Assembly: GCA_030427735.1 (NCBI GenBank) | Contig: JAUIBP010000004.1 | Location: forward strand, 186,001 to 250,000 | Length of the DNA stretch: 64,000 bases | From: Bacteroidia bacterium | GTDB lineage: Bacteria > Bacteroidota > Bacteroidia > Flavobacteriales > Flavobacteriaceae | Direction of reading: 5' to 3' | Part shown: piece after piece, positions 1 through 64,000 of the stretch | How the letters are laid out: each line of letters starts with the position of its first letter | How positions within the stretch are numbered: position 1 is the stretch's first letter | Translations under genes and position numbers: made by a program | The notes under the pieces: model-generated | Told to the model about the DNA's origin: nothing | Databases searched by the model: none | Seen by the model: the letters and a program-made list of their open reading frames with translations, nothing else

Positions 1-15
1 GGTTAAAAGATGCAA

Positions 16-43
16 AAAGCTTCCTGTAAAGGGAGCTTTTTTT
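16..43 (+). terminator. Intrinsic terminator of an upstream gene
   Basis: A 9-bp stem (16-24 with 31-39, one T-G wobble), a 6-nt loop and a run of seven T form a classical rho-independent terminator. It lies just inside the window edge and must end a plus-strand transcript that starts outside. The first 15 bases are too short to assign to a gene. Confidence 0.75.
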
Positions 44-84
44 GTTTAATATATTATTTTCGGCTAAAACTCGTTAGTTATAAA

Positions 85-92
85 TATATTTG
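85..92 (+). promoter_or_regulatory. Candidate promoter -7 element for porZ
   Basis: TATATTTG matches the Bacteroidota -7 consensus TAnnTTTG and lies 18 bp before the porZ start codon. No clear TTG -33 box is visible at the usual distance, so this is a partial match. Confidence 0.4.
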
Positions 93-110
93 AAACATTA
101 ATCGTTATTT

Positions 111-2459
111 ATGTTTAAACGAATACTTATAACCATTCTATTTTTTAGCTCTTTGGTATCGCAGTCTCAAGATTTTTCGGCGCTTTGGGAAGGGCATTTT
201 TCATATTATAATATTAAAGATGTAAAAGTTAGCGGCGATAAAATTTTTGCAGCTTCGGAAAATGCTATTTTTACTCTAGATGTTGTAACTAACGAAATAT
301 CAACCTTATCTACCATAGAGGGGTTGGCCGGTGCAAGTATATCTACCATACATTATAGTGCAGATTTTGGGGCGTTGATTGTGGGGTACGAAAATGGTTT
401 GATAGAAATTGTGCTCGATGGTGAATCGAATGTTTTAAGTGTAGTAGATATTTTAGAAAAACCTACAATTCCACCAACGAGTAAGCGCGTCAATCAATTT
501 AACGAATCTGATGGACTCCTGTATATTGCAACAAATTATGGTATTTCTGTTTACGATTTAAGCCGATTGGAGTTTGGGGATACATATTACATTGGGCCTT
601 CGGGTACGCAAATTGTAGTTAGCGAAACAGCTGTGGCCAACGGTTATATTTACGCTGCCTGCCAAAACGGATCTGGAATTATGAGGGCAGAAGTGGCTAA
701 TAGCAATTTAATAGACTACAATCAATGGAGTCAGATTACTACAGGTAATTTTTCGGCTATAACTGAAGTTGCTTCAAATTTATATGCTTTAAACACAACC
801 AGAACCCTGTTTAGGGTTACCGATTCCAGTATTTCTAGTGTATATCAATATGCAGAAATGCCTGAAGATGTAGAGTCTGCTAACGATTATCTAATAGTAA
901 CAACAAGTAAGAATGTGTTTTTGTATACTGGCACCTTCTCGAAAGTGGCCGAAGTTGGGGTTAATACATTGTTTTCAACTAACTATACTTCTGCAGTAAC
1001 AGATGGTACAAATTTCTATATTGGTACAAACAGTTTAGGGCTTTTAAAAAGTCCTATTAGCAGTCCTACGGCTTTCGAAGCTATTCGTCCAGATGGTCCT
1101 TTAATGAATGCAGGTTTTTCGGTTGAAGCCGAGTATAATCAGGTATGGTTAACATTTGGCGATTATACCGCAACATACAATCCGTCGCCACTGCGTTTAA
1201 GAGGGGTAAGCCATTACAGTAACGGAGAATGGCGCAACATCCCTTCCGATAGTGTTTTAGGTGCTAGAGATCTTAATGCAATAGCAATTAATCCTAATAA
1301 AATAAATCAAGTTTTTATAAGCTCTTTTAACGATGGTATTTTAGAAGTAGATAGAGACGAAGCTACTATGTTGTACAACGCGTCTAATAGCGCTTTGGAG
1401 TCGTTAGAAGATCCGAATGCGCCAAATTATACAAGTATAAGAGTGAGTGCTTCCGCCTTTGATAACGAAGGACTGTTGTGGTCGTTAACAGGGAGAAATT
1501 TAAGTCCGTTAAAATCCTATAATCCAGATAATGGGCAATGGCGTTCATATAGCTTTGGAGGTCTATTTTCCGACGGTTTTAACGGGGAATGGGGGTTTTG
1601 CGATTTAGAAATTGATAATGCTGGTGTGGTTTGGACAGGTGGTTACGTTAACGGTTTAATGGGCTACGATTACAATAATGGTTCGCCACGAATAAAAAGC
1701 CTCAGCGAAGACACGCAAAATATGCCTTCTTCGGTAGTGTCGGCAGTTGCTGTCGATAATAGAAACCAGGTTTGGATTGGTACCATTAGAGGACTTCGAG
1801 TGCTATACAATACGGCTAACTTTTTTGCAAACGATAATATCCAAGCAAGTGAAATTGTTATTCTAGACGACGGCATTCCTAAGGAATTACTAGCGCTACA
1901 ATATATTACAGATATAGAAGTAGATGGCTCTAATAATAAATGGATTTCTACAGTTGGTTCTGGCTTGTTTTATTTTTCGCCAGATGGCCAAGAAACCATA
2001 TATCATTTTACTACCGAAAATTCACCTTTACCGTCTAACGATATTGTTGATGTTAGTATAGACAGTTCTAACGGAAAAGTGTTTATCGCCACGAATAATG
2101 GCATGGTAGCATTTAATTCTGGAAGTTCTAAAGCCACCGAAGATTTTACCGATGCCTTTGTATATCCCAACCCTGTACGCCCTCATTTTAATATTACAGA
2201 GGAAAAAGTGAAAATTAAAGGTATTACCGATAATGTGAATATTAAAATTACCGATGTAGAAGGCAATCTAGTAGCCGAAGCCCAATCTAATGTAAATTTA
2301 AGGTACAATGGTTATAATTTGGAAATTGATGGTGGAATAGCATATTGGAATGGTAAAAATTTAGCCAATAATGTTGTGCGATCGGGTGTGTATTTAATCA
2401 TGTTGTCCGATCTAGATACTTTCGAGACCAAAGTGTTAAAGGTTATGGTTGTAAGATAA
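111..2459 (+). CDS. porZ: PorZ-like beta-propeller protein of the type IX secretion system
   Basis: The 782-residue protein starts with a signal peptide of about 20 residues and continues as repeated propeller blades of the two-component-regulator/PorZ type. It ends with a C-terminal domain that begins with a YPNP motif near residue 685 and closes with a basic tail, as in type IX sorting domains. In the family, PorZ is a surface-exposed part of the attachment complex that handles the anionic lipopolysaccharide used to anchor secreted cargo. The stop codon overlaps the recO start by one base (TAATG), and a porZ-recO pair is common in flavobacteria. The assignment rests on length, architecture and neighbour; a generic propeller protein with a sorting signal is the alternative. 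Confidence 0.8.
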   Translation: MFKRILITILFFSSLVSQSQDFSALWEGHFSYYNIKDVKVSGDKIFAASENAIFTLDVVTNEISTLSTIEGLAGASISTIHYSADFGALIVGYENGLIEIVLDGESNVLSVVDILEKPTIPPTSKRVNQFNESDGLLYIATNYGISVYDLSRLEFGDTYYIGPSGTQIVVSETAVANGYIYAACQNGSGIMRAEVANSNLIDYNQWSQITTGNFSAITEVASNLYALNTTRTLFRVTDSSISSVYQYAEMPEDVESANDYLIVTTSKNVFLYTGTFSKVAEVGVNTLFSTNYTSAVTDGTNFYIGTNSLGLLKSPISSPTAFEAIRPDGPLMNAGFSVEAEYNQVWLTFGDYTATYNPSPLRLRGVSHYSNGEWRNIPSDSVLGARDLNAIAINPNKINQVFISSFNDGILEVDRDEATMLYNASNSALESLEDPNAPNYTSIRVSASAFDNEGLLWSLTGRNLSPLKSYNPDNGQWRSYSFGGLFSDGFNGEWGFCDLEIDNAGVVWTGGYVNGLMGYDYNNGSPRIKSLSEDTQNMPSSVVSAVAVDNRNQVWIGTIRGLRVLYNTANFFANDNIQASEIVILDDGIPKELLALQYITDIEVDGSNNKWISTVGSGLFYFSPDGQETIYHFTTENSPLPSNDIVDVSIDSSNGKVFIATNNGMVAFNSGSSKATEDFTDAFVYPNPVRPHFNITEEKVKIKGITDNVNIKITDVEGNLVAEAQSNVNLRYNGYNLEIDGGIAYWNGKNLANNVVRSGVYLIMLSDLDTFETKVLKVMVVR

Positions 2460-3178
2460 TGTTTTACACAACCAACGCCATAGTATTATCTAAATTAAAG
2501 TATCGCGATAACGACCTTATTGTAAGTTGTTATACTCAGGATTTTGGGGTGTTAAGTTTTTTGCTTCGGGGTGTTTTAAAAAGTAAAAAAGGGAATACTA
2601 AAATAGCGTATTTTCAGTTGCTGTCTCAAATACAAATAGTAATAGATTACAAGCCAAACAGAGCTTTACACACAATAAAGGAGGTTAAAATCAATACATT
2701 TTATACCTCGTTGCACACGCAGGTTGTAAAAAGTACTATTGTAATGTTTTTGGCCGATGTGCTTACTATGGCTTTAAAAGAAGAAGAGTCTAATTTAGAG
2801 TTGTTTTCGTTTTTAGAGCAGAAATTAGACTGGTTGGACAAGCATGAGAAAATTTCTAATTTTCACTTATTGTTTTTGCTTCAACTTACCAAATATTTAG
2901 GATTTTATCCTGATACATCTCTCGTGGAGTTTCCGTACTTTAATTTAAGTTCTGGCTTATTCGAAAATAAACCTTATGGGAAATATTCTGTTTCCGATGA
3001 GAATCTGGAGTTTTTAAAATTGTTTTTGGGCATAATTTTTGATGATGTAGCCACGATTAAGATGACCGCAAAACAAAGGCAACGTTTTTTAGACATGTTG
3101 CTATTGTTTTACGAACTGCATTTAGGCCATTTTAAAAAACCTAAATCGCTGGCTGTTTTTAGTCAAGTTTTTAGCTAA
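2459..3178 (+). CDS. recO: DNA repair protein RecO
   Basis: The 239-residue protein begins with the RecO OB-fold (ttNAIVLSKLKYRDNDLIVSCYT-like start, basic loop near residues 40-47) and continues with the helical domain. RecO works with RecR to load RecA onto SSB-coated single-stranded DNA in gap repair. Length is normal for the family. The CxxC zinc-finger pattern of some RecO proteins is not seen in the C-terminal part, which is usual in this phylum. The start overlaps the porZ stop by one base, so translation is probably coupled. The next gene follows after 19 bp and may be cotranscribed. Confidence 0.9.
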   Translation: MFYTTNAIVLSKLKYRDNDLIVSCYTQDFGVLSFLLRGVLKSKKGNTKIAYFQLLSQIQIVIDYKPNRALHTIKEVKINTFYTSLHTQVVKSTIVMFLADVLTMALKEEESNLELFSFLEQKLDWLDKHEKISNFHLLFLLQLTKYLGFYPDTSLVEFPYFNLSSGLFENKPYGKYSVSDENLEFLKLFLGIIFDDVATIKMTAKQRQRFLDMLLLFYELHLGHFKKPKSLAVFSQVFS

Positions 3179-3197
3179 CAACCCATTATCAAACTTT

Positions 3198-5609
3198 ATG
3201 AAACAAAAATTACTGCTAGGTTTAGGCCTTTTATGTTCAATTATTTCTTACGCACAAAACATTCAAGTATTAAATAGGCAAACAGAAGAAGCCATATCGG
3301 GAGTCGCTGTTTTTAATGCAGATAAATCAAAAAGTACAATTTCAGACTTCGACGGGGTAATTTATATCGAAAATTTTAATGCTACAGAAACCATTTATTT
3401 TAGACATTTATCTTTTCAAGAATTCAGCATAGAAAAATCTAAAATTAAGGATGCCCAAATTATTTATCTGGAACCTATTACCCAAGGCTTAGACGAGGTG
3501 GTGCTTTCGGCTTCTAAATTTAAACAGGACAAACGCGATATTCCGCAAAAAGTAGTTTCTATTACCGCATCAGAAATAGAATTCGATACTCCGCAAACCA
3601 GTGCCGATTTATTAACCAATACAGGTAATGTATTTATTCAAAAAAGTCAGTTGGGTGGTGGTAGCCCGATGATTCGTGGTTTGTCAACCAATCGTTTATT
3701 AATTACGGTAGATGGTGTTAGAATGAATAATGCTATTTTTAGAGGGGGAAATTTACAGAATGTTATTTCTATAGATCCTTTTTCGATACAAAACACCGAG
3801 GTTATTTTAGGCGCAGGTTCTGTAGTTTATGGTAGCGATGCCATTGGTGGCGTTATGGGGTTTTATACTAAAAATGCAACATTGTCTTACAATGACGCGA
3901 TGGAGTTTAGCGGAAATGCTATCGCAAGATACTCGTCGGCAAATCAAGAGAAAACAGGACATGTCGATTTTAATATTGGCTTAAAAAAATGGGCTTTTTT
4001 AACCAGTGTAAGTTATACCGATTTTGATGATTTAAGAATGGGAAGTCACGGTCCAGACGATTATTTAAGGCCAGAATATGTGGTTACCGAAAACGGACAA
4101 GATATTACCGTTCAGAATTCAAATCCTAAAGTGCAAGTGCCAACAGGGTACAACCAAATAAATGTTATGCAAAAAGTGCGTTTTGAGCCTAAAAACGATT
4201 TAACTTTCGATTTAGGTTTGCATTATTCTACAACATCCGATTATTCCAGATACGACAGACTTTTACGCTATCGCGGAGACGAGTTAAGATCTGCCGAATG
4301 GAATTATGGGCCGCAGCGCTGGTTTATGTCTAATTTACAAATCGCAAAGCTGAGCAAACATTCTGTATTGTACGATAAAGTTCAGGTGAATTTAGCATAT
4401 CAAAACTTTCAGGAAAGTCGTATCGATAGAAATTACCAATCGCCAATTCGAAGTACTACCGAAGAAAAAGTAGATGCCCTTTCCGCCAATATAGATTTTG
4501 AAAAACAATTGAGCTTAAAAACGGAATTGTTTTATGGTTTAGAGTATGTGTATAATAAAATTCATTCGTTTGGGGAAGAAGAAAATATCGAGACGAATGA
4601 AGTTCTTGCTGCCATAACAAGGTACCCAAATGGTTCCTACTGGCAATCAATGTCGGCATACACCAGTATAAAATACAAAGCAAATAAGCAGTTTGTACTA
4701 CAAACGGGACTGCGTTATAATCATGTTATTTCGCATGCTAATTTTGAAGCTAACAACAATTTTTTGTACCTGCCATTTAACGATGCCCAAATTAACACTG
4801 GAGCGTTAACAGGTACTGCGGGTGTAAGCTGGATCCCATCAGATTTAATTCAGTGGCGACTTCATTTTTCTACTGCATTTAGAGCGCCAAATATAGACGA
4901 TATAGGTAAGGTCTTCGATTCGGAACCTGGTGCTTTAGTAGTGCCTAACGACAATATAGACCCAGAATATGCCTATACAGGAGAGCTAGGTGTGCGTTTA
5001 AATTTCGAGAATATTGTTGTTGTAAATGCAGCGACTTACTACACGTTTCTGGACAATGCTTTGGTAAGACGAAACTTTACCATTAACGGAGAAGAATACT
5101 TAATTTACGATGGCGAGAATAGCAGAATCCAAGCCATACAAAATGCTGCCGAGGCCAGAATTTATGGTTTTGAAGCCGGATTAGAAGTAAATTTCAGTAA
5201 AACATTACAATTAACATCGCAATACAATATTGTTGGAGGTTACGAGCTAGAAGAAGATGAAAAGCTGCCACTACGCCACGCCGCGCCTCAGTTTGGCGAT
5301 GCGCATCTTATCTGGACATATAATGCTTTTAAAGTTGACGGATTTGTAATGTACAACGGAGAATTGTCTAACGACCAATTAGCACCTTCGGAAACAGAAA
5401 AGGATTATATGTACGCGCTAGACGATGAACGCAACCCGTATGCGCCATCCTGGTACACTTTAAATTTAAGAACGCAGTATCAAATATCTCCCGCGTTTAC
5501 GCTTACAGCTAGTTTAGAAAATATTACAGATCAGCGTTACCGGCCATATTCGTCTGGAATTTCAGGAGCTGGAAGAAATGCAATTGTAGCTGTAAAGTAT
5601 AACTTTTAG
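3198..5609 (+). CDS. TonB-dependent receptor, heme/hemoglobin-receptor type
   Basis: This 803-residue outer-membrane receptor has a signal peptide ending in SYAQ, a carboxypeptidase-D-like beta-sandwich (about 22-95), a TonB-box-like LDEVVLSAS segment (about residue 100), a plug domain with GGSPMIRGL and DGVRMNNAI, and a 22-strand barrel ending in an aromatic residue (F). The plug motifs and the barrel stretch AFRAPNIDD...VPNDNIDPEYA resemble the hemoglobin/lactoferrin receptor family, so heme or an iron complex is the likely substrate. That is inferred from family resemblance; no Fur box or heme-utilisation neighbour supports it here. It converges on the 1334-residue protein with only 30 bp between, and no clear terminator is seen there. 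Confidence 0.8.
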   Translation: MKQKLLLGLGLLCSIISYAQNIQVLNRQTEEAISGVAVFNADKSKSTISDFDGVIYIENFNATETIYFRHLSFQEFSIEKSKIKDAQIIYLEPITQGLDEVVLSASKFKQDKRDIPQKVVSITASEIEFDTPQTSADLLTNTGNVFIQKSQLGGGSPMIRGLSTNRLLITVDGVRMNNAIFRGGNLQNVISIDPFSIQNTEVILGAGSVVYGSDAIGGVMGFYTKNATLSYNDAMEFSGNAIARYSSANQEKTGHVDFNIGLKKWAFLTSVSYTDFDDLRMGSHGPDDYLRPEYVVTENGQDITVQNSNPKVQVPTGYNQINVMQKVRFEPKNDLTFDLGLHYSTTSDYSRYDRLLRYRGDELRSAEWNYGPQRWFMSNLQIAKLSKHSVLYDKVQVNLAYQNFQESRIDRNYQSPIRSTTEEKVDALSANIDFEKQLSLKTELFYGLEYVYNKIHSFGEEENIETNEVLAAITRYPNGSYWQSMSAYTSIKYKANKQFVLQTGLRYNHVISHANFEANNNFLYLPFNDAQINTGALTGTAGVSWIPSDLIQWRLHFSTAFRAPNIDDIGKVFDSEPGALVVPNDNIDPEYAYTGELGVRLNFENIVVVNAATYYTFLDNALVRRNFTINGEEYLIYDGENSRIQAIQNAAEARIYGFEAGLEVNFSKTLQLTSQYNIVGGYELEEDEKLPLRHAAPQFGDAHLIWTYNAFKVDGFVMYNGELSNDQLAPSETEKDYMYALDDERNPYAPSWYTLNLRTQYQISPAFTLTASLENITDQRYRPYSSGISGAGRNAIVAVKYNF

Positions 5610-5639
5610 GCGATTGTTTTATTCCGAAACTAAAACGTA

Positions 5640-8600
5640 CTACCTGAGGAGTAATTTCTTGTGTATTACGTTTCCGTTAGTTAAAGTGACAGCTGCAATT
5701 ATGGGAATGGATTGTAATGAAGAGAGGTTGAAAATAGGTTTCTGTTGTATTTGATTAAAGGTTGAGAGGGTTCTGCCTAAGGTATCAAATATTGTAATCT
5801 GTTTTATCTGAAGCGCATCGGAATGTAATTTGAAATACGTCTGTTGAGTGTCTATTTGTATAATCTCTAGAAAATTGTCGCTTTTTAAATCGTTGACACC
5901 TAAAGTTGCTGTTTTGAAAACAATCTCGAATCTAGAAGGGAAATCGCCGCGATCTGAAATGAATTTGTATGCGCCTTGTTTAAGGTCGTGGTAAGTGTTT
6001 GTAAAATGGTCTTTTAAGTAAATCGGGTTTTGTTCGAAAAAATTGCCTTCAAAATCATCAATATCTAAACTGAAAATGGTTGGCGTTTCTATTGCGTTGT
6101 AAAAGCCTAAAGCAATATTTTCGTCTTGCGACAGACTCGATTTTGATTTACCTTGAATAACGAGTTTTACATCGGTATTTGGAATTGTGGTATATAATTT
6201 CGCATAATGGGTGTCGTTAATAATGGTATTTACATCAAAATAACTTCCATCATAAGTATCGGTCGCATTGGGTAAATATCCAATTAAGGTCTGACTGAAA
6301 ATAGCATTGTCCGAGGTTAGATTAATCCAAATTTTAGGGGTTACTTCCGATTTAAAAAATTGTGTGTTTTCCGAAGTTACCCGCATTTGGTTATTAAATA
6401 AAACTGTAGCGGTATTGGTGTGAAAAGCATCCGAAAATTTCACGAAAAATCCTTGGCAAGAAGGTATAAACCGATTGGGTTTTTGCCCCGAACCTTCTTG
6501 AGCAGCTACAGTACCCGTGCCGTTAATTATGGCATAGTCGGACGGGCTAAAATTATAAACATCATTACCGTTGAAGGATTTTGAAGGCGGCGTATCTTGA
6601 GACCATAGGTAAATAACACCCTCTAGAGGCTGATTTGGTGTAGCTGCGCTATAAACGTTAGCATTAAAAAAAGCATCGGCACTGATGGCCGAAGGATAAG
6701 GGTTTCCAATTAAATTCCAATTGTTGTCGTCTGTCGATTCATCATTACGTGTAACAGGCGTGTGAATAATTCCATTGTTAAAATTTCCCGAAAACGAGTA
6801 GGTATAGTGCATGCCAGCTGTAAAGTTGTTGTCGGTATGGGTAGCGGCATAACCTACACCAGCTTGTAAATAATCGGTTTTAGTTATGGTTTCTCCAGTA
6901 GCAATGGGTTGCCAATCGTCTCCGTTATCATCTACATCATCTTGACCTAACGTTTGTGTGTTATCGTTATTTTCTTCTTTGTAAAGATCTGCAAAGCGGC
7001 TTGCATCAAACCAAAACAGGCGTTTGGAATTATTGAAAGCGTTGGCAAATGTTTCGTTTACAACTGGAGTGCTCCAATAGGTATATTCGTACCAAGCGTT
7101 TAAAATTGCGGTTTCTTTTTCTACGAGTATGGTTCCATTATTAGTTGGAGTCGTTGTATCGTTTTCTTGTACAAACGAGCCCTTATTTTTTACAATTAAT
7201 GTGCCTTCTACAATCAAGTTGTGGTGTATTTTGGTGTAATGTTCGGCATTTATAGTTAAAGTAACATCTTCGGGAATATACAAACTACAGCAGTTTAAAT
7301 TGCCGTGTGTTTGGGTGTTAAAGTTACTGTTTAAAATAGTAATGGCAGATTCGTCTGCTTCCGAATTCACCCAATTCCCATCATGCCATTCGCTTGTTTT
7401 TAGGTCGATTGCAATGCTTTTAGAGGCCGTGTAGCAGAGGTTATTATCTTCTAAAACACGACAGTAATATTGGTTGCCATCAACTAAAGCTGTGTTTAAA
7501 ATGTGAAGCGATGAGGTTTGCGTCCCTTGGTAGTTGTCGTTGTCGTGTATTATATTCCAAGTATTAGAATGTTTTAAATTTTCGTACCATTGATAGTTTA
7601 AGGAAGTCGCGTCGGTAACGCCTTCATTTGCCGTAACGATGAAGGTGTCGGTTAGTTTGCAACTAGATGGTGTGGTTTCGGTCTGTAGCGTAATGTTAGG
7701 CGGAATACCAACCGAAAAATCATAAATCCCGATGTCGGTATAATCTACAGTTTTAAAAGCGTACCAGTCGTTCGCTTGCCAGGAAGTAGAGGGTAGGTTA
7801 GACAGGGTGTTTTTACGTCTGTAAGTGTATCCTCTATCGGAAACTGTAAATGTGTTCCCAGTCGCATCGCCCCAAACATCTATGGGTTCTCCTTGATATA
7901 AAAGACGAATATGGTCGTTATTATTAATGCCCACGGCATTACTAATATGCTGTGCTGTAACGGTGGCATGCTCTTGGTTGGCATCGGTGGCGCCAAAGGC
8001 AATAAGGTAAGTGTCTTGGTGATTTAGCGAGCCATCTAGTGCAAGGGTTCTAGTGGTGTCTTCGCCATTGTATATAATTTCTACGGTGTAATCTTCAAGG
8101 TTAATGGGTGTTCCTGTGCCATTGTATATCTCGATATAGGAATGCGATCCTGTAGGATGATCGGTAATTTCACTAATGAAGAGTTGTGTGGGTGTATTGC
8201 CATTGTCGCCTTTACAAGCCGTAGAATTTCTGGAAATCACATCGAAATTTGTAGACATGCTGCATCCGAGATTATTGGTGATGTTCAGGTTCCCAGATGT
8301 TGCGTTTTCTGGTAAAGTGACTTCTATTTGTGTGTCCGTAATAACATTTACGTTAGCAGAAATGCCATTAATATCTGCCGTGGTCTCATTACCAAAATTG
8401 GCGCTAGTAATGGTTATTACCGTTCCTGGCGGGCCAGTATCTGGCATAATGTTTGGCAAAGTAGCAACACAGGTACCTGTGCCTTCTACGCTAAAGGTGT
8501 ATGGATTTTCGTCTGCATCATTGTTTGTAATACTAATAACACTAGAACGAGTTCCTGAGGTTTGTGGAGAAAATTCGATGTCGAAAGTGATTTTGGTATT

Positions 8601-9644
8601 TGGAGGAATTATTTGGTTACTCGGGGTGTTAATGAGTTTAAATTCAGTAGCGTTTGAAGAATTTATAGTACCAATAGTCAAATCTGCTGTGCCTTCGTTA
8701 TGAATGTAGTAGGTTTTGGGTTGCGAGGTTTCGTTAATGGCTGTCGAAGCAAAAATAGTATTGTAACCAATACTGGCATTCGCTCCCGATGGAATGGAGT
8801 TTTCGGTATTACGTTCCACATCAATTTCTGGTGAAGGCGCTATGGCTGTTCCTGATAATTGGATCTGGCACATGCCTTCATCGGCATCTGAATTTATAAT
8901 GGAAATGATGTTATTAAAGGCACCTGCGCTATCCGAGGAAAAACGAATGCGAAGTAGCTGTGCTTCATCAGGTGCAATTTGTATTGGCGCCGTGACATTT
9001 GAAATACTAAAGGGCTCAGAAATTTGTATGTCGGAAATGTCTAAGTCTACATCGCCTGTATTTTTTAATGTAATTGTTTTTTCTGCAGTTTCCGAAGTTA
9101 AAATATCATCAAAATGCAAGGTATATCCACAGTTTTGTAGCGTGTTGTTTTCGTCTATAAGTTGTAATTCTGGTGCGTTGCTAGCAGAACAATATACGGT
9201 TACATCATCTAAATAATAGGAGCCGGCAGAACGCTCGGACATGATTATTCTTAAATAATACATACCCTCTAAATTTAAGTTTACAGAAAATAGGGTGTGT
9301 GCTTCGGAAACTGCATCTACCGTTATGGATTCGGCGGTTGTCCAACTGCCCGAAAGCGAAGTGCTGTATTGTATACTTAAAGTTCTATTGGATGCACTTG
9401 AGCTACGGCCAAGATAAAATGTTATGCTGTTTGGGTTGTTAATAGGGTTTTGAGTCGTAATATGGTCGTCTCTAGTGTTAAAACCAACGCCCATTCCTGT
9501 TACGCCTGCACTAGAATTTATGTAAGTTTCATAACTTGTCCAATTACCGTAGTCGGTATTAAAGTTATCAAATACACACTGCGCGTTACACCATAAAAAC
9601 GCTTCGCATATTAGAAAGCCTGAAAGAATGTATTTTTTTGTCAT
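5640..9644 (-). CDS. Large secreted multidomain protein with choice-of-anchor-D, TIG and lamin-tail domains
   Basis: The 1334-residue protein has a signal peptide ending in CNAQ. An N-terminal carbohydrate-binding-like region is followed by two ASPM/SPD-2/Hydin-type repeats (roughly residues 165-390) with the typical ITLKNTGDVDL and YIHNEGTADL cores. Next come an IPT/TIG-like domain (about 393-470), a lamin-tail domain (about 485-590, with ISEITDHPTGSHSYIEIYNG), an Ig-like stretch, and a long region of the type found in large flavobacterial surface proteins. The last 80 residues resemble a type IX sorting domain (FDTLGRTLSTFN, final basic KKLLLR). No catalytic domain is visible, so an adhesive or structural surface role is inferred. 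It is flanked by convergent and divergent genes and is probably monocistronic. Confidence 0.75.
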   Translation of the reverse strand: MTKKYILSGFLICEAFLWCNAQCVFDNFNTDYGNWTSYETYINSSAGVTGMGVGFNTRDDHITTQNPINNPNSITFYLGRSSSASNRTLSIQYSTSLSGSWTTAESITVDAVSEAHTLFSVNLNLEGMYYLRIIMSERSAGSYYLDDVTVYCSASNAPELQLIDENNTLQNCGYTLHFDDILTSETAEKTITLKNTGDVDLDISDIQISEPFSISNVTAPIQIAPDEAQLLRIRFSSDSAGAFNNIISIINSDADEGMCQIQLSGTAIAPSPEIDVERNTENSIPSGANASIGYNTIFASTAINETSQPKTYYIHNEGTADLTIGTINSSNATEFKLINTPSNQIIPPNTKITFDIEFSPQTSGTRSSVISITNNDADENPYTFSVEGTGTCVATLPNIMPDTGPPGTVITITSANFGNETTADINGISANVNVITDTQIEVTLPENATSGNLNITNNLGCSMSTNFDVISRNSTACKGDNGNTPTQLFISEITDHPTGSHSYIEIYNGTGTPINLEDYTVEIIYNGEDTTRTLALDGSLNHQDTYLIAFGATDANQEHATVTAQHISNAVGINNNDHIRLLYQGEPIDVWGDATGNTFTVSDRGYTYRRKNTLSNLPSTSWQANDWYAFKTVDYTDIGIYDFSVGIPPNITLQTETTPSSCKLTDTFIVTANEGVTDATSLNYQWYENLKHSNTWNIIHDNDNYQGTQTSSLHILNTALVDGNQYYCRVLEDNNLCYTASKSIAIDLKTSEWHDGNWVNSEADESAITILNSNFNTQTHGNLNCCSLYIPEDVTLTINAEHYTKIHHNLIVEGTLIVKNKGSFVQENDTTTPTNNGTILVEKETAILNAWYEYTYWSTPVVNETFANAFNNSKRLFWFDASRFADLYKEENNDNTQTLGQDDVDDNGDDWQPIATGETITKTDYLQAGVGYAATHTDNNFTAGMHYTYSFSGNFNNGIIHTPVTRNDESTDDNNWNLIGNPYPSAISADAFFNANVYSAATPNQPLEGVIYLWSQDTPPSKSFNGNDVYNFSPSDYAIINGTGTVAAQEGSGQKPNRFIPSCQGFFVKFSDAFHTNTATVLFNNQMRVTSENTQFFKSEVTPKIWINLTSDNAIFSQTLIGYLPNATDTYDGSYFDVNTIINDTHYAKLYTTIPNTDVKLVIQGKSKSSLSQDENIALGFYNAIETPTIFSLDIDDFEGNFFEQNPIYLKDHFTNTYHDLKQGAYKFISDRGDFPSRFEIVFKTATLGVNDLKSDNFLEIIQIDTQQTYFKLHSDALQIKQITIFDTLGRTLSTFNQIQQKPIFNLSSLQSIPIIAAVTLTNGNVIHKKLLLR

Positions 9645-9755
9645 GTTTAAATTGTAATTTAGATGCGTTGTAAAAATGGCTTATTAAGTTAGTGAACTTG
9701 TTGAAATTCAGAAACTTATATCGATACAAAAACACTGATCATCAAAAAAATACGT

Positions 9756-10229
9756 ATGAACACGTACAAAATTTACACTTTAGATGAAGCAAAACGTGCT
9801 TTGGAAAGGTATTGCGTATACCAAGAGCGTTGCCATAAAGAGGTGCGCCAAAAATTGTTCGATATGCGTATGATTCCTGAGGCTGTAGATGAAGTGGTTG
9901 TTCATTTGCTTCAGCATGATTTTTTAAATGAAGAACGATTTGCAAGAGCTTATGTAAGAGGAAAATTTAAACATAAGCATTGGGGGAGAGTGCGGCTGGT
10001 ACAAGAACTAAAACAAAAACAAATAAGTAAATTTAATATAGAATCTGCTCTTAAAGAACTAGACGATTTAGATTATTATGGTGCTTTTGAAGCTTTGGCA
10101 GCACAAAGATACCAACAAATTAAAGAGCCGAATACATATAAAAAACGAAAAAAACTAGCAGATTATTTGTTGTACAGAGGGTGGGAATCTGCTTTGGTTT
10201 ACGAGAAAGTAATCGAGTTAATACCTTAA
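9756..10229 (+). CDS. recX: Regulatory protein RecX
   Basis: This 157-residue protein matches RecX in length and pattern. Three-helix repeats contain the family stretches RYCVYQERCHKEVRQKL, HDFLNEERFARAYVRGK and WGRVRLVQELKQK. RecX binds RecA filaments and limits their extension. The gene stands alone, divergent from the large secreted protein and convergent with a DUF6646-like gene. It ends at a strong bidirectional terminator that starts within its stop codon. Confidence 0.92.
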   Translation: MNTYKIYTLDEAKRALERYCVYQERCHKEVRQKLFDMRMIPEAVDEVVVHLLQHDFLNEERFARAYVRGKFKHKHWGRVRLVQELKQKQISKFNIESALKELDDLDYYGAFEALAAQRYQQIKEPNTYKKRKKLADYLLYRGWESALVYEKVIELIP

Positions 10230-10272
10230 AAACAAAAGCGTTTCGGGAGGAGTCCAGAAACGCTTTTGTTTT
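10229..10272. terminator. Bidirectional terminator between recX and the DUF6646-like gene
   Basis: A perfect 16-bp inverted repeat (10229-10244 with 10257-10272) with a 12-nt loop has A-rich left and T-rich right flanks. It can terminate transcripts from both sides of this convergent pair. Confidence 0.9.
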
Positions 10273-10291
10273 ATTGTTAGGTTATGCTCAG

Positions 10292-10783
10292 TTATAAATT
10301 GAAAGATGCTCCAAAGTTAAACACAAACTGATTGTGTAATTCTTCGGCAGGCGATAAATGGCCAGTATCGTATTTAGCAATAGGTAAGCCAGCTTCTGCA
10401 AATACTCCAAATCCTTCAGAAAAGAAATATCTTGCACCTACATGCGCACCAAAGTTTTTTAAACTAAAGCTTAAACCCGGATATAAATCGAATTCACTAA
10501 TACCAATTACACTACATAAGTTGGCGTTAAAACGGGCTTTAACATCAAATCGATCACCAAAATCGGCATCTATATGGTCGGCTAAACCCAATACATAGGT
10601 AGAAGTTACTCCAAAAGAAATGTTTTCTCCTGCTCCAAAATCGTAAGAACCAGTTATTCCGGTACCACCATCTTGAAAACTAGGGCCAATTTGAAACTTT
10701 TGGTCACCTTTTCCTTTAAATGCCTGTGCATGAGCAAAAGCCACAAAGCACAAACAAGCAATACATAATAGTTGTTTTTTCAT
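10292..10783 (-). CDS. DUF6646-like outer-membrane beta-barrel protein
   Basis: The 163-residue protein has a clean signal peptide (MKKQLLCIACL...AHAQ) and then alternating beta-strand segments rich in Gly and aromatics ending in FNFGASFNL, typical of small 8-stranded outer-membrane barrels. It resembles the flavobacterial DUF6646 family; no function is established. I chose the ATG at 10783 because it begins the signal peptide exactly; a GTG six codons upstream is the only longer option. A TATCTTTG promoter element lies 18 bp upstream. Confidence 0.75.
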   Translation of the reverse strand: MKKQLLCIACLCFVAFAHAQAFKGKGDQKFQIGPSFQDGGTGITGSYDFGAGENISFGVTSTYVLGLADHIDADFGDRFDVKARFNANLCSVIGISEFDLYPGLSFSLKNFGAHVGARYFFSEGFGVFAEAGLPIAKYDTGHLSPAEELHNQFVFNFGASFNL

Positions 10784-10800
10784 AATTGATAATTTGGACA

Positions 10801-10808
10801 CAAAGATA
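10801..10808 (-). promoter_or_regulatory. Candidate -7 promoter element of the DUF6646-like gene
   Basis: On the minus strand this reads TATCTTTG, a full match to TAnnTTTG, 17 bp before the ATG at 10783. It also argues against the longer GTG start, which would lie at the element itself. Confidence 0.55.
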
Positions 10809-10831
10809 ATTTTAATAGCGAATTATTAAGG

Positions 10832-11695
10832 TTAAGAATTAAATTTTGAGGTACGTTTTATAGCTTCTTCATTTTTCCATTCAATCCATCTTTGTCCTTT
10901 TAAGCGTCTCATAATGTTATCAAAATTTCGCATAATAAAGACATTGTATAACGCTTTGCTTAAATGTTTTGGGTTTCTGGCAATGGCTCTTAAACTCATA
11001 GAAAACCCAGGGGTTACGTAGCGCATATAATGCCAATAGCCTTCTGGCATGTATAATACTTCTCCGTGATTAAGTTCGGTTTTATAACCTTTGGCTTTGG
11101 TTAAAGCCGGCCATTTTTCGAAATCTGGATTATTAAAATCTATATCTTCTCTTGTAATAAGCGCATGTGGCACTTTATATAGGTATTTGTTTTGTTGTTG
11201 ATCGAATAATATGATTTGCTTTTTGCCTTCAAAATGAAAGTGAAAAATATTGGCCAAATCGATATCGTAATGCATGAAGGTGTACGAGTCGCGACCACCA
11301 AAAAAAAGCATGGGCAATCCCTTCATAAGGCGTAACCCAAAATCTGGGAACGAAAAATCGTTTTGTAATACAGGCACTTCTTTAAGGACATTCCATAAGA
11401 ATATCCTAAATTTTGTAGGTTCACGTTTAAGTAAGTCTATATACTCGCTCATTTTCATGGTGGCGTGGGGTTCGTTAAATCCGTCTTTATGGTCAACAGG
11501 TCTATCGTCGTAAAGTGGCACGGTTTTATCGCCTGCCACTTTTTTTATATAGTCTAAACTCCATTTCGAATACGCAGGCCAGTCGTCTATAAAATGTTCT
11601 ATAACCACAGGTTTTTGCGGTTTAAAATAATCTTTTATAAAAGCCTCTTTGGTAATGGATTTTACACGAGGTATGTCTTGAAGATTTAATTTCAA
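10832..11695 (-). CDS. JmjC-like cupin protein, probable Fe(II)/2-oxoglutarate dioxygenase
   Basis: The 287-residue protein has the cupin_8/JmjC pattern. An N-terminal part reads KPVVIEHFIDDWPA, and the metal triad is H142 and D144 in MHYDID plus H222 in GYWHYMR, with GEVLYMPEGYWH as the second cupin motif. Family members hydroxylate protein or RNA side chains using Fe(II) and 2-oxoglutarate; the substrate cannot be read from the sequence. No signal peptide is present, so it is cytosolic. It sits alone between a small barrel protein and a TonB receptor, on the same strand as both, with gaps over 30 bp. Confidence 0.8.
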   Translation of the reverse strand: MKLNLQDIPRVKSITKEAFIKDYFKPQKPVVIEHFIDDWPAYSKWSLDYIKKVAGDKTVPLYDDRPVDHKDGFNEPHATMKMSEYIDLLKREPTKFRIFLWNVLKEVPVLQNDFSFPDFGLRLMKGLPMLFFGGRDSYTFMHYDIDLANIFHFHFEGKKQIILFDQQQNKYLYKVPHALITREDIDFNNPDFEKWPALTKAKGYKTELNHGEVLYMPEGYWHYMRYVTPGFSMSLRAIARNPKHLSKALYNVFIMRNFDNIMRRLKGQRWIEWKNEEAIKRTSKFNS

Positions 11696-11788
11696 TGTAA
11701 AATGAATTAAAGCCGCAAGTTAATAAAATGTTACCAAATAGTTTGTGCTAGAGTATGCATTAAATGTTTTTTGAAGGTGTATTAGCCG

Positions 11789-13609
11789 TTAATTAAAACC
11801 ATACTTTAAGCCAAATAAAACGTTGCCTTTAGGCATTGGTACTAAGTTTGTTTCGGTGTATTCGGTATTAAAAATATTGCTGGCAATAAACGAAAATTCT
11901 AAGGTTTTAAAGGTGTAATTTATACTAGCATCTATTACGGAATAGGTTTCGCCTTCGGTACGTTCGGCATATTTATAAATAATAGATTGAGATAGATTGT
12001 CTACAAATTGTGTGGTTAATCTGGTTACAAAGTGATGCTTTAACGAGTTAATAGAATATCTGGAATAATCTAAATCAAGGTCTTTAATTTCGTCGTCTAG
12101 AAAAGTGTAGGTCGTATTAAGGCTTTGTACGTGTGTGCCTATATTAAAATTGTAATTGGCATACACATCTATACCTTTTGTATTTAATTCGCGTATGTTG
12201 GTGGCTTGCCAAAGGTCTTCTTCGTTGCTTTTTACATAGTCTATTAAATTTTCAGAATCGCGATTAAATACAGCTGCCGAAGCACTGAAGTTTGCAGATT
12301 TAAATTTAATTCCGAATTCTTCTGCCAGAGCGTTTTCTGGATCTAAGTTTTCGTTGCCAAGCGTTGTCGGGTCGCTGTAAAATAAATCGGTATAAGTTGG
12401 TATTCTGTACGTGTAACCCACGTTACCATAGATTTTAAAACTGTTGCTTAGTTCGTACCCTAAATCGACACCAGGAAAGGCATGCCATTTAAAATCGGAA
12501 TAGTAGGTTACAGCTACGCCTGGCGTAACATCTAATCGGTCATTAAAAAAATTAAATTGATGTTCTAAAAATAAAGTACTCATTAATCGTTCTCTATTGC
12601 CCAAATTATTACTGGCTAAATACACTTGCGCAACATCTACACCAAAACCGGTAACGCCTAGGTTTGATGTGTACGATGCATTTACTTCTGCTCCAATTTT
12701 ATTGGTGATATGTAAATTTCTGTAACCGGTAGGATTGTTTCTATCGTATAAATACATGTCTTGGTTGCGTCTCCAATACAATTGTGGTTTAATAACCCAA
12801 TCGTTATGTTTTATTCGTGTAGATAATCCTACAAGGCTGGTTTGGGTTTCTTCATACTGTTCGGTTGCCGATGGTGTAGAGTAAAACCCATTAGCGCCAA
12901 AATCCCGTTCAGAAAAGGCAGCTAAAAGATGTATAGGGAGTTTGTTTTTGTTGAAAGAACTTTTAACAAAGTAGTTTTGGTTATCGTAATCGGTATTATG
13001 TCTGTAACCTTCCGATGTGTTTTTAGATGCATGTATAATATGCGACGAGTTGTTTAATTCTACGCCTGCATTTACTGCGGCATTAAACGTACCGAAAGAT
13101 CCGGCTTGCGTACCTAAAGAAACATTAGTTTCGGTCTGTTTTTTAGTCACGATATTTATAGCGCCTGTAAAAGCATTTTGCCCGAAAACACGAGCTGCTG
13201 GTCCCGAAATTATTTCTATGCGCTCTATAACTTCAATAGGTAAAGCCATGTTCATGGTGTGGTGCCCAGTTTGGGCGTCATCGACCTTAATGCCATCAAT
13301 TAACAATAAAGTCTGATCGAAACTACCACCTCGAATGTACAAATCGGCTTGCATTCCTGCAGTACCGCGACGACGTATATCTACCCCAGCAACTTGTTGC
13401 AGCAAATCGGCTACATTGGTTGCCGCTGAAGCTTTTATAGCATCAGATGTTATAATGTTAATAGATCTTGAGTTTTTAGAAAACGGTAAGTCTATACGAC
13501 TAGAGGTTACTATAACTTCTTCTAATTGCTCTTCGGCCATAGGGTCTTGAGCATATACAAATGCTGTACTAAAAATACTAAGTAAGGTCAGGAATTTTAT
13601 AGATTTCAT
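11789..13609 (-). CDS. BtuB-like TonB-dependent receptor next to a MocR regulator
   Basis: The 606-residue receptor has a signal peptide ending in VYAQ, a TonB box (EEVIVTSSR, about residues 30-38), a plug domain with DLLQQVAGVDIRRRG and YIRGGSFDQTLLLIDG, and a barrel ending in LFGLKYGFN. It lacks the N-terminal beta-sandwich of most Bacteroidota receptors. Length and plug resemble the BtuB/siderophore group, but no cobalamin riboswitch fits in the 69-bp upstream gap. The divergent MocR-type regulator suggests a substrate connected with amino acids, amines or vitamin B6; that is inference from context only. Confidence 0.8.
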   Translation of the reverse strand: MKSIKFLTLLSIFSTAFVYAQDPMAEEQLEEVIVTSSRIDLPFSKNSRSINIITSDAIKASAATNVADLLQQVAGVDIRRRGTAGMQADLYIRGGSFDQTLLLIDGIKVDDAQTGHHTMNMALPIEVIERIEIISGPAARVFGQNAFTGAINIVTKKQTETNVSLGTQAGSFGTFNAAVNAGVELNNSSHIIHASKNTSEGYRHNTDYDNQNYFVKSSFNKNKLPIHLLAAFSERDFGANGFYSTPSATEQYEETQTSLVGLSTRIKHNDWVIKPQLYWRRNQDMYLYDRNNPTGYRNLHITNKIGAEVNASYTSNLGVTGFGVDVAQVYLASNNLGNRERLMSTLFLEHQFNFFNDRLDVTPGVAVTYYSDFKWHAFPGVDLGYELSNSFKIYGNVGYTYRIPTYTDLFYSDPTTLGNENLDPENALAEEFGIKFKSANFSASAAVFNRDSENLIDYVKSNEEDLWQATNIRELNTKGIDVYANYNFNIGTHVQSLNTTYTFLDDEIKDLDLDYSRYSINSLKHHFVTRLTTQFVDNLSQSIIYKYAERTEGETYSVIDASINYTFKTLEFSFIASNIFNTEYTETNLVPMPKGNVLFGLKYGFN

Positions 13610-13627
13610 AGCTAAAATTTAAAAACG

Positions 13628-13650
13628 CCGCAAAAGTCGTAACTTTGCGG
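13628..13650. promoter_or_regulatory. Inverted repeat over the MocR promoter
   Basis: CCGCAAA (13628-13634) and TTTGCGG (13644-13650) form a perfect 7-bp inverted repeat with a 9-bp spacer. The right arm overlaps TAACTTTG (13640-13647), a TAnnTTTG promoter element reading toward the MocR gene. It could be a binding site or a hairpin; its position fits control of the divergent pair. Confidence 0.45.
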
Positions 13651-13693
13651 ACTATTAAACTAGTCCAGTTAAAAAACAATGAATAGTCCGGTT
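13649..13693 (+). promoter_or_regulatory. Candidate MocR operator with three TAGTCC half-sites
   Basis: GGACTA (13649-13654) and TAGTCC (13661-13666) form an inverted repeat with a 6-bp spacer. TAGTCCAGTT (13661-13670) recurs as TAGTCCGGTT (13684-13693), a direct repeat 23 bp apart that runs into the first codons of the gene. MocR regulators such as GabR bind spaced direct repeats, so this fits an autoregulatory operator just downstream of the promoter. Confidence 0.55.
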
Positions 13694-15193
13694 GATGAAC
13701 TAATAGAAACTTTAATAGATTTCGATAAAACTAAATCGAAACCAGTTTATATACAAGTTGCCGAGCAGTTGGTTAACCTTATTCAGCGTGGTTATATTTT
13801 AAAAGGAACTCGTTTGCCTGGAACGCGTGTTTTAAGTGAGCTTTTACAGGTGCATAGAAATACGGCTGTGGCTATTTACGACGAGTTAGCATCGCAAGGG
13901 TGGGTAGGTATTCTGCCAAACAAAGGCACATTTGTGTTGTTGCCAGAGCCTAAAACAGCAGCCATAAAAGCGCTAATAACTCCTGTAGATGGCGTAACCA
14001 CTTATGCTAAAACAACAGGATTTGTGTTTAATCCGGCTTTACATTTGGCACCAACGCAACAGCTTACAAAAGCGAAATACAGTATAAACGATGGTAAACC
14101 CGATTTAAGGTTGCATCCTACATTTCAGTTTTCTAGATGGTATAGTGCGGCTATGAAACGCAAACCTTTAATAAAGAAATGGAATCGGGATGCCGACAAC
14201 GATTTTTCTAATTTCGAAATACAGCTAAGTAATTTCTTAAATGCTACACGCGGATTTTATATTTCACCTAACAATTTAGTCAATACACGTAGCACCGAAA
14301 TGAGTTTGTACGTGGTGTCTCAGTTGTTGTTAAAGCAAGGCGATGTTGTACTTGTTGGCGAATTGAGTAACTATGCCGCGAATATGATATTTCAGCAAGT
14401 TGGTGCGCTTATTAAAACTGTTCCTGTAGATGCTCAGGGTTTAGATATCGATTTTATTGAAACCCATTACACAAAACACCCCATTCGTTGTGTGTATCTA
14501 TGTGCGCATCGTGATTACCCAACTACAAAAACATTAAGTGCAGAGCGGCGATTACAACTTTTAGAGTTAGCAAATACTTATGGTTTTGCTATTATTGAAG
14601 ATGATTTTGATTACGATTTCCAGTTCGATGGTTCGGCGATGTTGCCTATGGCGAGTTCCGATTCTAACGGTAATGTAATCTATTTAGGTAAGTTGGGGCA
14701 ATCGTTGTTTCCTAGTTTTCAAACAGGGTTTATCATTGCTCCAAAAACTGTTATTTCCGAAGCCAAGAATTACTTGCAATTATTGGATAAGCAGGGTGAT
14801 TTAATTCAGGAACAAATGCTTTCCGAACTTATTGCTGAAGGTGAAATTTACCGATTAATAAAAAAAAATATTATTGTTTATAAGCAGCGTCGCGATTATT
14901 TGTGTGCCCAATTAGCAAATCATTTTGGGGCTGAGTTGCAATGGGATATGCCTTCGGGAGGTTTGGCCATTTGGTTACAATTTAAACCGGAAATTTCGCT
15001 GGTAAGATTTGCCGAGAAGGCAGAAAAATATGATGTGTTTATACCAAAAACCTTATTGTATCAAACTAAAAATACGTGTGCAATTCGTTTTGGATTTGGC
15101 CATTTAAACGAAACCGAAATAGAGCGTGTTGTTGGTGCATTAAAATTAGCTTACAATGCTGTTTTGACAGAAACTAAGCAGGTACATAAATAA
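13679..15193 (+). CDS. MocR/GntR-type regulator with an aminotransferase-like domain lacking the PLP lysine
   Basis: The 504-residue protein has an N-terminal GntR winged helix (about residues 18-90, with LPGTRVLSELLQVHRNTA and a wing at PNKGTFVL) joined to a fold-type-I aminotransferase domain, the MocR architecture. In MocR proteins PLP is held by Lys in a GTFSKTLFPS-type motif. The same stretch here reads GKLGQSLFPS, which puts Gln at residue 341 (codon 14699-14701). The nearby Asp stretch IIEDDFDYDF and the C-terminal Arg in AIRFGFG are kept. It may bind PLP without a Schiff base, or another ligand. It is divergent from a TonB receptor, with repeat sequences at its own promoter. Confidence 0.88.
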   Translation: MNSPVDELIETLIDFDKTKSKPVYIQVAEQLVNLIQRGYILKGTRLPGTRVLSELLQVHRNTAVAIYDELASQGWVGILPNKGTFVLLPEPKTAAIKALITPVDGVTTYAKTTGFVFNPALHLAPTQQLTKAKYSINDGKPDLRLHPTFQFSRWYSAAMKRKPLIKKWNRDADNDFSNFEIQLSNFLNATRGFYISPNNLVNTRSTEMSLYVVSQLLLKQGDVVLVGELSNYAANMIFQQVGALIKTVPVDAQGLDIDFIETHYTKHPIRCVYLCAHRDYPTTKTLSAERRLQLLELANTYGFAIIEDDFDYDFQFDGSAMLPMASSDSNGNVIYLGKLGQSLFPSFQTGFIIAPKTVISEAKNYLQLLDKQGDLIQEQMLSELIAEGEIYRLIKKNIIVYKQRRDYLCAQLANHFGAELQWDMPSGGLAIWLQFKPEISLVRFAEKAEKYDVFIPKTLLYQTKNTCAIRFGFGHLNETEIERVVGALKLAYNAVLTETKQVHK

Positions 15194-15197
15194 TAAA

Positions 15198-15224
15198 AGC
15201 CCAGAATCATGACGCTTCTGGGCT
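15198..15224. terminator. Terminator between the MocR and hexosaminidase genes
   Basis: A perfect 9-bp stem (15198-15206 with 15216-15224) with a 9-nt loop sits between convergent genes. The minus-strand side has the better T-run (TTTTATTA), so it probably serves mainly the hexosaminidase operon. Confidence 0.7.
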
Positions 15225-15251
15225 CTTAACACAAACAAACGTATTAATTAA

Positions 15252-17288
15252 CTATTTAGGGAATTTTGCTAAATTCTCTAAAGCGTTTACCATGGCAACT
15301 TCAACATCTACGTGGTCTTGTTTTAAAATGTTAAGACTTTCTGTAAATTGCTGTTTTGCAGTTTTAGAAATCGTTTTCTGATCTAAAACATCTAATAGTG
15401 TTTTAGAAACTACCGATAAGTTTTTAGATAATGGTTCTAAAGTGTTTAAAGTCGGATTTTTGTCTAAAGCCGAAAAGGCTTCGTATTGTGTATTCCAGGT
15501 GGTTAAGTATTTTTTTATTTCAGTTTTGGTTTTAGTAGTTGGTGCGGCGGTATAATTGGCCACCAATCTATTAAAAGCTACTGCATCTGGCGCATCTGCC
15601 ACACAGGCATCTGCAAAAAGCGTGAAAGGTGAGTATGTTTGGTACTCAATACCGTCTTTGTTTCGGGCATAAATCTTAAGCGGTTCGCAAACCTTTTGAA
15701 GCGTAATTAGCGATGAAATATCCTGATTATTACTCATACTTCTTAAAATAACGTCTCGGTTTTTTATATGCGTAACCCCTAATTCTTCTAACCTGAAGCT
15801 TATTGGTTGTATGCGTTTTAGCATGTTGTTTACATCGTTAATAGTTTTAGGCGACCATAAACGTTCTGCTATGGCAATGGTTCTTGGCCAAATTCTAGAA
15901 TCTATTGTTAAACTCGTAGTAAGCTCGCTCCACATGGTAGCTTCGCCTCCTAAAATTCTTGCGGTTTCTTCTTCGCTTAATGTAACATTGCCTATTGGTT
16001 CGGTTAAATAATGTTTTTCGATAGACTCCATTCTGTCGATGTAAAACCCATTCGATAAAATGGTGTTGTAACCTTTTTGGGCGGCTTCAATTAAGGTTCC
16101 GCCTTTAGGTAAACCTTCGTTTTCTCCACGCCAAGAGTGTATTACTGCTGTGGTAGGCATGGTTGGTGTTAAGATCTCATCCCAGCCAACTAATTTTTTA
16201 TCTAATTTATGAAGGATTTTTTCAATTTTTATATTGAAATAGGTTTGTAAATCGTGATTGGTTTTAAGGTTATGAGCAGCCTTAAACTTTTGAATGTCTT
16301 TGTTTTCATCCCAGTGCTTTCCTTCGTTTTCATCTCCACCAATATGAAAATAGTCGTCTGGAAAAAGTGGTGTGATTTCTGTGAAAAGTTGTTCTAAAAA
16401 CACATAAGTATCTTCGTTGGTAGGATCTAAAGTAGGATCGAACACCCCCGAGTTGCGTTCAATACTATATTCGTATCCTGGTTTGCTTCCTAAATTAGGA
16501 AAGGCAGTTAAAATAGCCGATGCATGTCCGGGAACATCTATTTCTGGTATTACGCGAATTCCTAAAGTATTGGCATAAGCTACCACATCTTGTATTTGCT
16601 CTTGGGTGTAAAATAAGCCATCCGAAGCCAAATCGGTAAGCTCTGGGAAGGTTTTAGATTGAATTCTAAAGCCTTGATCGTCTACTAAATGCCAATGAAA
16701 TACATTCATTTTAACAGCGGCCATGGCCTCTAAATTACGCTTAATAACGTGTACAGGATGAAAATGTCTAGACACATCTATCATTAATCCGCGCCAAACA
16801 AATCTAGGCTCATCGGTAATAGAAACACCAGGGATATAGTATGTTGTAGCCGTGTTGCTTATTAATTGTAATAGGGTTTCTAAACCTCTTACTATTCCTA
16901 CATCTGTACTGGCATTTAAATGTATGTTATTGTTAGTTACGGTTAGTTTGTAAGCCTCGTCGGTTTTAATGTTTAATGTGCTTACAGTAGTATAAGTAAG
17001 AATAATACTAGCGTCTTTACGGTTGTTTATAGTGCTAGGAAAGCCTTCTTTTAAGAACAATCCTGTACGACCCGATAAGCGTCTTAAAAATTTTGTTGCC
17101 GCAGTAGTAACACGATTAGACTTTGGGCCATCTATAGCAATGCTTAAGTCTGGAGTAAGCGTGAATTGTTGCTCTTGTGCGGATATTGTTTTTGGCCAAG
17201 GCATTAAGTTGAAGGTCTCCTGCAATGGCATTTGAGACCAACAACTATATGCAACTAAGCTAAAAATGAATATGAAAAATCGTTTCAT
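15252..17288 (-). CDS. GH20 beta-N-acetylhexosaminidase
   Basis: The 678-residue protein has a signal peptide (ends near CWSQ), a GH20 N-terminal domain (about 25-155) and the GH20 TIM barrel (about 158-505). The catalytic pair is Asp319-Glu320 in HIGGDE, and the barrel start DVSRHFHPVHVIKRNLEAMA is typical. The enzyme releases terminal GlcNAc or GalNAc from glycans through substrate-assisted catalysis, here most likely in the periplasm. The C-terminal 170 residues are helical and without a recognised domain. It is the last gene of the SusC-SusD-NagB/PIG-L operon, 3 bp after its neighbour, which points to GlcNAc-containing oligosaccharides as substrate. Confidence 0.92.
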   Translation of the reverse strand: MKRFFIFIFSLVAYSCWSQMPLQETFNLMPWPKTISAQEQQFTLTPDLSIAIDGPKSNRVTTAATKFLRRLSGRTGLFLKEGFPSTINNRKDASIILTYTTVSTLNIKTDEAYKLTVTNNNIHLNASTDVGIVRGLETLLQLISNTATTYYIPGVSITDEPRFVWRGLMIDVSRHFHPVHVIKRNLEAMAAVKMNVFHWHLVDDQGFRIQSKTFPELTDLASDGLFYTQEQIQDVVAYANTLGIRVIPEIDVPGHASAILTAFPNLGSKPGYEYSIERNSGVFDPTLDPTNEDTYVFLEQLFTEITPLFPDDYFHIGGDENEGKHWDENKDIQKFKAAHNLKTNHDLQTYFNIKIEKILHKLDKKLVGWDEILTPTMPTTAVIHSWRGENEGLPKGGTLIEAAQKGYNTILSNGFYIDRMESIEKHYLTEPIGNVTLSEEETARILGGEATMWSELTTSLTIDSRIWPRTIAIAERLWSPKTINDVNNMLKRIQPISFRLEELGVTHIKNRDVILRSMSNNQDISSLITLQKVCEPLKIYARNKDGIEYQTYSPFTLFADACVADAPDAVAFNRLVANYTAAPTTKTKTEIKKYLTTWNTQYEAFSALDKNPTLNTLEPLSKNLSVVSKTLLDVLDQKTISKTAKQQFTESLNILKQDHVDVEVAMVNALENLAKFPK

Positions 17289-17291
17289 CTA

Positions 17292-19220
17292 TTAAAAGTG
17301 ATAGCGTTTAAAGGCTTCGATAGCAGCATAATCTGCTAGGCCTAAGTCGTTGTATTTTTTTGCTGTTAAGCGATTTCTGTCTTCGGCACGCACCCAAAAT
17401 TCGCGCGAGTCGTCGCCTTGAAACATAACCCCATCTTTTTGAGATTGGTGATAAAAGATGGCATGGCGTTTTTTAAGTACCTGATCCGGGCTCATAGGCA
17501 CGGCCATTTCGATTTCGTAAGATTCCCATTCGTGCCAAGCACCACGGTATAACCATACCCAACAATCGTTCATGTAAGATTTTGGTTTTAGCACTTCTAA
17601 AGCTGTAAAGAGTGCATCTAAACAGACTTTATGTGTGCCGTGAGGGTCGGCTAAATCGCCAGCAGCATAAATTTGATGCGGTTTAACATTATCTATTAAA
17701 CTACACATAATATCTATGTCGTCTTGGGTTAAGCTTCCCTTTTTAATGGTTCCGGTTTCGTAAAAAGGCAGGTTTAAAAAATGAACATTGTCATCTTTTA
17801 AGCCCATGTATCGCGTTGCGGCTAACGATTCGCTTCGTCTTATAAATCCTTTTAGTTGTCTTACTTCTAAAGAGTCGATGTCCTTATCTGTTTTTGATTG
17901 CAGAAAGTCAATAATATTTTGAGCTTCAGTAGATTTTGGGTTTAATTTTAATGTGATTTCTGCAAATTTTAAGGCTTCTTCATCTGATACGGCAATGTTA
18001 CCAGAGGTTTGGTATGCAATATGTACTTCGTGACCTTGCTCGACCAATCTGTCGAAGGTACCTCCCATAGATATCACATCGTCGTCTGGATGCGGACTAA
18101 AAATGATAACGCGTTTCTTGGCAGGTGTTGCACGTTCTGGACGGTGTAAGTCGTCTGCATTCGGTTTTCCTCCTGGCCAACCTGTAATGGTGTGCTGTAG
18201 TTTGTTAAACATTTTTATGTTTAAGTCGTAAGCTGTGCCTTCTTCGGTTAAAAGTCCAGACATGCCATTATCGTTATAATCTTTGTCTGTAAGTTTTAAA
18301 ATAGGTTTGTTTAGTAATTCGCTTAACCAAACCACGGCTTTAATTTTTAAGTCGTCTGTCCAATAGCAAGACGTTACCAACCAAGGTGTTTTAACTCGAG
18401 TTAATTCAGACGAAGCTTCGCTATCGATAACAAAAGTAGTATTATCGTGGTCTTGCAAATAAGTTGCAGGAACATTAGCGGTCATGTCGCCTTCTATGGC
18501 TTGTTTTAAAATTTTGGCTTTGTTTAAGCCCCAACCTAATAATACAATGCGTTTAGCACTTTTTACAGTGCCAATACCCATGGTTATTGCTTTTCTAGGT
18601 ACGTTGTCTATGCCTAAAAACGCAGGAGCAGCATCTACGCGGGTTAGGTGGTCTAAGGTTATGCTTCGGGTGCCAGAGTTTAAATGCGAACCAGGCTCGT
18701 TAAACCCAATGTGCCCTGTACGCCCAATACCCAATAATTGAAAATCTAAGCCGCCATACGATTTAATTTTCATTTCGTAATCTATACAATATTGGTATAA
18801 ATCGTCTGTACTAACCATACCATTAGGTATGTTAATGTTTTCTGGCAGTATGTCTACATGATTAAAAAGATGTTCGTGCATGAAATAAAAATAACTTTGG
18901 ATGTTATCTTTACTCATTGGGTAATACTCGTCTAAGTTAAAGGTTACTACGTTAGAAAAACTTAAACCTTCTTCTTTATGCATTCTAACCAGTTCTTCGT
19001 ATACTTTTATTGGTGAAGAACCTGTTGCTAAACCAAGTACACAGGGTTTATTTTCTTTTTCTTTTTGTATGATTAAAGCTGCTATTTCTTGGGCAACTAT
19101 AATTGATGCTTCGTTTGAAGAGTCGAAAATTACATTGTGTATTTTCTCGAAACGGGTTTCTTCAAACTTTCCAGCCTCCTTGTAGGCTATACTTTTAAAA
19201 TCAGTACTATCTACTTTCAT
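17292..19220 (-). CDS. nagB: Glucosamine-6-phosphate deaminase fused to a PIG-L/LmbE deacetylase-like domain
   Basis: The 642-residue protein joins two domains. Residues 25-275 are NagB, with phosphate-loop ATGSSP (65-70), DEY (97-99) and GHIGFNEPG (169-177), the residues that bind and deaminate glucosamine-6-phosphate to fructose-6-phosphate. Residues 368-642 are a PIG-L/LmbE domain with PHPDDD (376-381) and DPHGTHK (525-531), the zinc-binding motifs of GlcNAc deacetylases. Both sets look intact. The long form is common in this phylum and usually annotated as NagB only. No separate NagA lies in the locus, so the second domain may supply the deacetylation step; this is inference. No signal peptide, hence cytosolic. 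Confidence 0.92.
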   Translation of the reverse strand: MKVDSTDFKSIAYKEAGKFEETRFEKIHNVIFDSSNEASIIVAQEIAALIIQKEKENKPCVLGLATGSSPIKVYEELVRMHKEEGLSFSNVVTFNLDEYYPMSKDNIQSYFYFMHEHLFNHVDILPENINIPNGMVSTDDLYQYCIDYEMKIKSYGGLDFQLLGIGRTGHIGFNEPGSHLNSGTRSITLDHLTRVDAAPAFLGIDNVPRKAITMGIGTVKSAKRIVLLGWGLNKAKILKQAIEGDMTANVPATYLQDHDNTTFVIDSEASSELTRVKTPWLVTSCYWTDDLKIKAVVWLSELLNKPILKLTDKDYNDNGMSGLLTEEGTAYDLNIKMFNKLQHTITGWPGGKPNADDLHRPERATPAKKRVIIFSPHPDDDVISMGGTFDRLVEQGHEVHIAYQTSGNIAVSDEEALKFAEITLKLNPKSTEAQNIIDFLQSKTDKDIDSLEVRQLKGFIRRSESLAATRYMGLKDDNVHFLNLPFYETGTIKKGSLTQDDIDIMCSLIDNVKPHQIYAAGDLADPHGTHKVCLDALFTALEVLKPKSYMNDCWVWLYRGAWHEWESYEIEMAVPMSPDQVLKKRHAIFYHQSQKDGVMFQGDDSREFWVRAEDRNRLTAKKYNDLGLADYAAIEAFKRYHF

Positions 19221-19317
19221 TTTATTATCTTTTGATAAAGCAAACGGGAATGTGTTTTTCCCGTTTACTTTGTGAACTAATCAAATACTCGCTTGGTTTA
19301 AACTAACTACTATTCTA

Positions 19318-20910
19318 TTAGAAATTTGGTAATCCAGTATCCCACCAAAGTCTAGTACCACCAGTATCTGGCCCTTTTAACATGCCAACTGCAGCTTCTA
19401 CATTAGCACCATTGGTGTTTTTTTCGTTATCTACAAAATTGATTCTGCGTACTTGTATATTGGTATCTATAGCGCCACCACTATTGTTTACTACCACAGG
19501 AAATACTCTTGGGTAGCCAGTACGTCTAAACTCGCTCCAGGCCTCTTGTCCGTCTGGGAACATCGCAATCCATTTTTGGGTAATAATTTGCTCTAATTGT
19601 TCTTCTCTTGAGCCAGCTTCGTTGTAAGCTATTTTTACGTCGCTAGGGTAAGTGTAATTGTTTGTTGGGTTTAGCGCATCAACAAAATCGTTAGGCGTAC
19701 TGGTGTTATCGGCTAAATAGTTGTCTACACCACCAGCTCCAAATTGTGCAAAAGAGGCACGAACACCGGCTTCGTAATTAGTCTTAGCATCTCCAGCTCC
19801 AGCCCAACCGCGTAAGGCAGCTTCGGCTTTTAAGAAATGAACTTCGGCAGCTGTCATCCAAATTTTATTTGTTCCGTCAACAGCTTCTCCGATAAGCGAG
19901 TGGCTGCCGTATTCGGTTTTAGCTTCAATAGCAATACCCATACGTACACCTTTATAATCGCCTAAATTAGCATCGGCAGGGGCGGTAAAGAATTTAGAAA
20001 TTCTAGAGTCGTTAAAGCCTTTAAGAATCGATTCCATTTCTGCACTCATTACTACATCTCCCCAAACACGGCTAATGGTTTGGATAGGATGAACAAAGCC
20101 ACCCATGTCTATTAACATATTTTGTGCTTCCATTAGGCCAGCATTGCTAGATAAAGCTTTTTCGCCTTCGGTTTGTGCTAGCGTAGGGTTTACTTTAGAT
20201 ATGCGTATGGCTAAGCGTAAACGTAGTGAGTTTGCAAAGGTTCTCCAGGCAGCAATATCTCCACCAAGATTAGATTGGTCGAAAGCAGTAAACTGAGCAT
20301 CGTCTGTAAAAGATTCCAATCCGTTAATGGCTTCATCTAAATCGGCGAAAAAAGCTTGGTAAGCTATTTCTTGCGAATCGTATTCGCCAGTAGTATCGTA
20401 ATCGTTGTATTTTGAGTAACGGATTGGTCCAAATACATCGGAAACACGATGCATGGCCATTACTTTAATGATATTGGCCAGATATACGAATTTAACTCCG
20501 CTTTCGTCGCCAGAAAGTTCTACTTGTTGTACTATTTCTCGGGCGTATGGCATGACACCATTTCCATCATTAGCATCGTAAGCATCGCTCCAAATAAAAC
20601 CATTCCAGCCGTTAACTAGGGCATAGGTCTGGTTGTTAATATTACCAGCAAATGGTGTTGGAGCTGTCATGTATCCAGAAAACACATCGGCATTTAGGTT
20701 TTGCTGTAATTGGTAGTTCCAAGCTGGTTCTACACGAATTACATTAGAAAATAAAGGCGAAAATCTAGAGCCAATATGGTTGTTTTGTTGTGTTAAGCTT
20801 TCTTGTGAAATGCCGTAGGGATTGGTGTTGATGTCCTCGAAATCTCCTGTACAGTTTGTTAAGCTTATGGCTATTGCGGAAGCCATTGTATATTTAAGTA
20901 TATGTTTCAT
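19318..20910 (-). CDS. SusD/RagB-family nutrient-binding outer-membrane lipoprotein
   Basis: The 530-residue lipoprotein has a signal peptide with lipobox ending at Cys20 (SLTNC) and the N-terminal FEDINTNPYGI motif shared by many SusD-like proteins. It forms the surface lid that captures glycans for its SusC partner, which precedes it by 5 bp on the same strand. It belongs to the SusD/RagB group with helical TPR-like repeats. The downstream NagB-PIG-L and GH20 genes suggest GlcNAc-containing oligosaccharides as ligand. Confidence 0.92.
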   Translation of the reverse strand: MKHILKYTMASAIAISLTNCTGDFEDINTNPYGISQESLTQQNNHIGSRFSPLFSNVIRVEPAWNYQLQQNLNADVFSGYMTAPTPFAGNINNQTYALVNGWNGFIWSDAYDANDGNGVMPYAREIVQQVELSGDESGVKFVYLANIIKVMAMHRVSDVFGPIRYSKYNDYDTTGEYDSQEIAYQAFFADLDEAINGLESFTDDAQFTAFDQSNLGGDIAAWRTFANSLRLRLAIRISKVNPTLAQTEGEKALSSNAGLMEAQNMLIDMGGFVHPIQTISRVWGDVVMSAEMESILKGFNDSRISKFFTAPADANLGDYKGVRMGIAIEAKTEYGSHSLIGEAVDGTNKIWMTAAEVHFLKAEAALRGWAGAGDAKTNYEAGVRASFAQFGAGGVDNYLADNTSTPNDFVDALNPTNNYTYPSDVKIAYNEAGSREEQLEQIITQKWIAMFPDGQEAWSEFRRTGYPRVFPVVVNNSGGAIDTNIQVRRINFVDNEKNTNGANVEAAVGMLKGPDTGGTRLWWDTGLPNF

Positions 20911-20915
20911 TTTTC

Positions 20916-23900
20916 TTAGAAATTTACGTTAATGTTTAACCCGATGCTTCTTGTAGAAGGCTGGTTATAAATGTCTACCCCTTGTAAGCCCATTCCTGTA
21001 CTAGCAGCAATGTTTGGATCGAATGGCGCATCTTTGTAGAAAAAGAACAAGTTATTGGCGATTAATGAAAAGTTGATGTTGTCTATAAAATCGCTGTGCT
21101 CTAATAATAATCTGTAGCCTACAGAAAGTTCTCTTAAACTAACATTGGTAGCGTCGTAAACATATTCGCCTAGCATACCATCTCTACCACCAACGGCATT
21201 GTAGTATTCTTGTGCACTTAATTGTGAAGCAACACCGCTTTCGTTAACTACATTTATCATACCGCCGTTTCTGTTACGCGCGTCTGCCGAAGCTTGCGAT
21301 ACACCGTATTTATCGTTTACGGCTTCGGTAACACTCATTACGTCGCCACCAAATTTACCATCGATAAGGAAGTTTACATGAAAATCGCCTATCTCAAAAC
21401 TGTTATTCCAACCTAAGGTAAAGTCTGGTTGCGCATGTGCTACGGTTTCGAAATCGGTAGACATTAAAGTTCCAGACGAGTTGATTACTGGAGTACCGTT
21501 CTCGTCGCGAATTACAGATCTTGCTTTTATGCTACCAAAATCTTCGCCTTCAATTAAAGAATATTCATAACCGTTTACACCGCGTGCAGTAACAATAGCC
21601 TCGCCATCTTGTAACGATGGGTGTACAGCAACAACTTTATTGTTGTTTTCAGCAAAGTTAATAGAGGTATCCCAGATAAATTTGTCTGCTACCACAGGTT
21701 TAGCGTTAACAACCAATTCGATACCTTTACTTGATATTTCTCCAGCGTTTACAATGTTTTGAGCATATCCGTTAGGGTTTGGCTCTGCTTGGATGTAGAA
21801 AATCTGATTATGTGTTCTGGTGTCGTAGTACGTGAAATCGAAGCCTAAGCGGTTACCAAAGAAGCGCCATTCTGTACCTATTTCAAATCCTTTTTGGCGT
21901 TCTGGCTCTAAAGTTTCACCCTCTAAAGGCGCAAAAGGAGCTGTACCAATACCTGTGTTGGTATTGTTAATAGTGTTTAACGGAATTGTCGCGTAAACAG
22001 GTATGTCTTTACCTACCTCGGCGTAAGACCCTCTAAGTTTAGCAAACGAAATACCATCGCCCATATCGAACATTTCTGTTAATACTGCTGTTAAACCTGC
22101 AGACGGGTAGAAGAACGAATCGGAATCTGTGTACACTAAGGTAGACGACCAGTCGTTACGACCTGTAACATCTAAAAATAACATGTCTTTGAAACCAAAG
22201 TTAGCCGAACCAAAAACAGATTGTACCTCTCTGTTAGAAACCGCCTGTCTGATGTTATTAGTTGTTGCAAAGTTGGCTATATTGAAAATGTTCGGATAAT
22301 TTAAACCTACGCCATCACGACCAGAATCTAAATACACTTGATCGCCTAATTTGTATTTTGTTAAGCTGGTACCTAAAAGTCCAGAGAAGGTAAAGTCTTC
22401 AGAAAAATCTTTATTGTACGATGCGATTAAGTCGATGTACTGTTGCGTGTTTTCAGTCTTTTCTAAAATATAGCGTCCGTTATCTCCAGAGTTTACAGGG
22501 TCGGTTCCTGCATATTGTCTTTTGTCGAAGGTGAAAAAGGTCTTGTCGAAACTTCCTCTAGATTGTAAAGAAAATGCTTCAGTAATTTGATATTTTACCG
22601 ACACGTTAGCTAGCACGCGTTGTGCGATGTCTTTACTAGGACTTCTGTTAATTAACCAATATGGGTTTTGTTGTATGTTTTCGTCGAAAGACGTTGCGTA
22701 CTGATCCATTTGGTTTAATGCTGTATTGAAATACTCGTATTTATTTTTGTATGTATCTCGGCTTATTCCTACAGGATGTAAGTATACTCCAGTTAACGGG
22801 TTAGAGTATAAACCGTTGGTCGGACGGTTCCAGATGCGTTGGTCGGAAAGGTTAATATTTGCCGATACATCTATCTTATCGTCTAAGAATTTTGCTGTTT
22901 CTCTTAACGTTATATTGTTTCTGGTTAAGCGGTTACCCGGAATAACACCTTCGCCTATAGTATTTGCATACGAAAAATACGTTTGAGCTTTGGCATTACC
23001 AGCTGTTAAGGATAACGCATTAATAGAGGTGTATCCTGTTTGGAAAAAATCTTCGGCATCGTTGCTTAAGCCATCAGTTTTTGCTCCCCAAGATTTAGGA
23101 TCTGCAACACGTCCGTTTTCTGCAATAGGTTGTCCTACCGAAGCACTTTGGTATTCCGATTGTAATTTAGGTAAAGACATAACATTGTCTACAGTAAAGC
23201 TAGAATTAAAGTTTACCGATAATGCACCTTCTTTTCCTTTTTTAGTAGTAATTAAAATAACCCCGTTAGCCCCTTGGCTACCATATAGTGCCGAAGCCGA
23301 TGCTCCTTTTAAAACCGTCATGCTTTCGATATCGTCTGGGTTAATTAACGACATGGCATCTCCACCATCGCGGTTACCAGTTTGGCTACCAAAAATATCG
23401 GTTCCTGGCTCGTTACCGTTAGACCCATTACCACTGTTAAGCATAGGTATACCATCTATAACATATAGTGGGTCGTTGTTGGTGGTAGAGGTATTTCCCC
23501 TTAAAACAACTTTAGTAGCACCACCTAAACCAGATGAACTTCTGGAAATGGTTAAACCAGCAGATTTACCAGATAAGCTATTAATAGGGTTGGTTTGTTT
23601 TACGCGAGTTAATTCGTCGCCACCTACTTCTTGAGCCGAGTAGGTTAAAGCTTTTTTCTCTTTTTGAATCCCTAAGGCGGTAACTACAACTTCGTTAAGT
23701 TGTTCGCTATCTTCACCTAGTTCAACATTGTAAACATCAGAGGCGCCAACTGTTACCTCTACAGTGGTCATTCCGAGGTAAGAGAATTTTAAAACGTCGC
23801 CAGTGCTGGCTGTAATGGTATAATTACCATCAAAATCTGTTAATGTTCCGGTAGATGTACCTTTTACAAGTACATTTGCTCCTGCAACGGGCATGCCATC

Positions 23901-24008
23901 TACAAGAGAAGTAACAGTACCTTTAATGTCTTTCTCTTGAGCAAACAGGAGTTGCATGCTAAAGAATAAGAAAGAACATAAGAAAGTCATTCTTAAATAG
24001 TGTTTCAT
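20916..24008 (-). CDS. SusC/RagA-family TonB-linked outer-membrane transporter
   Basis: The 1030-residue transporter has a signal peptide, a carboxypeptidase-D-like domain (about 25-105, with KGTVTSLVDGMPVAGANV), the TonB-linked motif LNEVVVTALG (about 104-113), a plug domain with PLYVIDGIPM and GSQGANGVILITTKKG, and a long barrel ending in an aromatic. These are all SusC hallmarks. With the SusD-like lipoprotein it imports oligosaccharides into the periplasm. It is the first gene of a four-gene operon and faces a LytS/LytTR two-component pair across 238 bp, the likely regulator. Confidence 0.95.
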   Translation of the reverse strand: MKHYLRMTFLCSFLFFSMQLLFAQEKDIKGTVTSLVDGMPVAGANVLVKGTSTGTLTDFDGNYTITASTGDVLKFSYLGMTTVEVTVGASDVYNVELGEDSEQLNEVVVTALGIQKEKKALTYSAQEVGGDELTRVKQTNPINSLSGKSAGLTISRSSSGLGGATKVVLRGNTSTTNNDPLYVIDGIPMLNSGNGSNGNEPGTDIFGSQTGNRDGGDAMSLINPDDIESMTVLKGASASALYGSQGANGVILITTKKGKEGALSVNFNSSFTVDNVMSLPKLQSEYQSASVGQPIAENGRVADPKSWGAKTDGLSNDAEDFFQTGYTSINALSLTAGNAKAQTYFSYANTIGEGVIPGNRLTRNNITLRETAKFLDDKIDVSANINLSDQRIWNRPTNGLYSNPLTGVYLHPVGISRDTYKNKYEYFNTALNQMDQYATSFDENIQQNPYWLINRSPSKDIAQRVLANVSVKYQITEAFSLQSRGSFDKTFFTFDKRQYAGTDPVNSGDNGRYILEKTENTQQYIDLIASYNKDFSEDFTFSGLLGTSLTKYKLGDQVYLDSGRDGVGLNYPNIFNIANFATTNNIRQAVSNREVQSVFGSANFGFKDMLFLDVTGRNDWSSTLVYTDSDSFFYPSAGLTAVLTEMFDMGDGISFAKLRGSYAEVGKDIPVYATIPLNTINNTNTGIGTAPFAPLEGETLEPERQKGFEIGTEWRFFGNRLGFDFTYYDTRTHNQIFYIQAEPNPNGYAQNIVNAGEISSKGIELVVNAKPVVADKFIWDTSINFAENNNKVVAVHPSLQDGEAIVTARGVNGYEYSLIEGEDFGSIKARSVIRDENGTPVINSSGTLMSTDFETVAHAQPDFTLGWNNSFEIGDFHVNFLIDGKFGGDVMSVTEAVNDKYGVSQASADARNRNGGMINVVNESGVASQLSAQEYYNAVGGRDGMLGEYVYDATNVSLRELSVGYRLLLEHSDFIDNINFSLIANNLFFFYKDAPFDPNIAASTGMGLQGVDIYNQPSTRSIGLNINVNF

Positions 24009-24246
24009 AATTTGATTGTTTAGTCTCGTTATTTACATCAAGTTTATTCATATTTATATTTCTTTTAAAATAAAATATCTAAACGACACGATTTAACATA
24101 TAAATAACATTTAGGTTTCGATGAACGTTTTTTGCAAAATAAACAAAGGGTAATTTAATTGTTAATTAATTATTATATTATTAAAATTGCTTAATCATTC
24201 TTTGCGTTTTGCTTAAGAATATCGTGTTTAATTAAATATTTTTCCA
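24009..24246. other. Divergent control region between the susC-like and lytS-like genes
   Basis: This is the longest non-coding gap in the window and is very AT-rich. ATCGTGT occurs on the plus strand at 24221-24227 and, as its reverse complement ACACGAT, at 24086-24092; each copy reads toward its nearer gene. No full TAnnTTTG element and no clear pair of LytTR consensus repeats was found. Confidence 0.4.
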
Positions 24247-25287
24247 TTGTTTAAATTTACTTTAAAACCCTCTATATCAATTAAATATCATGTCTTATTT
24301 TGGCTTGGGTATTTTTTATTTAACGTAGTTAGATGGGGAAGCTATTTTCACGACTATTGGTATTCGCTAAAATCGAATCTGATAGAATTTCCTATTCATA
24401 TAATAGTAGTGTATATAAATGTATATTATTTAATACCTAAATTAATTTTACGAAAACGTTATAGAACTTATTTGTTTTCATTAATATTGATGCTTGCTTT
24501 GGTGTATTTGGTTAGAACGGGTTTAAACTACTTGTTAGTAACCAAAGCCATTTGGCCAGAAGCCGAAAGTGCAGGTACATTTTTACAATTAAACCATATT
24601 ATTGCTGTTGTTTTAGGCGAATTGTATGTAATTACATTTGTGTCGGCAATAAAATTATTAATAGATTGGAGTATCGAAAAACGACGCAACGAAGAGTTGG
24701 CTAAGCTTCAATTAAGTACAGAATTAAAATATTTGAGAACCCAAATTCAGCCACATTTCTTCTTTAATACGTTAAACAATTTATACGCTTTAACCTTAAC
24801 AAAGTCTGATAATGCCCCACAATTGGTAATTAAAATATCCGATATGATGCAGTATGTGCTTTACGAGGTTAACAGCTCGAAAGCCGATTTATTAGACGAG
24901 ATTAACCATATAAACAATTTTATAGATATTGCGCGTTTACGTTTTAACGAAAGTATAGAATTCGAAATGGATATTACTGGAGATATTGAAGATGTAGAAG
25001 TACCACCTTTATTGTTTTTAACCTTTATAGAAAACTGTTTTAAACACGGATTAAAAGACAGCGATAAGGTAAAGGTGTGTATGAGTTTTGAAATTACTAA
25101 TAAAGATTATTTAGAGTTTAAACTTATAAACACATTTAATCCAGATTCTAACATTACCAACGAGCAGGGTATAGGCATTGCCAATACCAAACGCCGATTA
25201 AATTTATTGTTTTCGAGCAACTATGTTTTGGAAACCAGCATAAAAGATAATACGTATAATTTGTTTTTAAAAATCCCCATTAGATGA
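24247..25287 (+). CDS. LytS/YehU-type sensor histidine kinase
   Basis: The 346-residue membrane kinase has four predicted membrane segments (about 13-28, 48-66, 74-98, 115-138), then a His_kinase domain with the phospho-acceptor His170 in IQPHFFFNTLNNLY, and a degenerate HATPase domain with N263 in IENCFKHG. The start is TTG at 24247; I see no in-frame ATG that would keep the first membrane helix. The next gene, a LytTR response regulator, overlaps by 4 bp. Position opposite the susC-like gene suggests that it senses a sugar signal for the GlcNAc locus, which is unusual because such loci mostly use hybrid two-component, ECF or SusR-type control. Confidence 0.9.
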   Translation: MFKFTLKPSISIKYHVLFWLGYFLFNVVRWGSYFHDYWYSLKSNLIEFPIHIIVVYINVYYLIPKLILRKRYRTYLFSLILMLALVYLVRTGLNYLLVTKAIWPEAESAGTFLQLNHIIAVVLGELYVITFVSAIKLLIDWSIEKRRNEELAKLQLSTELKYLRTQIQPHFFFNTLNNLYALTLTKSDNAPQLVIKISDMMQYVLYEVNSSKADLLDEINHINNFIDIARLRFNESIEFEMDITGDIEDVEVPPLLFLTFIENCFKHGLKDSDKVKVCMSFEITNKDYLEFKLINTFNPDSNITNEQGIGIANTKRRLNLLFSSNYVLETSIKDNTYNLFLKIPIR

Positions 25288-26003
25288 AAATTAAATGCGT
25301 TATAATCGACGATGAGTCTTTAGCTATTAAGGTTATAGAAGATCATTTAAAAAATTTCGACCATATAGAAGTGGTCGCTACTTTTACGAATCCACTTAAA
25401 GCGTATCCTATTTTAGAGCAGGAAAAAATAGATGTTATTTTTTTAGATATAAACATGCCGCAACTCAGTGGCTTTGCCTTTGTAGAAAACCTAAGTTATA
25501 AACCATTAATTGTAATTACCACAGCATATAGAGAGTATGCCGTAAAAAGTTTCGAGCTTAATGTTTTAGATTATCTTGTAAAACCCATACCGTTTAATAG
25601 GTTTTTAAAAACCATTAACAAGGTGTACCAACAAGTGTATATTAACAATGCCACAGCCGATTTAAATTTGCAACAAGAACCTCATATTTTTTTAAAGGTT
25701 AGCAAAAAACTAATAAAGGTTAATTTAAACGATATTTTATACATAGAAAGCCTTAAAGATTATATAAAAGTAATTACCACCTTGGGCGATTATGTAGTGC
25801 ATAAATCGTTAACAGCAATTTCTGAAGAGTTGCCACAATCTAATTTTTTACGTGTACACCGGTCGTACACCATTTCCATAAATAAAATAAAATCTGTAGA
25901 AGGTAATACCATAGAAATTGCCAACAGAAAAATACCAATAGGGCGGAATTATGTTAAAGTAACGCGCGAGCGTATTTTTAATAACGAAGACCTGCAAAAC
26001 TAA
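25284..26003 (+). CDS. LytTR-family response regulator
   Basis: The 239-residue protein has a receiver domain with acidic pair DD (9-10), phospho-acceptor Asp55 in VIFLDINMP and Lys in LVKPIPF, followed by a LytTR DNA-binding domain (about 133-235, with LYIESLKDYIKV and FLRVHRSYTISI). It overlaps the LytS-type kinase gene by 4 bp (ATGA), so the two form a pair. LytTR proteins bind pairs of short direct repeats; none with clear consensus was found in the adjacent control region. Targets are probably the divergent sus-type operon, the downstream transporter genes, or both. Confidence 0.92.
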   Translation: MKIKCVIIDDESLAIKVIEDHLKNFDHIEVVATFTNPLKAYPILEQEKIDVIFLDINMPQLSGFAFVENLSYKPLIVITTAYREYAVKSFELNVLDYLVKPIPFNRFLKTINKVYQQVYINNATADLNLQQEPHIFLKVSKKLIKVNLNDILYIESLKDYIKVITTLGDYVVHKSLTAISEELPQSNFLRVHRSYTISINKIKSVEGNTIEIANRKIPIGRNYVKVTRERIFNNEDLQN

Positions 26004-26042
26004 ACAAAACCACATTACTAATTTAACAATCAATTTATTATC

Positions 26043-27386
26043 ATGTCTAAAACTGTTGAAGCTTACGCGGCACAGAAAAGCAATTCGCTTGTGCCTATAT
26101 GTATTATTGCTGGATTATTTTTCATTTTCGGATTTGTAACATGGATTAACGGAGCGCTTATTCCTTTTATGAAAACCATTAACGAACTTACCGATGCCCA
26201 GTCGTATTTGGTAGCTTCGGCATCGTATATTTCTTTTGTGGTTATGGCACTTCCAGCCTCTTATATTATAGGCAAAGTGGGATATAAAAAAGGCATGTCG
26301 TTAGGTTTAGCGATTATGGGAGTGGGGGCTTTGGTGTTTATTCCAGCAGCCGAAGCTAGAACATATACTTTGTTTTTAACGGGAATATTTATTCAAGGTT
26401 TAGGTATGACGTTGTTGCAAACAGCATCCAATCCGTATATCACAATTTTAGGGCCTATGAAAAGCGCCGCAAAGCGTATTGCAATTATGGGAATAGCAAA
26501 CAAAGTGGCGGGTGCTTTAGGGTCTTTAATTTTCGGCGCTATTTTGTTATCCGGAATAGATGGTATTCAGGAACAATTAGCGACGGTATCTTCAGAAGAA
26601 AAAACAGAATTGCTTAATAACATGGCCGATAGTGTGGTTATGCCTTACATTATTATGGCTGTGGTGTTATTTATTCTAGCTATTTTAATTACAAAAGCAC
26701 CGCTGCCACATGTAGAAGCAGAAGCTATTGAAGAAGATGTTACAGATGGTAATATACAAACCAAAAAAACAAGCATTTTTCAGTTTCCGCATTTATGGTT
26801 AGGGGTGTTAACTTTATTCCTGTATGTTGGGGTAGAAGTAATTGCGGGCGATACCATAATATCTTATGGCTTATCGTTAGGAATTCCTGGAGAAGAAGCA
26901 AAATCGTTTACGTTAATGACCTTAATGGCTATGGTGGCTACTTATGCTTTGGGAGTATTTTTAATACCAAAATATGTTAGTCAGGAGCTGGCCTTAAAAG
27001 CAAGTGCTATTTTAGGTGTTTTATTCTCTGTATGTATTTTATTTACTAACGGATTTACCTCGGTGCTTTTTGTTGCGGCATTAGGAATTTCTAATGCTTT
27101 GGTATGGCCCGCTATTTGGCCATTAGCTTTAAATGGTATGGGGAAATTTACTAAAACGGCTTCGGCCTTATTGGTTATGGCTATTTCTGGTGGCGCGATT
27201 ATTCCACCACTTTATGGCGCATTAGTCGATTCAAAGAAAGAAGAATTGTTAGTTCAAGGTGTAGAGCAGGCCACTGCCACAGCAACATCGGCAACCTCTG
27301 GGTACTGGATTTTAATACCGTGTTATGCGTTCATATTATTTTATGCCGTTTATGGTCATAAAATAGGATTAAGAAAATCGAAATAA
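26043..27386 (+). CDS. Sugar MFS transporter of the FucP/NagP type
   Basis: The 447-residue protein has about twelve membrane segments and the FucP-like opening GLFFIFGFVTWINGALIPFM, with YFSF-like spacing and TASNPYITILG near residue 130. FucP-type permeases are sugar:proton symporters; those in GlcNAc loci are called NagP and bring free GlcNAc across the inner membrane. That substrate is inferred from the neighbours (GH20, NagB-PIG-L, NagX-like). Because the import does not phosphorylate, a GlcNAc kinase must lie elsewhere in the genome. The next gene follows after 6 bp. Confidence 0.88.
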   Translation: MSKTVEAYAAQKSNSLVPICIIAGLFFIFGFVTWINGALIPFMKTINELTDAQSYLVASASYISFVVMALPASYIIGKVGYKKGMSLGLAIMGVGALVFIPAAEARTYTLFLTGIFIQGLGMTLLQTASNPYITILGPMKSAAKRIAIMGIANKVAGALGSLIFGAILLSGIDGIQEQLATVSSEEKTELLNNMADSVVMPYIIMAVVLFILAILITKAPLPHVEAEAIEEDVTDGNIQTKKTSIFQFPHLWLGVLTLFLYVGVEVIAGDTIISYGLSLGIPGEEAKSFTLMTLMAMVATYALGVFLIPKYVSQELALKASAILGVLFSVCILFTNGFTSVLFVAALGISNALVWPAIWPLALNGMGKFTKTASALLVMAISGGAIIPPLYGALVDSKKEELLVQGVEQATATATSATSGYWILIPCYAFILFYAVYGHKIGLRKSK

Positions 27387-27392
27387 TAGCTT

Positions 27393-28484
27393 ATGGCGCA
27401 ACGTATTGAATCTGTTGACTTGCTTCGTGGCATTACCATTGCTGCTATGATTTTAGTTAATACACCAGGCGATTGGGGGAGTGTATATGCTCCTTTACTC
27501 CATGCCGATTGGCACGGCTTAACGCCTACAGATTTAATCTTTCCGTTCTTTTTGTTTATTGTGGGCATCTCTATTTATTACGCTTATAAAAACAAGACGA
27601 AATCGAACGCGGTGTACAAAAAAATAGCGATAAGAAGTTTGAAGCTAATAGCCTTGGGTTTATTCTTGAATGCATTTACACCTGTGCCTCCCTTTGTGGA
27701 ATCTTTAGAAACAGTACGTCTTCCTGGTGTACTGCAACGTATAGGTATTGTGTTTTTTGTAACGGCTTGGTTATATCTTAATTTACATTGGCGTTATTTG
27801 GTTGTTGTCGTAATTTTTATTCTAATTGCTTATTGGTTGTTCTTAGGTTTTGTTCCGTTTTCAGACGGTACAATGCCAACGTTTGATAGAGCACCTAACA
27901 ATTGGTCAAATTTTATAGATTTACAGATTTTAGGAAAACACATGTGGCAACCCGATTACGATCCCGAGGGCATAATGGGAACGTTTCCTGCTATTGCCAC
28001 TTGTATTTTAGGGGTGCTAATTGGCAAACTTTTAGATATGGATACCGTTAATAAAACAATTAAACTTTTAGCTGTTGGTTTTAGTTTTACGGTTTTAGGT
28101 TATTTGTGGCATCAAATTTATCCAATAAATAAAGCACTTTGGAGTAGTAGTTTTGTGTTGGTAACAGCAGGTATTGGTACTGTAATTTTAGGTGTTATTT
28201 ATTACATTGTAGATGTAAAACAAAAGCATTTTGGAGCAATCTTTAAATATGCTGGTATGAATGCCATAACGGTTTATTTTCTGTCTAGTTTAATCAGTAA
28301 AATATTCTATACCATTCCTGTAGGTAGTGGTAATTCTATCCACGGTTGGCTGTATCAAACCTGCTTTGTGTTCAACGGTTTAGCATCTAAACTGTCATCG
28401 TTACTATATGCCTTAAGTGTTGTTTTATGCTACTTAATTTTGGGATATTATTTATACAGAAAACGAATCTTCATTAAAGTTTAA
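27393..28484 (+). CDS. NagX-like membrane acyltransferase (DUF5009/HGSNAT-like)
   Basis: The 363-residue protein has about ten hydrophobic segments and the family opening RIESVDLLRGITIAAMILVN followed by DLIFPFFLFIVGIS. It belongs to the DUF5009 group related to heparan-alpha-glucosaminide N-acetyltransferase and known in bacterial GlcNAc loci as NagX. The proposed role is transmembrane acetylation of a glucosamine residue; this is family knowledge, not proven for this protein. It is 6 bp after the sugar permease and is the last gene of the plus-strand half of the locus. Confidence 0.85.
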   Translation: MAQRIESVDLLRGITIAAMILVNTPGDWGSVYAPLLHADWHGLTPTDLIFPFFLFIVGISIYYAYKNKTKSNAVYKKIAIRSLKLIALGLFLNAFTPVPPFVESLETVRLPGVLQRIGIVFFVTAWLYLNLHWRYLVVVVIFILIAYWLFLGFVPFSDGTMPTFDRAPNNWSNFIDLQILGKHMWQPDYDPEGIMGTFPAIATCILGVLIGKLLDMDTVNKTIKLLAVGFSFTVLGYLWHQIYPINKALWSSSFVLVTAGIGTVILGVIYYIVDVKQKHFGAIFKYAGMNAITVYFLSSLISKIFYTIPVGSGNSIHGWLYQTCFVFNGLASKLSSLLYALSVVLCYLILGYYLYRKRIFIKV

Positions 28485-28514
28485 CAGCTTAAAGCATTTC
28501 AATTTTTTATAACA

Positions 28515-28531
28515 TACATGAAAATGATGTA
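28515..28531. promoter_or_regulatory. Inverted repeat at the umuC promoter
   Basis: TACAT (28515-28519) and ATGTA (28527-28531) form a short inverted repeat with a 7-bp spacer, overlapping TACCTTTA (28530-28537), a near-match to TAnnTTTG. The spot is right for an SOS-type operator in front of umuC, but the repeat is short and chance is possible. Confidence 0.35.
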
Positions 28532-28542
28532 CCTTTATCACC

Positions 28543-29799
28543 ATGTATGCGCTTGTAGATTGTAATAATTTTTATGCTTCTTGCGAACGGGTTTTTAACC
28601 CTAATTTAAGAGGTAAACCCATTGCCATTTTATCTAATAACGATGGCTGTGTAATCTCGCGTAGTGATGAAGCGAAACGATTGGGGTTGCCTATGGGGGC
28701 TCCAGCTTTTAAATACGAGCAATTTTTTAAAGCTAATACTATAAAAGTTTTTTCTTCTAATTATCCGTTGTATGGCGATATGAGCAGTCGGGTAATGCGC
28801 ATTTTAGAACAATTTACGCCAGATGTTGAGGTGTATAGCATAGACGAAGCGTTTTTAGAATTTAAAGGATTTAGAAACGTCGATTTTAATGAATACGGTT
28901 CGACTATTAGAACGCGAATTTTAAAATGGACAGGTATTCCTACCTGTGTTGGTATAGCGCCAACAAAAGCGTTGTCTAAAGTCGCTAATAAAATAGCTAG
29001 AAAGTTCCCAGAGCAAACAAAGGGTGTGTTTGTAATAGATTCTGAGGCGTCTCGAATCAAAGCGTTAAAGTGGATGAAAATAGAGGATGTTTGGGGTATA
29101 GGCCGAAGATTAGCCAAACGTTTACAAGCAAAACGCTGCAAAACGGCTTACGATTTTACACAACTTTCAGATGCTGTTATTAGAAAGGAATTTTCTATTA
29201 CCGAATGGAAATTAAAACAAGACCTCTTAGGGCGGGCCACGTTAAAATTGGAAGAGCGGGTTCCTAAAAAAGCTATTGCGACTACAAGGAGTTTTGAAGG
29301 CACTATATCTAATTGTAACGATATTACAGAACGCATTTCTACATTTGCAAGTAGTTGTGCCGAGAAGCTAAGAAAACAAGGCAGCCGTTGCCATATGATT
29401 GTTTTGCATTTAAGCAGCGACAGGCACAAAGTAAGCGATGCTCAAGAGTATGCTAAAAAAATTATAGCTTTACCTTTTCCTACTAATTCCACCTTACTTA
29501 TTTGTGCCCAGGCGGCAGCTGCTGCAAAACAAATGTTTAAAACGGGTATAAAATATAAACGTGCAGGGGTAATAGTTACTGGTTTAGTAGATAACGATGC
29601 GTTTCAACTAAATTTATTCGATGTAGAAAACCCGAAACACAAACCTTTAATGGATACAATAGATACGTTGAATTCTAAATATAAAGGCTATAAGATTAAA
29701 TTGGGAAACCAAGATTTAGAACGTACATGGAAAATGAAACAAGAGCGATTATCGCCACGTTATACCACAAATATTAACGATATTATTATTGTAAAATGA
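28543..29799 (+). CDS. umuC: Y-family DNA polymerase V subunit UmuC
   Basis: The 418-residue protein has the Y-family polymerase palm and fingers with metal ligand Asp6 (ALVDCNNFYASCE), the catalytic YSIDEAF motif (about residues 97-103), the helix-hairpin stretch GIGRRLAKRL (about 187-196), and the DUF4113-like C-terminus seen in UmuC. It carries out error-prone lesion bypass with UmuD'. The order here is umuC then umuD, opposite to that of E. coli, with a 4-bp overlap. A short inverted repeat overlaps the probable promoter. Confidence 0.95.
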   Translation: MYALVDCNNFYASCERVFNPNLRGKPIAILSNNDGCVISRSDEAKRLGLPMGAPAFKYEQFFKANTIKVFSSNYPLYGDMSSRVMRILEQFTPDVEVYSIDEAFLEFKGFRNVDFNEYGSTIRTRILKWTGIPTCVGIAPTKALSKVANKIARKFPEQTKGVFVIDSEASRIKALKWMKIEDVWGIGRRLAKRLQAKRCKTAYDFTQLSDAVIRKEFSITEWKLKQDLLGRATLKLEERVPKKAIATTRSFEGTISNCNDITERISTFASSCAEKLRKQGSRCHMIVLHLSSDRHKVSDAQEYAKKIIALPFPTNSTLLICAQAAAAAKQMFKTGIKYKRAGVIVTGLVDNDAFQLNLFDVENPKHKPLMDTIDTLNSKYKGYKIKLGNQDLERTWKMKQERLSPRYTTNINDIIIVK

Positions 29800-30236
29800 T
29801 GTTACATAAAACACCAAAATTAACGTTTTTTACGCCAGAAGTAGTTCCCGATTCTGGGGCTGTTTTTGTAGATTCTGGTATTTCTGCCGGGTTTCCTTCG
29901 CCTGCAGACGATTTTAAGGAAGAACGCTTGTCGTTAGATGAAGAACTGGTAAAAAACAGAGAGGCTACTTTTTTTGCACGTGTAAGCGGGCAAAGTATGA
30001 TAGGCGCAGGTTTAGATGATAACGATTTACTGGTAATCGATAGAAGTTTAGAAGCTACACACAATAAAATTGCCGTTTGTTTTTTAGATGGTGAATTTAC
30101 GGTAAAACGATTAAAGGTTGAAGGTAGTGACATTTGGTTGTTACCAGAAAACCCAAAGTACGACCCAATACAAATAACCGAGGCTAACGATTTTGTTATT
30201 TGGGGTATTGTAACCAATGTTATAAAACGGGTGTAG
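29796..30236 (+). CDS. umuD: UmuD-like self-cleaving translesion factor
   Basis: The 146-residue protein has the S24 fold of UmuD/LexA without a DNA-binding domain. Predicted self-cleavage is at Ala31-Gly32 in ISAGFPSPADDF. The catalytic dyad is Ser67 (SGQSM) and Lys104 (FTVKRL), 37 residues apart as in E. coli UmuD. RecA-stimulated cleavage would produce UmuD', the partner of UmuC. It overlaps the umuC stop by 4 bp, so expression is coupled. A second Met directly follows the first and could be the real start. Confidence 0.95.
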   Translation: MMLHKTPKLTFFTPEVVPDSGAVFVDSGISAGFPSPADDFKEERLSLDEELVKNREATFFARVSGQSMIGAGLDDNDLLVIDRSLEATHNKIAVCFLDGEFTVKRLKVEGSDIWLLPENPKYDPIQITEANDFVIWGIVTNVIKRV

Positions 30237-30260
30237 CAAGATGTTTACAGTATAAAATAT

Positions 30261-30292
30261 AAAAGCCGCAAAATGATTATTTTGCGGCTTTT
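30261..30292. terminator. Bidirectional terminator between umuD and atpC
   Basis: A perfect 14-bp stem (30261-30274 with 30279-30292) and 4-nt loop, with A-run on the left and T-run on the right, lies between convergent genes and can serve both strands. Confidence 0.92.
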
Positions 30293-30313
30293 TGTATGGT
30301 AGAAATAAAATAA

Positions 30314-30607
30314 TTAATCGGCTAAGATGATTATTTTATTGTCTTTTAATTCTAATGTCCCAGATTTTATATTTAAAGTTAAAATTTTGCTGTCGGACAC
30401 ATGAGGTGCTACCTCTGGATGTAATTTGTCGTATTCTAAGTGGTTTTGTGTATGCACTTTAATCTTTACAGTACCAGCGGTTAATAACGAAACTATAGCG
30501 GCGTGGTTGTTAAGCATTTCAAACTCTCCATCTACACCTGGTACAGTAACAGCATCTACTTCCGAGCTAAACAAAGTGGCTTCTGGCGATACAATTTCTA
30601 AATACAT
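30314..30607 (-). CDS. atpC: F1 ATP synthase epsilon subunit, short form
   Basis: The 97-residue protein is the N-terminal beta-sandwich of epsilon (LEIVSPEATLFSSEVDAVTVPGVDGEFE-type start, HAAIVSLL). It lacks the C-terminal helical hairpin that gives E. coli epsilon (about 138 residues) its inhibitory function; the short form is usual in this phylum. It follows atpD by 91 bp on the same strand, apart from the other ATP synthase genes, which are not in the window. Confidence 0.93.
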   Translation of the reverse strand: MYLEIVSPEATLFSSEVDAVTVPGVDGEFEMLNNHAAIVSLLTAGTVKIKVHTQNHLEYDKLHPEVAPHVSDSKILTLNIKSGTLELKDNKIIILAD

Positions 30608-30617
30608 ATTTTTTAAA

Positions 30618-30638
30618 ATTAAGAATTAAGAATTAAGA
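30618..30638. repeat. Three tandem copies of AATTAAG in the atpD-atpC gap
   Basis: The 7-bp unit AATTAAG occurs three times in a row, followed about 45 bp later by a partial inverted counterpart (CATAATTCTGAATT). It may be a slippage product or a weak intergenic element. Confidence 0.6.
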
Positions 30639-30698
30639 AGTCGGAATTAAAGAGGGTCGTCTATTCATCATAACTCTTCATTCATAATTCTGAATTAT

Positions 30699-32210
<1,512 letters not shown>

Positions 32211-32267
32211 CTATCTGTTTATTGTTTTGCTTTAAATTTTCACGAAAAAGTTTATTTTTTCGCGCTG

Positions 32268-32275
32268 CAAAGATA
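32268..32275 (-). promoter_or_regulatory. Candidate -7 promoter element of atpD
   Basis: On the minus strand the sequence is TATCTTTG, a full TAnnTTTG match 60 bp before the atpD start codon. A -33 box is not evident. Confidence 0.5.
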
Positions 32276-32324
32276 GAAGATTAAATTTAAAATAAAATAT
32301 GTTTTTTAGCTTTTTTGCTATATG

Positions 32325-32353
32325 AAAAACGCCCTCAAAAGGAAGGCGTTTTT
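32325..32353 (-). terminator. Terminator after the SGNH lipase gene
   Basis: A 9-bp stem (32325-32333 with 32345-32353) and 11-nt loop, with T-run in minus-strand sense, lies 20 bp beyond the lipase stop codon and before the atpD promoter. Confidence 0.8.
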
Positions 32354-32373
32354 TTTGGGTTTTAAAATATAAT

Positions 32374-33990
32374 TTATTGAAGCGTAGGAGAATAGTTTGT
32401 TGGGTAATCTCCTAGCTTTACCAAGTTGCCAGAGGCTTCAAAATTCGATTGGTATGTGGCATCTATGGCTTTCATAAATTCGTTTGCCATTAATGCATAA
32501 CCTCTAGAGGTAAGGTGTACTCCATCTAAAGAAAAAGCACCCCCAGTAACCAATTGGGTGTTAAAAATAAAATCGTCGGCACCATAGCCTGCAGGGCTTG
32601 CTACTTGTTGTAAAATCCAATTAGCATCTACAAAAGCTAAGTTTGCTTGGTCTGCAGTTGCTTTTATGGTTGTGTTAAACTGTTGGGTAGCTGTTTTAAC
32701 TTCTTGTTGTTCAGTAGGAATTAGTACCCATTTGTCTTCTAAAGGTAGTGTAATGCCTTCTGCCGAAAATTGATACGCAACAGCTTCTGGTAAACCCTGA
32801 CTTATAAGCGCGTTGGCAATGGTTGTGTTTACAGTGCCTATTACAGCACTACTCGGCAATACAAACAGGTCGTTTTCGTTGGCTTGTCTAGCTTGTCCGT
32901 AGGTGCTTCCTAGTAAAGGTGCTACTATAGGTGCCGCTGCTGCTGGTAATCCCATTTGCTCTAAAAACGCAGGAAAAGTAGGGCTAGCAAGTAAAGCACC
33001 TGTAATTTGATTGGATAAATCGGTTAAGCTTTCGTCTTTTATAACGACTGCGCTAGCGTCGGTTGTTGAAAATACAATGTTGCGATCGGAAGCACCTAAA
33101 GCTGTAAAAATTTGATTTAAAGCGCCATAAACCATGTTCAGTGTTGGTATTTGTGAAGCAAAATCTGGATTTGTAGGATCTAAAGGATTATAAGGAACCG
33201 TTGTAAAATGCGCAATGCTGGTTACGTCTGGAATATTCGCAACCACACCTTTTGCACCAGCAGAAGTTAACGTGTTAACTAACGTCGAGTAAGCATAATC
33301 GAAAGTGGTTTTTTCGGTAATAGGGTTGCTATTATCGCCACCAGAAAGTGCGTAGCCTAACACATCGTTATTGCCAATCCACAGCGAAAAGAACGTTGGG
33401 TTTTGTGCCATTGCCAATTCTAAAACAGAAGCATCAGGCGTACTGCCAGTCATTCTTATAAAATATGGGTTGGCAAGACCAGCGGATAGATTTCCGATGT
33501 TTCCATAACCATTGGCTAATAAGTGGAAACTTTTCGCCCCTGGAACGCCTAAATTATTAAAAGGTCCTGTTGGATTATTTGCTGCAATATCTGTAGTAAC
33601 GGTTACAGGTCCAATAACAGATTCCAAAGCTACGGGCGCTCCTCCTGTGGTTACTAACCTAGGATTGAAACCAGGAAGTCTATTTCCTGCAAGCGCTAAT
33701 CCACCATAGTTATCATTCATTAGAGGTTGATTAAAATCTGCCCCGCCTAATAGTAGAAATTTTTGTGATAATATGTTAGGGAACGAATTGTTTTGTGCCG
33801 CAATAAACAAGGCATTGTCTGTATACCCAGAAGTAAGCGAATTCCCTAAAGCCACGTAGGTAGAAAAATCGGCAGTACCAGTGGTTAAATCGGGAAGCGT
33901 GTTTGTGTTTTCGGAAGCATTATCATCGTCGTTACTACAGGATGCAAAACTTAATGCTAATGTTGCTAACCATATATATTTTAATTTCAT
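32374..33990 (-). CDS. SGNH/GDSL-family lipase-like lipoprotein
   Basis: The 538-residue lipoprotein has a lipobox at Cys18 (LSFASCS). SGNH block I reads ALGNSLTSG, with nucleophile Ser51 and Asn in place of the usual Asp of GDSL. Block III is WIGNNDV and block V is DGVHLTSRG with the Asp-His pair. All catalytic residues are therefore present. It is an esterase or lipase at the cell surface or in the periplasm. The TonB-dependent receptor gene ends 12 bp upstream on the same strand, so the two are likely cotranscribed and may release and import a lipid or ester. Confidence 0.88.
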   Translation of the reverse strand: MKLKYIWLATLALSFASCSNDDDNASENTNTLPDLTTGTADFSTYVALGNSLTSGYTDNALFIAAQNNSFPNILSQKFLLLGGADFNQPLMNDNYGGLALAGNRLPGFNPRLVTTGGAPVALESVIGPVTVTTDIAANNPTGPFNNLGVPGAKSFHLLANGYGNIGNLSAGLANPYFIRMTGSTPDASVLELAMAQNPTFFSLWIGNNDVLGYALSGGDNSNPITEKTTFDYAYSTLVNTLTSAGAKGVVANIPDVTSIAHFTTVPYNPLDPTNPDFASQIPTLNMVYGALNQIFTALGASDRNIVFSTTDASAVVIKDESLTDLSNQITGALLASPTFPAFLEQMGLPAAAAPIVAPLLGSTYGQARQANENDLFVLPSSAVIGTVNTTIANALISQGLPEAVAYQFSAEGITLPLEDKWVLIPTEQQEVKTATQQFNTTIKATADQANLAFVDANWILQQVASPAGYGADDFIFNTQLVTGGAFSLDGVHLTSRGYALMANEFMKAIDATYQSNFEASGNLVKLGDYPTNYSPTLQ

Positions 33991-34002
33991 AAGTGATTTG
34001 AA

Positions 34003-36729
34003 TTATAAATTGTTAATTGTCCAAGATACATAATACATAGATCCTATATAGCCAGTACCAATAGCGGTAAAGTATTCGTCGCCTAACATGTTTGTAGCGC
34101 CTAGTTTAAATGAAGATTTTAACTTTGGGACTCTGTAATTTAATTGCGCATCTAAAGTATGGTAGGCTGGAATGTCGCCATCTCCAAATGTTGCTTGCCA
34201 AAAATAAGCATCACTCCAGCGCCAAGCTACATTAAAACCAAAATTGGTAAACAAATCGGTGTTACCAAAACCTACTTTTACTTTGTGCTCTGGGGTGTTA
34301 AAGCTAGTTCTGAAATCTGGATATTTTGCTTGATCGAAATCTTGCTTAGAGTACGTGTAGTTGGCACTTAAATCATAATCGCCAAATACTTTAGTAGAGG
34401 CTTGTACAGAAGCACCGTAAGCATTTACATCGGCATCGGAGTTTGTGTAAGTCTGGTAGGCTTTATAATCGCCGTTTTGCAGTGCTGCTAACGATAAACT
34501 ATTGTCTCCTACTGTACCATAAAAGGGAACGAGTACTGTTTCGTTCGAAATAAAATCTGTATACGAATTGTAGTATACGCTTAAATCGATAATGGTATGA
34601 TCTAATTTACCACGATAGCCTATTTCGAAAGACGATACGCGTTCTGGTTTCACAATATCAACATCTGAAGCTACAGGAGCACCATTCTCTACAGAGTTTA
34701 AAGAAAAGGAATTTTCGTAAGCTGCACGACCAACTACAGACGTGGTTGCTGGTTGGCCCATAGCTTGCCCACTGGCGCTAATGTTATATGTTCGTACATC
34801 GCGATCTAAATTACTTTCTGCCGATCCTACTAAAATGGCTCTACCAGCATCTAAACCTATAAATAAATCTTGCGTGGTTGGATTTCTAAAACCAGTTTGG
34901 AACGAACCTCTAATATTATGGTCGCCTTGTTTACCCATGGTATAGCCTAAAGATAATCGTGGCGAGAAGAAACCGTCAAAAAGTTCCGATTTATCGTAAC
35001 GTAAGGATGCTGTAAGTTTTAAGGCTTCATTTTCTAAGAATTTTTTCTGAACTTGAGTGTAAAAGCCCATTTCAGAATATTTTATAGGGCCATCATTATC
35101 GGTGTAAATAGTACCGAAGGAATTTAAGTCGTATTGTCTAAACGATCCACCAACTTGAATTTCTGCCCAATCAATTAAATGGCTAAAATTGTAGTTTGCG
35201 TCGGCATGGTAGTATTTTGAAGCGTCTTGAAATTTAGAACCCGTATTTAAATCGGGATCATTTGTAACTTTTTCAAATGCTTCATTAAAAGCGGCTGTTC
35301 CAGGTTCTAGTCGGCCTTCGTCTGCAGCAGCTCTTGCCAATTTATGGGCTTCGGTATCTGTCATGCCACCTAAGGTAGCGCCTGCATAGGTTTGAATGTA
35401 GTCTCCAAACCAATCTTGGTCACTTTTCCAGGTTCTGTTAATGTTTATTCCTGTAAATACCATGTCGTAAGAATCTCCAGCTTTATCGCCTACCATATAC
35501 CCGCGTACAAAAAAGTTGTCGTTTCTAACTTCTATTTTATGTTGTTGTTGAAAAAAGTCGGCAATATTATATCTGTTGGTTCCTTGGTAGATGGTGTTTC
35601 CTGTTCCTACTTTTCCAACATATTGAATCTCGAAATCGTCTTTCCATGGTCTAAAATAGACTCCCCAATCGCCTTTTATACTTTGCGCTTTGTATTCGGT
35701 TAACACATTTTCGTTATACCCCGTTCTGCTTACTACTACATCTGGAATAATGCCCAAACCGCCAGAGGCTGCTCTAATATTTGTAGATACTTCGTCGCCA
35801 TATACGTTATAACCATCGTAGTCTACGGCGTCTCTTGTTGCTCCCGTTCCAGGTTTCCCTTGGTAATTATCGGCAGCCCAGTCTGTACCTTTTAGCCAGC
35901 CAAAATTGACTTTTACAGCAAAAGCATCGCTAAATTTATGTGCGATTCTTACACCTACATCGGTATAAGAGTTGGTGCCAGCTGCATCTTGGGTGGTAAT
36001 ACCTTGCTTAACGTAGCCGCTTATTCCTGAAAACTCGAAAGGATTTTTACTGCGCATAAATAAAATACCATTAAAGGCATTTGCTCCATACAGAGCCGAA
36101 GATGCTCCTGGAAGTAATTCTACACTAAGTACATCGGTTTCTGTCATTCCTACCAAATTTCCTAACGGAAAGTTTAGGGCAGGAGTCGAGTTGTCCATAC
36201 CGTCTACCAACTGCATAAATCGGGTGTTGGAAAACGATGCGAATCCTCTGGTGTTAATGGATTTAAAGGTTAAACTATTGGTGTTAATATCTACGCCTTT
36301 AAGATTTTCTAAACCATCATAGAAATCGGCAGAGGCTGTGTTTTTTATTTCTTTTAAACCAAAACGTTCTACGGTAACGGGCGACTCGAATATGCGCTCT
36401 GGCGTTCTAGACGCCGAAATAACAACTTCGTCCAGCTCTGTTCCTTCTTTAAGGGTAAAAGCTAAAGTTTGATTGTTTTGCGAAACCTCGATGATTTGTT
36501 TATCGAAACCTACGCTACTGGCCTGAACCGTAAAAGGTGGATTTTGATTAACCGTTAAGGTGAAATTTCCATCAAAATCGGTTACAGTCCCAGTAGAAGT
36601 TCCTAATACAATAATATTAGCTCCAGGTATCGGCTGGCTATTATCATCTGTAACACTTCCGGAAATTGTAGTTTGTGCAAAGGTTACTGCACAAACAAGC
36701 ATAACCATAAAGGAAAGAATGTTTTTCAT
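34003..36729 (-). CDS. TonB-dependent receptor with carboxypeptidase-like N-domain
   Basis: The 908-residue receptor has a signal peptide ending in TFAQ, a carboxypeptidase-D-like domain (about 20-100), TonB-box-like ELDEVVISASR (about 105), a plug domain with GVDINTNSLTFKSINTRGF and LYGANAFNGILFM, and a long barrel. The plug does not carry SusC marks, and no SusD follows. Its partner is the SGNH lipase lipoprotein 12 bp downstream, a pairing that suggests lipid or ester-linked substrates. The upstream region to glmS is AT-rich, and no promoter was identified with confidence. Confidence 0.88.
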   Translation of the reverse strand: MKNILSFMVMLVCAVTFAQTTISGSVTDDNSQPIPGANIIVLGTSTGTVTDFDGNFTLTVNQNPPFTVQASSVGFDKQIIEVSQNNQTLAFTLKEGTELDEVVISASRTPERIFESPVTVERFGLKEIKNTASADFYDGLENLKGVDINTNSLTFKSINTRGFASFSNTRFMQLVDGMDNSTPALNFPLGNLVGMTETDVLSVELLPGASSALYGANAFNGILFMRSKNPFEFSGISGYVKQGITTQDAAGTNSYTDVGVRIAHKFSDAFAVKVNFGWLKGTDWAADNYQGKPGTGATRDAVDYDGYNVYGDEVSTNIRAASGGLGIIPDVVVSRTGYNENVLTEYKAQSIKGDWGVYFRPWKDDFEIQYVGKVGTGNTIYQGTNRYNIADFFQQQHKIEVRNDNFFVRGYMVGDKAGDSYDMVFTGININRTWKSDQDWFGDYIQTYAGATLGGMTDTEAHKLARAAADEGRLEPGTAAFNEAFEKVTNDPDLNTGSKFQDASKYYHADANYNFSHLIDWAEIQVGGSFRQYDLNSFGTIYTDNDGPIKYSEMGFYTQVQKKFLENEALKLTASLRYDKSELFDGFFSPRLSLGYTMGKQGDHNIRGSFQTGFRNPTTQDLFIGLDAGRAILVGSAESNLDRDVRTYNISASGQAMGQPATTSVVGRAAYENSFSLNSVENGAPVASDVDIVKPERVSSFEIGYRGKLDHTIIDLSVYYNSYTDFISNETVLVPFYGTVGDNSLSLAALQNGDYKAYQTYTNSDADVNAYGASVQASTKVFGDYDLSANYTYSKQDFDQAKYPDFRTSFNTPEHKVKVGFGNTDLFTNFGFNVAWRWSDAYFWQATFGDGDIPAYHTLDAQLNYRVPKLKSSFKLGATNMLGDEYFTAIGTGYIGSMYYVSWTINNL

Positions 36730-36891
36730 ATTTAAGTTTAAGTTGGATTATTTTATGAGCAATATACATTTTTTACACCATCTGAAAAAGAAAGTTGATA
36801 AAAATTATGCATGCATAGTAAAAAATCGTCAAAAAAAGTAATAAATATTTATTGAATTCTTATTTAAGGGAAGGTGTATTCGTAATAAAAA

Positions 36892-36925
36892 CAAAGGCAT
36901 TTTCATGAAATTGAAAATGCCTTTG
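36892..36925 (-). terminator. Terminator after glmS
   Basis: A perfect 14-bp stem (36892-36905 with 36912-36925) and 6-nt loop lies 28 bp after the glmS stop. In minus-strand sense it is followed by a T-rich stretch. Confidence 0.88.
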
Positions 36926-36952
36926 CGTGATAAAATGTGTTGTATGTTATGT

Positions 36953-38800
36953 TTACTCTACAGTAACCGATTTTGCTAAGTTACGTGGCTGATCTACATT
37001 TTTGCCCAACATTACTGCAATATGGTACGATAATAATTGTAGCGGAATGGTAGTTAAAAGCGGCGACAGCGCTTCTAAAGTTTCAGGAACTTCTATAACG
37101 TGGTCTGCTAAGTCTTTTACCTGAGTATCTCCTTCTGTAACTACGCCAATAATTTTTCCTTTTCTAGATTTTATTTCCTGAATATTACTTACTACTTTTT
37201 CGTAATGCCCTTTTTTGGTAGCAATTACAATTACAGGCATTTGCTCGTCTATTAAAGCAATAGGGCCGTGCTTCATTTCTGCTGCTGGGTAGCCTTCTGC
37301 GTGTATGTAAGAGATTTCTTTTAATTTTAAAGCACCTTCTAAAGCTACAGGGAAATTATATCCTCTACCTAAATACAAACAGTTTTTGGCTGTTTTATAA
37401 ATGTCGGCTACGGTTTTTACATAGCTGTCCGATTCTAATGCCTTTTTAACTTTATCGGGAATAAGTTCCAATTCGATTAAATGATGACGGAAATCGGAGC
37501 TAGAAATAGTGCCTTTAGCTCTAGCCAAACGCAATGCGATAAGCGATAGTACCGTTATTTGTGTTGTGAACGCTTTTGTTGAAGCAACACCAATTTCTGG
37601 GCCAGCATGTGTATAAGCTCCTGCATGGGTTTCTCTGGCGATAGAAGAACCTACAACATTACAAACGCCAAATACAAAAGCACCTTTAGATTTTGCTAAT
37701 TTTATAGCGGCCAAAGTATCGGCAGTTTCGCCAGATTGCGAGATGGCAATAACAATATCTTTTTCTGTAATAACCGGATTTCTATATCTGAATTCCGAAG
37801 CATATTCTACTTCTACAGGAATTCTTGCCAAATCTTCAAAAATATATTCCGAAACCAGACCTGCATGCCAAGATGTACCGCAGGCAACAATTATAATGCG
37901 TTCCGCATTTAAGAATTTCTTCATATTGTCTTCTACGCCAGACATTTTTATAATGGCTTCGTTAGACAATAAACGACCTCTAAAGGTGTCTAGAATAGCA
38001 CTTGGTTGCTCGTAAATTTCTTTTAACATAAAATGTTCGTAGCCGCCTTTTTCTATTTGTTCAAGATTTAATTGTAAGGCTTGAACGTAAGGGTCTACCA
38101 TAGAGTCGTCTTTAATTTTTCTAATTTTTACGTCTCTACCTAATCTTATAATTGCTAATTCTTCGTCTTCTAAATAAATGGCATTTTTAGTAAATTCTAA
38201 AAATGGCGAAGCGTCGCTAGCTATAAAAAATTCGTCTTTACCAACACCAATTGCTAAGGGGCTTCCTAAGCGTGCTGCAATAATCTCGTCGGGTTTATTT
38301 TTATCGAAAACCGCAATGGCATAAGCACCGATGACTTGATTTAAAGCCACCTGAACAGCTTTACCAAGTTTCAAGTTTTCTTTGCTCATTACATCTTCAA
38401 TAAGGTTTACCAGAACTTCGGTATCGGTATCCGATTTAAAGGTGTAACCTCTTTCTTTTAGAGCTTTTTTTAAGGACTCGTAGTTTTCGATAATACCGTT
38501 GTGGATAATCACTAGATTCTCAGAATTGGAATAGTGCGGATGTGAGTTAACATCGTTAGGGACTCCATGGGTTGCCCATCGGGTATGACCTAAAGCAATA
38601 TGGCCATCTGTTGTTAATTCTCTTTTTACTTTATCTTCTAGGTCGACAACTTTGCCTTTGGTTTTGGCAACTTTTAGATGTTCGCCATCAAAAAGTGCAA
38701 TGCCAGCACTGTCGTAACCACGATATTCTAGGCGTTTAAGACCGTTTATTACAATTGGGTAGGCTTCTCTGTAGCCTATATATCCTACAATTCCACACAT
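36953..38800 (-). CDS. glmS: Glutamine-fructose-6-phosphate aminotransferase (isomerizing)
   Basis: The 615-residue enzyme has the class II glutamine amidotransferase domain with nucleophile Cys2 (MCGIVGYIGYREA) and RGYDSAGIA, and two SIS domains with CGTSWHAG, SQSGETADT and the C-terminal NLAKSVTVE. It makes glucosamine-6-phosphate for peptidoglycan and lipopolysaccharide, the reverse direction of the NagB reaction encoded about 18 kb away. It is the last gene of a GlgA-like, DUF4270, glmS operon, 6 bp after DUF4270. Confidence 0.98.
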   Translation of the reverse strand: MCGIVGYIGYREAYPIVINGLKRLEYRGYDSAGIALFDGEHLKVAKTKGKVVDLEDKVKRELTTDGHIALGHTRWATHGVPNDVNSHPHYSNSENLVIIHNGIIENYESLKKALKERGYTFKSDTDTEVLVNLIEDVMSKENLKLGKAVQVALNQVIGAYAIAVFDKNKPDEIIAARLGSPLAIGVGKDEFFIASDASPFLEFTKNAIYLEDEELAIIRLGRDVKIRKIKDDSMVDPYVQALQLNLEQIEKGGYEHFMLKEIYEQPSAILDTFRGRLLSNEAIIKMSGVEDNMKKFLNAERIIIVACGTSWHAGLVSEYIFEDLARIPVEVEYASEFRYRNPVITEKDIVIAISQSGETADTLAAIKLAKSKGAFVFGVCNVVGSSIARETHAGAYTHAGPEIGVASTKAFTTQITVLSLIALRLARAKGTISSSDFRHHLIELELIPDKVKKALESDSYVKTVADIYKTAKNCLYLGRGYNFPVALEGALKLKEISYIHAEGYPAAEMKHGPIALIDEQMPVIVIATKKGHYEKVVSNIQEIKSRKGKIIGVVTEGDTQVKDLADHVIEVPETLEALSPLLTTIPLQLLSYHIAVMLGKNVDQPRNLAKSVTVE

Positions 38801-38806
38801 AGCTTT

Positions 38807-40420
38807 TTAGTTTTCTGTTTCAGTATCGGTATAGTAAATTTCGAATTTTACACGTAAATTTTCAGGAACATTACTGTTGGATCCATATAAAATAGTGCCT
38901 TTAGGCTCTAACACTGCTCCAGAAGGGAGTGTTGTTATCTCGTCGTTGTCGCTGTTTAATAAACGTGCATTTGAAACATTGTTTACATTTGTTGATAAAA
39001 CTACGCCTAATTTAGTATTAGTTGAGTCTTTAAGCAAAATATTTTTGATGTGTTCTGTTAATCTGATTTTGTATTGGTGTGCACCGCCTACGCTTTCTGT
39101 TCTTTGCCCTAAGTGATAAATTTTTGAGTTATACGGGTCTGAGGTATTTGAAGATGGGTCGTAACCGTCTACATAATCTACCAAAGGCATGTTGTTTTTT
39201 ACATCGTAAATATAGATTCTGTCGTAAGTATGGTAATCGTCGGCAGTATATACTTTGTTAGGGTCTTCGTAAATAATTAATTGAGCTTCGTTAATAAGCC
39301 ACTTGTTTTTCTTATTTTGGAATTCATTCAAAACATCCGAAAGGCCGTCACCGTCGTCGTCTTGGCCATAAAATAAATCGATAACACCCATAGAGCCTTC
39401 GCCGCCTTTAAGGTATAAGTTTTCATCGCCATCGGTAGTATTACCATCGGCGTATTCGGTATCGCTTTCAATGGTATTTAATCGGGTAGTGTTAAATTTT
39501 AATACGTATTCTGATGAAAGATATTCTTCGGAATCTTCGTCGCTAGAATCGTAATTGTCATTTCTGTAGGTGTAATATAAGGTAATGGCAGCATCGGTAT
39601 TAGAAAGGTTTATTAAGGTTTGATGACCTCTATTGCTTACAGATTCTGTTTTAAAATATACACCTCTAAAATAATTTACAAAATTATCTTGATTACTTAA
39701 TACAGGGCTACCTTCCTGGTTAATAATTAATTCTTGCCAGAAATCTTTATTTGGTAATAGGGTTTTTAAGCGTGGCGATAAGCGTTCTAAAGTATCATTT
39801 TCTTCGGTTTCTTCGTTAAGTTCTGTAATATAAATTTCTGAAGGATCTGGTAAGAACTCGCCATTTTCGTAAAGTAACTGCCCCGTAAAATTATTGAAAT
39901 TTATGGTCTCGTTGGCATTCGAGTAATAAATTTGGGCTTCGTCAAAATTCGAGTCAGGATCTAAAGTTCTTAGGTAGTATGTGTTTTGGTACAACGATAA
40001 TTTTATTGGATCGCTACCAAATAACGAATCTAATTGATATGTAGAATTTCCATCATCATCTGTTTCTAACAGTGTAGAATAATATGGTAAAGTTAGCACT
40101 ACAGAATCTACAGTGGCTTGGGTACCAAATGTAGGATTGTAGCTTTGCGGTACCATTTGCGAAACAATATTGGCGGTGCTTGGCCCATATTCAGGATCGT
40201 TAAATACGCCAAGTAGGTTAGACGACAATCCGGTGGTTTGTACAGGCTTTACTTTTTTTGTGTAAGCAAGAACAGGAAAACGGGCGCTATCTGTAGCAAA
40301 ATCCTTATTTCCTATAATGTTGGTGCCTATGGTGTTGTAATCTTTATCGCAACTTATAAAAGCGCAGATTAATAAAATAAAGATGCTATAGCGTTTAAAT
40401 ACGTTTAAAATCTTTTTCAT
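38807..40420 (-). CDS. DUF4270 lipoprotein
   Basis: The 537-residue protein has a lipobox near residue 24 (LICAFISCDKD) and the conserved N-terminal pattern of DUF4270, a Bacteroidota-specific family (IGTNIIGNKDF, TTGLSSNLLGVFNDPEYG). Function is unknown. The gene lies between a GlgA-like gene and glmS on the same strand with gaps of 25 and 6 bp. The grouping with carbohydrate genes and with divergent panC recurs in the phylum, so a role in the cell envelope is plausible but unproven. Confidence 0.85.
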   Translation of the reverse strand: MKKILNVFKRYSIFILLICAFISCDKDYNTIGTNIIGNKDFATDSARFPVLAYTKKVKPVQTTGLSSNLLGVFNDPEYGPSTANIVSQMVPQSYNPTFGTQATVDSVVLTLPYYSTLLETDDDGNSTYQLDSLFGSDPIKLSLYQNTYYLRTLDPDSNFDEAQIYYSNANETINFNNFTGQLLYENGEFLPDPSEIYITELNEETEENDTLERLSPRLKTLLPNKDFWQELIINQEGSPVLSNQDNFVNYFRGVYFKTESVSNRGHQTLINLSNTDAAITLYYTYRNDNYDSSDEDSEEYLSSEYVLKFNTTRLNTIESDTEYADGNTTDGDENLYLKGGEGSMGVIDLFYGQDDDGDGLSDVLNEFQNKKNKWLINEAQLIIYEDPNKVYTADDYHTYDRIYIYDVKNNMPLVDYVDGYDPSSNTSDPYNSKIYHLGQRTESVGGAHQYKIRLTEHIKNILLKDSTNTKLGVVLSTNVNNVSNARLLNSDNDEITTLPSGAVLEPKGTILYGSNSNVPENLRVKFEIYYTDTETEN

Positions 40421-40445
40421 AGATGTAAAATGGGTGTAGCGCTTA

Positions 40446-41255
40446 TTATTTTAAGACTTCGGTCATGTAAAAATTAGAATAAGCCTCGCTAAATTCTTCT
40501 TTATCTTTATATTCTAAAACAGGTTTATCTACACTGTTAAGATGTGCTGTTAGCTCGTCTGGAATTTCTTCGGAAGCGACAATTACGGCATCGGAATAGT
40601 CTATAGCAACTTTCATTAAATTGTTGTAAGACGGCTCGCTAAGCGTATTAACAACGTTGTCGTTTACATTGTCGAATTTCACTTTTGATGCCATTTCTTT
40701 ATTTAATGTGCCTTCAAAACCTTGGTTGTAAATAGATGTTACAATTTTACTGTCGCTAAATAAAGGCTCGCCAGCAAAATACTCTTTAAGGTAAAGTGGT
40801 AAAAGAGCAGCCAACCAACCGTGAACATGAATAATATCTGGCGACCAGTTTAATTTTTTAACCGTTTCTATAACACCTTTGGCAAAGAAAATAGCACGTT
40901 CGTCGTTGTCTTCAAAAAGAGCGCCATTCTCGTCGGTTAGCGTCGCTTTTCGTTTAAAATATTCGTCGTTATCTATAAAATAAACTTGAATGCGTTCTTT
41001 AGGTATCGAGGCCACTTTTATAATAAGAGGCATGTCTAAATCGTTAATAACTAAGTTGATACCTGAAAGTCTTATAACCTCGTGTAATTGATGTCTTCTT
41101 TCGTTTATATTACCATATCTTGGCATAAAAATCCTAATCTGGCCACCTTGTTGGTTTACCATTCTAGGGGCTTCAAACGACATGGATGAGATTTCTGTTT
41201 CTGGTAAATAGGGAACTACTTCAGATGATACGTATAATATCCTCTTATCTTTCAT
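40446..41255 (-). CDS. GlgA-like protein, N-terminal GT5 half only
   Basis: The 269-residue protein matches only the N-terminal Rossmann domain of glycogen/starch synthase (ILYVSSEVVPYL, HVHGWLAALLPLYLKEYFA, IYNQGFEG). Full GlgA has about 470-500 residues with a C-terminal domain that binds ADP-glucose. The N-terminal KxGG motif, normally just after the VSSE stretch, is replaced by PETEISSMS, so the sugar-nucleotide site looks lost. Proteins of this length are common in Bacteroidota and annotated as glycogen synthase; enzymatic activity is doubtful. It heads an operon with DUF4270 and glmS. Confidence 0.8.
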   Translation of the reverse strand: MKDKRILYVSSEVVPYLPETEISSMSFEAPRMVNQQGGQIRIFMPRYGNINERRHQLHEVIRLSGINLVINDLDMPLIIKVASIPKERIQVYFIDNDEYFKRKATLTDENGALFEDNDERAIFFAKGVIETVKKLNWSPDIIHVHGWLAALLPLYLKEYFAGEPLFSDSKIVTSIYNQGFEGTLNKEMASKVKFDNVNDNVVNTLSEPSYNNLMKVAIDYSDAVIVASEEIPDELTAHLNSVDKPVLEYKDKEEFSEAYSNFYMTEVLK

Positions 41256-41295
41256 AAATTACTCGGCTTTTTGAAAATTCAAAATAAAAAACACG

Positions 41296-41303
41296 CAAAA
41301 TTA
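41296..41303 (-). promoter_or_regulatory. Candidate -7 element for the GlgA-like operon
   Basis: On the minus strand this reads TAATTTTG, a TAnnTTTG match about 40 bp before the start codon of the GlgA-like gene. Confidence 0.4.
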
Positions 41304-41334
41304 CAAAAATTTATGCAGATTGCCAGTAAAATAT

Positions 41335-41342
41335 TAAGTTTG
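41335..41342 (+). promoter_or_regulatory. Candidate -7 element for panC
   Basis: TAAGTTTG matches TAnnTTTG and lies 23 bp before the GTG start of panC. Confidence 0.45.
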
Positions 41343-41365
41343 CACGCGTTAATTTTTTATTAAGA

Positions 41366-42214
41366 GTGAAGACAATTACACAAAAATCGGAACTAAAATC
41401 GATAATTGAAGATTTAAAATCGCAAAACAAAACTGTTGGTTTAGTGCCTACAATGGGAGCTTTGCATGACGGACATTTGTCGTTGGTAAGTAGGGCGTTG
41501 CAAGAGAACGATGTAGTTGTTGTTAGTATTTTTGTGAACCCAACGCAGTTTAATAATCCTGAAGATTTAGAGAAATACCCAAGAACCTTAAACATTGATT
41601 TGGAGTTGTTAGCGACGGTGTCCGATACCATTTTGGTGTATACGCCAAGTGCAGAAGATGTGTACGACAACAACGTGGTTTCTGAGCATTTTGATTTCGA
41701 CGGATTAGAGCATCAAATGGAGGGTAAATTCAGGCCAGGACATTTTGACGGGGTGGGCACGATCGTTAAGCGTTTGTTTGAAATTGTAACTCCAGATCGA
41801 GCCTATTTTGGTGAAAAAGATTTTCAGCAGTTGGCAATCATCCGGTCGTTGGTTAAAAACCATAACATTCCTGTAGCTATTGTAGGTTGCGAAATTTTAA
41901 GAGAACCATCTGGTCTGGCAATGAGTTCAAGAAATGTAAGGTTAAAGCCAGAATATGCAGAAGCAGCACCTTTTATTTACGAAACTTTAAAGACTGCCAA
42001 ATCGCAGTTTGGCACAAAAAGTGCTATAGAGATAACGCAATGGGTTGAAAATGAGTTTGAAGCACATCCGTTATTAAAGTTGGAATATTTTACAATAGCA
42101 GATGCCGATACTCTAGAAACCGCCCGTAACATAAACACGCAAACCACATATCGAGCGTTTATTGCTGTATTCGCAGACGATATAAGATTAATAGACAATA
42201 TAGCACTAAATTAA
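41366..42214 (+). CDS. panC: Pantothenate synthetase
   Basis: The 282-residue enzyme joins pantoate and beta-alanine to pantothenate with ATP. The HIGH-type motif [37 protein letters not shown] and the SSRN loop (MSSRNVRL) are all present. The start is GTG at 41366: it gives the normal N-terminus of the family, and no in-frame ATG lies nearby. panD follows 13 bp later, so the last two enzymes of pantothenate synthesis are adjacent. Confidence 0.96.
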
Positions 42215-42215
42215 T

Positions 42216-42223
42216 TATCTTTG
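42216..42223 (+). promoter_or_regulatory. Candidate -7 element directly before panD
   Basis: TATCTTTG is a full TAnnTTTG match that ends only 4 nt before the panD ATG, so a transcript from it would be nearly leaderless. Confidence 0.45.
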
Positions 42224-42227
42224 CCAC

Positions 42228-42578
42228 ATGCAAGTTCAAGTAGTAAAATCTAAGATTCACAGAGTTAAATGTACTGGAGCAGACCTTAATTACATTGGTA
42301 GTATTACTATCGATGAAGATTTAATGGATGCTGCAAATATTATACAGGGCGAAAAGGTTCAAATTGTAAATAACGACAATGGAGAACGCTTAGAAACCTA
42401 TGTTATTCCTGGTCCGCGAAACAGCGGAGAAATCACACTTAACGGTGCGGCAGCCAGACGTGTTGCTGTAGGCGATACCCTTATTTTGATTACCTATGCT
42501 TTTATGGATTTTGAAGAAGCAAAAACTTTTAAACCGTCTTTGGTATTTCCAGACGAAGCTACCAATAAGTTGATATAG
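42228..42578 (+). CDS. panD: Aspartate 1-decarboxylase
   Basis: The 116-residue proenzyme is cleaved between Gly24 and Ser25 (NYIGSITID) to give the pyruvoyl group; [16 protein letters not shown] is the second family hallmark. It makes beta-alanine from aspartate for PanC, encoded just upstream. Length is usual. A TATCTTTG element 4 nt before the start could drive a separate, nearly leaderless transcript. Confidence 0.97.
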
Positions 42579-42585
42579 CAAAATA

Positions 42586-43545
42586 TTGAAACCTAAAGTA
42601 TTTAAAATATTAAAACTTACACTCCCAATTTTATTGGGAGTTTTTTTAATCTGGTATTCGCTGTCTAAAGTATCTGTAAGCGAATTGCTTGAGTATTTTA
42701 AAAATGCCAATTATTGGTGGATTCTTTTAGGCGGAATTTTAGGGTTACTCAGTCATTTGTCCAGGGCTTACCGTTGGTTGTTCATGCTCGAGCCTTTAGG
42801 ATATAAGGTTAAGTATGGTAATAGTGTTATGGCGGTTTTTGCGGCGTATTTAATAAATTATACCATACCTAGGGCTGGCGAAGTCGCTAGGGTTTCTATT
42901 TTATCTTCGTACGAGCATGTGCCTTTCGAAAAAGGTTTTGGCACGGTAGTCGCCGAGCGTATAGCCGATTTAATTGTTATGTTGGGCATTATACTTTTAA
43001 CCTTGTGTTTTCAGTTCGATTTTATAATTCATTTTTTTTTCGAAAAATTTAATGTAACCAAACTCATCGTCATGGGATTTGGTGTCATCTTAATAGGAGT
43101 TGCTTTTATCCTTTACATCCGTAAAAGTCAATCTATAATTGCTACTAAAATTAAAAGTTTTATTTACGGTTTGCTTGAAGGTGGGTTGAGTATCTTTAAA
43201 ATGAAAAAAAAATGGGCCTTTATAGCGCATACGCTTTTTATATGGCTAATGTATGTGCTTATGTTTTATGTAACAACCTTTGCAGTGCAAGGTCTCCATC
43301 CTGTTACTCTAGGAGCCGTATTAATTGGTTTTATATCGGGAAGTTTTAGTATTGCAGCTACAAATGGTGGTATTGGTTCGTATCCTGTTGCGGTATATGC
43401 TGCATTTTCACTGTTTAATATGGCCGAAGGGCCTAGTATTGCTTTTGGGTGGATTATGTGGACATCGCAAACTTTAATGATTATTCTTTGTGGCGGTTTA
43501 TCGCTGCTGTGGTTGCCCATATACAATAGGAAAACGAGTGAATAA
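42586..43545 (+). CDS. Flippase-like membrane protein of the LPG synthase TM family (UPF0104)
   Basis: The 319-residue protein has about eight membrane segments and the family features LSHLSRAYRWLFMLEPLGY, NYTIPRAGEVARVSIL and GIGSYPVAVY. It resembles the membrane domain of lysylphosphatidylglycerol synthases but lacks their catalytic domain, so a lipid-flipping or transport role is more likely. The start is TTG at 42586: it is the only one that keeps the first membrane helix, and the next in-frame ATG lies more than 60 codons on. A perfect terminator-like hairpin lies inside codons 12-19. It follows panD by 7 bp. Confidence 0.85.
   Translation: MKPKVFKILKLTLPILLGVFLIWYSLSKVSVSELLEYFKNANYWWILLGGILGLLSHLSRAYRWLFMLEPLGYKVKYGNSVMAVFAAYLINYTIPRAGEVARVSILSSYEHVPFEKGFGTVVAERIADLIVMLGIILLTLCFQFDFIIHFFFEKFNVTKLIVMGFGVILIGVAFILYIRKSQSIIATKIKSFIYGLLEGGLSIFKMKKKWAFIAHTLFIWLMYVLMFYVTTFAVQGLHPVTLGAVLIGFISGSFSIAATNGGIGSYPVAVYAAFSLFNMAEGPSIAFGWIMWTSQTLMIILCGGLSLLWLPIYNRKTSE
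42621..42647 (+). terminator. Terminator-like hairpin inside the flippase-like gene
   Basis: A perfect 9-bp stem (42621-42629 with 42633-42641), a TTT loop and seven T (42641-42647) have the form of an intrinsic terminator 43 nt after the panD stop. It lies in frame within the first membrane helix of the next gene. It may end part of the panCD transcripts. Confidence 0.6.
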
Positions 43546-43637
43546 TCTTGTTTTTGTGAATTGAAGCCATTCAAAAAAGTTTGTTTCAATTCAAAATTAT
43601 TTTTTTATACCTTGCATAGCACTAACCAAATTTTACT

Positions 43638-44786
43638 ATGAAAAGAATATTTGCTATAATCGTATTAGTTTTTACGTTTCAATCGAGCTCTGCCCAAGCC
43701 ATTTACGAAACTATTAAGTCCGAAAAATTAGGCGCCACGCGAAAGCTGAAAATTCAATTGCCTAGAGGGTATTCTAGTAACGAAGACAAACATTATCCTT
43801 TGGTTATTGTTTTTGATGGAGATTATATGTTCGAACCCGTAGCCGGTAGTATAGATTACTATTCGTATTGGGAAGATGTTCCAGATGTAATTGTAGTTGG
43901 AATAAATCAGGTTGAAAACAGGTATTACGACACCATGTTTTCAGAGCAAAATTCATTACCTATAGATTCTAGTGCCAAGTTTTTTGAATTTATAGGCATG
44001 GAGCTTATTCCGTTTATAGAAGGTAAGTACCGTACAGAAGATTTTAGATTAGCTATAGGTCATGGTGCTACAGCCAATTTTATTAATTATTACCTGCTTA
44101 AAGATAAGCCTTTGTTTAAAGGGTATATTGTAATAAGTCCAGAATTAGCGCCAAACATGACCAAATACATGCCAGAGCGTCTGTCTAAAATAGATAGTAA
44201 AGTATTCTATTATTTGGCTACAGCTACAGACGATCTTAAATCGGTTAAAAAGGGAACAGAGTTGTTAAACACGTTGTTAGATAAAATAGATAACGACAAC
44301 TTGCGATACGATTACGATATGTTTGAAGGCTTAACACATTATTCGGTTGCGGCACAAGCTATCCCTAAAGCCTTATCTAGTATTTTTTATGTGTACCAAC
44401 CAATTACATCTATAGAGTACGAGCGCGATATTTTAACATCAGACGATGAGCCTATTGAGTATTTGAAAACAAAATACGAATCGATTAAAGAGTTGTATGG
44501 TGTAGATAAAGTGATTTTGGTTAACGATTTTAAAGCCATAGCGGCAGCCATAGAAAAGAAAGAAGCCTATAAAGATTATCAAGAGTTGGGTAAATTGGCT
44601 AGAGATGCCTATCCAGAGGCTTTATTGGGGCAATATTATTTGGCGAGATATTACGAAGAGACAGGTCAGCCTAAAAAAGCAATGAAAACCTATCAGTCTT
44701 CTTATATTTTCGATGAAATTGGCGGTCTTACGAAAGACGATATGATAGAGCGTGCCAACCGTCTTAAAGCAGATTTCGGGTATTAA
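43638..44786 (+). CDS. Esterase-fold (IroE/Fes-like) protein lacking the nucleophile serine
   Basis: The 382-residue protein has a signal peptide ending in SSAQ and the alpha/beta-hydrolase core of the putative-esterase family (YPLVIVFDGDYMF, RLAIGHGATANF). The nucleophile elbow is normally GHSxGG; here residues 141-145 read GHGAT, with Gly143 where Ser belongs. The late His in LTHYSVA remains. The C-terminal 80 residues look like TPR helices. It is probably not a serine esterase and may bind a ligand or protein. The last base of its stop codon is the first base of the radA start (TAATG). Confidence 0.8.
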   Translation: MKRIFAIIVLVFTFQSSSAQAIYETIKSEKLGATRKLKIQLPRGYSSNEDKHYPLVIVFDGDYMFEPVAGSIDYYSYWEDVPDVIVVGINQVENRYYDTMFSEQNSLPIDSSAKFFEFIGMELIPFIEGKYRTEDFRLAIGHGATANFINYYLLKDKPLFKGYIVISPELAPNMTKYMPERLSKIDSKVFYYLATATDDLKSVKKGTELLNTLLDKIDNDNLRYDYDMFEGLTHYSVAAQAIPKALSSIFYVYQPITSIEYERDILTSDDEPIEYLKTKYESIKELYGVDKVILVNDFKAIAAAIEKKEAYKDYQELGKLARDAYPEALLGQYYLARYYEETGQPKKAMKTYQSSYIFDEIGGLTKDDMIERANRLKADFGY

Positions 44787-46150
44787 TGGCAAAAGTAAAA
44801 ACAACGTTTTACTGTCAGAGTTGTGGTGCGCAATATGCCAAATGGCAAGGGCAATGTAATGCGTGTAAAGCGTGGAATACTATAGTCGAAGAAGTTATTC
44901 AAACACCTGAAAAAAGCGATTGGAAACCATCGACCTCAAACACCGAAAAACGCAGAACATCCAAGCCGTTGTTAATTAACGAAATCGATGCGTCTCACGA
45001 AGCCCGTTTAAATACTTTCGATCAAGAATTAAATCGCGTGTTAGGTGGTGGTATAGTACCGGGTTCCCTAACATTACTGGGGGGCGAACCAGGCATAGGC
45101 AAGAGTACTTTGTTGTTGCAGGTCGCATTAAAATTACCTTATAAAACGCTTTATGTTTCTGGTGAAGAAAGCCAGAAACAAATAAAAATGCGGGCAGAGC
45201 GTATCAATCCTAATAATAGTAGTTGCTACATCTTAACCGAAACCAAAACTCAAAATATCTTTAAGCAAATCGAAGCCTTAGTGCCCGATGTGGTAATTGT
45301 AGACTCTATACAAACTTTGCATAGCGATTATGTAGAATCTTCTTCGGGGAGTATTTCACAAATAAAAGAGTGTACTACAGAGCTTATTAAATTTGCAAAA
45401 GAAACCTCTACGCCTGTTATTTTAATAGGGCATATTACTAAAGATGGCCATATTGCGGGGCCTAAAATTTTAGAGCATATGGTAGATACGGTGCTTCAAT
45501 TTGAAGGCGATAGAAACCATGTGTTTAGAATTTTAAGAGCTAATAAAAACCGTTTTGGTTCTACCAACGAACTGGGGATTTACGAAATGCAGGGTTCAGG
45601 ATTAAGAGAAGTTTCTAATCCGTCTGAGTTGTTAATCTCTAAGAAAGATGAAGAGCTAAGCGGTAATGCAGTTTCTGCAACTTTAGAAGGCATGCGCCCT
45701 TTAATGATAGAGGTTCAGGCTTTAGTAAGTACGGCGGTTTACGGTACGCCACAACGAAGCGCAACAGGATTTAATGCAAAACGATTAAACATGCTGTTGG
45801 CTGTTTTAGAGAAGCGCGCTGGGTTTCGTTTGGGGGCTAAAGATGTATTTTTAAACATTACTGGCGGTATAACGGTAGACGATCCTGCAATAGATTTGGC
45901 TGTAGTAGCAGCCATACTGTCTTCTAACGAAGACGAGCCGCTTCAAAAAGATTATTGCTTTGCTGCCGAGGTTGGGTTGTCTGGAGAAATCCGCCCTGTG
46001 CAACGTGTAGAACAACGCATTCAAGAAGCCGAGAAATTAGGGTTTTCAACCATTTTCGTTTCCAAGTACAGTAAAATCAGTTTTAAGCCTCAAAGCATAA
46101 GCATTCAATTACTTTCTAAAATAGAAGATTTAGCAGGGTTTATAGTTTAA
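44786..46150 (+). CDS. radA: DNA repair protein RadA
   Basis: The 454-residue protein has an N-terminal C4 zinc finger (Cys10, 13, 24, 27), a RecA-like ATPase with Walker A GGEPGIGKST (99-108), the RadA signature KNRFGSTNELGIYEM and a C-terminal Lon-protease-like domain. It promotes branch migration in recombination. The start overlaps the stop of the esterase-fold gene by one base, so the two are translationally coupled. No DNA-repair role is known for the upstream gene. Confidence 0.97.
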   Translation: MAKVKTTFYCQSCGAQYAKWQGQCNACKAWNTIVEEVIQTPEKSDWKPSTSNTEKRRTSKPLLINEIDASHEARLNTFDQELNRVLGGGIVPGSLTLLGGEPGIGKSTLLLQVALKLPYKTLYVSGEESQKQIKMRAERINPNNSSCYILTETKTQNIFKQIEALVPDVVIVDSIQTLHSDYVESSSGSISQIKECTTELIKFAKETSTPVILIGHITKDGHIAGPKILEHMVDTVLQFEGDRNHVFRILRANKNRFGSTNELGIYEMQGSGLREVSNPSELLISKKDEELSGNAVSATLEGMRPLMIEVQALVSTAVYGTPQRSATGFNAKRLNMLLAVLEKRAGFRLGAKDVFLNITGGITVDDPAIDLAVVAAILSSNEDEPLQKDYCFAAEVGLSGEIRPVQRVEQRIQEAEKLGFSTIFVSKYSKISFKPQSISIQLLSKIEDLAGFIV

Positions 46151-46228
46151 GCTGTTGCTAGATATATTTTTTCGGTTAAAAAGGTTAGGTTTGTAACTAT
46201 CAGATTACAACAATTCAAAATAACATTT

Positions 46229-48331
46229 ATGAAAACAAACATTTTAAAGCTATCGGTGCTTAGTGCCGTGGCTTTTGCTAGCTTGTCGGCATGTAAAGAC
46301 GATGCTAAAAAAGATGTCGCCGAGCTTACGCAAGAGCAAGCTGTGCCAGGAATCAATTTAGATTACATGGATGATTCGGTAAAACCGAGTGAAGATTTTT
46401 TTAAACATGTTAATGGAAACTGGCTTAAAAACAACACCATTCCGGACGATAGATCGCGATGGGGAAGCTTTGATGAATTACGACAAAAGACCGATGAAGA
46501 TGCTCTAGGTATACTTAAAGCAGCAATGTCTAACGATAAAGATTTTGCTAAAATAGAAGTGCTTCCGGGTTCAGATCAAGAAAAGGCGGTGTTCTTATAC
46601 GAAACCATTATGGATACCGTAGCTAGAAACAAAGCCGGCATTCAGCCTATATTGCCAACCTTACAAAATATAGAATCGATAGCTAATATTGCCGATCTGC
46701 AAGCTTATTTAACCCAAATGGAACCTAAAGGCGGTGCTGGATTTTTTGGTTTTCGAGTTGGTGCAGATGCAAAAGATAGCAATAAAAATGTAGGTAAATT
46801 AGGAACAGGCCGCTTAGGACTTCCTGATAGAGATTATTATGTGAAAGATGATGCGGACTCTAAAGATAAGCGACAAGCGTATGTAGATTATATTACCAAA
46901 ATGCTTCAATTCTTAGGCGATAGCGAAGCAGAAGCAAAAGCTGAAGCCGAACAAATTTTAGCTTTCGAAACGAGTTTAGCAGCGCCTAAATTAGATAAAG
47001 TCGATTTAAGAGACGCGAGAAAAACTTACAATCCTACTGCTGTTTCAGACTTGCAACAAATGGTGCCAGCCATAAACTGGGAGTCTTATTTTACAGGTAT
47101 AGGAGCTAAAGGTTTAGATACTGTAATTGTAAGTCAGCCAAAATATATGAAAGCCTTACAGTCTATTTTAGAGCAGAATAATGTAGCGGACTGGAAAGTG
47201 TATTTGCGATGGACAGCTTTTAACGGCGCTGCAGGAATGCTTAGTGATGAATTGGAAGAAGCAAAGTGGGAGTTTTATAGCAAAACTCTTCGTGGAGCAA
47301 AAAAACAGCGTCCAAGAGACGAACGTGCTTTACAAACTATTAATGGTACTGTAGGCGAAGCCCTTGGTAAATTGTATGTGGATGAGAAATTTCCGCCAGA
47401 AGCCAAAGCCAAAGCCGAAGAAATGATTAAAAATGTTATAAAAGCTTTCGAGTACAGAATATCGGAATTGCCTTGGATGAGCGAAGATACCAAGCAAAAG
47501 GCGATAGAAAAACTTCAAGCGACACAAATTAAAATAGCCTACCCAGACCAATGGAAAGACTATTCAGATTTAAATATAAAAAGTGTAGAAGCTGGAGGTA
47601 CTTATTTACAAAATATAGAAAGTGCTCGCGTTTGGAATTTTAAAGATGATATTGATAAATTAGGAAAGCCAGTCGATAAAAGCGAATGGTATATGGCGCC
47701 GCAGGTCGTGAACGCTTATTTTAATCCGTCTTTTAACGAAATTGTATTTCCTGCTGCGATTTTACAGCCGCCATTTTATAATTACAAAGCAGACGATGCT
47801 GTAAATTATGGTGGAATAGGTGCGGTAATCGGACATGAAATTTCTCATAGTTTCGACGATTCTGGTGCACGTTACGACAAGGATGGAAACTTAAATAACT
47901 GGTGGACAGACGAGGATTTAGAGCAATTTACAAAATTAGGTAAAGCCTTGGCAGATCAGTACAGTAGTTTAGAAGTGTTACCAGAAGTGTATATTAATGG
48001 CGAATTTACTTTAGGCGAAAACATTGGTGATTTAGGTGGGGTAAATGCCGCTTACGATGCGCTTCAAATGAGTCTGAAAGCTCATGGTAATCCAGGTTTA
48101 ATAGATGGTTTTACACCAGAACAACGCTTCTTTATGTCTTGGGCAACAGTTTGGAGAACCTTGTATAGAGACGATGCTCTAAAGAATCAAATAAAAACAG
48201 ATCCGCATTCTCCAGGAATGAATCGCGCCATACAACCGCTTTTAAATGTTGATGCGTTTTACGATGCATTCAGTATTAAAGCAGGAGATAGTATGTATAT
48301 TGCTCCAGAAGAACGTGTGAAGATTTGGTAA
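46229..48331 (+). CDS. pepO: M13-family zinc metallopeptidase, lipoprotein
   Basis: The 700-residue protein has a lipobox (LSAC, about residue 22) and the M13 (neprilysin/PepO) fold. The zinc site is HEISH (His536, Glu537, His540) and the second motif is ENIGDLGG. The N-terminal part DDSVKPSEDFFKHVNGNW is typical. M13 enzymes cleave peptides up to about 40 residues, here probably in the periplasm. It stands alone with a terminator after the stop. Confidence 0.95.
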   Translation: MKTNILKLSVLSAVAFASLSACKDDAKKDVAELTQEQAVPGINLDYMDDSVKPSEDFFKHVNGNWLKNNTIPDDRSRWGSFDELRQKTDEDALGILKAAMSNDKDFAKIEVLPGSDQEKAVFLYETIMDTVARNKAGIQPILPTLQNIESIANIADLQAYLTQMEPKGGAGFFGFRVGADAKDSNKNVGKLGTGRLGLPDRDYYVKDDADSKDKRQAYVDYITKMLQFLGDSEAEAKAEAEQILAFETSLAAPKLDKVDLRDARKTYNPTAVSDLQQMVPAINWESYFTGIGAKGLDTVIVSQPKYMKALQSILEQNNVADWKVYLRWTAFNGAAGMLSDELEEAKWEFYSKTLRGAKKQRPRDERALQTINGTVGEALGKLYVDEKFPPEAKAKAEEMIKNVIKAFEYRISELPWMSEDTKQKAIEKLQATQIKIAYPDQWKDYSDLNIKSVEAGGTYLQNIESARVWNFKDDIDKLGKPVDKSEWYMAPQVVNAYFNPSFNEIVFPAAILQPPFYNYKADDAVNYGGIGAVIGHEISHSFDDSGARYDKDGNLNNWWTDEDLEQFTKLGKALADQYSSLEVLPEVYINGEFTLGENIGDLGGVNAAYDALQMSLKAHGNPGLIDGFTPEQRFFMSWATVWRTLYRDDALKNQIKTDPHSPGMNRAIQPLLNVDAFYDAFSIKAGDSMYIAPEERVKIW

Positions 48332-48352
48332 TTCTTCCGAATTAAAAATTTT

Positions 48353-48381
48353 AAAACCCTCAACATATTGTTGGGGGTTTT
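48353..48381 (+). terminator. Terminator after the M13 peptidase gene
   Basis: A 13-bp stem with one T-G pair (48353-48365 with 48369-48381) and a 3-nt loop ends in TTTT and lies 21 bp past the stop. Confidence 0.85.
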
Positions 48382-48386
48382 ATGTT

Positions 48387-48394
48387 TATCTTTG
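48387..48394 (+). promoter_or_regulatory. Candidate -7 element of the orphan lipoprotein gene
   Basis: TATCTTTG matches TAnnTTTG directly after the pepO terminator, with TTG at 48368-48370 as a possible, slightly close -33 box. It is 31 bp before the next start. Confidence 0.5.
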
Positions 48395-48425
48395 TAATGT
48401 TCAAAGTGTTAATAATTAGTGTGTT

Positions 48426-48920
48426 ATGAGATATTTTTCTGGTTTGGTAAGGATGGATTTTAAAAATATATTGTTTTACGCACTATTTGTTGCTGCGACT
48501 GCTTGTGGAACGCATGCAAGTAAAAGTGAAGACGAACTTGTACAGACACTAAATACATATATGGTAAAGGTTAACGAAAACCATACGCTAGGAGAGACTG
48601 TGGTAGAAGGCGCATTAACTGATAACAAGGGGCAAAACGACATAGGTTCTTTTACCTATTATGTAAACTACAATAAAGACACTAAAGACTTGTGCCATAT
48701 TAAAAATATAGAAAAGACTAATCAAACTCGCGAAGAGCATTATTATTACAAAAACAATACTTTAGTTACTGTGTTGGTAAATGCTTCGGCAAGTAGCGAC
48801 AAAAAAATCTACATAAATAAGGGTCGAATTATTTCATCCTTAAATATTGCCCCAGAAGAGCAAGATTTGCTTTTGGCTAAGGGGGAACGTTTTCTTAAAG
48901 AATACAAACAAACGCATTAA
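48426..48920 (+). CDS. Small predicted lipoprotein of unknown function
   Basis: The 164-residue protein has a hydrophobic N-terminus ending in VAATACG, a plausible lipobox. I do not recognise the family. The mature part is polar with alternating strands (FTYYVNYNKDTKDLCHI, EEHYYYKNNTLVTVLVN). An ATG at 48453 (MDFKNILFY) would give a more typical signal peptide; the start given is the longer option. The gene has its own promoter element and is followed after 106 bp by ileS, so it is probably monocistronic. Confidence 0.6.
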   Translation: MRYFSGLVRMDFKNILFYALFVAATACGTHASKSEDELVQTLNTYMVKVNENHTLGETVVEGALTDNKGQNDIGSFTYYVNYNKDTKDLCHIKNIEKTNQTREEHYYYKNNTLVTVLVNASASSDKKIYINKGRIISSLNIAPEEQDLLLAKGERFLKEYKQTH

Positions 48921-49026
48921 AAAGGTATGATAAATCGGCTGTTTGTAACGGTTATTTTTCAGACTTAACGGCTTCAATTTTAACTAAAATTCCGTAATTT
49001 CGCGTACTTATAAGAAAACAGAACAA

Positions 49027-52000
49027 ATGAGTACGAGATTTCCTGAATATAAAGGGCTTAACCTGCCAAAAATTGCTGAAGAAATTCTAGGTTTTTGGGA
49101 GTCAGAACATATATTTGAAAAAAGTGTATCCACCAGAGAAGGGCACGAACCTTATGTTTTTTTCGAAGGGCCACCATCTGCTAACGGATTGCCTGGAGTT
49201 CACCACGTGTTAGCACGTTCTATAAAAGATATTTTTCCGAGGTATAAAACCATGAAAGGCTTTCAAGTAAAACGTAAAGCTGGTTGGGATACCCACGGAT
49301 TGCCTATAGAGTTGGGCGTAGAAAAAGAATTAGGAATTACTAAAGAAGATATTGGAAAAAGTATTTCGGTAGAAGATTACAACGCCGCTTGCCGAAAAGC
49401 CGTGATGCGCTACACTGATATTTGGAACGACCTGACTCAAAAAATGGGCTATTGGGTAAATATGGACGACCCGTACATTACCTACGAACCAAAATACATG
49501 GAGAGTGTTTGGTGGTTGCTTAAACAGATTTACGATAAAAGTTTATTGTATAAAGGCTATACTATTCAGCCGTATTCGCCAAAAGCAGGAACGGGTTTAA
49601 GTTCGCACGAGCTTAATCAGCCAGGTTGTTACCAAGATGTTACCGATACGACTATCGTAGCACAATTTAAGGCTAAAGAGGAATCTTTGCCAGACTTTTT
49701 ACAGGACGAAGGCGATATCTATTTCTTAGCTTGGACGACCACACCGTGGACCTTGCCAAGTAATACCGCTTTAACAGTTGGGCCTAAAATTGATTATGTT
49801 TTAGTAGAAACTTATAATCAATACACATTCGAACCTATGAATGTGATTTTAGGAAAGCCTTTGTTAGCTAAGCAATTTGCAGGAAAATATTTCGAAGTTG
49901 ATTCGAAACCACCATTATTAGACTATAAACACGGCGATAAAAAAATTCCGTTTTACGTTGTAAAAGAATTTAAAGGAAGCGATTTGGTAGGCATCACTTA
50001 CGAGCAATTATTGCCATACGCACAACCAAACGACAATCCGGAAAATGCCTTTAGAGTTATTGCCGGTGATTTCGTAACTACCGAAGACGGTACCGGTATT
50101 GTACATACCGCGCCAACTTTTGGTGCAGACGATGCCTTGGTAGCAAAACAAGCGACGCCAGAAGTGCCACCAATGTTGGTGAAAGACGAAAATGGTAATT
50201 TGGTACCACTGGTAGATCTTCAAGGGAAATTCCGTCCGGAAATGGGCGAATTGGCTGGTAAATACGTTAAAAACGAATACTATGCCGATGGTGAAGCACC
50301 AGAACGTTCGGTAGATGTGGAGATTGCCATCAAATTAAAAGAAGAAAACAGAGCTTTTAAAGTAGAAAAATACAAGCATAACTATCCGCATTGTTGGCGT
50401 ACCGATAAACCAATTCTATACTACCCGTTAGATTCTTGGTTTATAAAAGTTACCGATATAAAAGAACGTATGTTCCAGCTTAACGAAACCATTAATTGGA
50501 AACCAAAAGCAACAGGAACAGGTCGTTTTGGAAACTGGTTGGCAAACGCGAACGATTGGAATTTATCGCGTTCACGCTATTGGGGAATTCCGTTGCCAAT
50601 TTGGAGAACCGAAGACGGTAAAGAGGCATTATGTATTGGTTCGGTTGCAGAATTGAAAGCCGAAATGGCCAAAGCTGTTGAGGCTGGTGTTCTTGAACAG
50701 GATATCTTTGCCGATTTTGAAGTAGGTAACAATGCTGAAGACAATTACGCTAAAATCGATTTACATAAAAATATCGTCGATCAAATTACCTTAGTATCTC
50801 CTTCAGGAAAACCTATGAAACGCGAAAGCGATTTGATAGATGTTTGGTTCGATTCTGGTTCTATGCCGTATGCACAATGGCATTATCCGTTTGAAAACAA
50901 GGAACTGATAGATGAACACAAATCATTTCCAGCCGATTTTATTGCAGAAGGTGTCGATCAAACCCGAGGTTGGTTCTATACGCTTCATGCTATAGCCACT
51001 ATGGTTTTCGATTCGGTTGCTTATAAAAACGTCGTGTCTAACGGACTGGTTTTAGATAAAAACGGACAAAAAATGTCGAAGCGTTTAGGGAATGCTGTCG
51101 ATCCGTTTGAAACGCTTAAAAATCACGGTGCCGATGCTACCCGTTGGTATATGATAAGTAATGCCAATCCGTGGGATAACTTAAAATTCGATTTAGAGGG
51201 TGTAGAGGAAGTAAAACGTAAATTCTTCGGAACACTTTATAATACCTATTCATTCTTCGCTTTATATACTAATTTAGATGGTTTTAAATACGAAGAAGCC
51301 GATATCGCTTTAGAGGATCGTCCAGAGTTGGATCGTTGGATTTTATCAGAATTACACACCTTAATTCAACGTGTAGACGAATATTACGCCGAGTACGAGC
51401 CAACTAAAGCCGCACGAGCTATTTCAGACTTTACGCAAGATTATTTAAGTAACTGGTATGTGCGTTTAAGCAGAAGACGGTTCTGGAAGGGCGAATACGA
51501 GCAAGATAAAATTTCGGCCTACCAAACACTATATACCTGTATGTTAACCATAGCAAAACTTGGCGCGCCAATAGCACCATTTTTCATGGATAAACTTTAC
51601 CGAGACTTAACACAGGTAACACATACAGAACAGGCAGAAAGTGTACATTTGGCTGAGTTTCCAATTTACAATTCGGCTTTTGTAGATAAGGCTTTGGAGC
51701 GTAAAATGGAAAATGCACAAACCATTTCGTCTTTAGTTTTATCGTTAAGAGCTAAAGAAAAAATTAAAGTGCGTCAGCCATTGCAAAAAATTATGATTCC
51801 TGTAGACTCAGCGCAGCAAAAGGAAGAAATTTTAGCAGTAGCCAATTTAATTAAACACGAAGTAAATATAAAAGACATCGAACTTTTAGAAGATGCTTCA
51901 GATATTTTGGTAAAAAACATTAAACCAAATTTTAAAGTTTTAGGGCCGCGTTTTGGTAAAGATATGAAGTTGATAGCTAGTGAAATAGCTAAGTTCGAAG

Positions 52001-52431
52001 CTGGTGATATCAAAAAAATTGAGCAAAATGGAGCCTTAGATGTTGAAATTAATGGAAAAAGTGTTACATTAGGACTAGAAGATGTCGAAATTATATCGCA
52101 AGATATAGAAGGGTGGCAGGTCGCAAACGAAGGTAATTTAACCGTAGCCTTAGACATTACCATTACCGACAATTTAAGAAAAGAAGGTATTGCTAGAGAA
52201 CTAATTAATAGAATACAAAATTTACGAAAAGACTCTGGTTTTGAAGTGACAGACAAAATTAATGTGAAGCTACAAAAACAGAACGATGTTGTAAATGCTG
52301 TAAACACGAATTTAGAATATATTAAGGCAGAGACCCTAACCGCCGAACTTGAAATTATGGACCTAATAAACAATGGAATCGAGGTTGTTTTCGACGATAT
52401 CGAAACCAGATTGTTTATTGAAAAACACTAA
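49027..52431 (+). CDS. ileS: Isoleucyl-tRNA synthetase
   Basis: The 1134-residue class Ia synthetase charges tRNA-Ile. The KMSKR loop (QKMSKRLGNAVDP), the editing domain (AWTTTPWTLPSNTA) and KRKAGWDTHGLPIE are clear. The position of the HIGH motif reads GVHH (49195-49206), as in other Bacteroidota of the eukaryote-like group, which in other bacteria is associated with mupirocin tolerance. Length is typical of that group (over 1000 residues). A DksA/TraR gene follows 4 bp later and lspA further on, a grouping common in flavobacteria. Confidence 0.97.
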   Translation: MSTRFPEYKGLNLPKIAEEILGFWESEHIFEKSVSTREGHEPYVFFEGPPSANGLPGVHHVLARSIKDIFPRYKTMKGFQVKRKAGWDTHGLPIELGVEKELGITKEDIGKSISVEDYNAACRKAVMRYTDIWNDLTQKMGYWVNMDDPYITYEPKYMESVWWLLKQIYDKSLLYKGYTIQPYSPKAGTGLSSHELNQPGCYQDVTDTTIVAQFKAKEESLPDFLQDEGDIYFLAWTTTPWTLPSNTALTVGPKIDYVLVETYNQYTFEPMNVILGKPLLAKQFAGKYFEVDSKPPLLDYKHGDKKIPFYVVKEFKGSDLVGITYEQLLPYAQPNDNPENAFRVIAGDFVTTEDGTGIVHTAPTFGADDALVAKQATPEVPPMLVKDENGNLVPLVDLQGKFRPEMGELAGKYVKNEYYADGEAPERSVDVEIAIKLKEENRAFKVEKYKHNYPHCWRTDKPILYYPLDSWFIKVTDIKERMFQLNETINWKPKATGTGRFGNWLANANDWNLSRSRYWGIPLPIWRTEDGKEALCIGSVAELKAEMAKAVEAGVLEQDIFADFEVGNNAEDNYAKIDLHKNIVDQITLVSPSGKPMKRESDLIDVWFDSGSMPYAQWHYPFENKELIDEHKSFPADFIAEGVDQTRGWFYTLHAIATMVFDSVAYKNVVSNGLVLDKNGQKMSKRLGNAVDPFETLKNHGADATRWYMISNANPWDNLKFDLEGVEEVKRKFFGTLYNTYSFFALYTNLDGFKYEEADIALEDRPELDRWILSELHTLIQRVDEYYAEYEPTKAARAISDFTQDYLSNWYVRLSRRRFWKGEYEQDKISAYQTLYTCMLTIAKLGAPIAPFFMDKLYRDLTQVTHTEQAESVHLAEFPIYNSAFVDKALERKMENAQTISSLVLSLRAKEKIKVRQPLQKIMIPVDSAQQKEEILAVANLIKHEVNIKDIELLEDASDILVKNIKPNFKVLGPRFGKDMKLIASEIAKFEAGDIKKIEQNGALDVEINGKSVTLGLEDVEIISQDIEGWQVANEGNLTVALDITITDNLRKEGIARELINRIQNLRKDSGFEVTDKINVKLQKQNDVVNAVNTNLEYIKAETLTAELEIMDLINNGIEVVFDDIETRLFIEKH

Positions 52432-52435
52432 CATT

Positions 52436-52816
52436 ATGAGCGTAGATGTAAACGTAAGGTATTCCGATAAGGATTTGGCCGAATTTAAAGAGTTAATTCA
52501 AGACAAAATTGTTAAAGCTAAACACGATTTAGATTTAATTAAAAGTGCTTATATGAACGATCTTAATAATGGAACAGACGATACGTCGCCAACATTTAAA
52601 GCGTTCGAAGAAGGCAGCGAAACCATGAGCAAAGAAGCTAATTCGCAGTTGGCTATTCGTCAGGAAAAATTTATTCGCGATCTTAAAAATGCACTTATTA
52701 GAATTGAAAACAAAACCTACGGTATTTGCCGCGTAACAGGTAAATTAATAAGTAAAGAACGCCTTAAATTAGTGCCTCACGCTACGCTAAGTATAGAAGC
52801 TAAGAATATGCAGTAA
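52436..52816 (+). CDS. DksA/TraR-family protein with a degenerate zinc finger
   Basis: The 126-residue protein has the coiled-coil arms and C-terminal domain of the DksA/TraR family (IRDLKNALIRIENKTYGICRVTGK). Of the four zinc Cys of E. coli DksA only the first is kept; the others are Thr, Ser and Ala (CRVT, ATLS, IEAK). Proteins of this kind act at the RNA polymerase secondary channel, and zinc-free versions are known. I chose the ATG at 52436, 4 bp after ileS; an upstream in-frame ATG would overlap ileS by 59 bp and add residues foreign to the family. Confidence 0.9.
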   Translation: MSVDVNVRYSDKDLAEFKELIQDKIVKAKHDLDLIKSAYMNDLNNGTDDTSPTFKAFEEGSETMSKEANSQLAIRQEKFIRDLKNALIRIENKTYGICRVTGKLISKERLKLVPHATLSIEAKNMQ

Positions 52817-52841
52817 GCACTGCTTTTTAACGTTATAAATA

Positions 52842-52873
52842 AACGCCATGCACCTGTTGTAATGGCGTTTTTT
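52842..52873 (+). terminator. Terminator after the DksA/TraR gene
   Basis: An 8-bp perfect stem (52842-52849 with 52862-52869), a 12-nt loop and a T-run to 52873 form an intrinsic terminator. Its right arm contains an ATG (52862) that should not be taken as the start of the next gene. Confidence 0.75.
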
Positions 52874-52879
52874 GCTTTT

Positions 52880-53500
52880 ATGAGAACAATTTTTGTAGGT
52901 ATATTTTTAATCTTTGGGCAACTTCTTTTTGCACAAAAACGCGTGGATAAAATACTTGATAATCAAGATGTTTCTACTGTCTATATTAATGGTGCCAATT
53001 GTTATAAAATTCATGTAATTGCGCAACCATTACACGATATGAATATTAAAACACATATCGCGGGCGAGCATAATGAAGATATGATGATTGCCACTAAGGT
53101 TAAGCATGATACGTTGTTTGTAGGTGCTAGATTTCAACCGTTATTTGTAGCGGATAACGATAAATTGAGTGCCCATAAGGTAATGTCTATAGAGATGGAA
53201 GTTTTTTTGCCAGAACATTTAGCTGTTTATGTTGTTAGCGATATTGCACAGGTACAGGCTCAAGGGCTTTTTAAAGATGTGATTATAGAACTAAGAGATG
53301 GAAGTTGTGTGTTGTCTAAATTTACAGGTAATGCTAAAGTTAATACTGTAAACGGAGATATAACTGTACAAACTAACTATGCTAAAATTGAAGCGGAAAC
53401 AAAATCTGGAGAACGATTTTTAGAGCCTTTAACACTTGGGGTGAATGAGCTGATTTTAAAGTCTATTAGAGGAGACATAAAAGTGTCTAAAACAGAATAA
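52880..53500 (+). CDS. Secreted adhesin-like protein (DUF4097/GIN-domain type)
   Basis: The 206-residue protein has a signal peptide (MRTIFVGIFLIF...LFAQ) and a mature part of short beta-strand repeats with ELRDGSCVLSKFTGNAKVNTVNGDITVQT, the pattern of DUF4097/GIN beta-helix proteins. No enzyme motif is present; a surface or periplasmic role is inferred. The start at 52880 begins the signal peptide, and the ATG six codons upstream lies in a terminator stem. It sits between the DksA/TraR and lspA genes, which are often close neighbours, so it may be an insertion in that group. Confidence 0.65.
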   Translation: MRTIFVGIFLIFGQLLFAQKRVDKILDNQDVSTVYINGANCYKIHVIAQPLHDMNIKTHIAGEHNEDMMIATKVKHDTLFVGARFQPLFVADNDKLSAHKVMSIEMEVFLPEHLAVYVVSDIAQVQAQGLFKDVIIELRDGSCVLSKFTGNAKVNTVNGDITVQTNYAKIEAETKSGERFLEPLTLGVNELILKSIRGDIKVSKTE

Positions 53501-53506
53501 TATTGC

Positions 53507-53514
53507 TATTTTTG
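53507..53514 (+). promoter_or_regulatory. Candidate -7 element of lspA
   Basis: TATTTTTG matches TAnnTTTG 15 nt before the lspA ATG. The region is T-rich, which lowers the weight of the match. Confidence 0.35.
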
Positions 53515-53529
53515 CTCAAAATCTAAAAC

Positions 53530-54150
53530 ATGTCCTTACAAAAAGCCAGTTTACTTATTTTAGTTGTGTTATTGATAGACCAGATAAGTAAAATATATAT
53601 TAAAACGCATTTTGTTTTAGGTGAAGATATTGTAGTTTTCGATTGGTTCAGAATTTATTTTATCGAAAATGAAGGTATGGCCTGGGGGACAAAAATCAGC
53701 GATTTTACCAGCTTAATTACAGATAGAACAGCTAAAGTTATTTTAACTGTTTTTAGAATTTTTGCCATTTTCGGCATTGGGTATTGGTTGCATTATACCA
53801 TAAAAAACAAAGGACATTTTACTTTAATTTTGGCTATAGCCCTAATTTTTGCTGGTGCTTTAGGCAATATTTTAGATTCGGTATTTTATGGTGTGATATT
53901 TAACGATAGTCATGGCCAGATTGCTAGTTTTTTACCTGCTGAAGGAGGTTACGACGGGTTCTTGCACGGTAAGGTTGTAGACATGTTGTATTTCCCGATT
54001 TGGAAAGGTTATTTACCAGAATGGTTACCTATTTGGGGCGGCAAGTATTTTACCTTTTTCGAGCCCGTTTTTAATGTTGCAGATGTTGCTATTAGTACAG
54101 GGTTTGTGTTGTTGCTGCTATTTAATCAAAAAGCTTTTCCTAAATCTTAA
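53530..54150 (+). CDS. lspA: Lipoprotein signal peptidase II
   Basis: The 206-residue inner-membrane aspartyl peptidase removes signal peptides from prolipoproteins. Catalytic Asp116 (GNILDSVFYG) and Asp185 (FNVADVAIS) and the N-terminal DQISKIYIK and NEGMAWG are present. It is longer than E. coli LspA (164) because of an extra loop between the last membrane segments, usual in Bacteroidota. It converges with the folate cyclo-ligase gene with 17 bp between and no visible terminator. Confidence 0.96.
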   Translation: MSLQKASLLILVVLLIDQISKIYIKTHFVLGEDIVVFDWFRIYFIENEGMAWGTKISDFTSLITDRTAKVILTVFRIFAIFGIGYWLHYTIKNKGHFTLILAIALIFAGALGNILDSVFYGVIFNDSHGQIASFLPAEGGYDGFLHGKVVDMLYFPIWKGYLPEWLPIWGGKYFTFFEPVFNVADVAISTGFVLLLLFNQKAFPKS

Positions 54151-54167
54151 TCGGTCAATTTAAAGTG

Positions 54168-54743
54168 TTATTCTTGCGGGAACGTGTAAATATTCTTAGA
54201 CGTAACACAATAGTTCAAAGGAATATCGCTGTCGTAAACGTCGCTAAACACTGTATCTTCTGCTTCAAAAAACGAAAGGCCAATTTTAATGGTATTAGAT
54301 TTGCATTTCGATAAAAACCTATCGTAAAAGCCTTTTCCATACCCAATCCTGTTACCCTTTAAATCGAAGGCTAATAGTGGTATAAAAACAACATCAATAC
54401 TAGTATCTGGAATGGGAATGCCATCTGTAGGCTCTGGAATGTTATAGCGATTTTTTTTAATGGTAGTGGCATCTGTAAGTAATACATGGTGCATGAGACC
54501 TGTATTGAAATCGCTTTTAGAAATAACGATATTTTTGTCTTTGCCAGATAAAATATTTAAAATGTATTCGGTTTGTATTTCCTTTTGTTCTTCAATAGTT
54601 AGGAAGATATGGTAAAAGGATTTATCCCAAATAGGAAGCTCTAAAAGTTTGTTCGAGATGTCTAGGCTAAGGGCATCGCAGGCTTCCTCAGAAAGACTTT
54701 GTCGTTTCGATTTGTATAGGGCTCTTAATTCAGCTTTGCTCAT
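54168..54743 (-). CDS. 5-formyltetrahydrofolate cyclo-ligase
   Basis: The 191-residue enzyme (MTHFS/YgfA family) converts 5-formyltetrahydrofolate to 5,10-methenyltetrahydrofolate with ATP. Hallmarks are the basic start LRALYKSKRQSL, the central IPLLAFDLKGNRIGYGKGFYDRFL and the end stretch IPLNYCVTSKNIY. It is the last gene of a four-gene operon, 3 bp after an AstE-type hydrolase gene. Its company with a glutamate ligase is notable because natural folates carry glutamate tails. Confidence 0.95.
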   Translation of the reverse strand: MSKAELRALYKSKRQSLSEEACDALSLDISNKLLELPIWDKSFYHIFLTIEEQKEIQTEYILNILSGKDKNIVISKSDFNTGLMHHVLLTDATTIKKNRYNIPEPTDGIPIPDTSIDVVFIPLLAFDLKGNRIGYGKGFYDRFLSKCKSNTIKIGLSFFEAEDTVFSDVYDSDIPLNYCVTSKNIYTFPQE

Positions 54744-54746
54744 GGT

Positions 54747-55721
54747 TTAGCGTTTCAGTTTTCGGGTAATGTGAAATAGCGCATCGCCTTGATATACGAT
54801 AGGCGATTCGTTCACATTAATAATGTATCCGCTGTGTTCGGCTCTAACAAAATCGTTAAACTTACCGTAAGGATCTGTAATGTTTCCTAAAACATCACCC
54901 TTTTTTACTTTGGTAGACATAAGGTCTAATGCAGGTCTAAACATGCCAGAATAGTTAGCGCGCTGCCAGCGACTTTCGCTGATAAAAACACATGCCTTTT
55001 TTGGAGGTGAAGCTTTAAATTTAGCATTCAGCATATTTAAATACGCCAAAACACGTTTGGCACCATTGACTCCGGTGTTGGTAACATTGCTATCTAAATG
55101 AAATGATTTTCCGCCTTCGAACAAGAGCATAGGGATACCGAGTTTAGAACAGGTATATCGAAATGATTTATTTAGATTTTTAGAGTACATAACAAAGGGA
55201 GCGCCAAAGGCTTTTGCTAATTCTTCCAGCTCTAGATTATCCTTAACAATGCGTATTTGCGGGGCATTAAATCTGCCAGCACCACCCGTGTGGAAATCGA
55301 CCACGTAATCTACATATGGTATAACCTCATGAATGAGTTTGTAAGCCACTCGACTTGCTAAAGACCCATTTTCGTTACCTGGAAACACACGATTTAAATC
55401 GCGGCCATCGGGGAATTCTCGGGTAAGGTTTATAAATCCAAAAATATTAATTACAGGTATGCAAATTATAGTGCCGCGTTTGGGTTTGTTAATGCCTTTG
55501 GCTATAATTTGTCTTACAATTTCTACGCCGTTAACTTCGTCGCCATGTATGCCAGCAGTAAATAAAACGGTCGGGCCAGGACGTCTGGAGCGCTCTATAA
55601 AAATAGGCACATCTACGCTGGACGAGGTATGTAAATTGGCGACATCAAAACTAATTTCTACGCTTTCGCCTAAGCGAATGGGTTTGCCTAGAATGTATAA
55701 GATGTCTTTTTGTGTAGCCAT
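54747..55721 (-). CDS. AstE/ASPA-family zinc hydrolase
   Basis: The 324-residue protein has the M14-like fold of succinylglutamate desuccinylase/aspartoacylase. The zinc ligands are His59 and Glu62 in GIHGDEVNG and His144 in DFHTGG. A C-terminal beta domain follows (GDVLGNITDPYGKFNDFVRAEHSGYI). Its gene starts directly after the rimK-type stop with no gap, and no arginine succinyltransferase genes are near. A role in removing glutamate or similar residues added by the ligase is therefore more likely than arginine breakdown; that is context inference. Confidence 0.88.
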   Translation of the reverse strand: MATQKDILYILGKPIRLGESVEISFDVANLHTSSSVDVPIFIERSRRPGPTVLFTAGIHGDEVNGVEIVRQIIAKGINKPKRGTIICIPVINIFGFINLTREFPDGRDLNRVFPGNENGSLASRVAYKLIHEVIPYVDYVVDFHTGGAGRFNAPQIRIVKDNLELEELAKAFGAPFVMYSKNLNKSFRYTCSKLGIPMLLFEGGKSFHLDSNVTNTGVNGAKRVLAYLNMLNAKFKASPPKKACVFISESRWQRANYSGMFRPALDLMSTKVKKGDVLGNITDPYGKFNDFVRAEHSGYIINVNESPIVYQGDALFHITRKLKR

Positions 55722-56600
55722 TTATTTTTTAGCGTTTCGTTCTATAAAGGTGATGATGCTTTTGGCAATATTTTTTCCAGTGGCACCTTCTATACCTTCT
55801 AATCCAGGAGTAGAGTTTACCTCTAAAAGTAGCGGGCCTCTTGCAGATTGTAGCATGTCTACACCGCAAACAGGGAGTTTTAAAGCTTTGGCTGCATTAA
55901 TGGCTAATCGTAGTTCGGCTTCGCTTAATTTTATAATGTTGGCAGAGCCGCCACGGTGTAAATTCGATCTGAATTCGCCATCTTTTCCTTGGCGTTTCAT
56001 AGCGCCGACTACTTGTCCGTCTACTATTAAAGCTCTAAGGTCTGCACCATTGGCTTCTTTTATAAATTCTTGAACAATTACTCGAGCCTGTAAACCGTTG
56101 AAAGCTTCTAAAACCGACTCTGCTGCATTTTTAGTTTCGGCCAAAACAACACCCAAACCTTGTGTTCCTTCTAATAATTTTATTATTACGGGAGTGCCGC
56201 CTACATGGTTTATAACTTCTTCTACATCTCTAGAGTAATTGGTGAATACCGTTTTAGGCATGCCAATACCAGCTTTGCTAAGACGTTGTAGCGATCGGAG
56301 TTTATCTCTGGAGCGTTGTATGGCATCAGATGTTACTATGGTAAATACGTTCATCATCTCAAACTGTCTTACCACTGCGCAGCCGTAAAAGGTTACCGAG
56401 GCGCCGATGCGTGGAATTATGGCATCTACATAATCTAAATATCTATTTTTATAGAATATGGTAGGTTTTTCTTTTTCTATAATAATGTCGCATTTTAGCG
56501 GATCGATAACTTCAATTTTATGACCACGCTTTTCGCCCTCTACAACTAGGCGGTCTGTAGAGTATAGCTCTGCATTTCTAGATAAAATTACAATATTCAT
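55722..56600 (-). CDS. rimK: RimK-type alpha-L-glutamate ligase
   Basis: The 292-residue ATP-grasp enzyme has the RimK pattern ([64 protein letters not shown]). In E. coli RimK adds glutamates to the C-terminus of ribosomal protein S6; relatives glutamylate coenzymes F420 and methanopterin. The gene overlaps the retropepsin gene by 4 bp and is followed by an AstE-type hydrolase. Substrate cannot be told from sequence. Confidence 0.92.
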
Positions 56601-57022
56601 AGGGGTTTTAAATTATGAGATAAGTTTTGAAGATCCACATCAACTAAAAATTTTCGTTTTAAGAACTGTCTGCCTATTAAAACAGGAAATCGCATGTCGT
56701 CCCGGGTGCTTAAAGTTAAATTAATCTTGTAGGTTTTACCAAAAATTATCACTTCGGATTTTATTTTGTATCGATTTTCTTTAATGCCATTACTGCTTTT
56801 TACATTGGTAAAGGTGTATTCTTCAAAAATAACATCCTTACTGCTAAAGTTAGGATGCCCTTTGCTATAAAACGTGCAGCGTAGCGTATTGTTTTCTTCT
56901 ATAATTTTAGAGCAATGTATGGCAGAGGTATAGGCGCCTGTATCCATTTTAACATCGATATTAAAAAGATTCAATTTTGGAAAATCAAATTTGTCTACAC
57001 GGCCCAATGTACGTTTATCCAT
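56597..57022 (-). CDS. Retropepsin-like aspartic protease (RimB/DUF785 type)
   Basis: The 141-residue protein has the single retropepsin motif Asp27-Thr28-Gly29 in [13 protein letters not shown] and the C-terminal [14 protein letters not shown], the pattern of the DUF785 family that is often labelled ATP-dependent zinc protease. A homodimer would form the active site as in retroviral proteases. Family members sit next to RimK-type ligases in many bacteria; in Pseudomonas RimB acts with RimK in modifying S6. It is the first gene of the operon and overlaps rimK by 4 bp. Confidence 0.88.
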
Positions 57023-57120
57023 ATGCAGTTATAAAAGCGCGAAAGTATTTAAAGTTATTTCAAATGTACATAAATTAATGCTAAAGTTTTGAACAGGAAT
57101 AGGATTTGATTTTGTTGTAG

Positions 57121-57128
57121 TATCTTTG
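57121..57128 (+). promoter_or_regulatory. Candidate -7 element directly before uvrC
   Basis: TATCTTTG is a full TAnnTTTG match that ends 4 nt before the uvrC ATG, the same spacing as for panD. A transcript from it would be nearly leaderless. Confidence 0.5.
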
Positions 57129-57132
57129 AGCT

Positions 57133-58920
57133 ATGGACGAATCGGAACTTAAAATTCAGCTGCAAACACTACCTACAGGGCCAGGTGTTTACCAGTATTT
57201 TGATGCTAAAGGCACTATTATTTATGTGGGGAAAGCTAAGAATTTAAAAAAGCGTGTTACGTCTTATTTTACCAAACACCACGATAGCGGAAAAACCCGT
57301 GTGCTCGTAAAAAAAATAGCGAGTATAAAGCATGTGGTGGTAGAAACCGAGACCGATGCCTTATTGTTAGAAAACAATCTGATTAAAAAGCACCAACCCA
57401 GATATAATGTGTTGTTAAAAGACGATAAGTCTTACCCGTGGATTTGTATTAAAAAAGAGCGCTTTCCTAGAGTATTTACAACGCGTCGCGTAATAAAAGA
57501 CGGATCAGAATATTTTGGCCCTTACACCAGTATGAAAACAGTACATACGCTACTGGATTTAATTAAAGGGGTTTATGCTTTGCGTACCTGCAATTACGAT
57601 TTGTCTGAGAGTAAAATAGATTCTGGAAAATACAAGGTGTGTTTAGAATATCACTTAGGTAATTGTAAAGGGCCTTGCGAAGGTTTGGAGCGTGAAGACG
57701 AATACCAAGAGAAAATTGGCGCCATTCGCGAAATTTTAAAAGGAAATTTTAAAGATTCGTTGTCGCAATTTAAACAGCAAATGAAGCTTTTGGCAGAAAA
57801 CTTACATTTTGAAGAAGCACAAAAAGTAAAGGAAAAAATAGAGATTTTAGAAAACTATCAGGCAAAATCTACAATTATAAACCCTAAAATTAGTAATGTA
57901 GATGTGTTTTCTATCGTGAGCGACGACAGTTATGGCTATATTAATTTCCTTCAAATTTCGTATGGTTCTATTATTAGGTCGCATACTTTAGAAATCAAGA
58001 AAAAATTAGACGAGACCGATAAGGAGCTTCTAGAGTTGGCTATTACCGAAATCAGGCAGCGTTTTTATTCAAATTCTAAAGAAATTTTTGTACCTTTTAA
58101 AGTGAATGTGGGTGCTAATATTCGGGTGACTGTGCCGCAATTGGGCGATAAAAAGCGAATTTTAGAATTGTCGTTACGCAACGCAAAATATTACCGAATG
58201 GAGCGGTTTAAACAAATTAAAATTACCGATCCAGATAGGCATGCCAATCGTATTATGGCACAAATGAAAACAGACTTGCGTTTGCATGAAGAACCAAGAC
58301 ATATAGAATGTTTCGATAACTCGAATATACAAGGAACCAACCCGGTAGCGGCTTGTGTGGTATTTAAAGACGGAAAGCCTAGTAAAAAAGATTACCGTCA
58401 TTTTAATATAAAAACAGTCGAGGGGCCAGATGATTTTGCATCGATGGAAGAGGTTGTTTACAGGCGTTACAAACGCTTGATAGATGAAAATCAATCATTA
58501 CCACAATTAATTATTATTGATGGTGGAAAGGGGCAATTATCTTCGGCTTTAAAAAGTCTGGATGTTTTAGGTATTCGCGGCCAAGTGGCGATTATCGGAA
58601 TTGCGAAACGTTTAGAAGAATTATTTTACCCAAACGATCCAATTCCCTTATATTTAGATAAAAAAAGCGAAACTTTAAAAATAATCCAACAACTCCGAAA
58701 TGAAGCGCACAGATTTGGTATAGAGCATCATAGAAACAGACGTAGCAAAAACGCACTCAATACCGAACTGGAGTCTATTCCTGGAATAGGAGAAAAAACA
58801 ATAGTAGAATTACTGAGTCATTTTAAATCGGTTAAACGCATTTCGAAAGCATCGTTAAAAGATCTCGAAGCTGTAGTTGGATTATCGCGAGCAACAAAAA
58901 TTTATAAACACTATCATTGA
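57133..58920 (+). CDS. uvrC: Excinuclease ABC subunit C
   Basis: The 595-residue protein has the GIY-YIG nuclease domain (TGPGVYQYFDAKGTIIYVGKA), a UVR motif (FEEAQKVKEKIEILENY), the UvrC RNase-H-like domain (ECFDNSNIQGTNPVAACVVF, IIDGGKGQL) and C-terminal helix-hairpin-helix (ESIPGIGEKTIVELLSHF). It makes both incisions in nucleotide excision repair. Length is usual. The patatin gene starts 7 bp after the stop. Confidence 0.97.
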   Translation: MDESELKIQLQTLPTGPGVYQYFDAKGTIIYVGKAKNLKKRVTSYFTKHHDSGKTRVLVKKIASIKHVVVETETDALLLENNLIKKHQPRYNVLLKDDKSYPWICIKKERFPRVFTTRRVIKDGSEYFGPYTSMKTVHTLLDLIKGVYALRTCNYDLSESKIDSGKYKVCLEYHLGNCKGPCEGLEREDEYQEKIGAIREILKGNFKDSLSQFKQQMKLLAENLHFEEAQKVKEKIEILENYQAKSTIINPKISNVDVFSIVSDDSYGYINFLQISYGSIIRSHTLEIKKKLDETDKELLELAITEIRQRFYSNSKEIFVPFKVNVGANIRVTVPQLGDKKRILELSLRNAKYYRMERFKQIKITDPDRHANRIMAQMKTDLRLHEEPRHIECFDNSNIQGTNPVAACVVFKDGKPSKKDYRHFNIKTVEGPDDFASMEEVVYRRYKRLIDENQSLPQLIIIDGGKGQLSSALKSLDVLGIRGQVAIIGIAKRLEELFYPNDPIPLYLDKKSETLKIIQQLRNEAHRFGIEHHRNRRSKNALNTELESIPGIGEKTIVELLSHFKSVKRISKASLKDLEAVVGLSRATKIYKHYH

Positions 58921-58927
58921 AAATAAT

Positions 58928-61153
58928 ATGAGAGCGCTGTTGGTTATTTTAACATTGTTCGTAAGCCTGTCTGTATGGGCCCAAGATGGCAATGGCAACG
59001 ACCAAAAAGTCGGGCTGGTGTTAAGTGGTGGTGGCGCAAAGGGATTGGCGCATATTGGTGTTTTAAAGGTTTTAGATAGTTTGGGTGTGCGTGTAGACTA
59101 TGTGGCAGGAACTAGTATGGGGGCAATTGTTGGCTCGTTATATGCTTCTGGATATTCGGGCAAAGCAATAGATTCTATTTTTAAAACCGTAGATTTCGAT
59201 AATATCATTTCCGATAATTTACCAAGAGCGTCAAAAACATTTTACGAGCGCGAAAATTCCGAACGATATGCTTTAACATTACCGTTCGATGGATATAAAG
59301 TACGTTTACCAACGGCCTTGTCTAGAGGGCAAAATACATTCAATTTGTTATCGGAACTCACCCTGCATGTTAATAATGTATCAGATTTTAAAGATCTACC
59401 CATTCCGTTTTTTTGTATGGTTACCGATATGGCGACTGGTCAGGGTGTAGCTTTAGAAAGCGGAAATTTGGCGCAAGCCATTATGGCTAGTGGAGCATTA
59501 CCAACCCTGTTTCAGCCGGTTCACATTGGTAACCATGTGTATATTGATGGAGGTGTGGTTAATAATTATCCGCTAGACGAAATGAGAGCTAAGGGGGTAG
59601 ATGTTATAATTGGTGTAGATGTGCAAGACGATTTGGCTAAACCTAAAGACTTAAAATCGGCCACAGAAATTCTGTATCAAATTCATAATTACAGCGGCAT
59701 AGAAGCCATGAAAAAGAAGGTGGAGGATACCGATATTTATATTAAACCAGATATAGAGGATTTTAATGTAATCTCTTTCGATCAAGGTGCTAAAATTATC
59801 GAAAATGGTGTGAGAGCTTCACAAAGTAAGTTAACCGATTTACAGCTTATAGCGAAAAACCAGAGTACAAAACGCAAACCTTTTCCGCCTATAAAGCACA
59901 TAGATAGTTTAGATATAAAAGGCATAAAAATTTATGGAAACGACCAATATACCAGAGCTTATATTTTAGGGAAACTTAAACTGAAAAGCGACTCTAGAGT
60001 CAGTTATAGCGATTTTTCTAGCGGTGTGAATAACTTAATTGCCACCAATAACTTTGATAGTTTTGTGTACGAACTAAAGCCCAGAGAAACCAACGATGGT
60101 TACGATTTAATTACTCATGTTATTGAAACTAAAAAGCGAACAGCTTTAAAGTTTGCGGTGCATTACGACGGACTTTACAAAAGTGCAGCTTTAATAAACG
60201 TTACGCGAAAGCGATTATTGGTTAATAACGATGTAGCTTCGTTAGATGTTATTTTGGGCGATAATTTAAGATATAACTTCGAGTATTATATTGATAAAGG
60301 ATTTTATTGGAGTATCGGAGTGAAATCTAGGTTTAATCAATTTAATAGAAATGTAAATGCTAGCATGATTCTGCGAGACGATGCTAATGTAGGTGTAAAT
60401 AAAATTGATGCAGAATTAAAAGATTTTACCAATCAACTCTATGTGCAAACTCAATTTTTAAAAGATTTGGCATTGGGTATGGGCGGCGAATTAAAATACT
60501 TAAATATTTCTTCGGAAACCTTAAGCGATGATAGAAATGGTTCGCGTCGAACATTCGAAGATTCTAATTATTTAAGCTTGTTTGGAAAGTTAAATTACGA
60601 TTCGTACGATAATAAGTATTTCCCTAAAGAAGGCTTTTACTTTAATGGCGATTTTCATTGGTATGTTTACGCTTCAACGTTTAATTACGATTTTACTCAA
60701 TTTTCTATCGCTAAGGCCGATATTGGTTATGCTTTTAAAATTAGTAACCGGTTCTCTGGTTTGTTTCTTAACGAAGGCGGGTTTAGGATAGGCGAGAACG
60801 AAAGTCCTTATTTAGATTTTGCTTTTGGTGGTTTTGGCGGTAACTTAATTAATAATATTAAGTCGTTTTACGGTTACGATTGGTTGAGTTTTTCGGGCGA
60901 TAGCTTTGTAAAGTGTACTTTAAAGATAGATTACGAATTTGCTAAAAAGCATCATTTTTATGCTGCTGCCAATTTTGCCAATGCCGACGAAGATATTTTT
61001 GGTACAGGCGAATGGATTACTTCGCCAGATTATTCGGGGTATGCCCTTGGTTATGGCTGGGATACCTTTCTTGGTCCAATAGATTTAACCTATTCTTACT
61101 CCCCCGAAACCAAAGAAAGTGTTTGGTTTTTTAATGTCGGATTTTGGTTTTAA
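58928..61153 (+). CDS. Patatin-like phospholipase fused to an outer-membrane beta-barrel
   Basis: The 741-residue protein has a signal peptide (ends in VWAQ) and a patatin domain with oxyanion GGGAKG (34-39), nucleophile Ser63 in GTSMG and DGG (about 207). A POTRA-like stretch (about 335-410) leads to a C-terminal Omp85/BamA-type barrel ending in FNVGFWF. The layout resembles type Vd autotransporters such as PlpD, in which the barrel carries the lipase to the surface. The start at 58928 gives the proper signal peptide; a longer frame from 58877 would overlap uvrC and adds no conserved part. It follows uvrC by 7 bp. Confidence 0.93.
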   Translation: MRALLVILTLFVSLSVWAQDGNGNDQKVGLVLSGGGAKGLAHIGVLKVLDSLGVRVDYVAGTSMGAIVGSLYASGYSGKAIDSIFKTVDFDNIISDNLPRASKTFYERENSERYALTLPFDGYKVRLPTALSRGQNTFNLLSELTLHVNNVSDFKDLPIPFFCMVTDMATGQGVALESGNLAQAIMASGALPTLFQPVHIGNHVYIDGGVVNNYPLDEMRAKGVDVIIGVDVQDDLAKPKDLKSATEILYQIHNYSGIEAMKKKVEDTDIYIKPDIEDFNVISFDQGAKIIENGVRASQSKLTDLQLIAKNQSTKRKPFPPIKHIDSLDIKGIKIYGNDQYTRAYILGKLKLKSDSRVSYSDFSSGVNNLIATNNFDSFVYELKPRETNDGYDLITHVIETKKRTALKFAVHYDGLYKSAALINVTRKRLLVNNDVASLDVILGDNLRYNFEYYIDKGFYWSIGVKSRFNQFNRNVNASMILRDDANVGVNKIDAELKDFTNQLYVQTQFLKDLALGMGGELKYLNISSETLSDDRNGSRRTFEDSNYLSLFGKLNYDSYDNKYFPKEGFYFNGDFHWYVYASTFNYDFTQFSIAKADIGYAFKISNRFSGLFLNEGGFRIGENESPYLDFAFGGFGGNLINNIKSFYGYDWLSFSGDSFVKCTLKIDYEFAKKHHFYAAANFANADEDIFGTGEWITSPDYSGYALGYGWDTFLGPIDLTYSYSPETKESVWFFNVGFWF

Positions 61154-61199
61154 TATTTTTTATGCTTTTTCTAACACAAATAGTTTATATAAGCTTAAA

Positions 61200-61222
61200 A
61201 ATATTACGATATTTGTAATATT
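61200..61222. promoter_or_regulatory. Perfect inverted repeat upstream of hmgA
   Basis: AATATTAC (61200-61207) and GTAATATT (61215-61222) form a perfect 8-bp inverted repeat with a 7-bp spacer, 116 bp before the hmgA start. It is a candidate operator of the tyrosine-degradation genes. A 21-codon frame starts right after it at 61223. Confidence 0.5.
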
Positions 61223-61338
61223 ATGAAATTATTTTGGCACGACTTATTATCCTTTTTAAAATACCTAATTAAAAGGAATCCAGAATGACGTATAGTAATT
61301 AATCCCCAAAACAATGTTTAATTACTAAATACAATACT

Positions 61339-62493
61339 ATGCCATTTTATCATAAATTAGGAAAAATTCCTCCTAAGCGTCACACGCAATTTAAAAAGCC
61401 TGATGGTACACTTTATTCCGAACAGTTGTTTGGCACCATAGGTTTCGACGGTATGTCTACAAACTCGTACCACGAACAGCGGCCAACACAAGTAAAGCAC
61501 ATAAAACGCCAATACAGTGTGGCGCCTAAAATTGCTAAAGCCAATAATATACAATCGTATCGATTTAGAGGATTTCAAGTGCCGCAGGAAGACGATTTTT
61601 TGGAGAGCCGAAAAATTGTGTTAACCAATACCGATTGCCATATTGTGCTTGCTGCACCAAAGCAAAGCACTGCAAACTATTTTTATAAAAATACCGATTC
61701 CGACGAACTTATTTTTATACATCGTGGAACTGGTAAATTAAGAACCCATCTTGGAAATCTCGATTTTAAATATGGCGATTATTTATTAATTCCAAGAGGA
61801 ATTATTTACAAAATAGATTTCGATACCGAAGATAATAGGTTGTTTATAGTAGAGTCGCACCGACCAATTTATACGCCAAAACGCTATCGAAATTGGTTTG
61901 GGCAATTGTTAGAACACGCACCGTTTTGCGAGCGAGACATTCGTAGGCCGGAAGAATTGGAAACGTACAACGAGACTGGCGATTTTTTAATAAAGGTGAA
62001 AAAGCAAGGCGATATTTTCGATATGGTGTACGCTTCGCATCCGTTCGATGTTGTTGGTTACGATGGTTATAACTATCCGTACGCTTTTTCAATTCACGAT
62101 TTCGAACCTATTACTGGCCGTATTCATCAACCGCCACCAGTGCATCAAACCTTCGAGACCGATGCTTTTGTGGTGTGTAGTTTTGTGCCAAGATTGTACG
62201 ATTATCACCCACAGAGTATTCCTGCGCCATACAATCACAGTAATATAGATAGCGATGAGGTGCTGTATTATGTAGATGGCGATTTTATGAGTCGTAACGA
62301 TATTGCTGCAGGACATATTTCGTTGCATCCGGCAGGGATTCCGCATGGTCCACATCCTGGTGCGGTAGAACGCAGCATAGGTCAGGTTAAAACCGATGAG
62401 TTGGCTGTAATGGTCGATACGTTTAAGCCTTTGCAAGTTACCGAAGAAGCTATGAAAATTGCAGACGAAGATTATTATAAATCTTGGTTGTAA
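61339..62493 (+). CDS. hmgA: Homogentisate 1,2-dioxygenase
   Basis: The 384-residue protein is of the short homogentisate dioxygenase type found in Bacteroidota. It has two cupin halves, DELIFIHRGTGKLRTHLG in the first, and the iron-site region HPAGIPHGPHPGAVERS (Glu and His) in the second. The enzyme opens the ring of homogentisate to maleylacetoacetate in tyrosine degradation. hppD, which makes homogentisate, follows on the same strand 136 bp later. Maleylacetoacetate isomerase and fumarylacetoacetase are not in the window. Confidence 0.93.
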   Translation: MPFYHKLGKIPPKRHTQFKKPDGTLYSEQLFGTIGFDGMSTNSYHEQRPTQVKHIKRQYSVAPKIAKANNIQSYRFRGFQVPQEDDFLESRKIVLTNTDCHIVLAAPKQSTANYFYKNTDSDELIFIHRGTGKLRTHLGNLDFKYGDYLLIPRGIIYKIDFDTEDNRLFIVESHRPIYTPKRYRNWFGQLLEHAPFCERDIRRPEELETYNETGDFLIKVKKQGDIFDMVYASHPFDVVGYDGYNYPYAFSIHDFEPITGRIHQPPPVHQTFETDAFVVCSFVPRLYDYHPQSIPAPYNHSNIDSDEVLYYVDGDFMSRNDIAAGHISLHPAGIPHGPHPGAVERSIGQVKTDELAVMVDTFKPLQVTEEAMKIADEDYYKSWL

Positions 62494-62629
62494 TAGTTTA
62501 GTTAGTAACTTTTATAGAAAAATAAATCAATTAGATTTTTTGTTAAAAGATGGCCTCAAAAATCATCTTAATAGTTATAAAATAAGTTAGAAGGCTACGG
62601 TCTTCTACAATTCAACATTAAATAAAATC

Positions 62630-63790
62630 ATGAGTAAAGAAATAAAATCAGTAAACTACGGTTTAGAAAAAATATTTGAAGGTGCAGAAGATTTTTTACC
62701 GTTATTAGGTACAGACTATGTCGAATTTTACGTAGGTAATGCTAAGCAAGCAGCGCATTTTTACAAAACGGCATTTGGTTTTCAATCATATGCCTACAAA
62801 GGGTTGGAAACGGGAAGTCGAGACACAGTATCTTATGTATTAAAACAGGATAAAATTAAATTGGTGTTAACTACGCCTTTAAATTCTAAACACCCAATAA
62901 ACGACCATATTGTTAAACATGGCGATGGGGTTAAGGTGGTAGCGCTATGGGTAGAAGATGCTAGAAGTGCTTATGAAGAAACTACAAAACGAGGTGCAAA
63001 ATCGTATATGGAGCCTACGGTAGAGAAGGATGAATTTGGCGAAGTGGTTCGTGCAGGAATTTATACGTATGGAGAGACCGTACATATGTTTGTGGAGCGT
63101 AAGCATTACGAAGGAGTATTTATGCCAGGATTTGTAAAATGGGAATCCGATTATAACCCAGCGCCAACTGGTTTAAAATATATCGATCACATGGTTGGAA
63201 ATGTAGGTTGGGGCGAGATGAATACTTGGGTAAAATGGTACGAAGATGTTATGGGCTTTGTAAACTTTTTGTCGTTTGATGATAAACAAATCCATACCGA
63301 GTATTCTGCTTTAATGAGTAAAGTTATGAGTAACGGTAATGGAAGAATTAAATTCCCGATTAACGAGCCTGCCGAAGGTAAAAAACGTTCGCAAATTGAA
63401 GAATATCTCGATTTTTATGAAGGGTCAGGAGTGCAACATATTGCAGTGGCGACAGATGATATTATAAAAACCGTATCCGATTTACGTTCTCGTGGCGTCG
63501 AGTTTTTATCGATTCCGCCAGAAGAATATTATAGAGCAGTACCTGGCCGATTAGAAACGTTTAGTCACGAATTACGCGAAGATATAGAAACCTTAAAACG
63601 TTTAGGGATTATGATTGATGCCGACGAAGAAGGGTATTTGCTTCAAATATTCACAAAACCTGTAGAAGATAGACCAACATTGTTCTTCGAAATTATCCAA
63701 CGTATGGGCGCTAGAGGTTTTGGTGCAGGTAATTTTAAAGCGCTTTTCGAGTCTATAGAGCGTGAACAAGAAAAACGCGGTACGCTTTAA
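62630..63790 (+). CDS. hppD: 4-hydroxyphenylpyruvate dioxygenase
   Basis: The 386-residue enzyme converts 4-hydroxyphenylpyruvate to homogentisate using iron and oxygen. It has two vicinal-oxygen-chelate domains; the iron ligands are His in YIDHMVGNV, His in VQHIAVATDD and Glu in LFFEIIQRMGARGFG. Length is typical. Together with hmgA it forms the central part of tyrosine degradation. A strong terminator follows. Confidence 0.97.
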   Translation: MSKEIKSVNYGLEKIFEGAEDFLPLLGTDYVEFYVGNAKQAAHFYKTAFGFQSYAYKGLETGSRDTVSYVLKQDKIKLVLTTPLNSKHPINDHIVKHGDGVKVVALWVEDARSAYEETTKRGAKSYMEPTVEKDEFGEVVRAGIYTYGETVHMFVERKHYEGVFMPGFVKWESDYNPAPTGLKYIDHMVGNVGWGEMNTWVKWYEDVMGFVNFLSFDDKQIHTEYSALMSKVMSNGNGRIKFPINEPAEGKKRSQIEEYLDFYEGSGVQHIAVATDDIIKTVSDLRSRGVEFLSIPPEEYYRAVPGRLETFSHELREDIETLKRLGIMIDADEEGYLLQIFTKPVEDRPTLFFEIIQRMGARGFGAGNFKALFESIEREQEKRGTL

Positions 63791-63814
63791 CATAAATTTA
63801 AGACTGTAAAAAAC

Positions 63815-63847
63815 AAAACTCCATCATTAATTTTGATGGAGTTTTTT
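63815..63847 (+). terminator. Terminator after hppD
   Basis: A perfect 12-bp stem (63815-63826 with 63834-63845), a 7-nt loop and a T-run lie 24 bp past the hppD stop. Confidence 0.9.
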
Positions 63848-63934
63848 TCTTTTAATACATTTGGAATAGTAATTGTAATTATCGAAAACAAAAACCACAA
63901 AAGGTTTGTTATTAATTACAAGACGCCATAGTTT

Positions 63935-64000
63935 ATGAAACAACCGTTTATCATTTTTTTAATCGTTTTAAATTGTAGTTTTTATGCTGTGGCACAAAAC
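63935..64000 (+). CDS. Start of a secreted protein, cut by the window edge
   Basis: Twenty-two codons from ATG at 63935 encode a typical signal peptide (MKQPFIIFLIVL...AVAQN) and run off the window. The mature part is not visible, so no family can be given. Confidence 0.6.
   Translation, partial: MKQPFIIFLIVLNCSFYAVAQN

What the first reader, a model, noticed from the sequence alone, without database searches (positions are those of the whole stretch)
14687..14720. MocR-type regulator with Gln in place of the PLP-binding lysine
In MocR proteins PLP is bound by Lys in a motif of the form G-T-[FL]-S-K-[ST]-L-F-P. The aligned stretch here is GKLGQSLFPS, with Gln341 at the Lys position, while other cofactor-site features (DDFDYDF, C-terminal Arg in IRFGFG) are kept. 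Such a protein cannot form the normal internal aldimine, so it may sense PLP non-covalently, an amine-PLP adduct, or another ligand. With a divergent TonB receptor it may represent a MocR branch with a new mode of sensing.
Basis: partly seen in the sequence, partly recalled or inferred. Interest (0 to 1): 0.62.

Follow-up and report, generated by a model that had tools for sequence, protein, structure and literature searches.

The report
BioL-derived MocR lacking its PLP lysine
A bacterial gene regulator built on a vitamin-B6-enzyme scaffold has lost the lysine that holds vitamin B6, in a whole family of marine bacteria; gene neighbours and ancestry suggest it now controls an outer-membrane importer for biotin (vitamin B7) or its precursor in species that can no longer make biotin.

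Summary
The 504-aa MocR-type protein at 13679-15193 (+) has Gln341 at the Schiff-base lysine position (GabR Lys312). It is not an error: Gln occurs in 107 of 109 other homologous loci (one Lys, one Arg). The rest of the PLP site is not kept: the phosphate Arg is Gln/His and the stacking Tyr is Asn. The pyridine-N Asp and a C-terminal Arg survive. About ten pocket changes are fixed together, which looks like a re-specified pocket rather than decay.

The clade lies inside the superclade of BioL, the MocR repressor of biotin synthesis reported to sense the PLP-reactive amine AON. Relatives next to bioE-F-D-B-A keep Lys and Arg (18/18); many next to a TonB receptor or bioB alone have lost one or both. 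The TonB receptor is divergently adjacent in every Gln-clade locus, and in 10 of 80 bioB follows it directly. 35/37 Gln-clade genomes lack bioA; seven have only bioB, so should need dethiobiotin. The BioL-type operator TAGTCCGGTT is preserved, partly inside codons 3-5.

Best reading: a PLP-independent BioL derivative controlling biotin/dethiobiotin uptake, probably sensing a biotin-like ligand non-covalently. The ligand and the receptor's cargo are inferred, not shown.

The parts
13679..15193 (+). MocR-architecture regulator (BioL-superclade, 'Gln clade'), 504 aa
   Evidence: ORF; GntR wHTH PF00392 E=1.6e-9 at residues 24-86; AF2 model pLDDT 90.8, aminotransferase domain residues 109-498 matches 1x0m Z 42.4 and GabR domain Z about 38
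13748..13936 (+). GntR-type winged-helix DNA-binding domain (residues 24-86)
14699..14701 (+). codon of Gln341 at the Schiff-base Lys position
   Evidence: Gln in 107 of 109 other loci
14720..14722 (+). codon of Gln348 at the PLP-phosphate Arg position (GabR Arg319)
   Evidence: Q59/H22 of 81 in the Gln clade, R in 18/18 bioEFD-linked relatives
14369..14371 (+). codon of Asn231 at the PLP-stacking aromatic position (GabR Tyr205)
   Evidence: N75/H6 of 81; Tyr 18/18 in bioEFD-linked relatives
14600..14602 (+). codon of Asp308 (GabR Asp279, pyridine-N Asp), retained
   Evidence: D 81/81
15086..15088 (+). codon of Arg470 (canonical aminotransferase carboxylate Arg), retained
   Evidence: R 81/81; aligned with the Arg of 1x0m
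13640..13647 (+). TAACTTTG, Bacteroidetes -7 type promoter element of the regulator gene
   Evidence: sequence; conserved in consensus TAACTTTcCGGAC; promoter role inferred from known TAnnTTTG motif
13648..13654 (.). CGGACTA, inverted operator half-site overlapping the promoter
13661..13670 (+). operator half-site TAGTCCAGTT
13684..13693 (+). operator half-site TAGTCCGGTT inside codons 2-5 of the regulator (direct repeat, 23 bp from the previous one)
   Evidence: AGTCCGGTT in 77/80 Gln-clade and 40/44 other BioL-superclade loci, against 55-62% mean top-codon share at other conserved S/P/V codons
11789..13609 (-). divergent TonB-dependent receptor (BtuB-like fold, not a BtuB equivalog), predicted biotin/dethiobiotin receptor
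   Evidence: PF00593, PF07715; TIGR01779 161 bits against cut-off 599.7; adjacent in all Gln-clade loci; followed by bioB in 10/80 loci

Best explanation
The gene encodes a derivative of BioL, the MocR-family biotin repressor, that has given up PLP chemistry. Shown by sequence: it has a GntR wHTH plus an aminotransferase fold; Lys, phosphate Arg and stacking Tyr are all replaced and the replacements are fixed across a Flavobacteriaceae clade; the BioL-type operator (inverted CGGACTA and direct repeats TAGTCCRGTT at 13648-13693, one inside its own coding start) is preserved; a TonB receptor is always divergent from it. Inferred: the dimer binds this operator and represses both its own gene and the TonB receptor, plus bioB where bioB follows the receptor. 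It is released or tightened by a non-amine, carboxylate-bearing ligand in the remodelled pocket, most likely biotin or dethiobiotin that has been taken up. BioL is reported to sense AON, an amine that can condense with PLP. Most Gln-clade hosts cannot make AON, so the pocket lost the Lys and was re-specified. The receptor would be the outer-membrane entry point for biotin or dethiobiotin.
For: Tree with positions 341 and 348 masked: the Gln clade nests in the BioL superclade (SH-aLRT 100) with the bioE-F-D-B-A-linked regulators. BioL is a MocR reported to sense AON (PMC12915131). TonB receptor divergent in 110/110 loci; tonB followed by bioB in 10/80, and by coordinates in G061, G115, G135, G155, G164. 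bioA absent in 35/37 Gln-clade genomes. bioB in 9/37 against 160/261 other family genomes, Fisher p 2.8e-5, relatedness not corrected. Seven genomes have bioB but no bioA or bioD, the dethiobiotin-salvage variant A1 of PMC6593275. The window genome has no bioA, no bioB and no bioD above cut-offs, no BioY, and a 243-aa biotin ligase without room for a DNA-binding domain. Site intact in 18/18 AON-operon-linked and 14/55 other regulators with a tonB or bioB neighbour. Pocket re-specified: N231, R278, C275, K338, Q341, F344, S346 each at 93-100%. Operator conserved at the nucleotide level.
Against: No ligand, transport or binding data exist; cargo and effector are inferred from gene neighbourhood. 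TonB linkage came before the Lys loss: many TonB-linked relatives keep Lys and Arg even though their genomes lack bioA (e.g. G753, G842), so loss of AON synthesis does not by itself explain the Lys loss. Three genomes with a damaged site do carry bioA (G858, G870, G845). The independent-pairs test had only 4-5 pairs and is not significant. BioY is absent in all 37 genomes, so the inner-membrane step is unknown. In 70 of 80 loci bioB is not next to the receptor.
Confidence: 0.62

Rival explanations
1. The protein still senses PLP, or a preformed PLP-amine adduct (e.g. PLP-AON), non-covalently in the old site.
For: Asp308 (pyridine-N Asp) and Arg470 are invariant. Lys-to-Gln or Lys-to-Ala aminotransferase mutants are known to hold external aldimines (general knowledge).
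Against: The phosphate Arg is Gln/His in 81/81, the stacking aromatic is Asn/His in 81/81 and the Ser before the Lys is Gly. In BioL, K340A behaves as a null (PMC12915131). Most host genomes lack AON synthesis.
Confidence: 0.12
2. The aminotransferase domain is only a dimerisation scaffold: a constitutive repressor whose site is decaying under relaxed selection.
For: Site residues vary freely in sister lineages (K, R, N, S at 341; R, Q, S, G at 348; at least 10 and 7 changes).
Against: Inside the Gln clade the pocket is not relaxed: Q341 79/81, K338 80/81, F344 81/81, R278 81/81, R470 81/81, Q377 100%.
Confidence: 0.15
3. The module handles another nutrient (cobalamin, haem or a siderophore); the bioB linkage is local and secondary.
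For: The best receptor model hit is the B12 receptor TIGR01779 (161 bits). bioB is adjacent in only 10/80 loci.
Against: The score is far below the 599.7 cut-off; no cobalamin riboswitch or other Rfam hit in the window; regulator ancestry and operator are those of BioL; bioB-only genomes need dethiobiotin.
Confidence: 0.15
4. The regulator works through the biotin ligase, sensing biotinyl-5'-AMP or ligase status, instead of binding biotin or dethiobiotin itself.
For: The only biotin ligase found in the genome has no DNA-binding domain, so another protein must carry the signal.
Against: No evidence of contact; the pocket signature argues for a small ligand.
Confidence: 0.06

Closest known systems
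BioL of Elizabethkingia meningoseptica (MocR repressor of bioEFD and bioBA; PMC12915131)
   Same: GntR wHTH plus aminotransferase domain; same superclade as the regulators divergent to bioE-F-D-B-A; operator TAGTCCGGTT shared between the bioEFD-linked and Gln-clade loci studied here; biotin ligase without DNA-binding domain in both hosts
   Different: BioL has Lys340 and needs it; here Gln341, Gln/His348 and Asn231. BioL controls synthesis and is reported to sense AON; here a TonB receptor is the neighbour and AON is mostly not made. The E. meningoseptica protein itself was not aligned here (sequence not held)
PdxR of Bacillus clausii (7pq9, 7zla)
   Same: best full-length sequence relative in the PDB (E 1.5e-32), same fold; NCBIfam PdxR model 250 bits
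   Different: below the PdxR cut-off of 320 bits; PdxR binds PLP through its Lys
GabR of Bacillus subtilis (4mgr, 4n0b, 5x03)
   Same: same two-domain architecture, Foldseek E 1.2e-31
   Different: GabR uses Lys312, Arg319, Tyr205 for PLP; none is conserved here
PdxO-linked MocR regulators of Bacteroidetes (L113-L122; compare PdxQ/PdxW of PMC5320631)
   Same: 35-38% identity, same operator words TAGTC/GGACT near the start codon
   Different: Lys and Arg intact; next to a PdxO-like flavoprotein gene
BtuB / TIGR01779 B12 receptors
   Same: TonB plug and barrel, closest curated model
   Different: 161 bits against a cut-off of 599.7, no cobalamin riboswitch found

Membership tests
MocR subfamily (architecture: GntR wHTH + fold type-I aminotransferase domain) | N-terminal GntR wHTH | tested here: met
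   PF00392 E 1.6e-9, 37.7 bits over cut-off 27
MocR subfamily (architecture: GntR wHTH + fold type-I aminotransferase domain) | C-terminal aminotransferase-like domain | tested here: met
   phmmer to PdxR, GabR; AF2 pLDDT 90.8; Z 42.4 to 1x0m over 381 residues, rmsd 2.5. Pfam gives no aminotransferase hit at E<=0.001
PLP-dependent MocR regulators | Schiff-base Lys (GabR Lys312), described as conserved in all MocR clusters (PMC6677901) | tested here: not met
   Gln341; Gln in 107/109 other loci
PLP-dependent MocR regulators | phosphate Arg and PLP-stacking aromatic | tested here: not met
   Q/H348 81/81, N/H231 81/81
PLP-dependent MocR regulators | pyridine-N Asp (GabR Asp279) | tested here: met
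   D308 81/81
PLP-dependent MocR regulators | PLP binding | not testable with these tools
   needs purified protein
BioL | descent from the clade of MocRs linked to bioE-F-D-B-A | tested here: met
   superclade SH-aLRT 100, BioB/D/A identified over NCBIfam cut-offs; E. meningoseptica BioL sequence not available for inclusion
BioL | essential PLP Lys (K340) | tested here: not met
   Gln341; K340A is null in PMC12915131
BioL | control of the biotin synthesis operon in the same genome | tested here: not met
   no bioA, bioB, bioD over cut-off in the window genome
PdxR | NCBIfam NF052282 cut-off (320 bits) | tested here: not met
   250.4 bits
BtuB (neighbouring receptor) | TIGR01779 cut-off (599.7 bits) | tested here: not met
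   161.3 bits
TonB-dependent receptor (neighbouring receptor) | plug and beta-barrel domains | tested here: met
   PF07715 and PF00593 over cut-offs

The most novel reading that the evidence does not exclude
A MocR branch in which an aminotransferase-fold sensor has become a PLP-independent, direct biotin or dethiobiotin sensor. It would control a TonB-dependent outer-membrane receptor for biotin or dethiobiotin, serving biotin-auxotrophic marine Flavobacteriaceae that have neither BioY nor a BirA repressor. Several independent losses of the Schiff-base lysine in TonB- or bioB-linked BioL relatives would be parallel steps on this path.
Probability: 0.42. Interest if true: 0.8.

Novelty: new variant of a known kind. 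Interest (0 to 1): 0.62.

Why it matters
MocR regulators are described as conserving the PLP lysine in every cluster (PMC6677901), so a large clade that has fixed a glutamine there, while keeping and re-specifying the pocket, is a natural experiment in turning a cofactor enzyme into a plain ligand sensor. The biotin context gives a testable candidate for two open questions in Bacteroidetes: how biotin or dethiobiotin crosses the outer membrane in auxotrophs, and what senses biotin supply when the biotin ligase has no DNA-binding domain.

Tried and rejected
Sequencing error: rejected by 107 Gln homologs. Another Lys at the Schiff-base position: Lys338 lies three residues off and is Arg in three homologs; no gap in the alignments. 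Cobalamin riboswitch near the receptor: none in the window, and none in eight related loci. Functional link to the cupin_8 gene 10832-11695: present in only 30 of 82 loci, so probably synteny only. Other operator sites in the genome: TAGTCCRGTT has 11 hits against 10 for the reversed control, so no regulon could be read from the short word. BioY as inner-membrane partner: absent in 37/37. Independent-pairs test of Lys loss against operon type: too few pairs (4-5), not significant. First AF2 model (20 sequences) had pLDDT 70.8 with a poor active-site loop; replaced by a 90-sequence model at 90.8. The original BioE/BioL PNAS 2025 paper is not held, so the published BioL binding site could not be compared with TAGTCCGGTT. 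Automatic names: NCBIfam's nearest label PdxR is below cut-off.

Full report
Observation. The ORF at 13679-15193 (+) encodes 504 aa with a GntR winged helix (PF00392, residues 24-86) and a fold type-I aminotransferase domain. An AlphaFold2 model from 90 aligned sequences has pLDDT 90.8 and pTM 0.85. It matches the archaeal aminotransferase 1x0m at Z 42.4 over 381 residues (rmsd 2.5) and the GabR and PdxR domains at Z about 37-38. Sequence alignments place Gln341 (codon 14699-14701) on the Schiff-base Lys of PdxR and GabR. The finding as written is correct.

Not an error, not rare. Searches of 298 genomes of the same family and of a species-level genome collection gave 109 other homologous loci at 64-76% identity (the two sets may share some species). 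Residue 341 is Gln in 107 of them, Lys in one (Lutibacter citreus, L054) and Arg in one (a Polaribacter, L069).

The rest of the PLP site. Relative to GabR, the phosphate Arg319 is Gln or His (81/81), the stacking Tyr205 is Asn or His (81/81) and the Ser before the Lys is Gly. The pyridine Asp279 is kept (D308, 81/81), as is the canonical carboxylate Arg (R470, 81/81). Several other pocket columns switched together and are nearly fixed: K338, F344, S346, R278, C275. A decaying site would drift; this one has been re-specified.

Neighbours. In all 110 Gln-clade loci a TonB-dependent receptor gene is divergently adjacent; no other neighbour is constant. The receptor resembles BtuB but scores 161 bits against the 599.7 cut-off, and the window has no cobalamin riboswitch. 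In 10 of 80 loci the gene directly after the receptor, on the same strand, is biotin synthase bioB. Genome coordinates show the same arrangement in G061, G115, G135, G155 and G164.

Ancestry. The closest relatives with an intact site stand divergent to a complete bioE-F-D-B-A operon (L111, L159-L162 and others). BioF, BioD, BioB and BioA were identified with NCBIfam, the last three over cut-off; the BioE-like protein has no NCBIfam model and is named by its position and by PMC12915131. This is the arrangement of BioL, the MocR repressor of biotin synthesis that is reported to sense 8-amino-7-oxononanoate and to need its Lys340 (PMC12915131). The E. meningoseptica BioL sequence itself was not available for the tree. 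In a tree with positions 341 and 348 masked, 77 BioL-like regulators form one clade with support 100, and the Gln clade lies inside it. All 18 regulators linked to the AON-making operon keep Lys and Arg. Of 55 linked to a TonB gene or to bioB alone, 14 keep both. At least ten changes at 341 and seven at 348 are needed on this tree, with Arg, Asn, Ser and Gln appearing at the Lys position.

Limits of that pattern. A phylogenetically independent test had 4-5 pairs only and is not significant. Many TonB-linked regulators keep the full site although their genomes have no bioA above cut-off, and three genomes with a damaged site do have bioA. So Lys loss follows dedication to uptake or bioB only as a tendency, and not simply loss of AON synthesis.

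Host metabolism. bioA is absent in 35 of 37 Gln-clade genomes. bioB is present in 9 of 37, against 160 of 261 other genomes of the family (Fisher p 2.8e-5, not corrected for relatedness). Seven of the nine have bioB but neither bioA nor bioD above cut-off. This is the bioB-only salvage variant described in PMC6593275, which needs dethiobiotin from outside. The window genome has none of bioA, bioB or bioD above cut-off, no BioY, and a biotin ligase in a 243-aa ORF with no room for a DNA-binding domain.

Operator. The region 13640-13693 holds TAACTTTG (the Bacteroidetes -7 type), CGGACTA, TAGTCCAGTT (13661-13670) and TAGTCCGGTT (13684-13693); the last two are 23 bp apart and the last lies inside codons 2-5 of the regulator. 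The codons AGT CCG GTT are identical in 77 of 80 Gln-clade loci and 40 of 44 other BioL-superclade loci. Other conserved Ser, Pro and Val codons share their commonest codon in only 55-62% on average. The DNA site is thus held by selection at the nucleotide level and is shared with the regulators of the biosynthesis operon, which supports an unchanged DNA target and autoregulation. Binding itself was not tested.

Mechanism proposed. The dimer binds the operator between the two genes and represses receptor and self. A biotin-like carboxylate ligand in the remodelled pocket, without PLP, sets the response. Shown: architecture, loss and replacement of PLP residues, neighbour, operator conservation, gene content. 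Inferred: repression, ligand, receptor cargo.

Novelty. The family architecture is known and a BioL with Lys is known. A fixed Lys-less, pocket-re-specified branch tied to a TonB receptor was not found in the held literature: only four papers hold both MocR and TonB, and their titles and abstracts concern other subjects. It is a new variant of a known kind.

Noticed in passing
L130:1-1500 (G254 contig C1): A degenerate extra copy of the Gln-clade regulator with several internal stops sits at a contig end, in a genome that also has an intact copy; an apparent pseudogene.
   Followed up: no
L054 (Lutibacter citreus) and L069 (Polaribacter): Single changes of Gln341 to Lys and Arg inside the Gln clade; the phosphate Arg stays lost in both (Q348), so Lys alone is unlikely to restore PLP binding. 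Useful natural controls.
   Followed up: partly
L205/L225 (G868), L220 (G807), L163 (G550), L164-L165 and L209-L216: Further BioL-superclade regulators with Asn, Ser or Arg at the Schiff-base position, in other Bacteroidetes families; parallel losses.
   Followed up: partly
window 10832-11695 (-): Cupin_8 (JmjC-like) protein gene downstream of the receptor; conserved in 30 of 82 loci, more likely synteny than function.
   Followed up: partly
window 15252-24008 (-): Beta-N-acetylhexosaminidase, a 642-aa protein that looks like a glucosamine-6-phosphate deaminase fused to a PIG-L/LmbE-type deacetylase domain, and a SusD/SusC pair: an apparent GlcNAc/chitin-type utilisation locus convergent with the regulator gene.
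   Followed up: no
L113-L122, L138-L151: PdxO-linked MocR regulators of Bacteroidetes with TAGTC/GGACT words near their start codons (seen in several of L113-L125), suggesting that the operator-in-start-codon arrangement is older than the BioL split.
   Followed up: partly
window 13679-15193: Pfam-A reports only the GntR domain and no aminotransferase domain for this protein at E<=0.001; automatic annotation may call it a generic GntR or PLP-dependent protein.
   Followed up: yes

Follow-up and report, generated by a model that had tools for sequence, protein, structure and literature searches.

Gene content of the locus and architecture of the fusion

The window analysed here (the whole stretch of DNA, 64,000 nucleotides long) carries a gene whose product joins a NagB half to a PIG-L half, and which is found together with the following genes.

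15252-17288, minus strand: GH20 beta-N-acetylhexosaminidase (PF00728, 314.3 bits), 3 bp downstream of the fusion
17292-19220, minus strand: NagB-PIG-L fusion, 642 aa, ATG start (NF002557, 1059.6 bits, residues 10-641)
19318-20910, minus strand: SusD-like protein (PF12741, 592.1 bits)
20916-24008, minus strand: predicted SusC-like TonB-dependent transporter, so called for its position beside SusD and its sequence character
24247-26003, plus strand: putative LytS-like/LytR-like two-component pair, two ORFs; similar genes stand beside related loci
26043-27386, plus strand: NagP-like MFS permease (NF046060, 415.7 bits, below the cut-off of 625)
27393-28484, plus strand: NagX-like homologue of transmembrane glucosamine N-acetyltransferase (NF046061, 187.3 bits, below the cut-off of 480)

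The minus-strand genes run in the order SusC, SusD, fusion and GH20, with gaps of 97 bp between SusD and the fusion and 3 bp between the fusion and GH20, while the two-component pair and the NagP-like and NagX-like genes are divergent on the plus strand. The two-component genes are taken by us to be LytS-like and LytR-like from the character of their sequences. NagP and NagX were not adopted as firm names because both matches lie under the NCBIfam cut-offs; the NagX-like protein also matches PF07786 with 52 bits (cut-off 22). A promoter and terminator scan of 19200-24300 gave no excess over shuffled sequences (15 vs. a mean of 13.5, and 4 vs. 3.8). The original prediction described a locus with a hexosaminidase, an importer and a deaminase and without nagA, which agrees with the GH20, NagP-like (below cut-off) and fusion genes seen here; no nagA turned up among those locus genes that were examined. 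At a distance of about 18 kb from the fusion, a gene at 36953-38800 on the minus strand encodes glutamine amidotransferase and SIS domains (PF13522, PF01380), as in GlmS. GlmS makes glucosamine-6-phosphate, the compound which the fusion is proposed to destroy.

Translation of 17292-19220 contains no internal stop. Pfam recognizes PF01182 at residues 37-262 (71.4 bits, cut-off 27) and the PIG-L model PF02585 at residues 373-540 (63.7 bits, cut-off 28.2), and the match to NF002557/PRK02122, a family named glucosamine-6-phosphate deaminase-like protein, far exceeds the cut-off of 384 and spans profile positions 12-651 of 653. Because this model covers the whole protein end to end, the fusion belongs to a known, though uncharacterised, family. 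It is no sequencing accident, since besides this end-to-end match it recurs over the cut-off in relatives, the family sample having it in 101 of its 199 genomes and the phylum sample in 125 of 296. Open frames with apparent extra N-terminal domains in three relatives (G324, G371 and G285; 1099, 759 and 781 aa) were set aside, since they look like in-frame run-on before the true start.

As the original prediction supposed, annotation generally names the deaminase alone. Among the best 10 PLSDB matches, five records are called nagB, two are called glucosamine-6-phosphate deaminase and three are unannotated at that place, so that all seven annotated records name only the deaminase, even though NCBIfam models the whole fusion (NF002557). 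The NagA model TIGR00221 is absent from the 10 NCBIfam matches of the fusion (E <= 0.001). The fusion may be NagA-like in function, yet it is no NagA by family.

Conservation and fold of the two halves

Both halves keep the catalytic motifs on which the original prediction was built, and these are located in the fusion as follows.

18381-19133, minus strand: NagB half, about residues 30-280 (PF01182; TIGR00502; Foldseek 2bkv)
18924-18938, minus strand: NLDEY motif, residues 95-99 (D97 in 92/93 and E98 in 93/93 homologues)
18690-18716, minus strand: GHIGFNEPG motif, residues 169-177 (H170 in 92/93 and E175 in 93/93)
18126-18380, minus strand: helical insert and conserved linker, about residues 281-365 (WPGGKPNADD..RPER)
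17295-18125, minus strand: PIG-L/LmbE-like half, about residues 366-642 (PF02585; VIA-align Z 22.4 to BshB and 21.7 to diacetylchitobiose deacetylase)
18078-18095, minus strand: PHPDDD, residues 376-381, with predicted metal ligands H377 and D380 and predicted general base D379, assigned from their LmbE counterparts
17628-17648, minus strand: DPHGTHK, residues 525-531, with H527 and the predicted metal ligand H530, from alignment to H110 and H113 of 2ixd

The NagB half scores 265.4 bits against TIGR00502 (cut-off 236.9) and carries D97, H170 and E175, which we take to be the conserved catalytic Asp, His and Glu of NagB. Its best likeness is PDB entry 2bkv, the title of which describes a monomeric deaminase.

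The PIG-L half belongs to the PIG-L/LmbE-like proteins by its family match and by its His-Asp-His site with a neighbouring Asp base (H377, D379, D380 and H530). Conservation was counted in 93 distinct fusions longer than 580 aa for which a BLAST match to both halves was demanded, a set that fusions with one badly decayed half would escape. All seven positions of SPHPDDD, as well as D525, P526, H527, T529 and H530, are unchanged in 93 of 93. The set takes in fusions from nagA-bearing genomes, and H377, D379, D380, H527 and H530 are invariant there too. R606, R611 and R615, candidate phosphate-binding arginines, are invariant in all 38 aligned fusions.

A profile alignment to 2ixd, the LmbE protein of B. 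cereus, is a weak local match of 12.9 bits, which places R461 at Arg53, E488 at a conserved Asp, H527 at His110, H530 at His113 and P526 at Arg109, so that the substrate-binding Arg109 of BshB would be replaced by proline in the fusion. The roles of these LmbE residues were taken from the sections of a review used here (PMC4101496), in which the LmbE deacetylases have GlcNAc conjugates or diacetylchitobiose as substrates and none uses a sugar 6-phosphate, and in which substrates across LmbE enzymes are diverse.

The full-length AlphaFold model of the fusion has a pLDDT of 87.2 and that of the C-terminal half 87.5, and the latter adopts the LmbE fold, with Z of 18.6-22.4 to 22 LmbE-type entries and 9.0 for the next, unrelated row. 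GalB (5cgz), one of these LmbE-fold matches, is a hydratase, so the fold alone is no proof of deacetylation. The best-scoring solved relatives of the PIG-L half by sequence are diacetylchitobiose deacetylases, which also rank high by fold. Between the two halves, G347-K352 and R360-R363 of the linker are unchanged in 38 of 38 aligned fusions, while the block pLDDT of region 341-370 is only 53-77; many invariant positions together with low model confidence are what a lid or docking segment might show. Two 264-aa matches in one genome (G133) were considered as stand-alone PIG-L halves and rejected; they sit at contig ends and are therefore no evidence for a solo gene.

Occurrence of nagA, the fusion and their neighbours

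The original prediction proposed a search of the whole genome for nagA, and the outcome is the one it expected: none was found in this 99.94% complete genome, the best six-frame match to TIGR00221 reaching 22 bits (cut-off 225.65). There are two such matches, both weak (22 and 19.9 bits) and in one ORF; searched as a protein, this ORF reaches 39.8 bits and fits many amidohydrolase models about equally well. Likewise, the fusion is the sole protein of the genome over the PF01182 cut-off of 27, the second match having 20.1 bits. Two further PIG-L proteins are encoded: BshB1, at 305 bits, and a large protein whose Mca-like match is weak (49.9 bits, cut-off 277). A role of the fusion as a bacillithiol deacetylase was discarded, because the genome owns this separate BshB1 (cut-off 182.5); the fusion itself scores 21.9 bits against the same equivalog model.

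As for the remaining pathway, a single BadF-family kinase is encoded elsewhere in the genome and resembles the solved GlcNAc/MurNAc kinase chains 8oqk, 8ow7 and 8ow9 (E 1e-38 to 7e-44), while a ROK protein matches polyphosphate glucokinase. MurQ (387.9 bits) and AnmK (206.6 bits) are both present, and GlcNAc-6-phosphate should therefore form in this organism. No PF00704 (GH18) match was found across the whole genome (E <= 0.001), and for this reason the locus more likely targets GlcNAc-containing oligosaccharides than chitin itself.

In relatives, the surroundings of the fusion were compared in 40 chosen neighbourhoods, one per genome (L050-L089), of which 39 come from nagA-less genomes and only one (G142) from a genome with nagA; that nagA occurs in none of the 40 is thus partly due to selection. 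Nine contain GH20-SusC-LytR and nine a NagP-like gene; MurQ accompanied by AmpG or AnmK is seen in nine, and the other 13 show no such context. Neighbours were labelled by their best BLAST match among a few reference genes, in some cases with identities of 25-35% (26% for NagP in L071). A BadF kinase lies nearby in 6 of 40. Six of the nine NagP-like contexts (L056:5634-8973, L058, L060, L068, L075 and L078) also have an APH-family kinase and a nucleotidyltransferase near the permease and the fusion, which suggests a second GlcNAc route, for example via a sugar 1-phosphate to a nucleotide sugar.

The product of MurQ, found among the neighbours of the fusion in other genomes, is GlcNAc-6-phosphate. 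On a phylogeny of 137 fusions, those in the MurQ-type context fall into two separate clades, one of nine tips (support 0.945) and one of five (support 0.982), with L228 and L082 outside them. Since this context occurs in two separated groups, divergent fusions appear to fill one slot in a cluster that produces GlcNAc-6-phosphate. As proof of need, MurQ is weakened by its frequency, being over cut-off in 186 of 199 family genomes.

The distribution of nagA and the fusion was examined in a family sample of 199 genomes and in a phylum sample made up of 296 genomes that are at least 95% complete. In the family sample the fusion is over cut-off in 101 genomes and full-length nagA-like matches occur in 20 (at least 187 bits; 10 over cut-off), giving 20 genomes with both, 81 with the fusion only, 0 with nagA only and 98 with neither. 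The corresponding phylum numbers are 125 with the fusion and 52 with nagA (at least 168 bits; 44 over cut-off), or 30 with both, 95 with the fusion only, 22 with nagA only and 149 with neither. No simple anti-correlation of the two genes was seen; they are positively associated in the family sample (p 7e-7) as well as in the phylum sample (odds ratio 2.1, p 0.02), which might reflect a shared tie to sugar-using genomes. Among phylum genomes with NagB, nagA is found in 30 of 125 fusion holders vs. 21 of 41 whose only NagB is a stand-alone one, recognised by an NF002557 E-value from 1e-95 to 1e-30; the odds ratio is 0.30 (p 0.002, uncorrected for phylogeny). One of the remaining 130 genomes has nagA. 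Separately, 88 of the 98 fusion-less family genomes carry MurQ and have neither nagA nor the fusion, so MurQ alone does not call for the fusion.

Where nagA does occur in the family, it mostly lies near another NagB: 14 of 19 neighbourhoods fetched from the 20 genomes hold a stand-alone NagB-like paralogue, and two (L100 and L101) hold the fusion within the stretch. A set of nine loci (L100-L108) combines, in 9/9, a stand-alone NagB-like protein, an SSS-type symporter and a sub-cut-off NagA-like protein, with GH20 in 7/9, and possibly represents a galactosamine-type pathway. Among the matches listed, nagA is present in 2 of 80 fusion loci (up to 6 kb on each side). Outside the family sample, nagA directly precedes the fusion in L147 (G262), L187 (F. 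segetis) and L189 (F. limicola), where a second GlcNAc-6-phosphate deacetylase should be redundant. Each of these three loci also has a gene that, from its sequence character, we presume to be an AGE-type epimerase.

Proposed function and comparison with known systems

Judging from sequence, two successive reactions of amino-sugar breakdown are probably catalysed by this single protein. Our preferred reading, to which we give a probability of roughly 0.6, is that GlcNAc-6-phosphate loses its acetyl group in the PIG-L half and that the resulting sugar phosphate is deaminated in the NagB half. This substrate is favoured because adjacent steps would be fused, the metal site is conserved, nagA was not found, and the gene is placed where GlcNAc-6-phosphate is made. 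GH20 would free GlcNAc outside the cytoplasm, the NagP-like permease would bring it in, and the BadF-family kinase would phosphorylate it. The fusion, a presumably cytoplasmic bifunctional enzyme, would then remove acetate from GlcNAc-6-phosphate at its C-terminal LmbE-type metal site and convert glucosamine-6-phosphate into fructose-6-phosphate and ammonia at its N-terminal NagB site, and thus stand in for separate NagA and NagB. Deacetylation would precede deamination, possibly with channelling between the sites, and GlcNAc-6-phosphate made by MurQ in peptidoglycan recycling would be taken by the fusion as well.

Four observations are the main doubts about this role: in some operons nagA stands beside the fusion, the two genes are positively associated, 88 of 98 fusion-less family genomes have MurQ with neither enzyme, and the LmbE deacetylases of the review sections used have other kinds of substrate. 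The alignment of BshB's Arg109 with P526 also speaks against it. The strongest rival, in our view unlikely, is that the PIG-L half deacetylates unphosphorylated GlcNAc or a chitooligosaccharide, in the manner of archaeal diacetylchitobiose deacetylase, after which a kinase makes glucosamine-6-phosphate for the NagB half. Diacetylchitobiose deacetylases, as the best solved sequence relatives and high-ranking ones by fold, speak for it, as do the BadF-family kinases, which include glucosamine kinases, and it could account for the occasional coexistence with nagA. However, a kinase step between the two fused activities would make the fusion less useful, the MurQ clusters, in which the intermediate is already phosphorylated, would be left unexplained, and the reaction would presumably be opposed by the NagX-like acetyltransferase that this locus encodes.

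Slightly less probable still is that the PIG-L half has a different N-acetylated substrate, a sugar phosphate or conjugate such as one from muropeptides or sialic acid catabolism, and that an unrecognised enzyme deacetylates GlcNAc-6-phosphate. Such an enzyme would fit the operons with nagA directly beside the fusion and the diversity of LmbE substrates in the review sections used (PMC4101496), and many MurQ-bearing relatives with neither nagA nor the fusion must already use another route; against this, no candidate was found in the genome, whose sole TIGR00221 matches are the weak ones in the amidohydrolase-like ORF, and its own BshB1 makes bacillithiol an unlikely target. That the PIG-L half is non-catalytic and merely stabilises or regulates the deaminase is very improbable, for although a partner domain might replace oligomer contacts in a NagB half nearest to the monomeric 2bkv, every predicted metal ligand and the base stay unchanged across 93 of 93 fusions, which would be needless in a purely structural domain.

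If GlcNAc-6-phosphate is the substrate, many nagA-less GlcNAc and peptidoglycan-recycling pathways of Flavobacteriaceae, which now seem incomplete, are complete, hundreds of genes or more (at least 588 relatives) gain a second reaction in their annotation, and a second, unrelated solution to GlcNAc-6-phosphate deacetylation exists. To the best of our knowledge, this would be the first PIG-L enzyme acting on a free sugar 6-phosphate. Extended to the phylum, it is about an even chance that PRK02122 proteins are bifunctional throughout, with an LmbE-type deacetylase that displaced NagA and hands glucosamine-6-phosphate to the deaminase, and that GlcNAc-uptake loci and peptidoglycan-recycling clusters acquired them in separate events.

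The chitin utilisation locus (ChiUL) of Flavobacterium johnsoniae resembles the present locus in overall gene arrangement and, in the portions of Larsbrink 2016 used here (PMC5127042), comprises GH20, NagB (Fjoh_4557), SusC/D-like pairs, a two-component system and a sugar transporter. In the same portions, deletion of the ChiUL nagB left growth on chitin unchanged, the protein could not be expressed in E. coli, chitinases are described, and three more nagB-like genes and a predicted NagA (Fjoh_3974) are reported. The present genome differs in that neither nagA nor a GH18 chitinase was found, so it does not have an F. johnsoniae-type locus with GH18. Strain CI04 of F. johnsoniae (L180) has a fusion alongside SusC, SusD and GH20, and Fjoh_4557 is therefore very probably a fusion too. 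The deletion without a chitin phenotype counts against a GlcNAc-6-phosphate role, with the other nagB-like genes and the NagA predicted there to be borne in mind. No mention of the second domain of the PRK02122 family was found in the open-access literature, as represented mostly by listings or the beginnings of abstracts, nor in the parts used of PMC5583593, PMC4324048, PMC13046382, PMC5127042, PMC4101496 and PMC10942906.

Among the closest known systems, NF002557/PRK02122 is identical to the fusion in architecture and domain content, but its name assigns no role to the C-terminal half. The NagB half resembles Bacillus subtilis NagB (2bkv; Foldseek TMt 0.97, 44% identity), which differs in being a 242-residue chain without the second domain. 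The PIG-L half shares its fold (Z 21-22) and the PHPDD motif with diacetylchitobiose deacetylase (3we7 and 8bgo), BshB (6p2t) and 2ixd, and, by the weak alignment, an Arg and two His with the last. Unlike the fusion, these proteins have no NagB fused to them, are only about 20% identical and have named substrates that are not sugar 6-phosphates. Finally, NagA (TIGR00221) shares the reaction proposed for the fusion, whereas its protein family, of the amidohydrolase type, is unrelated.
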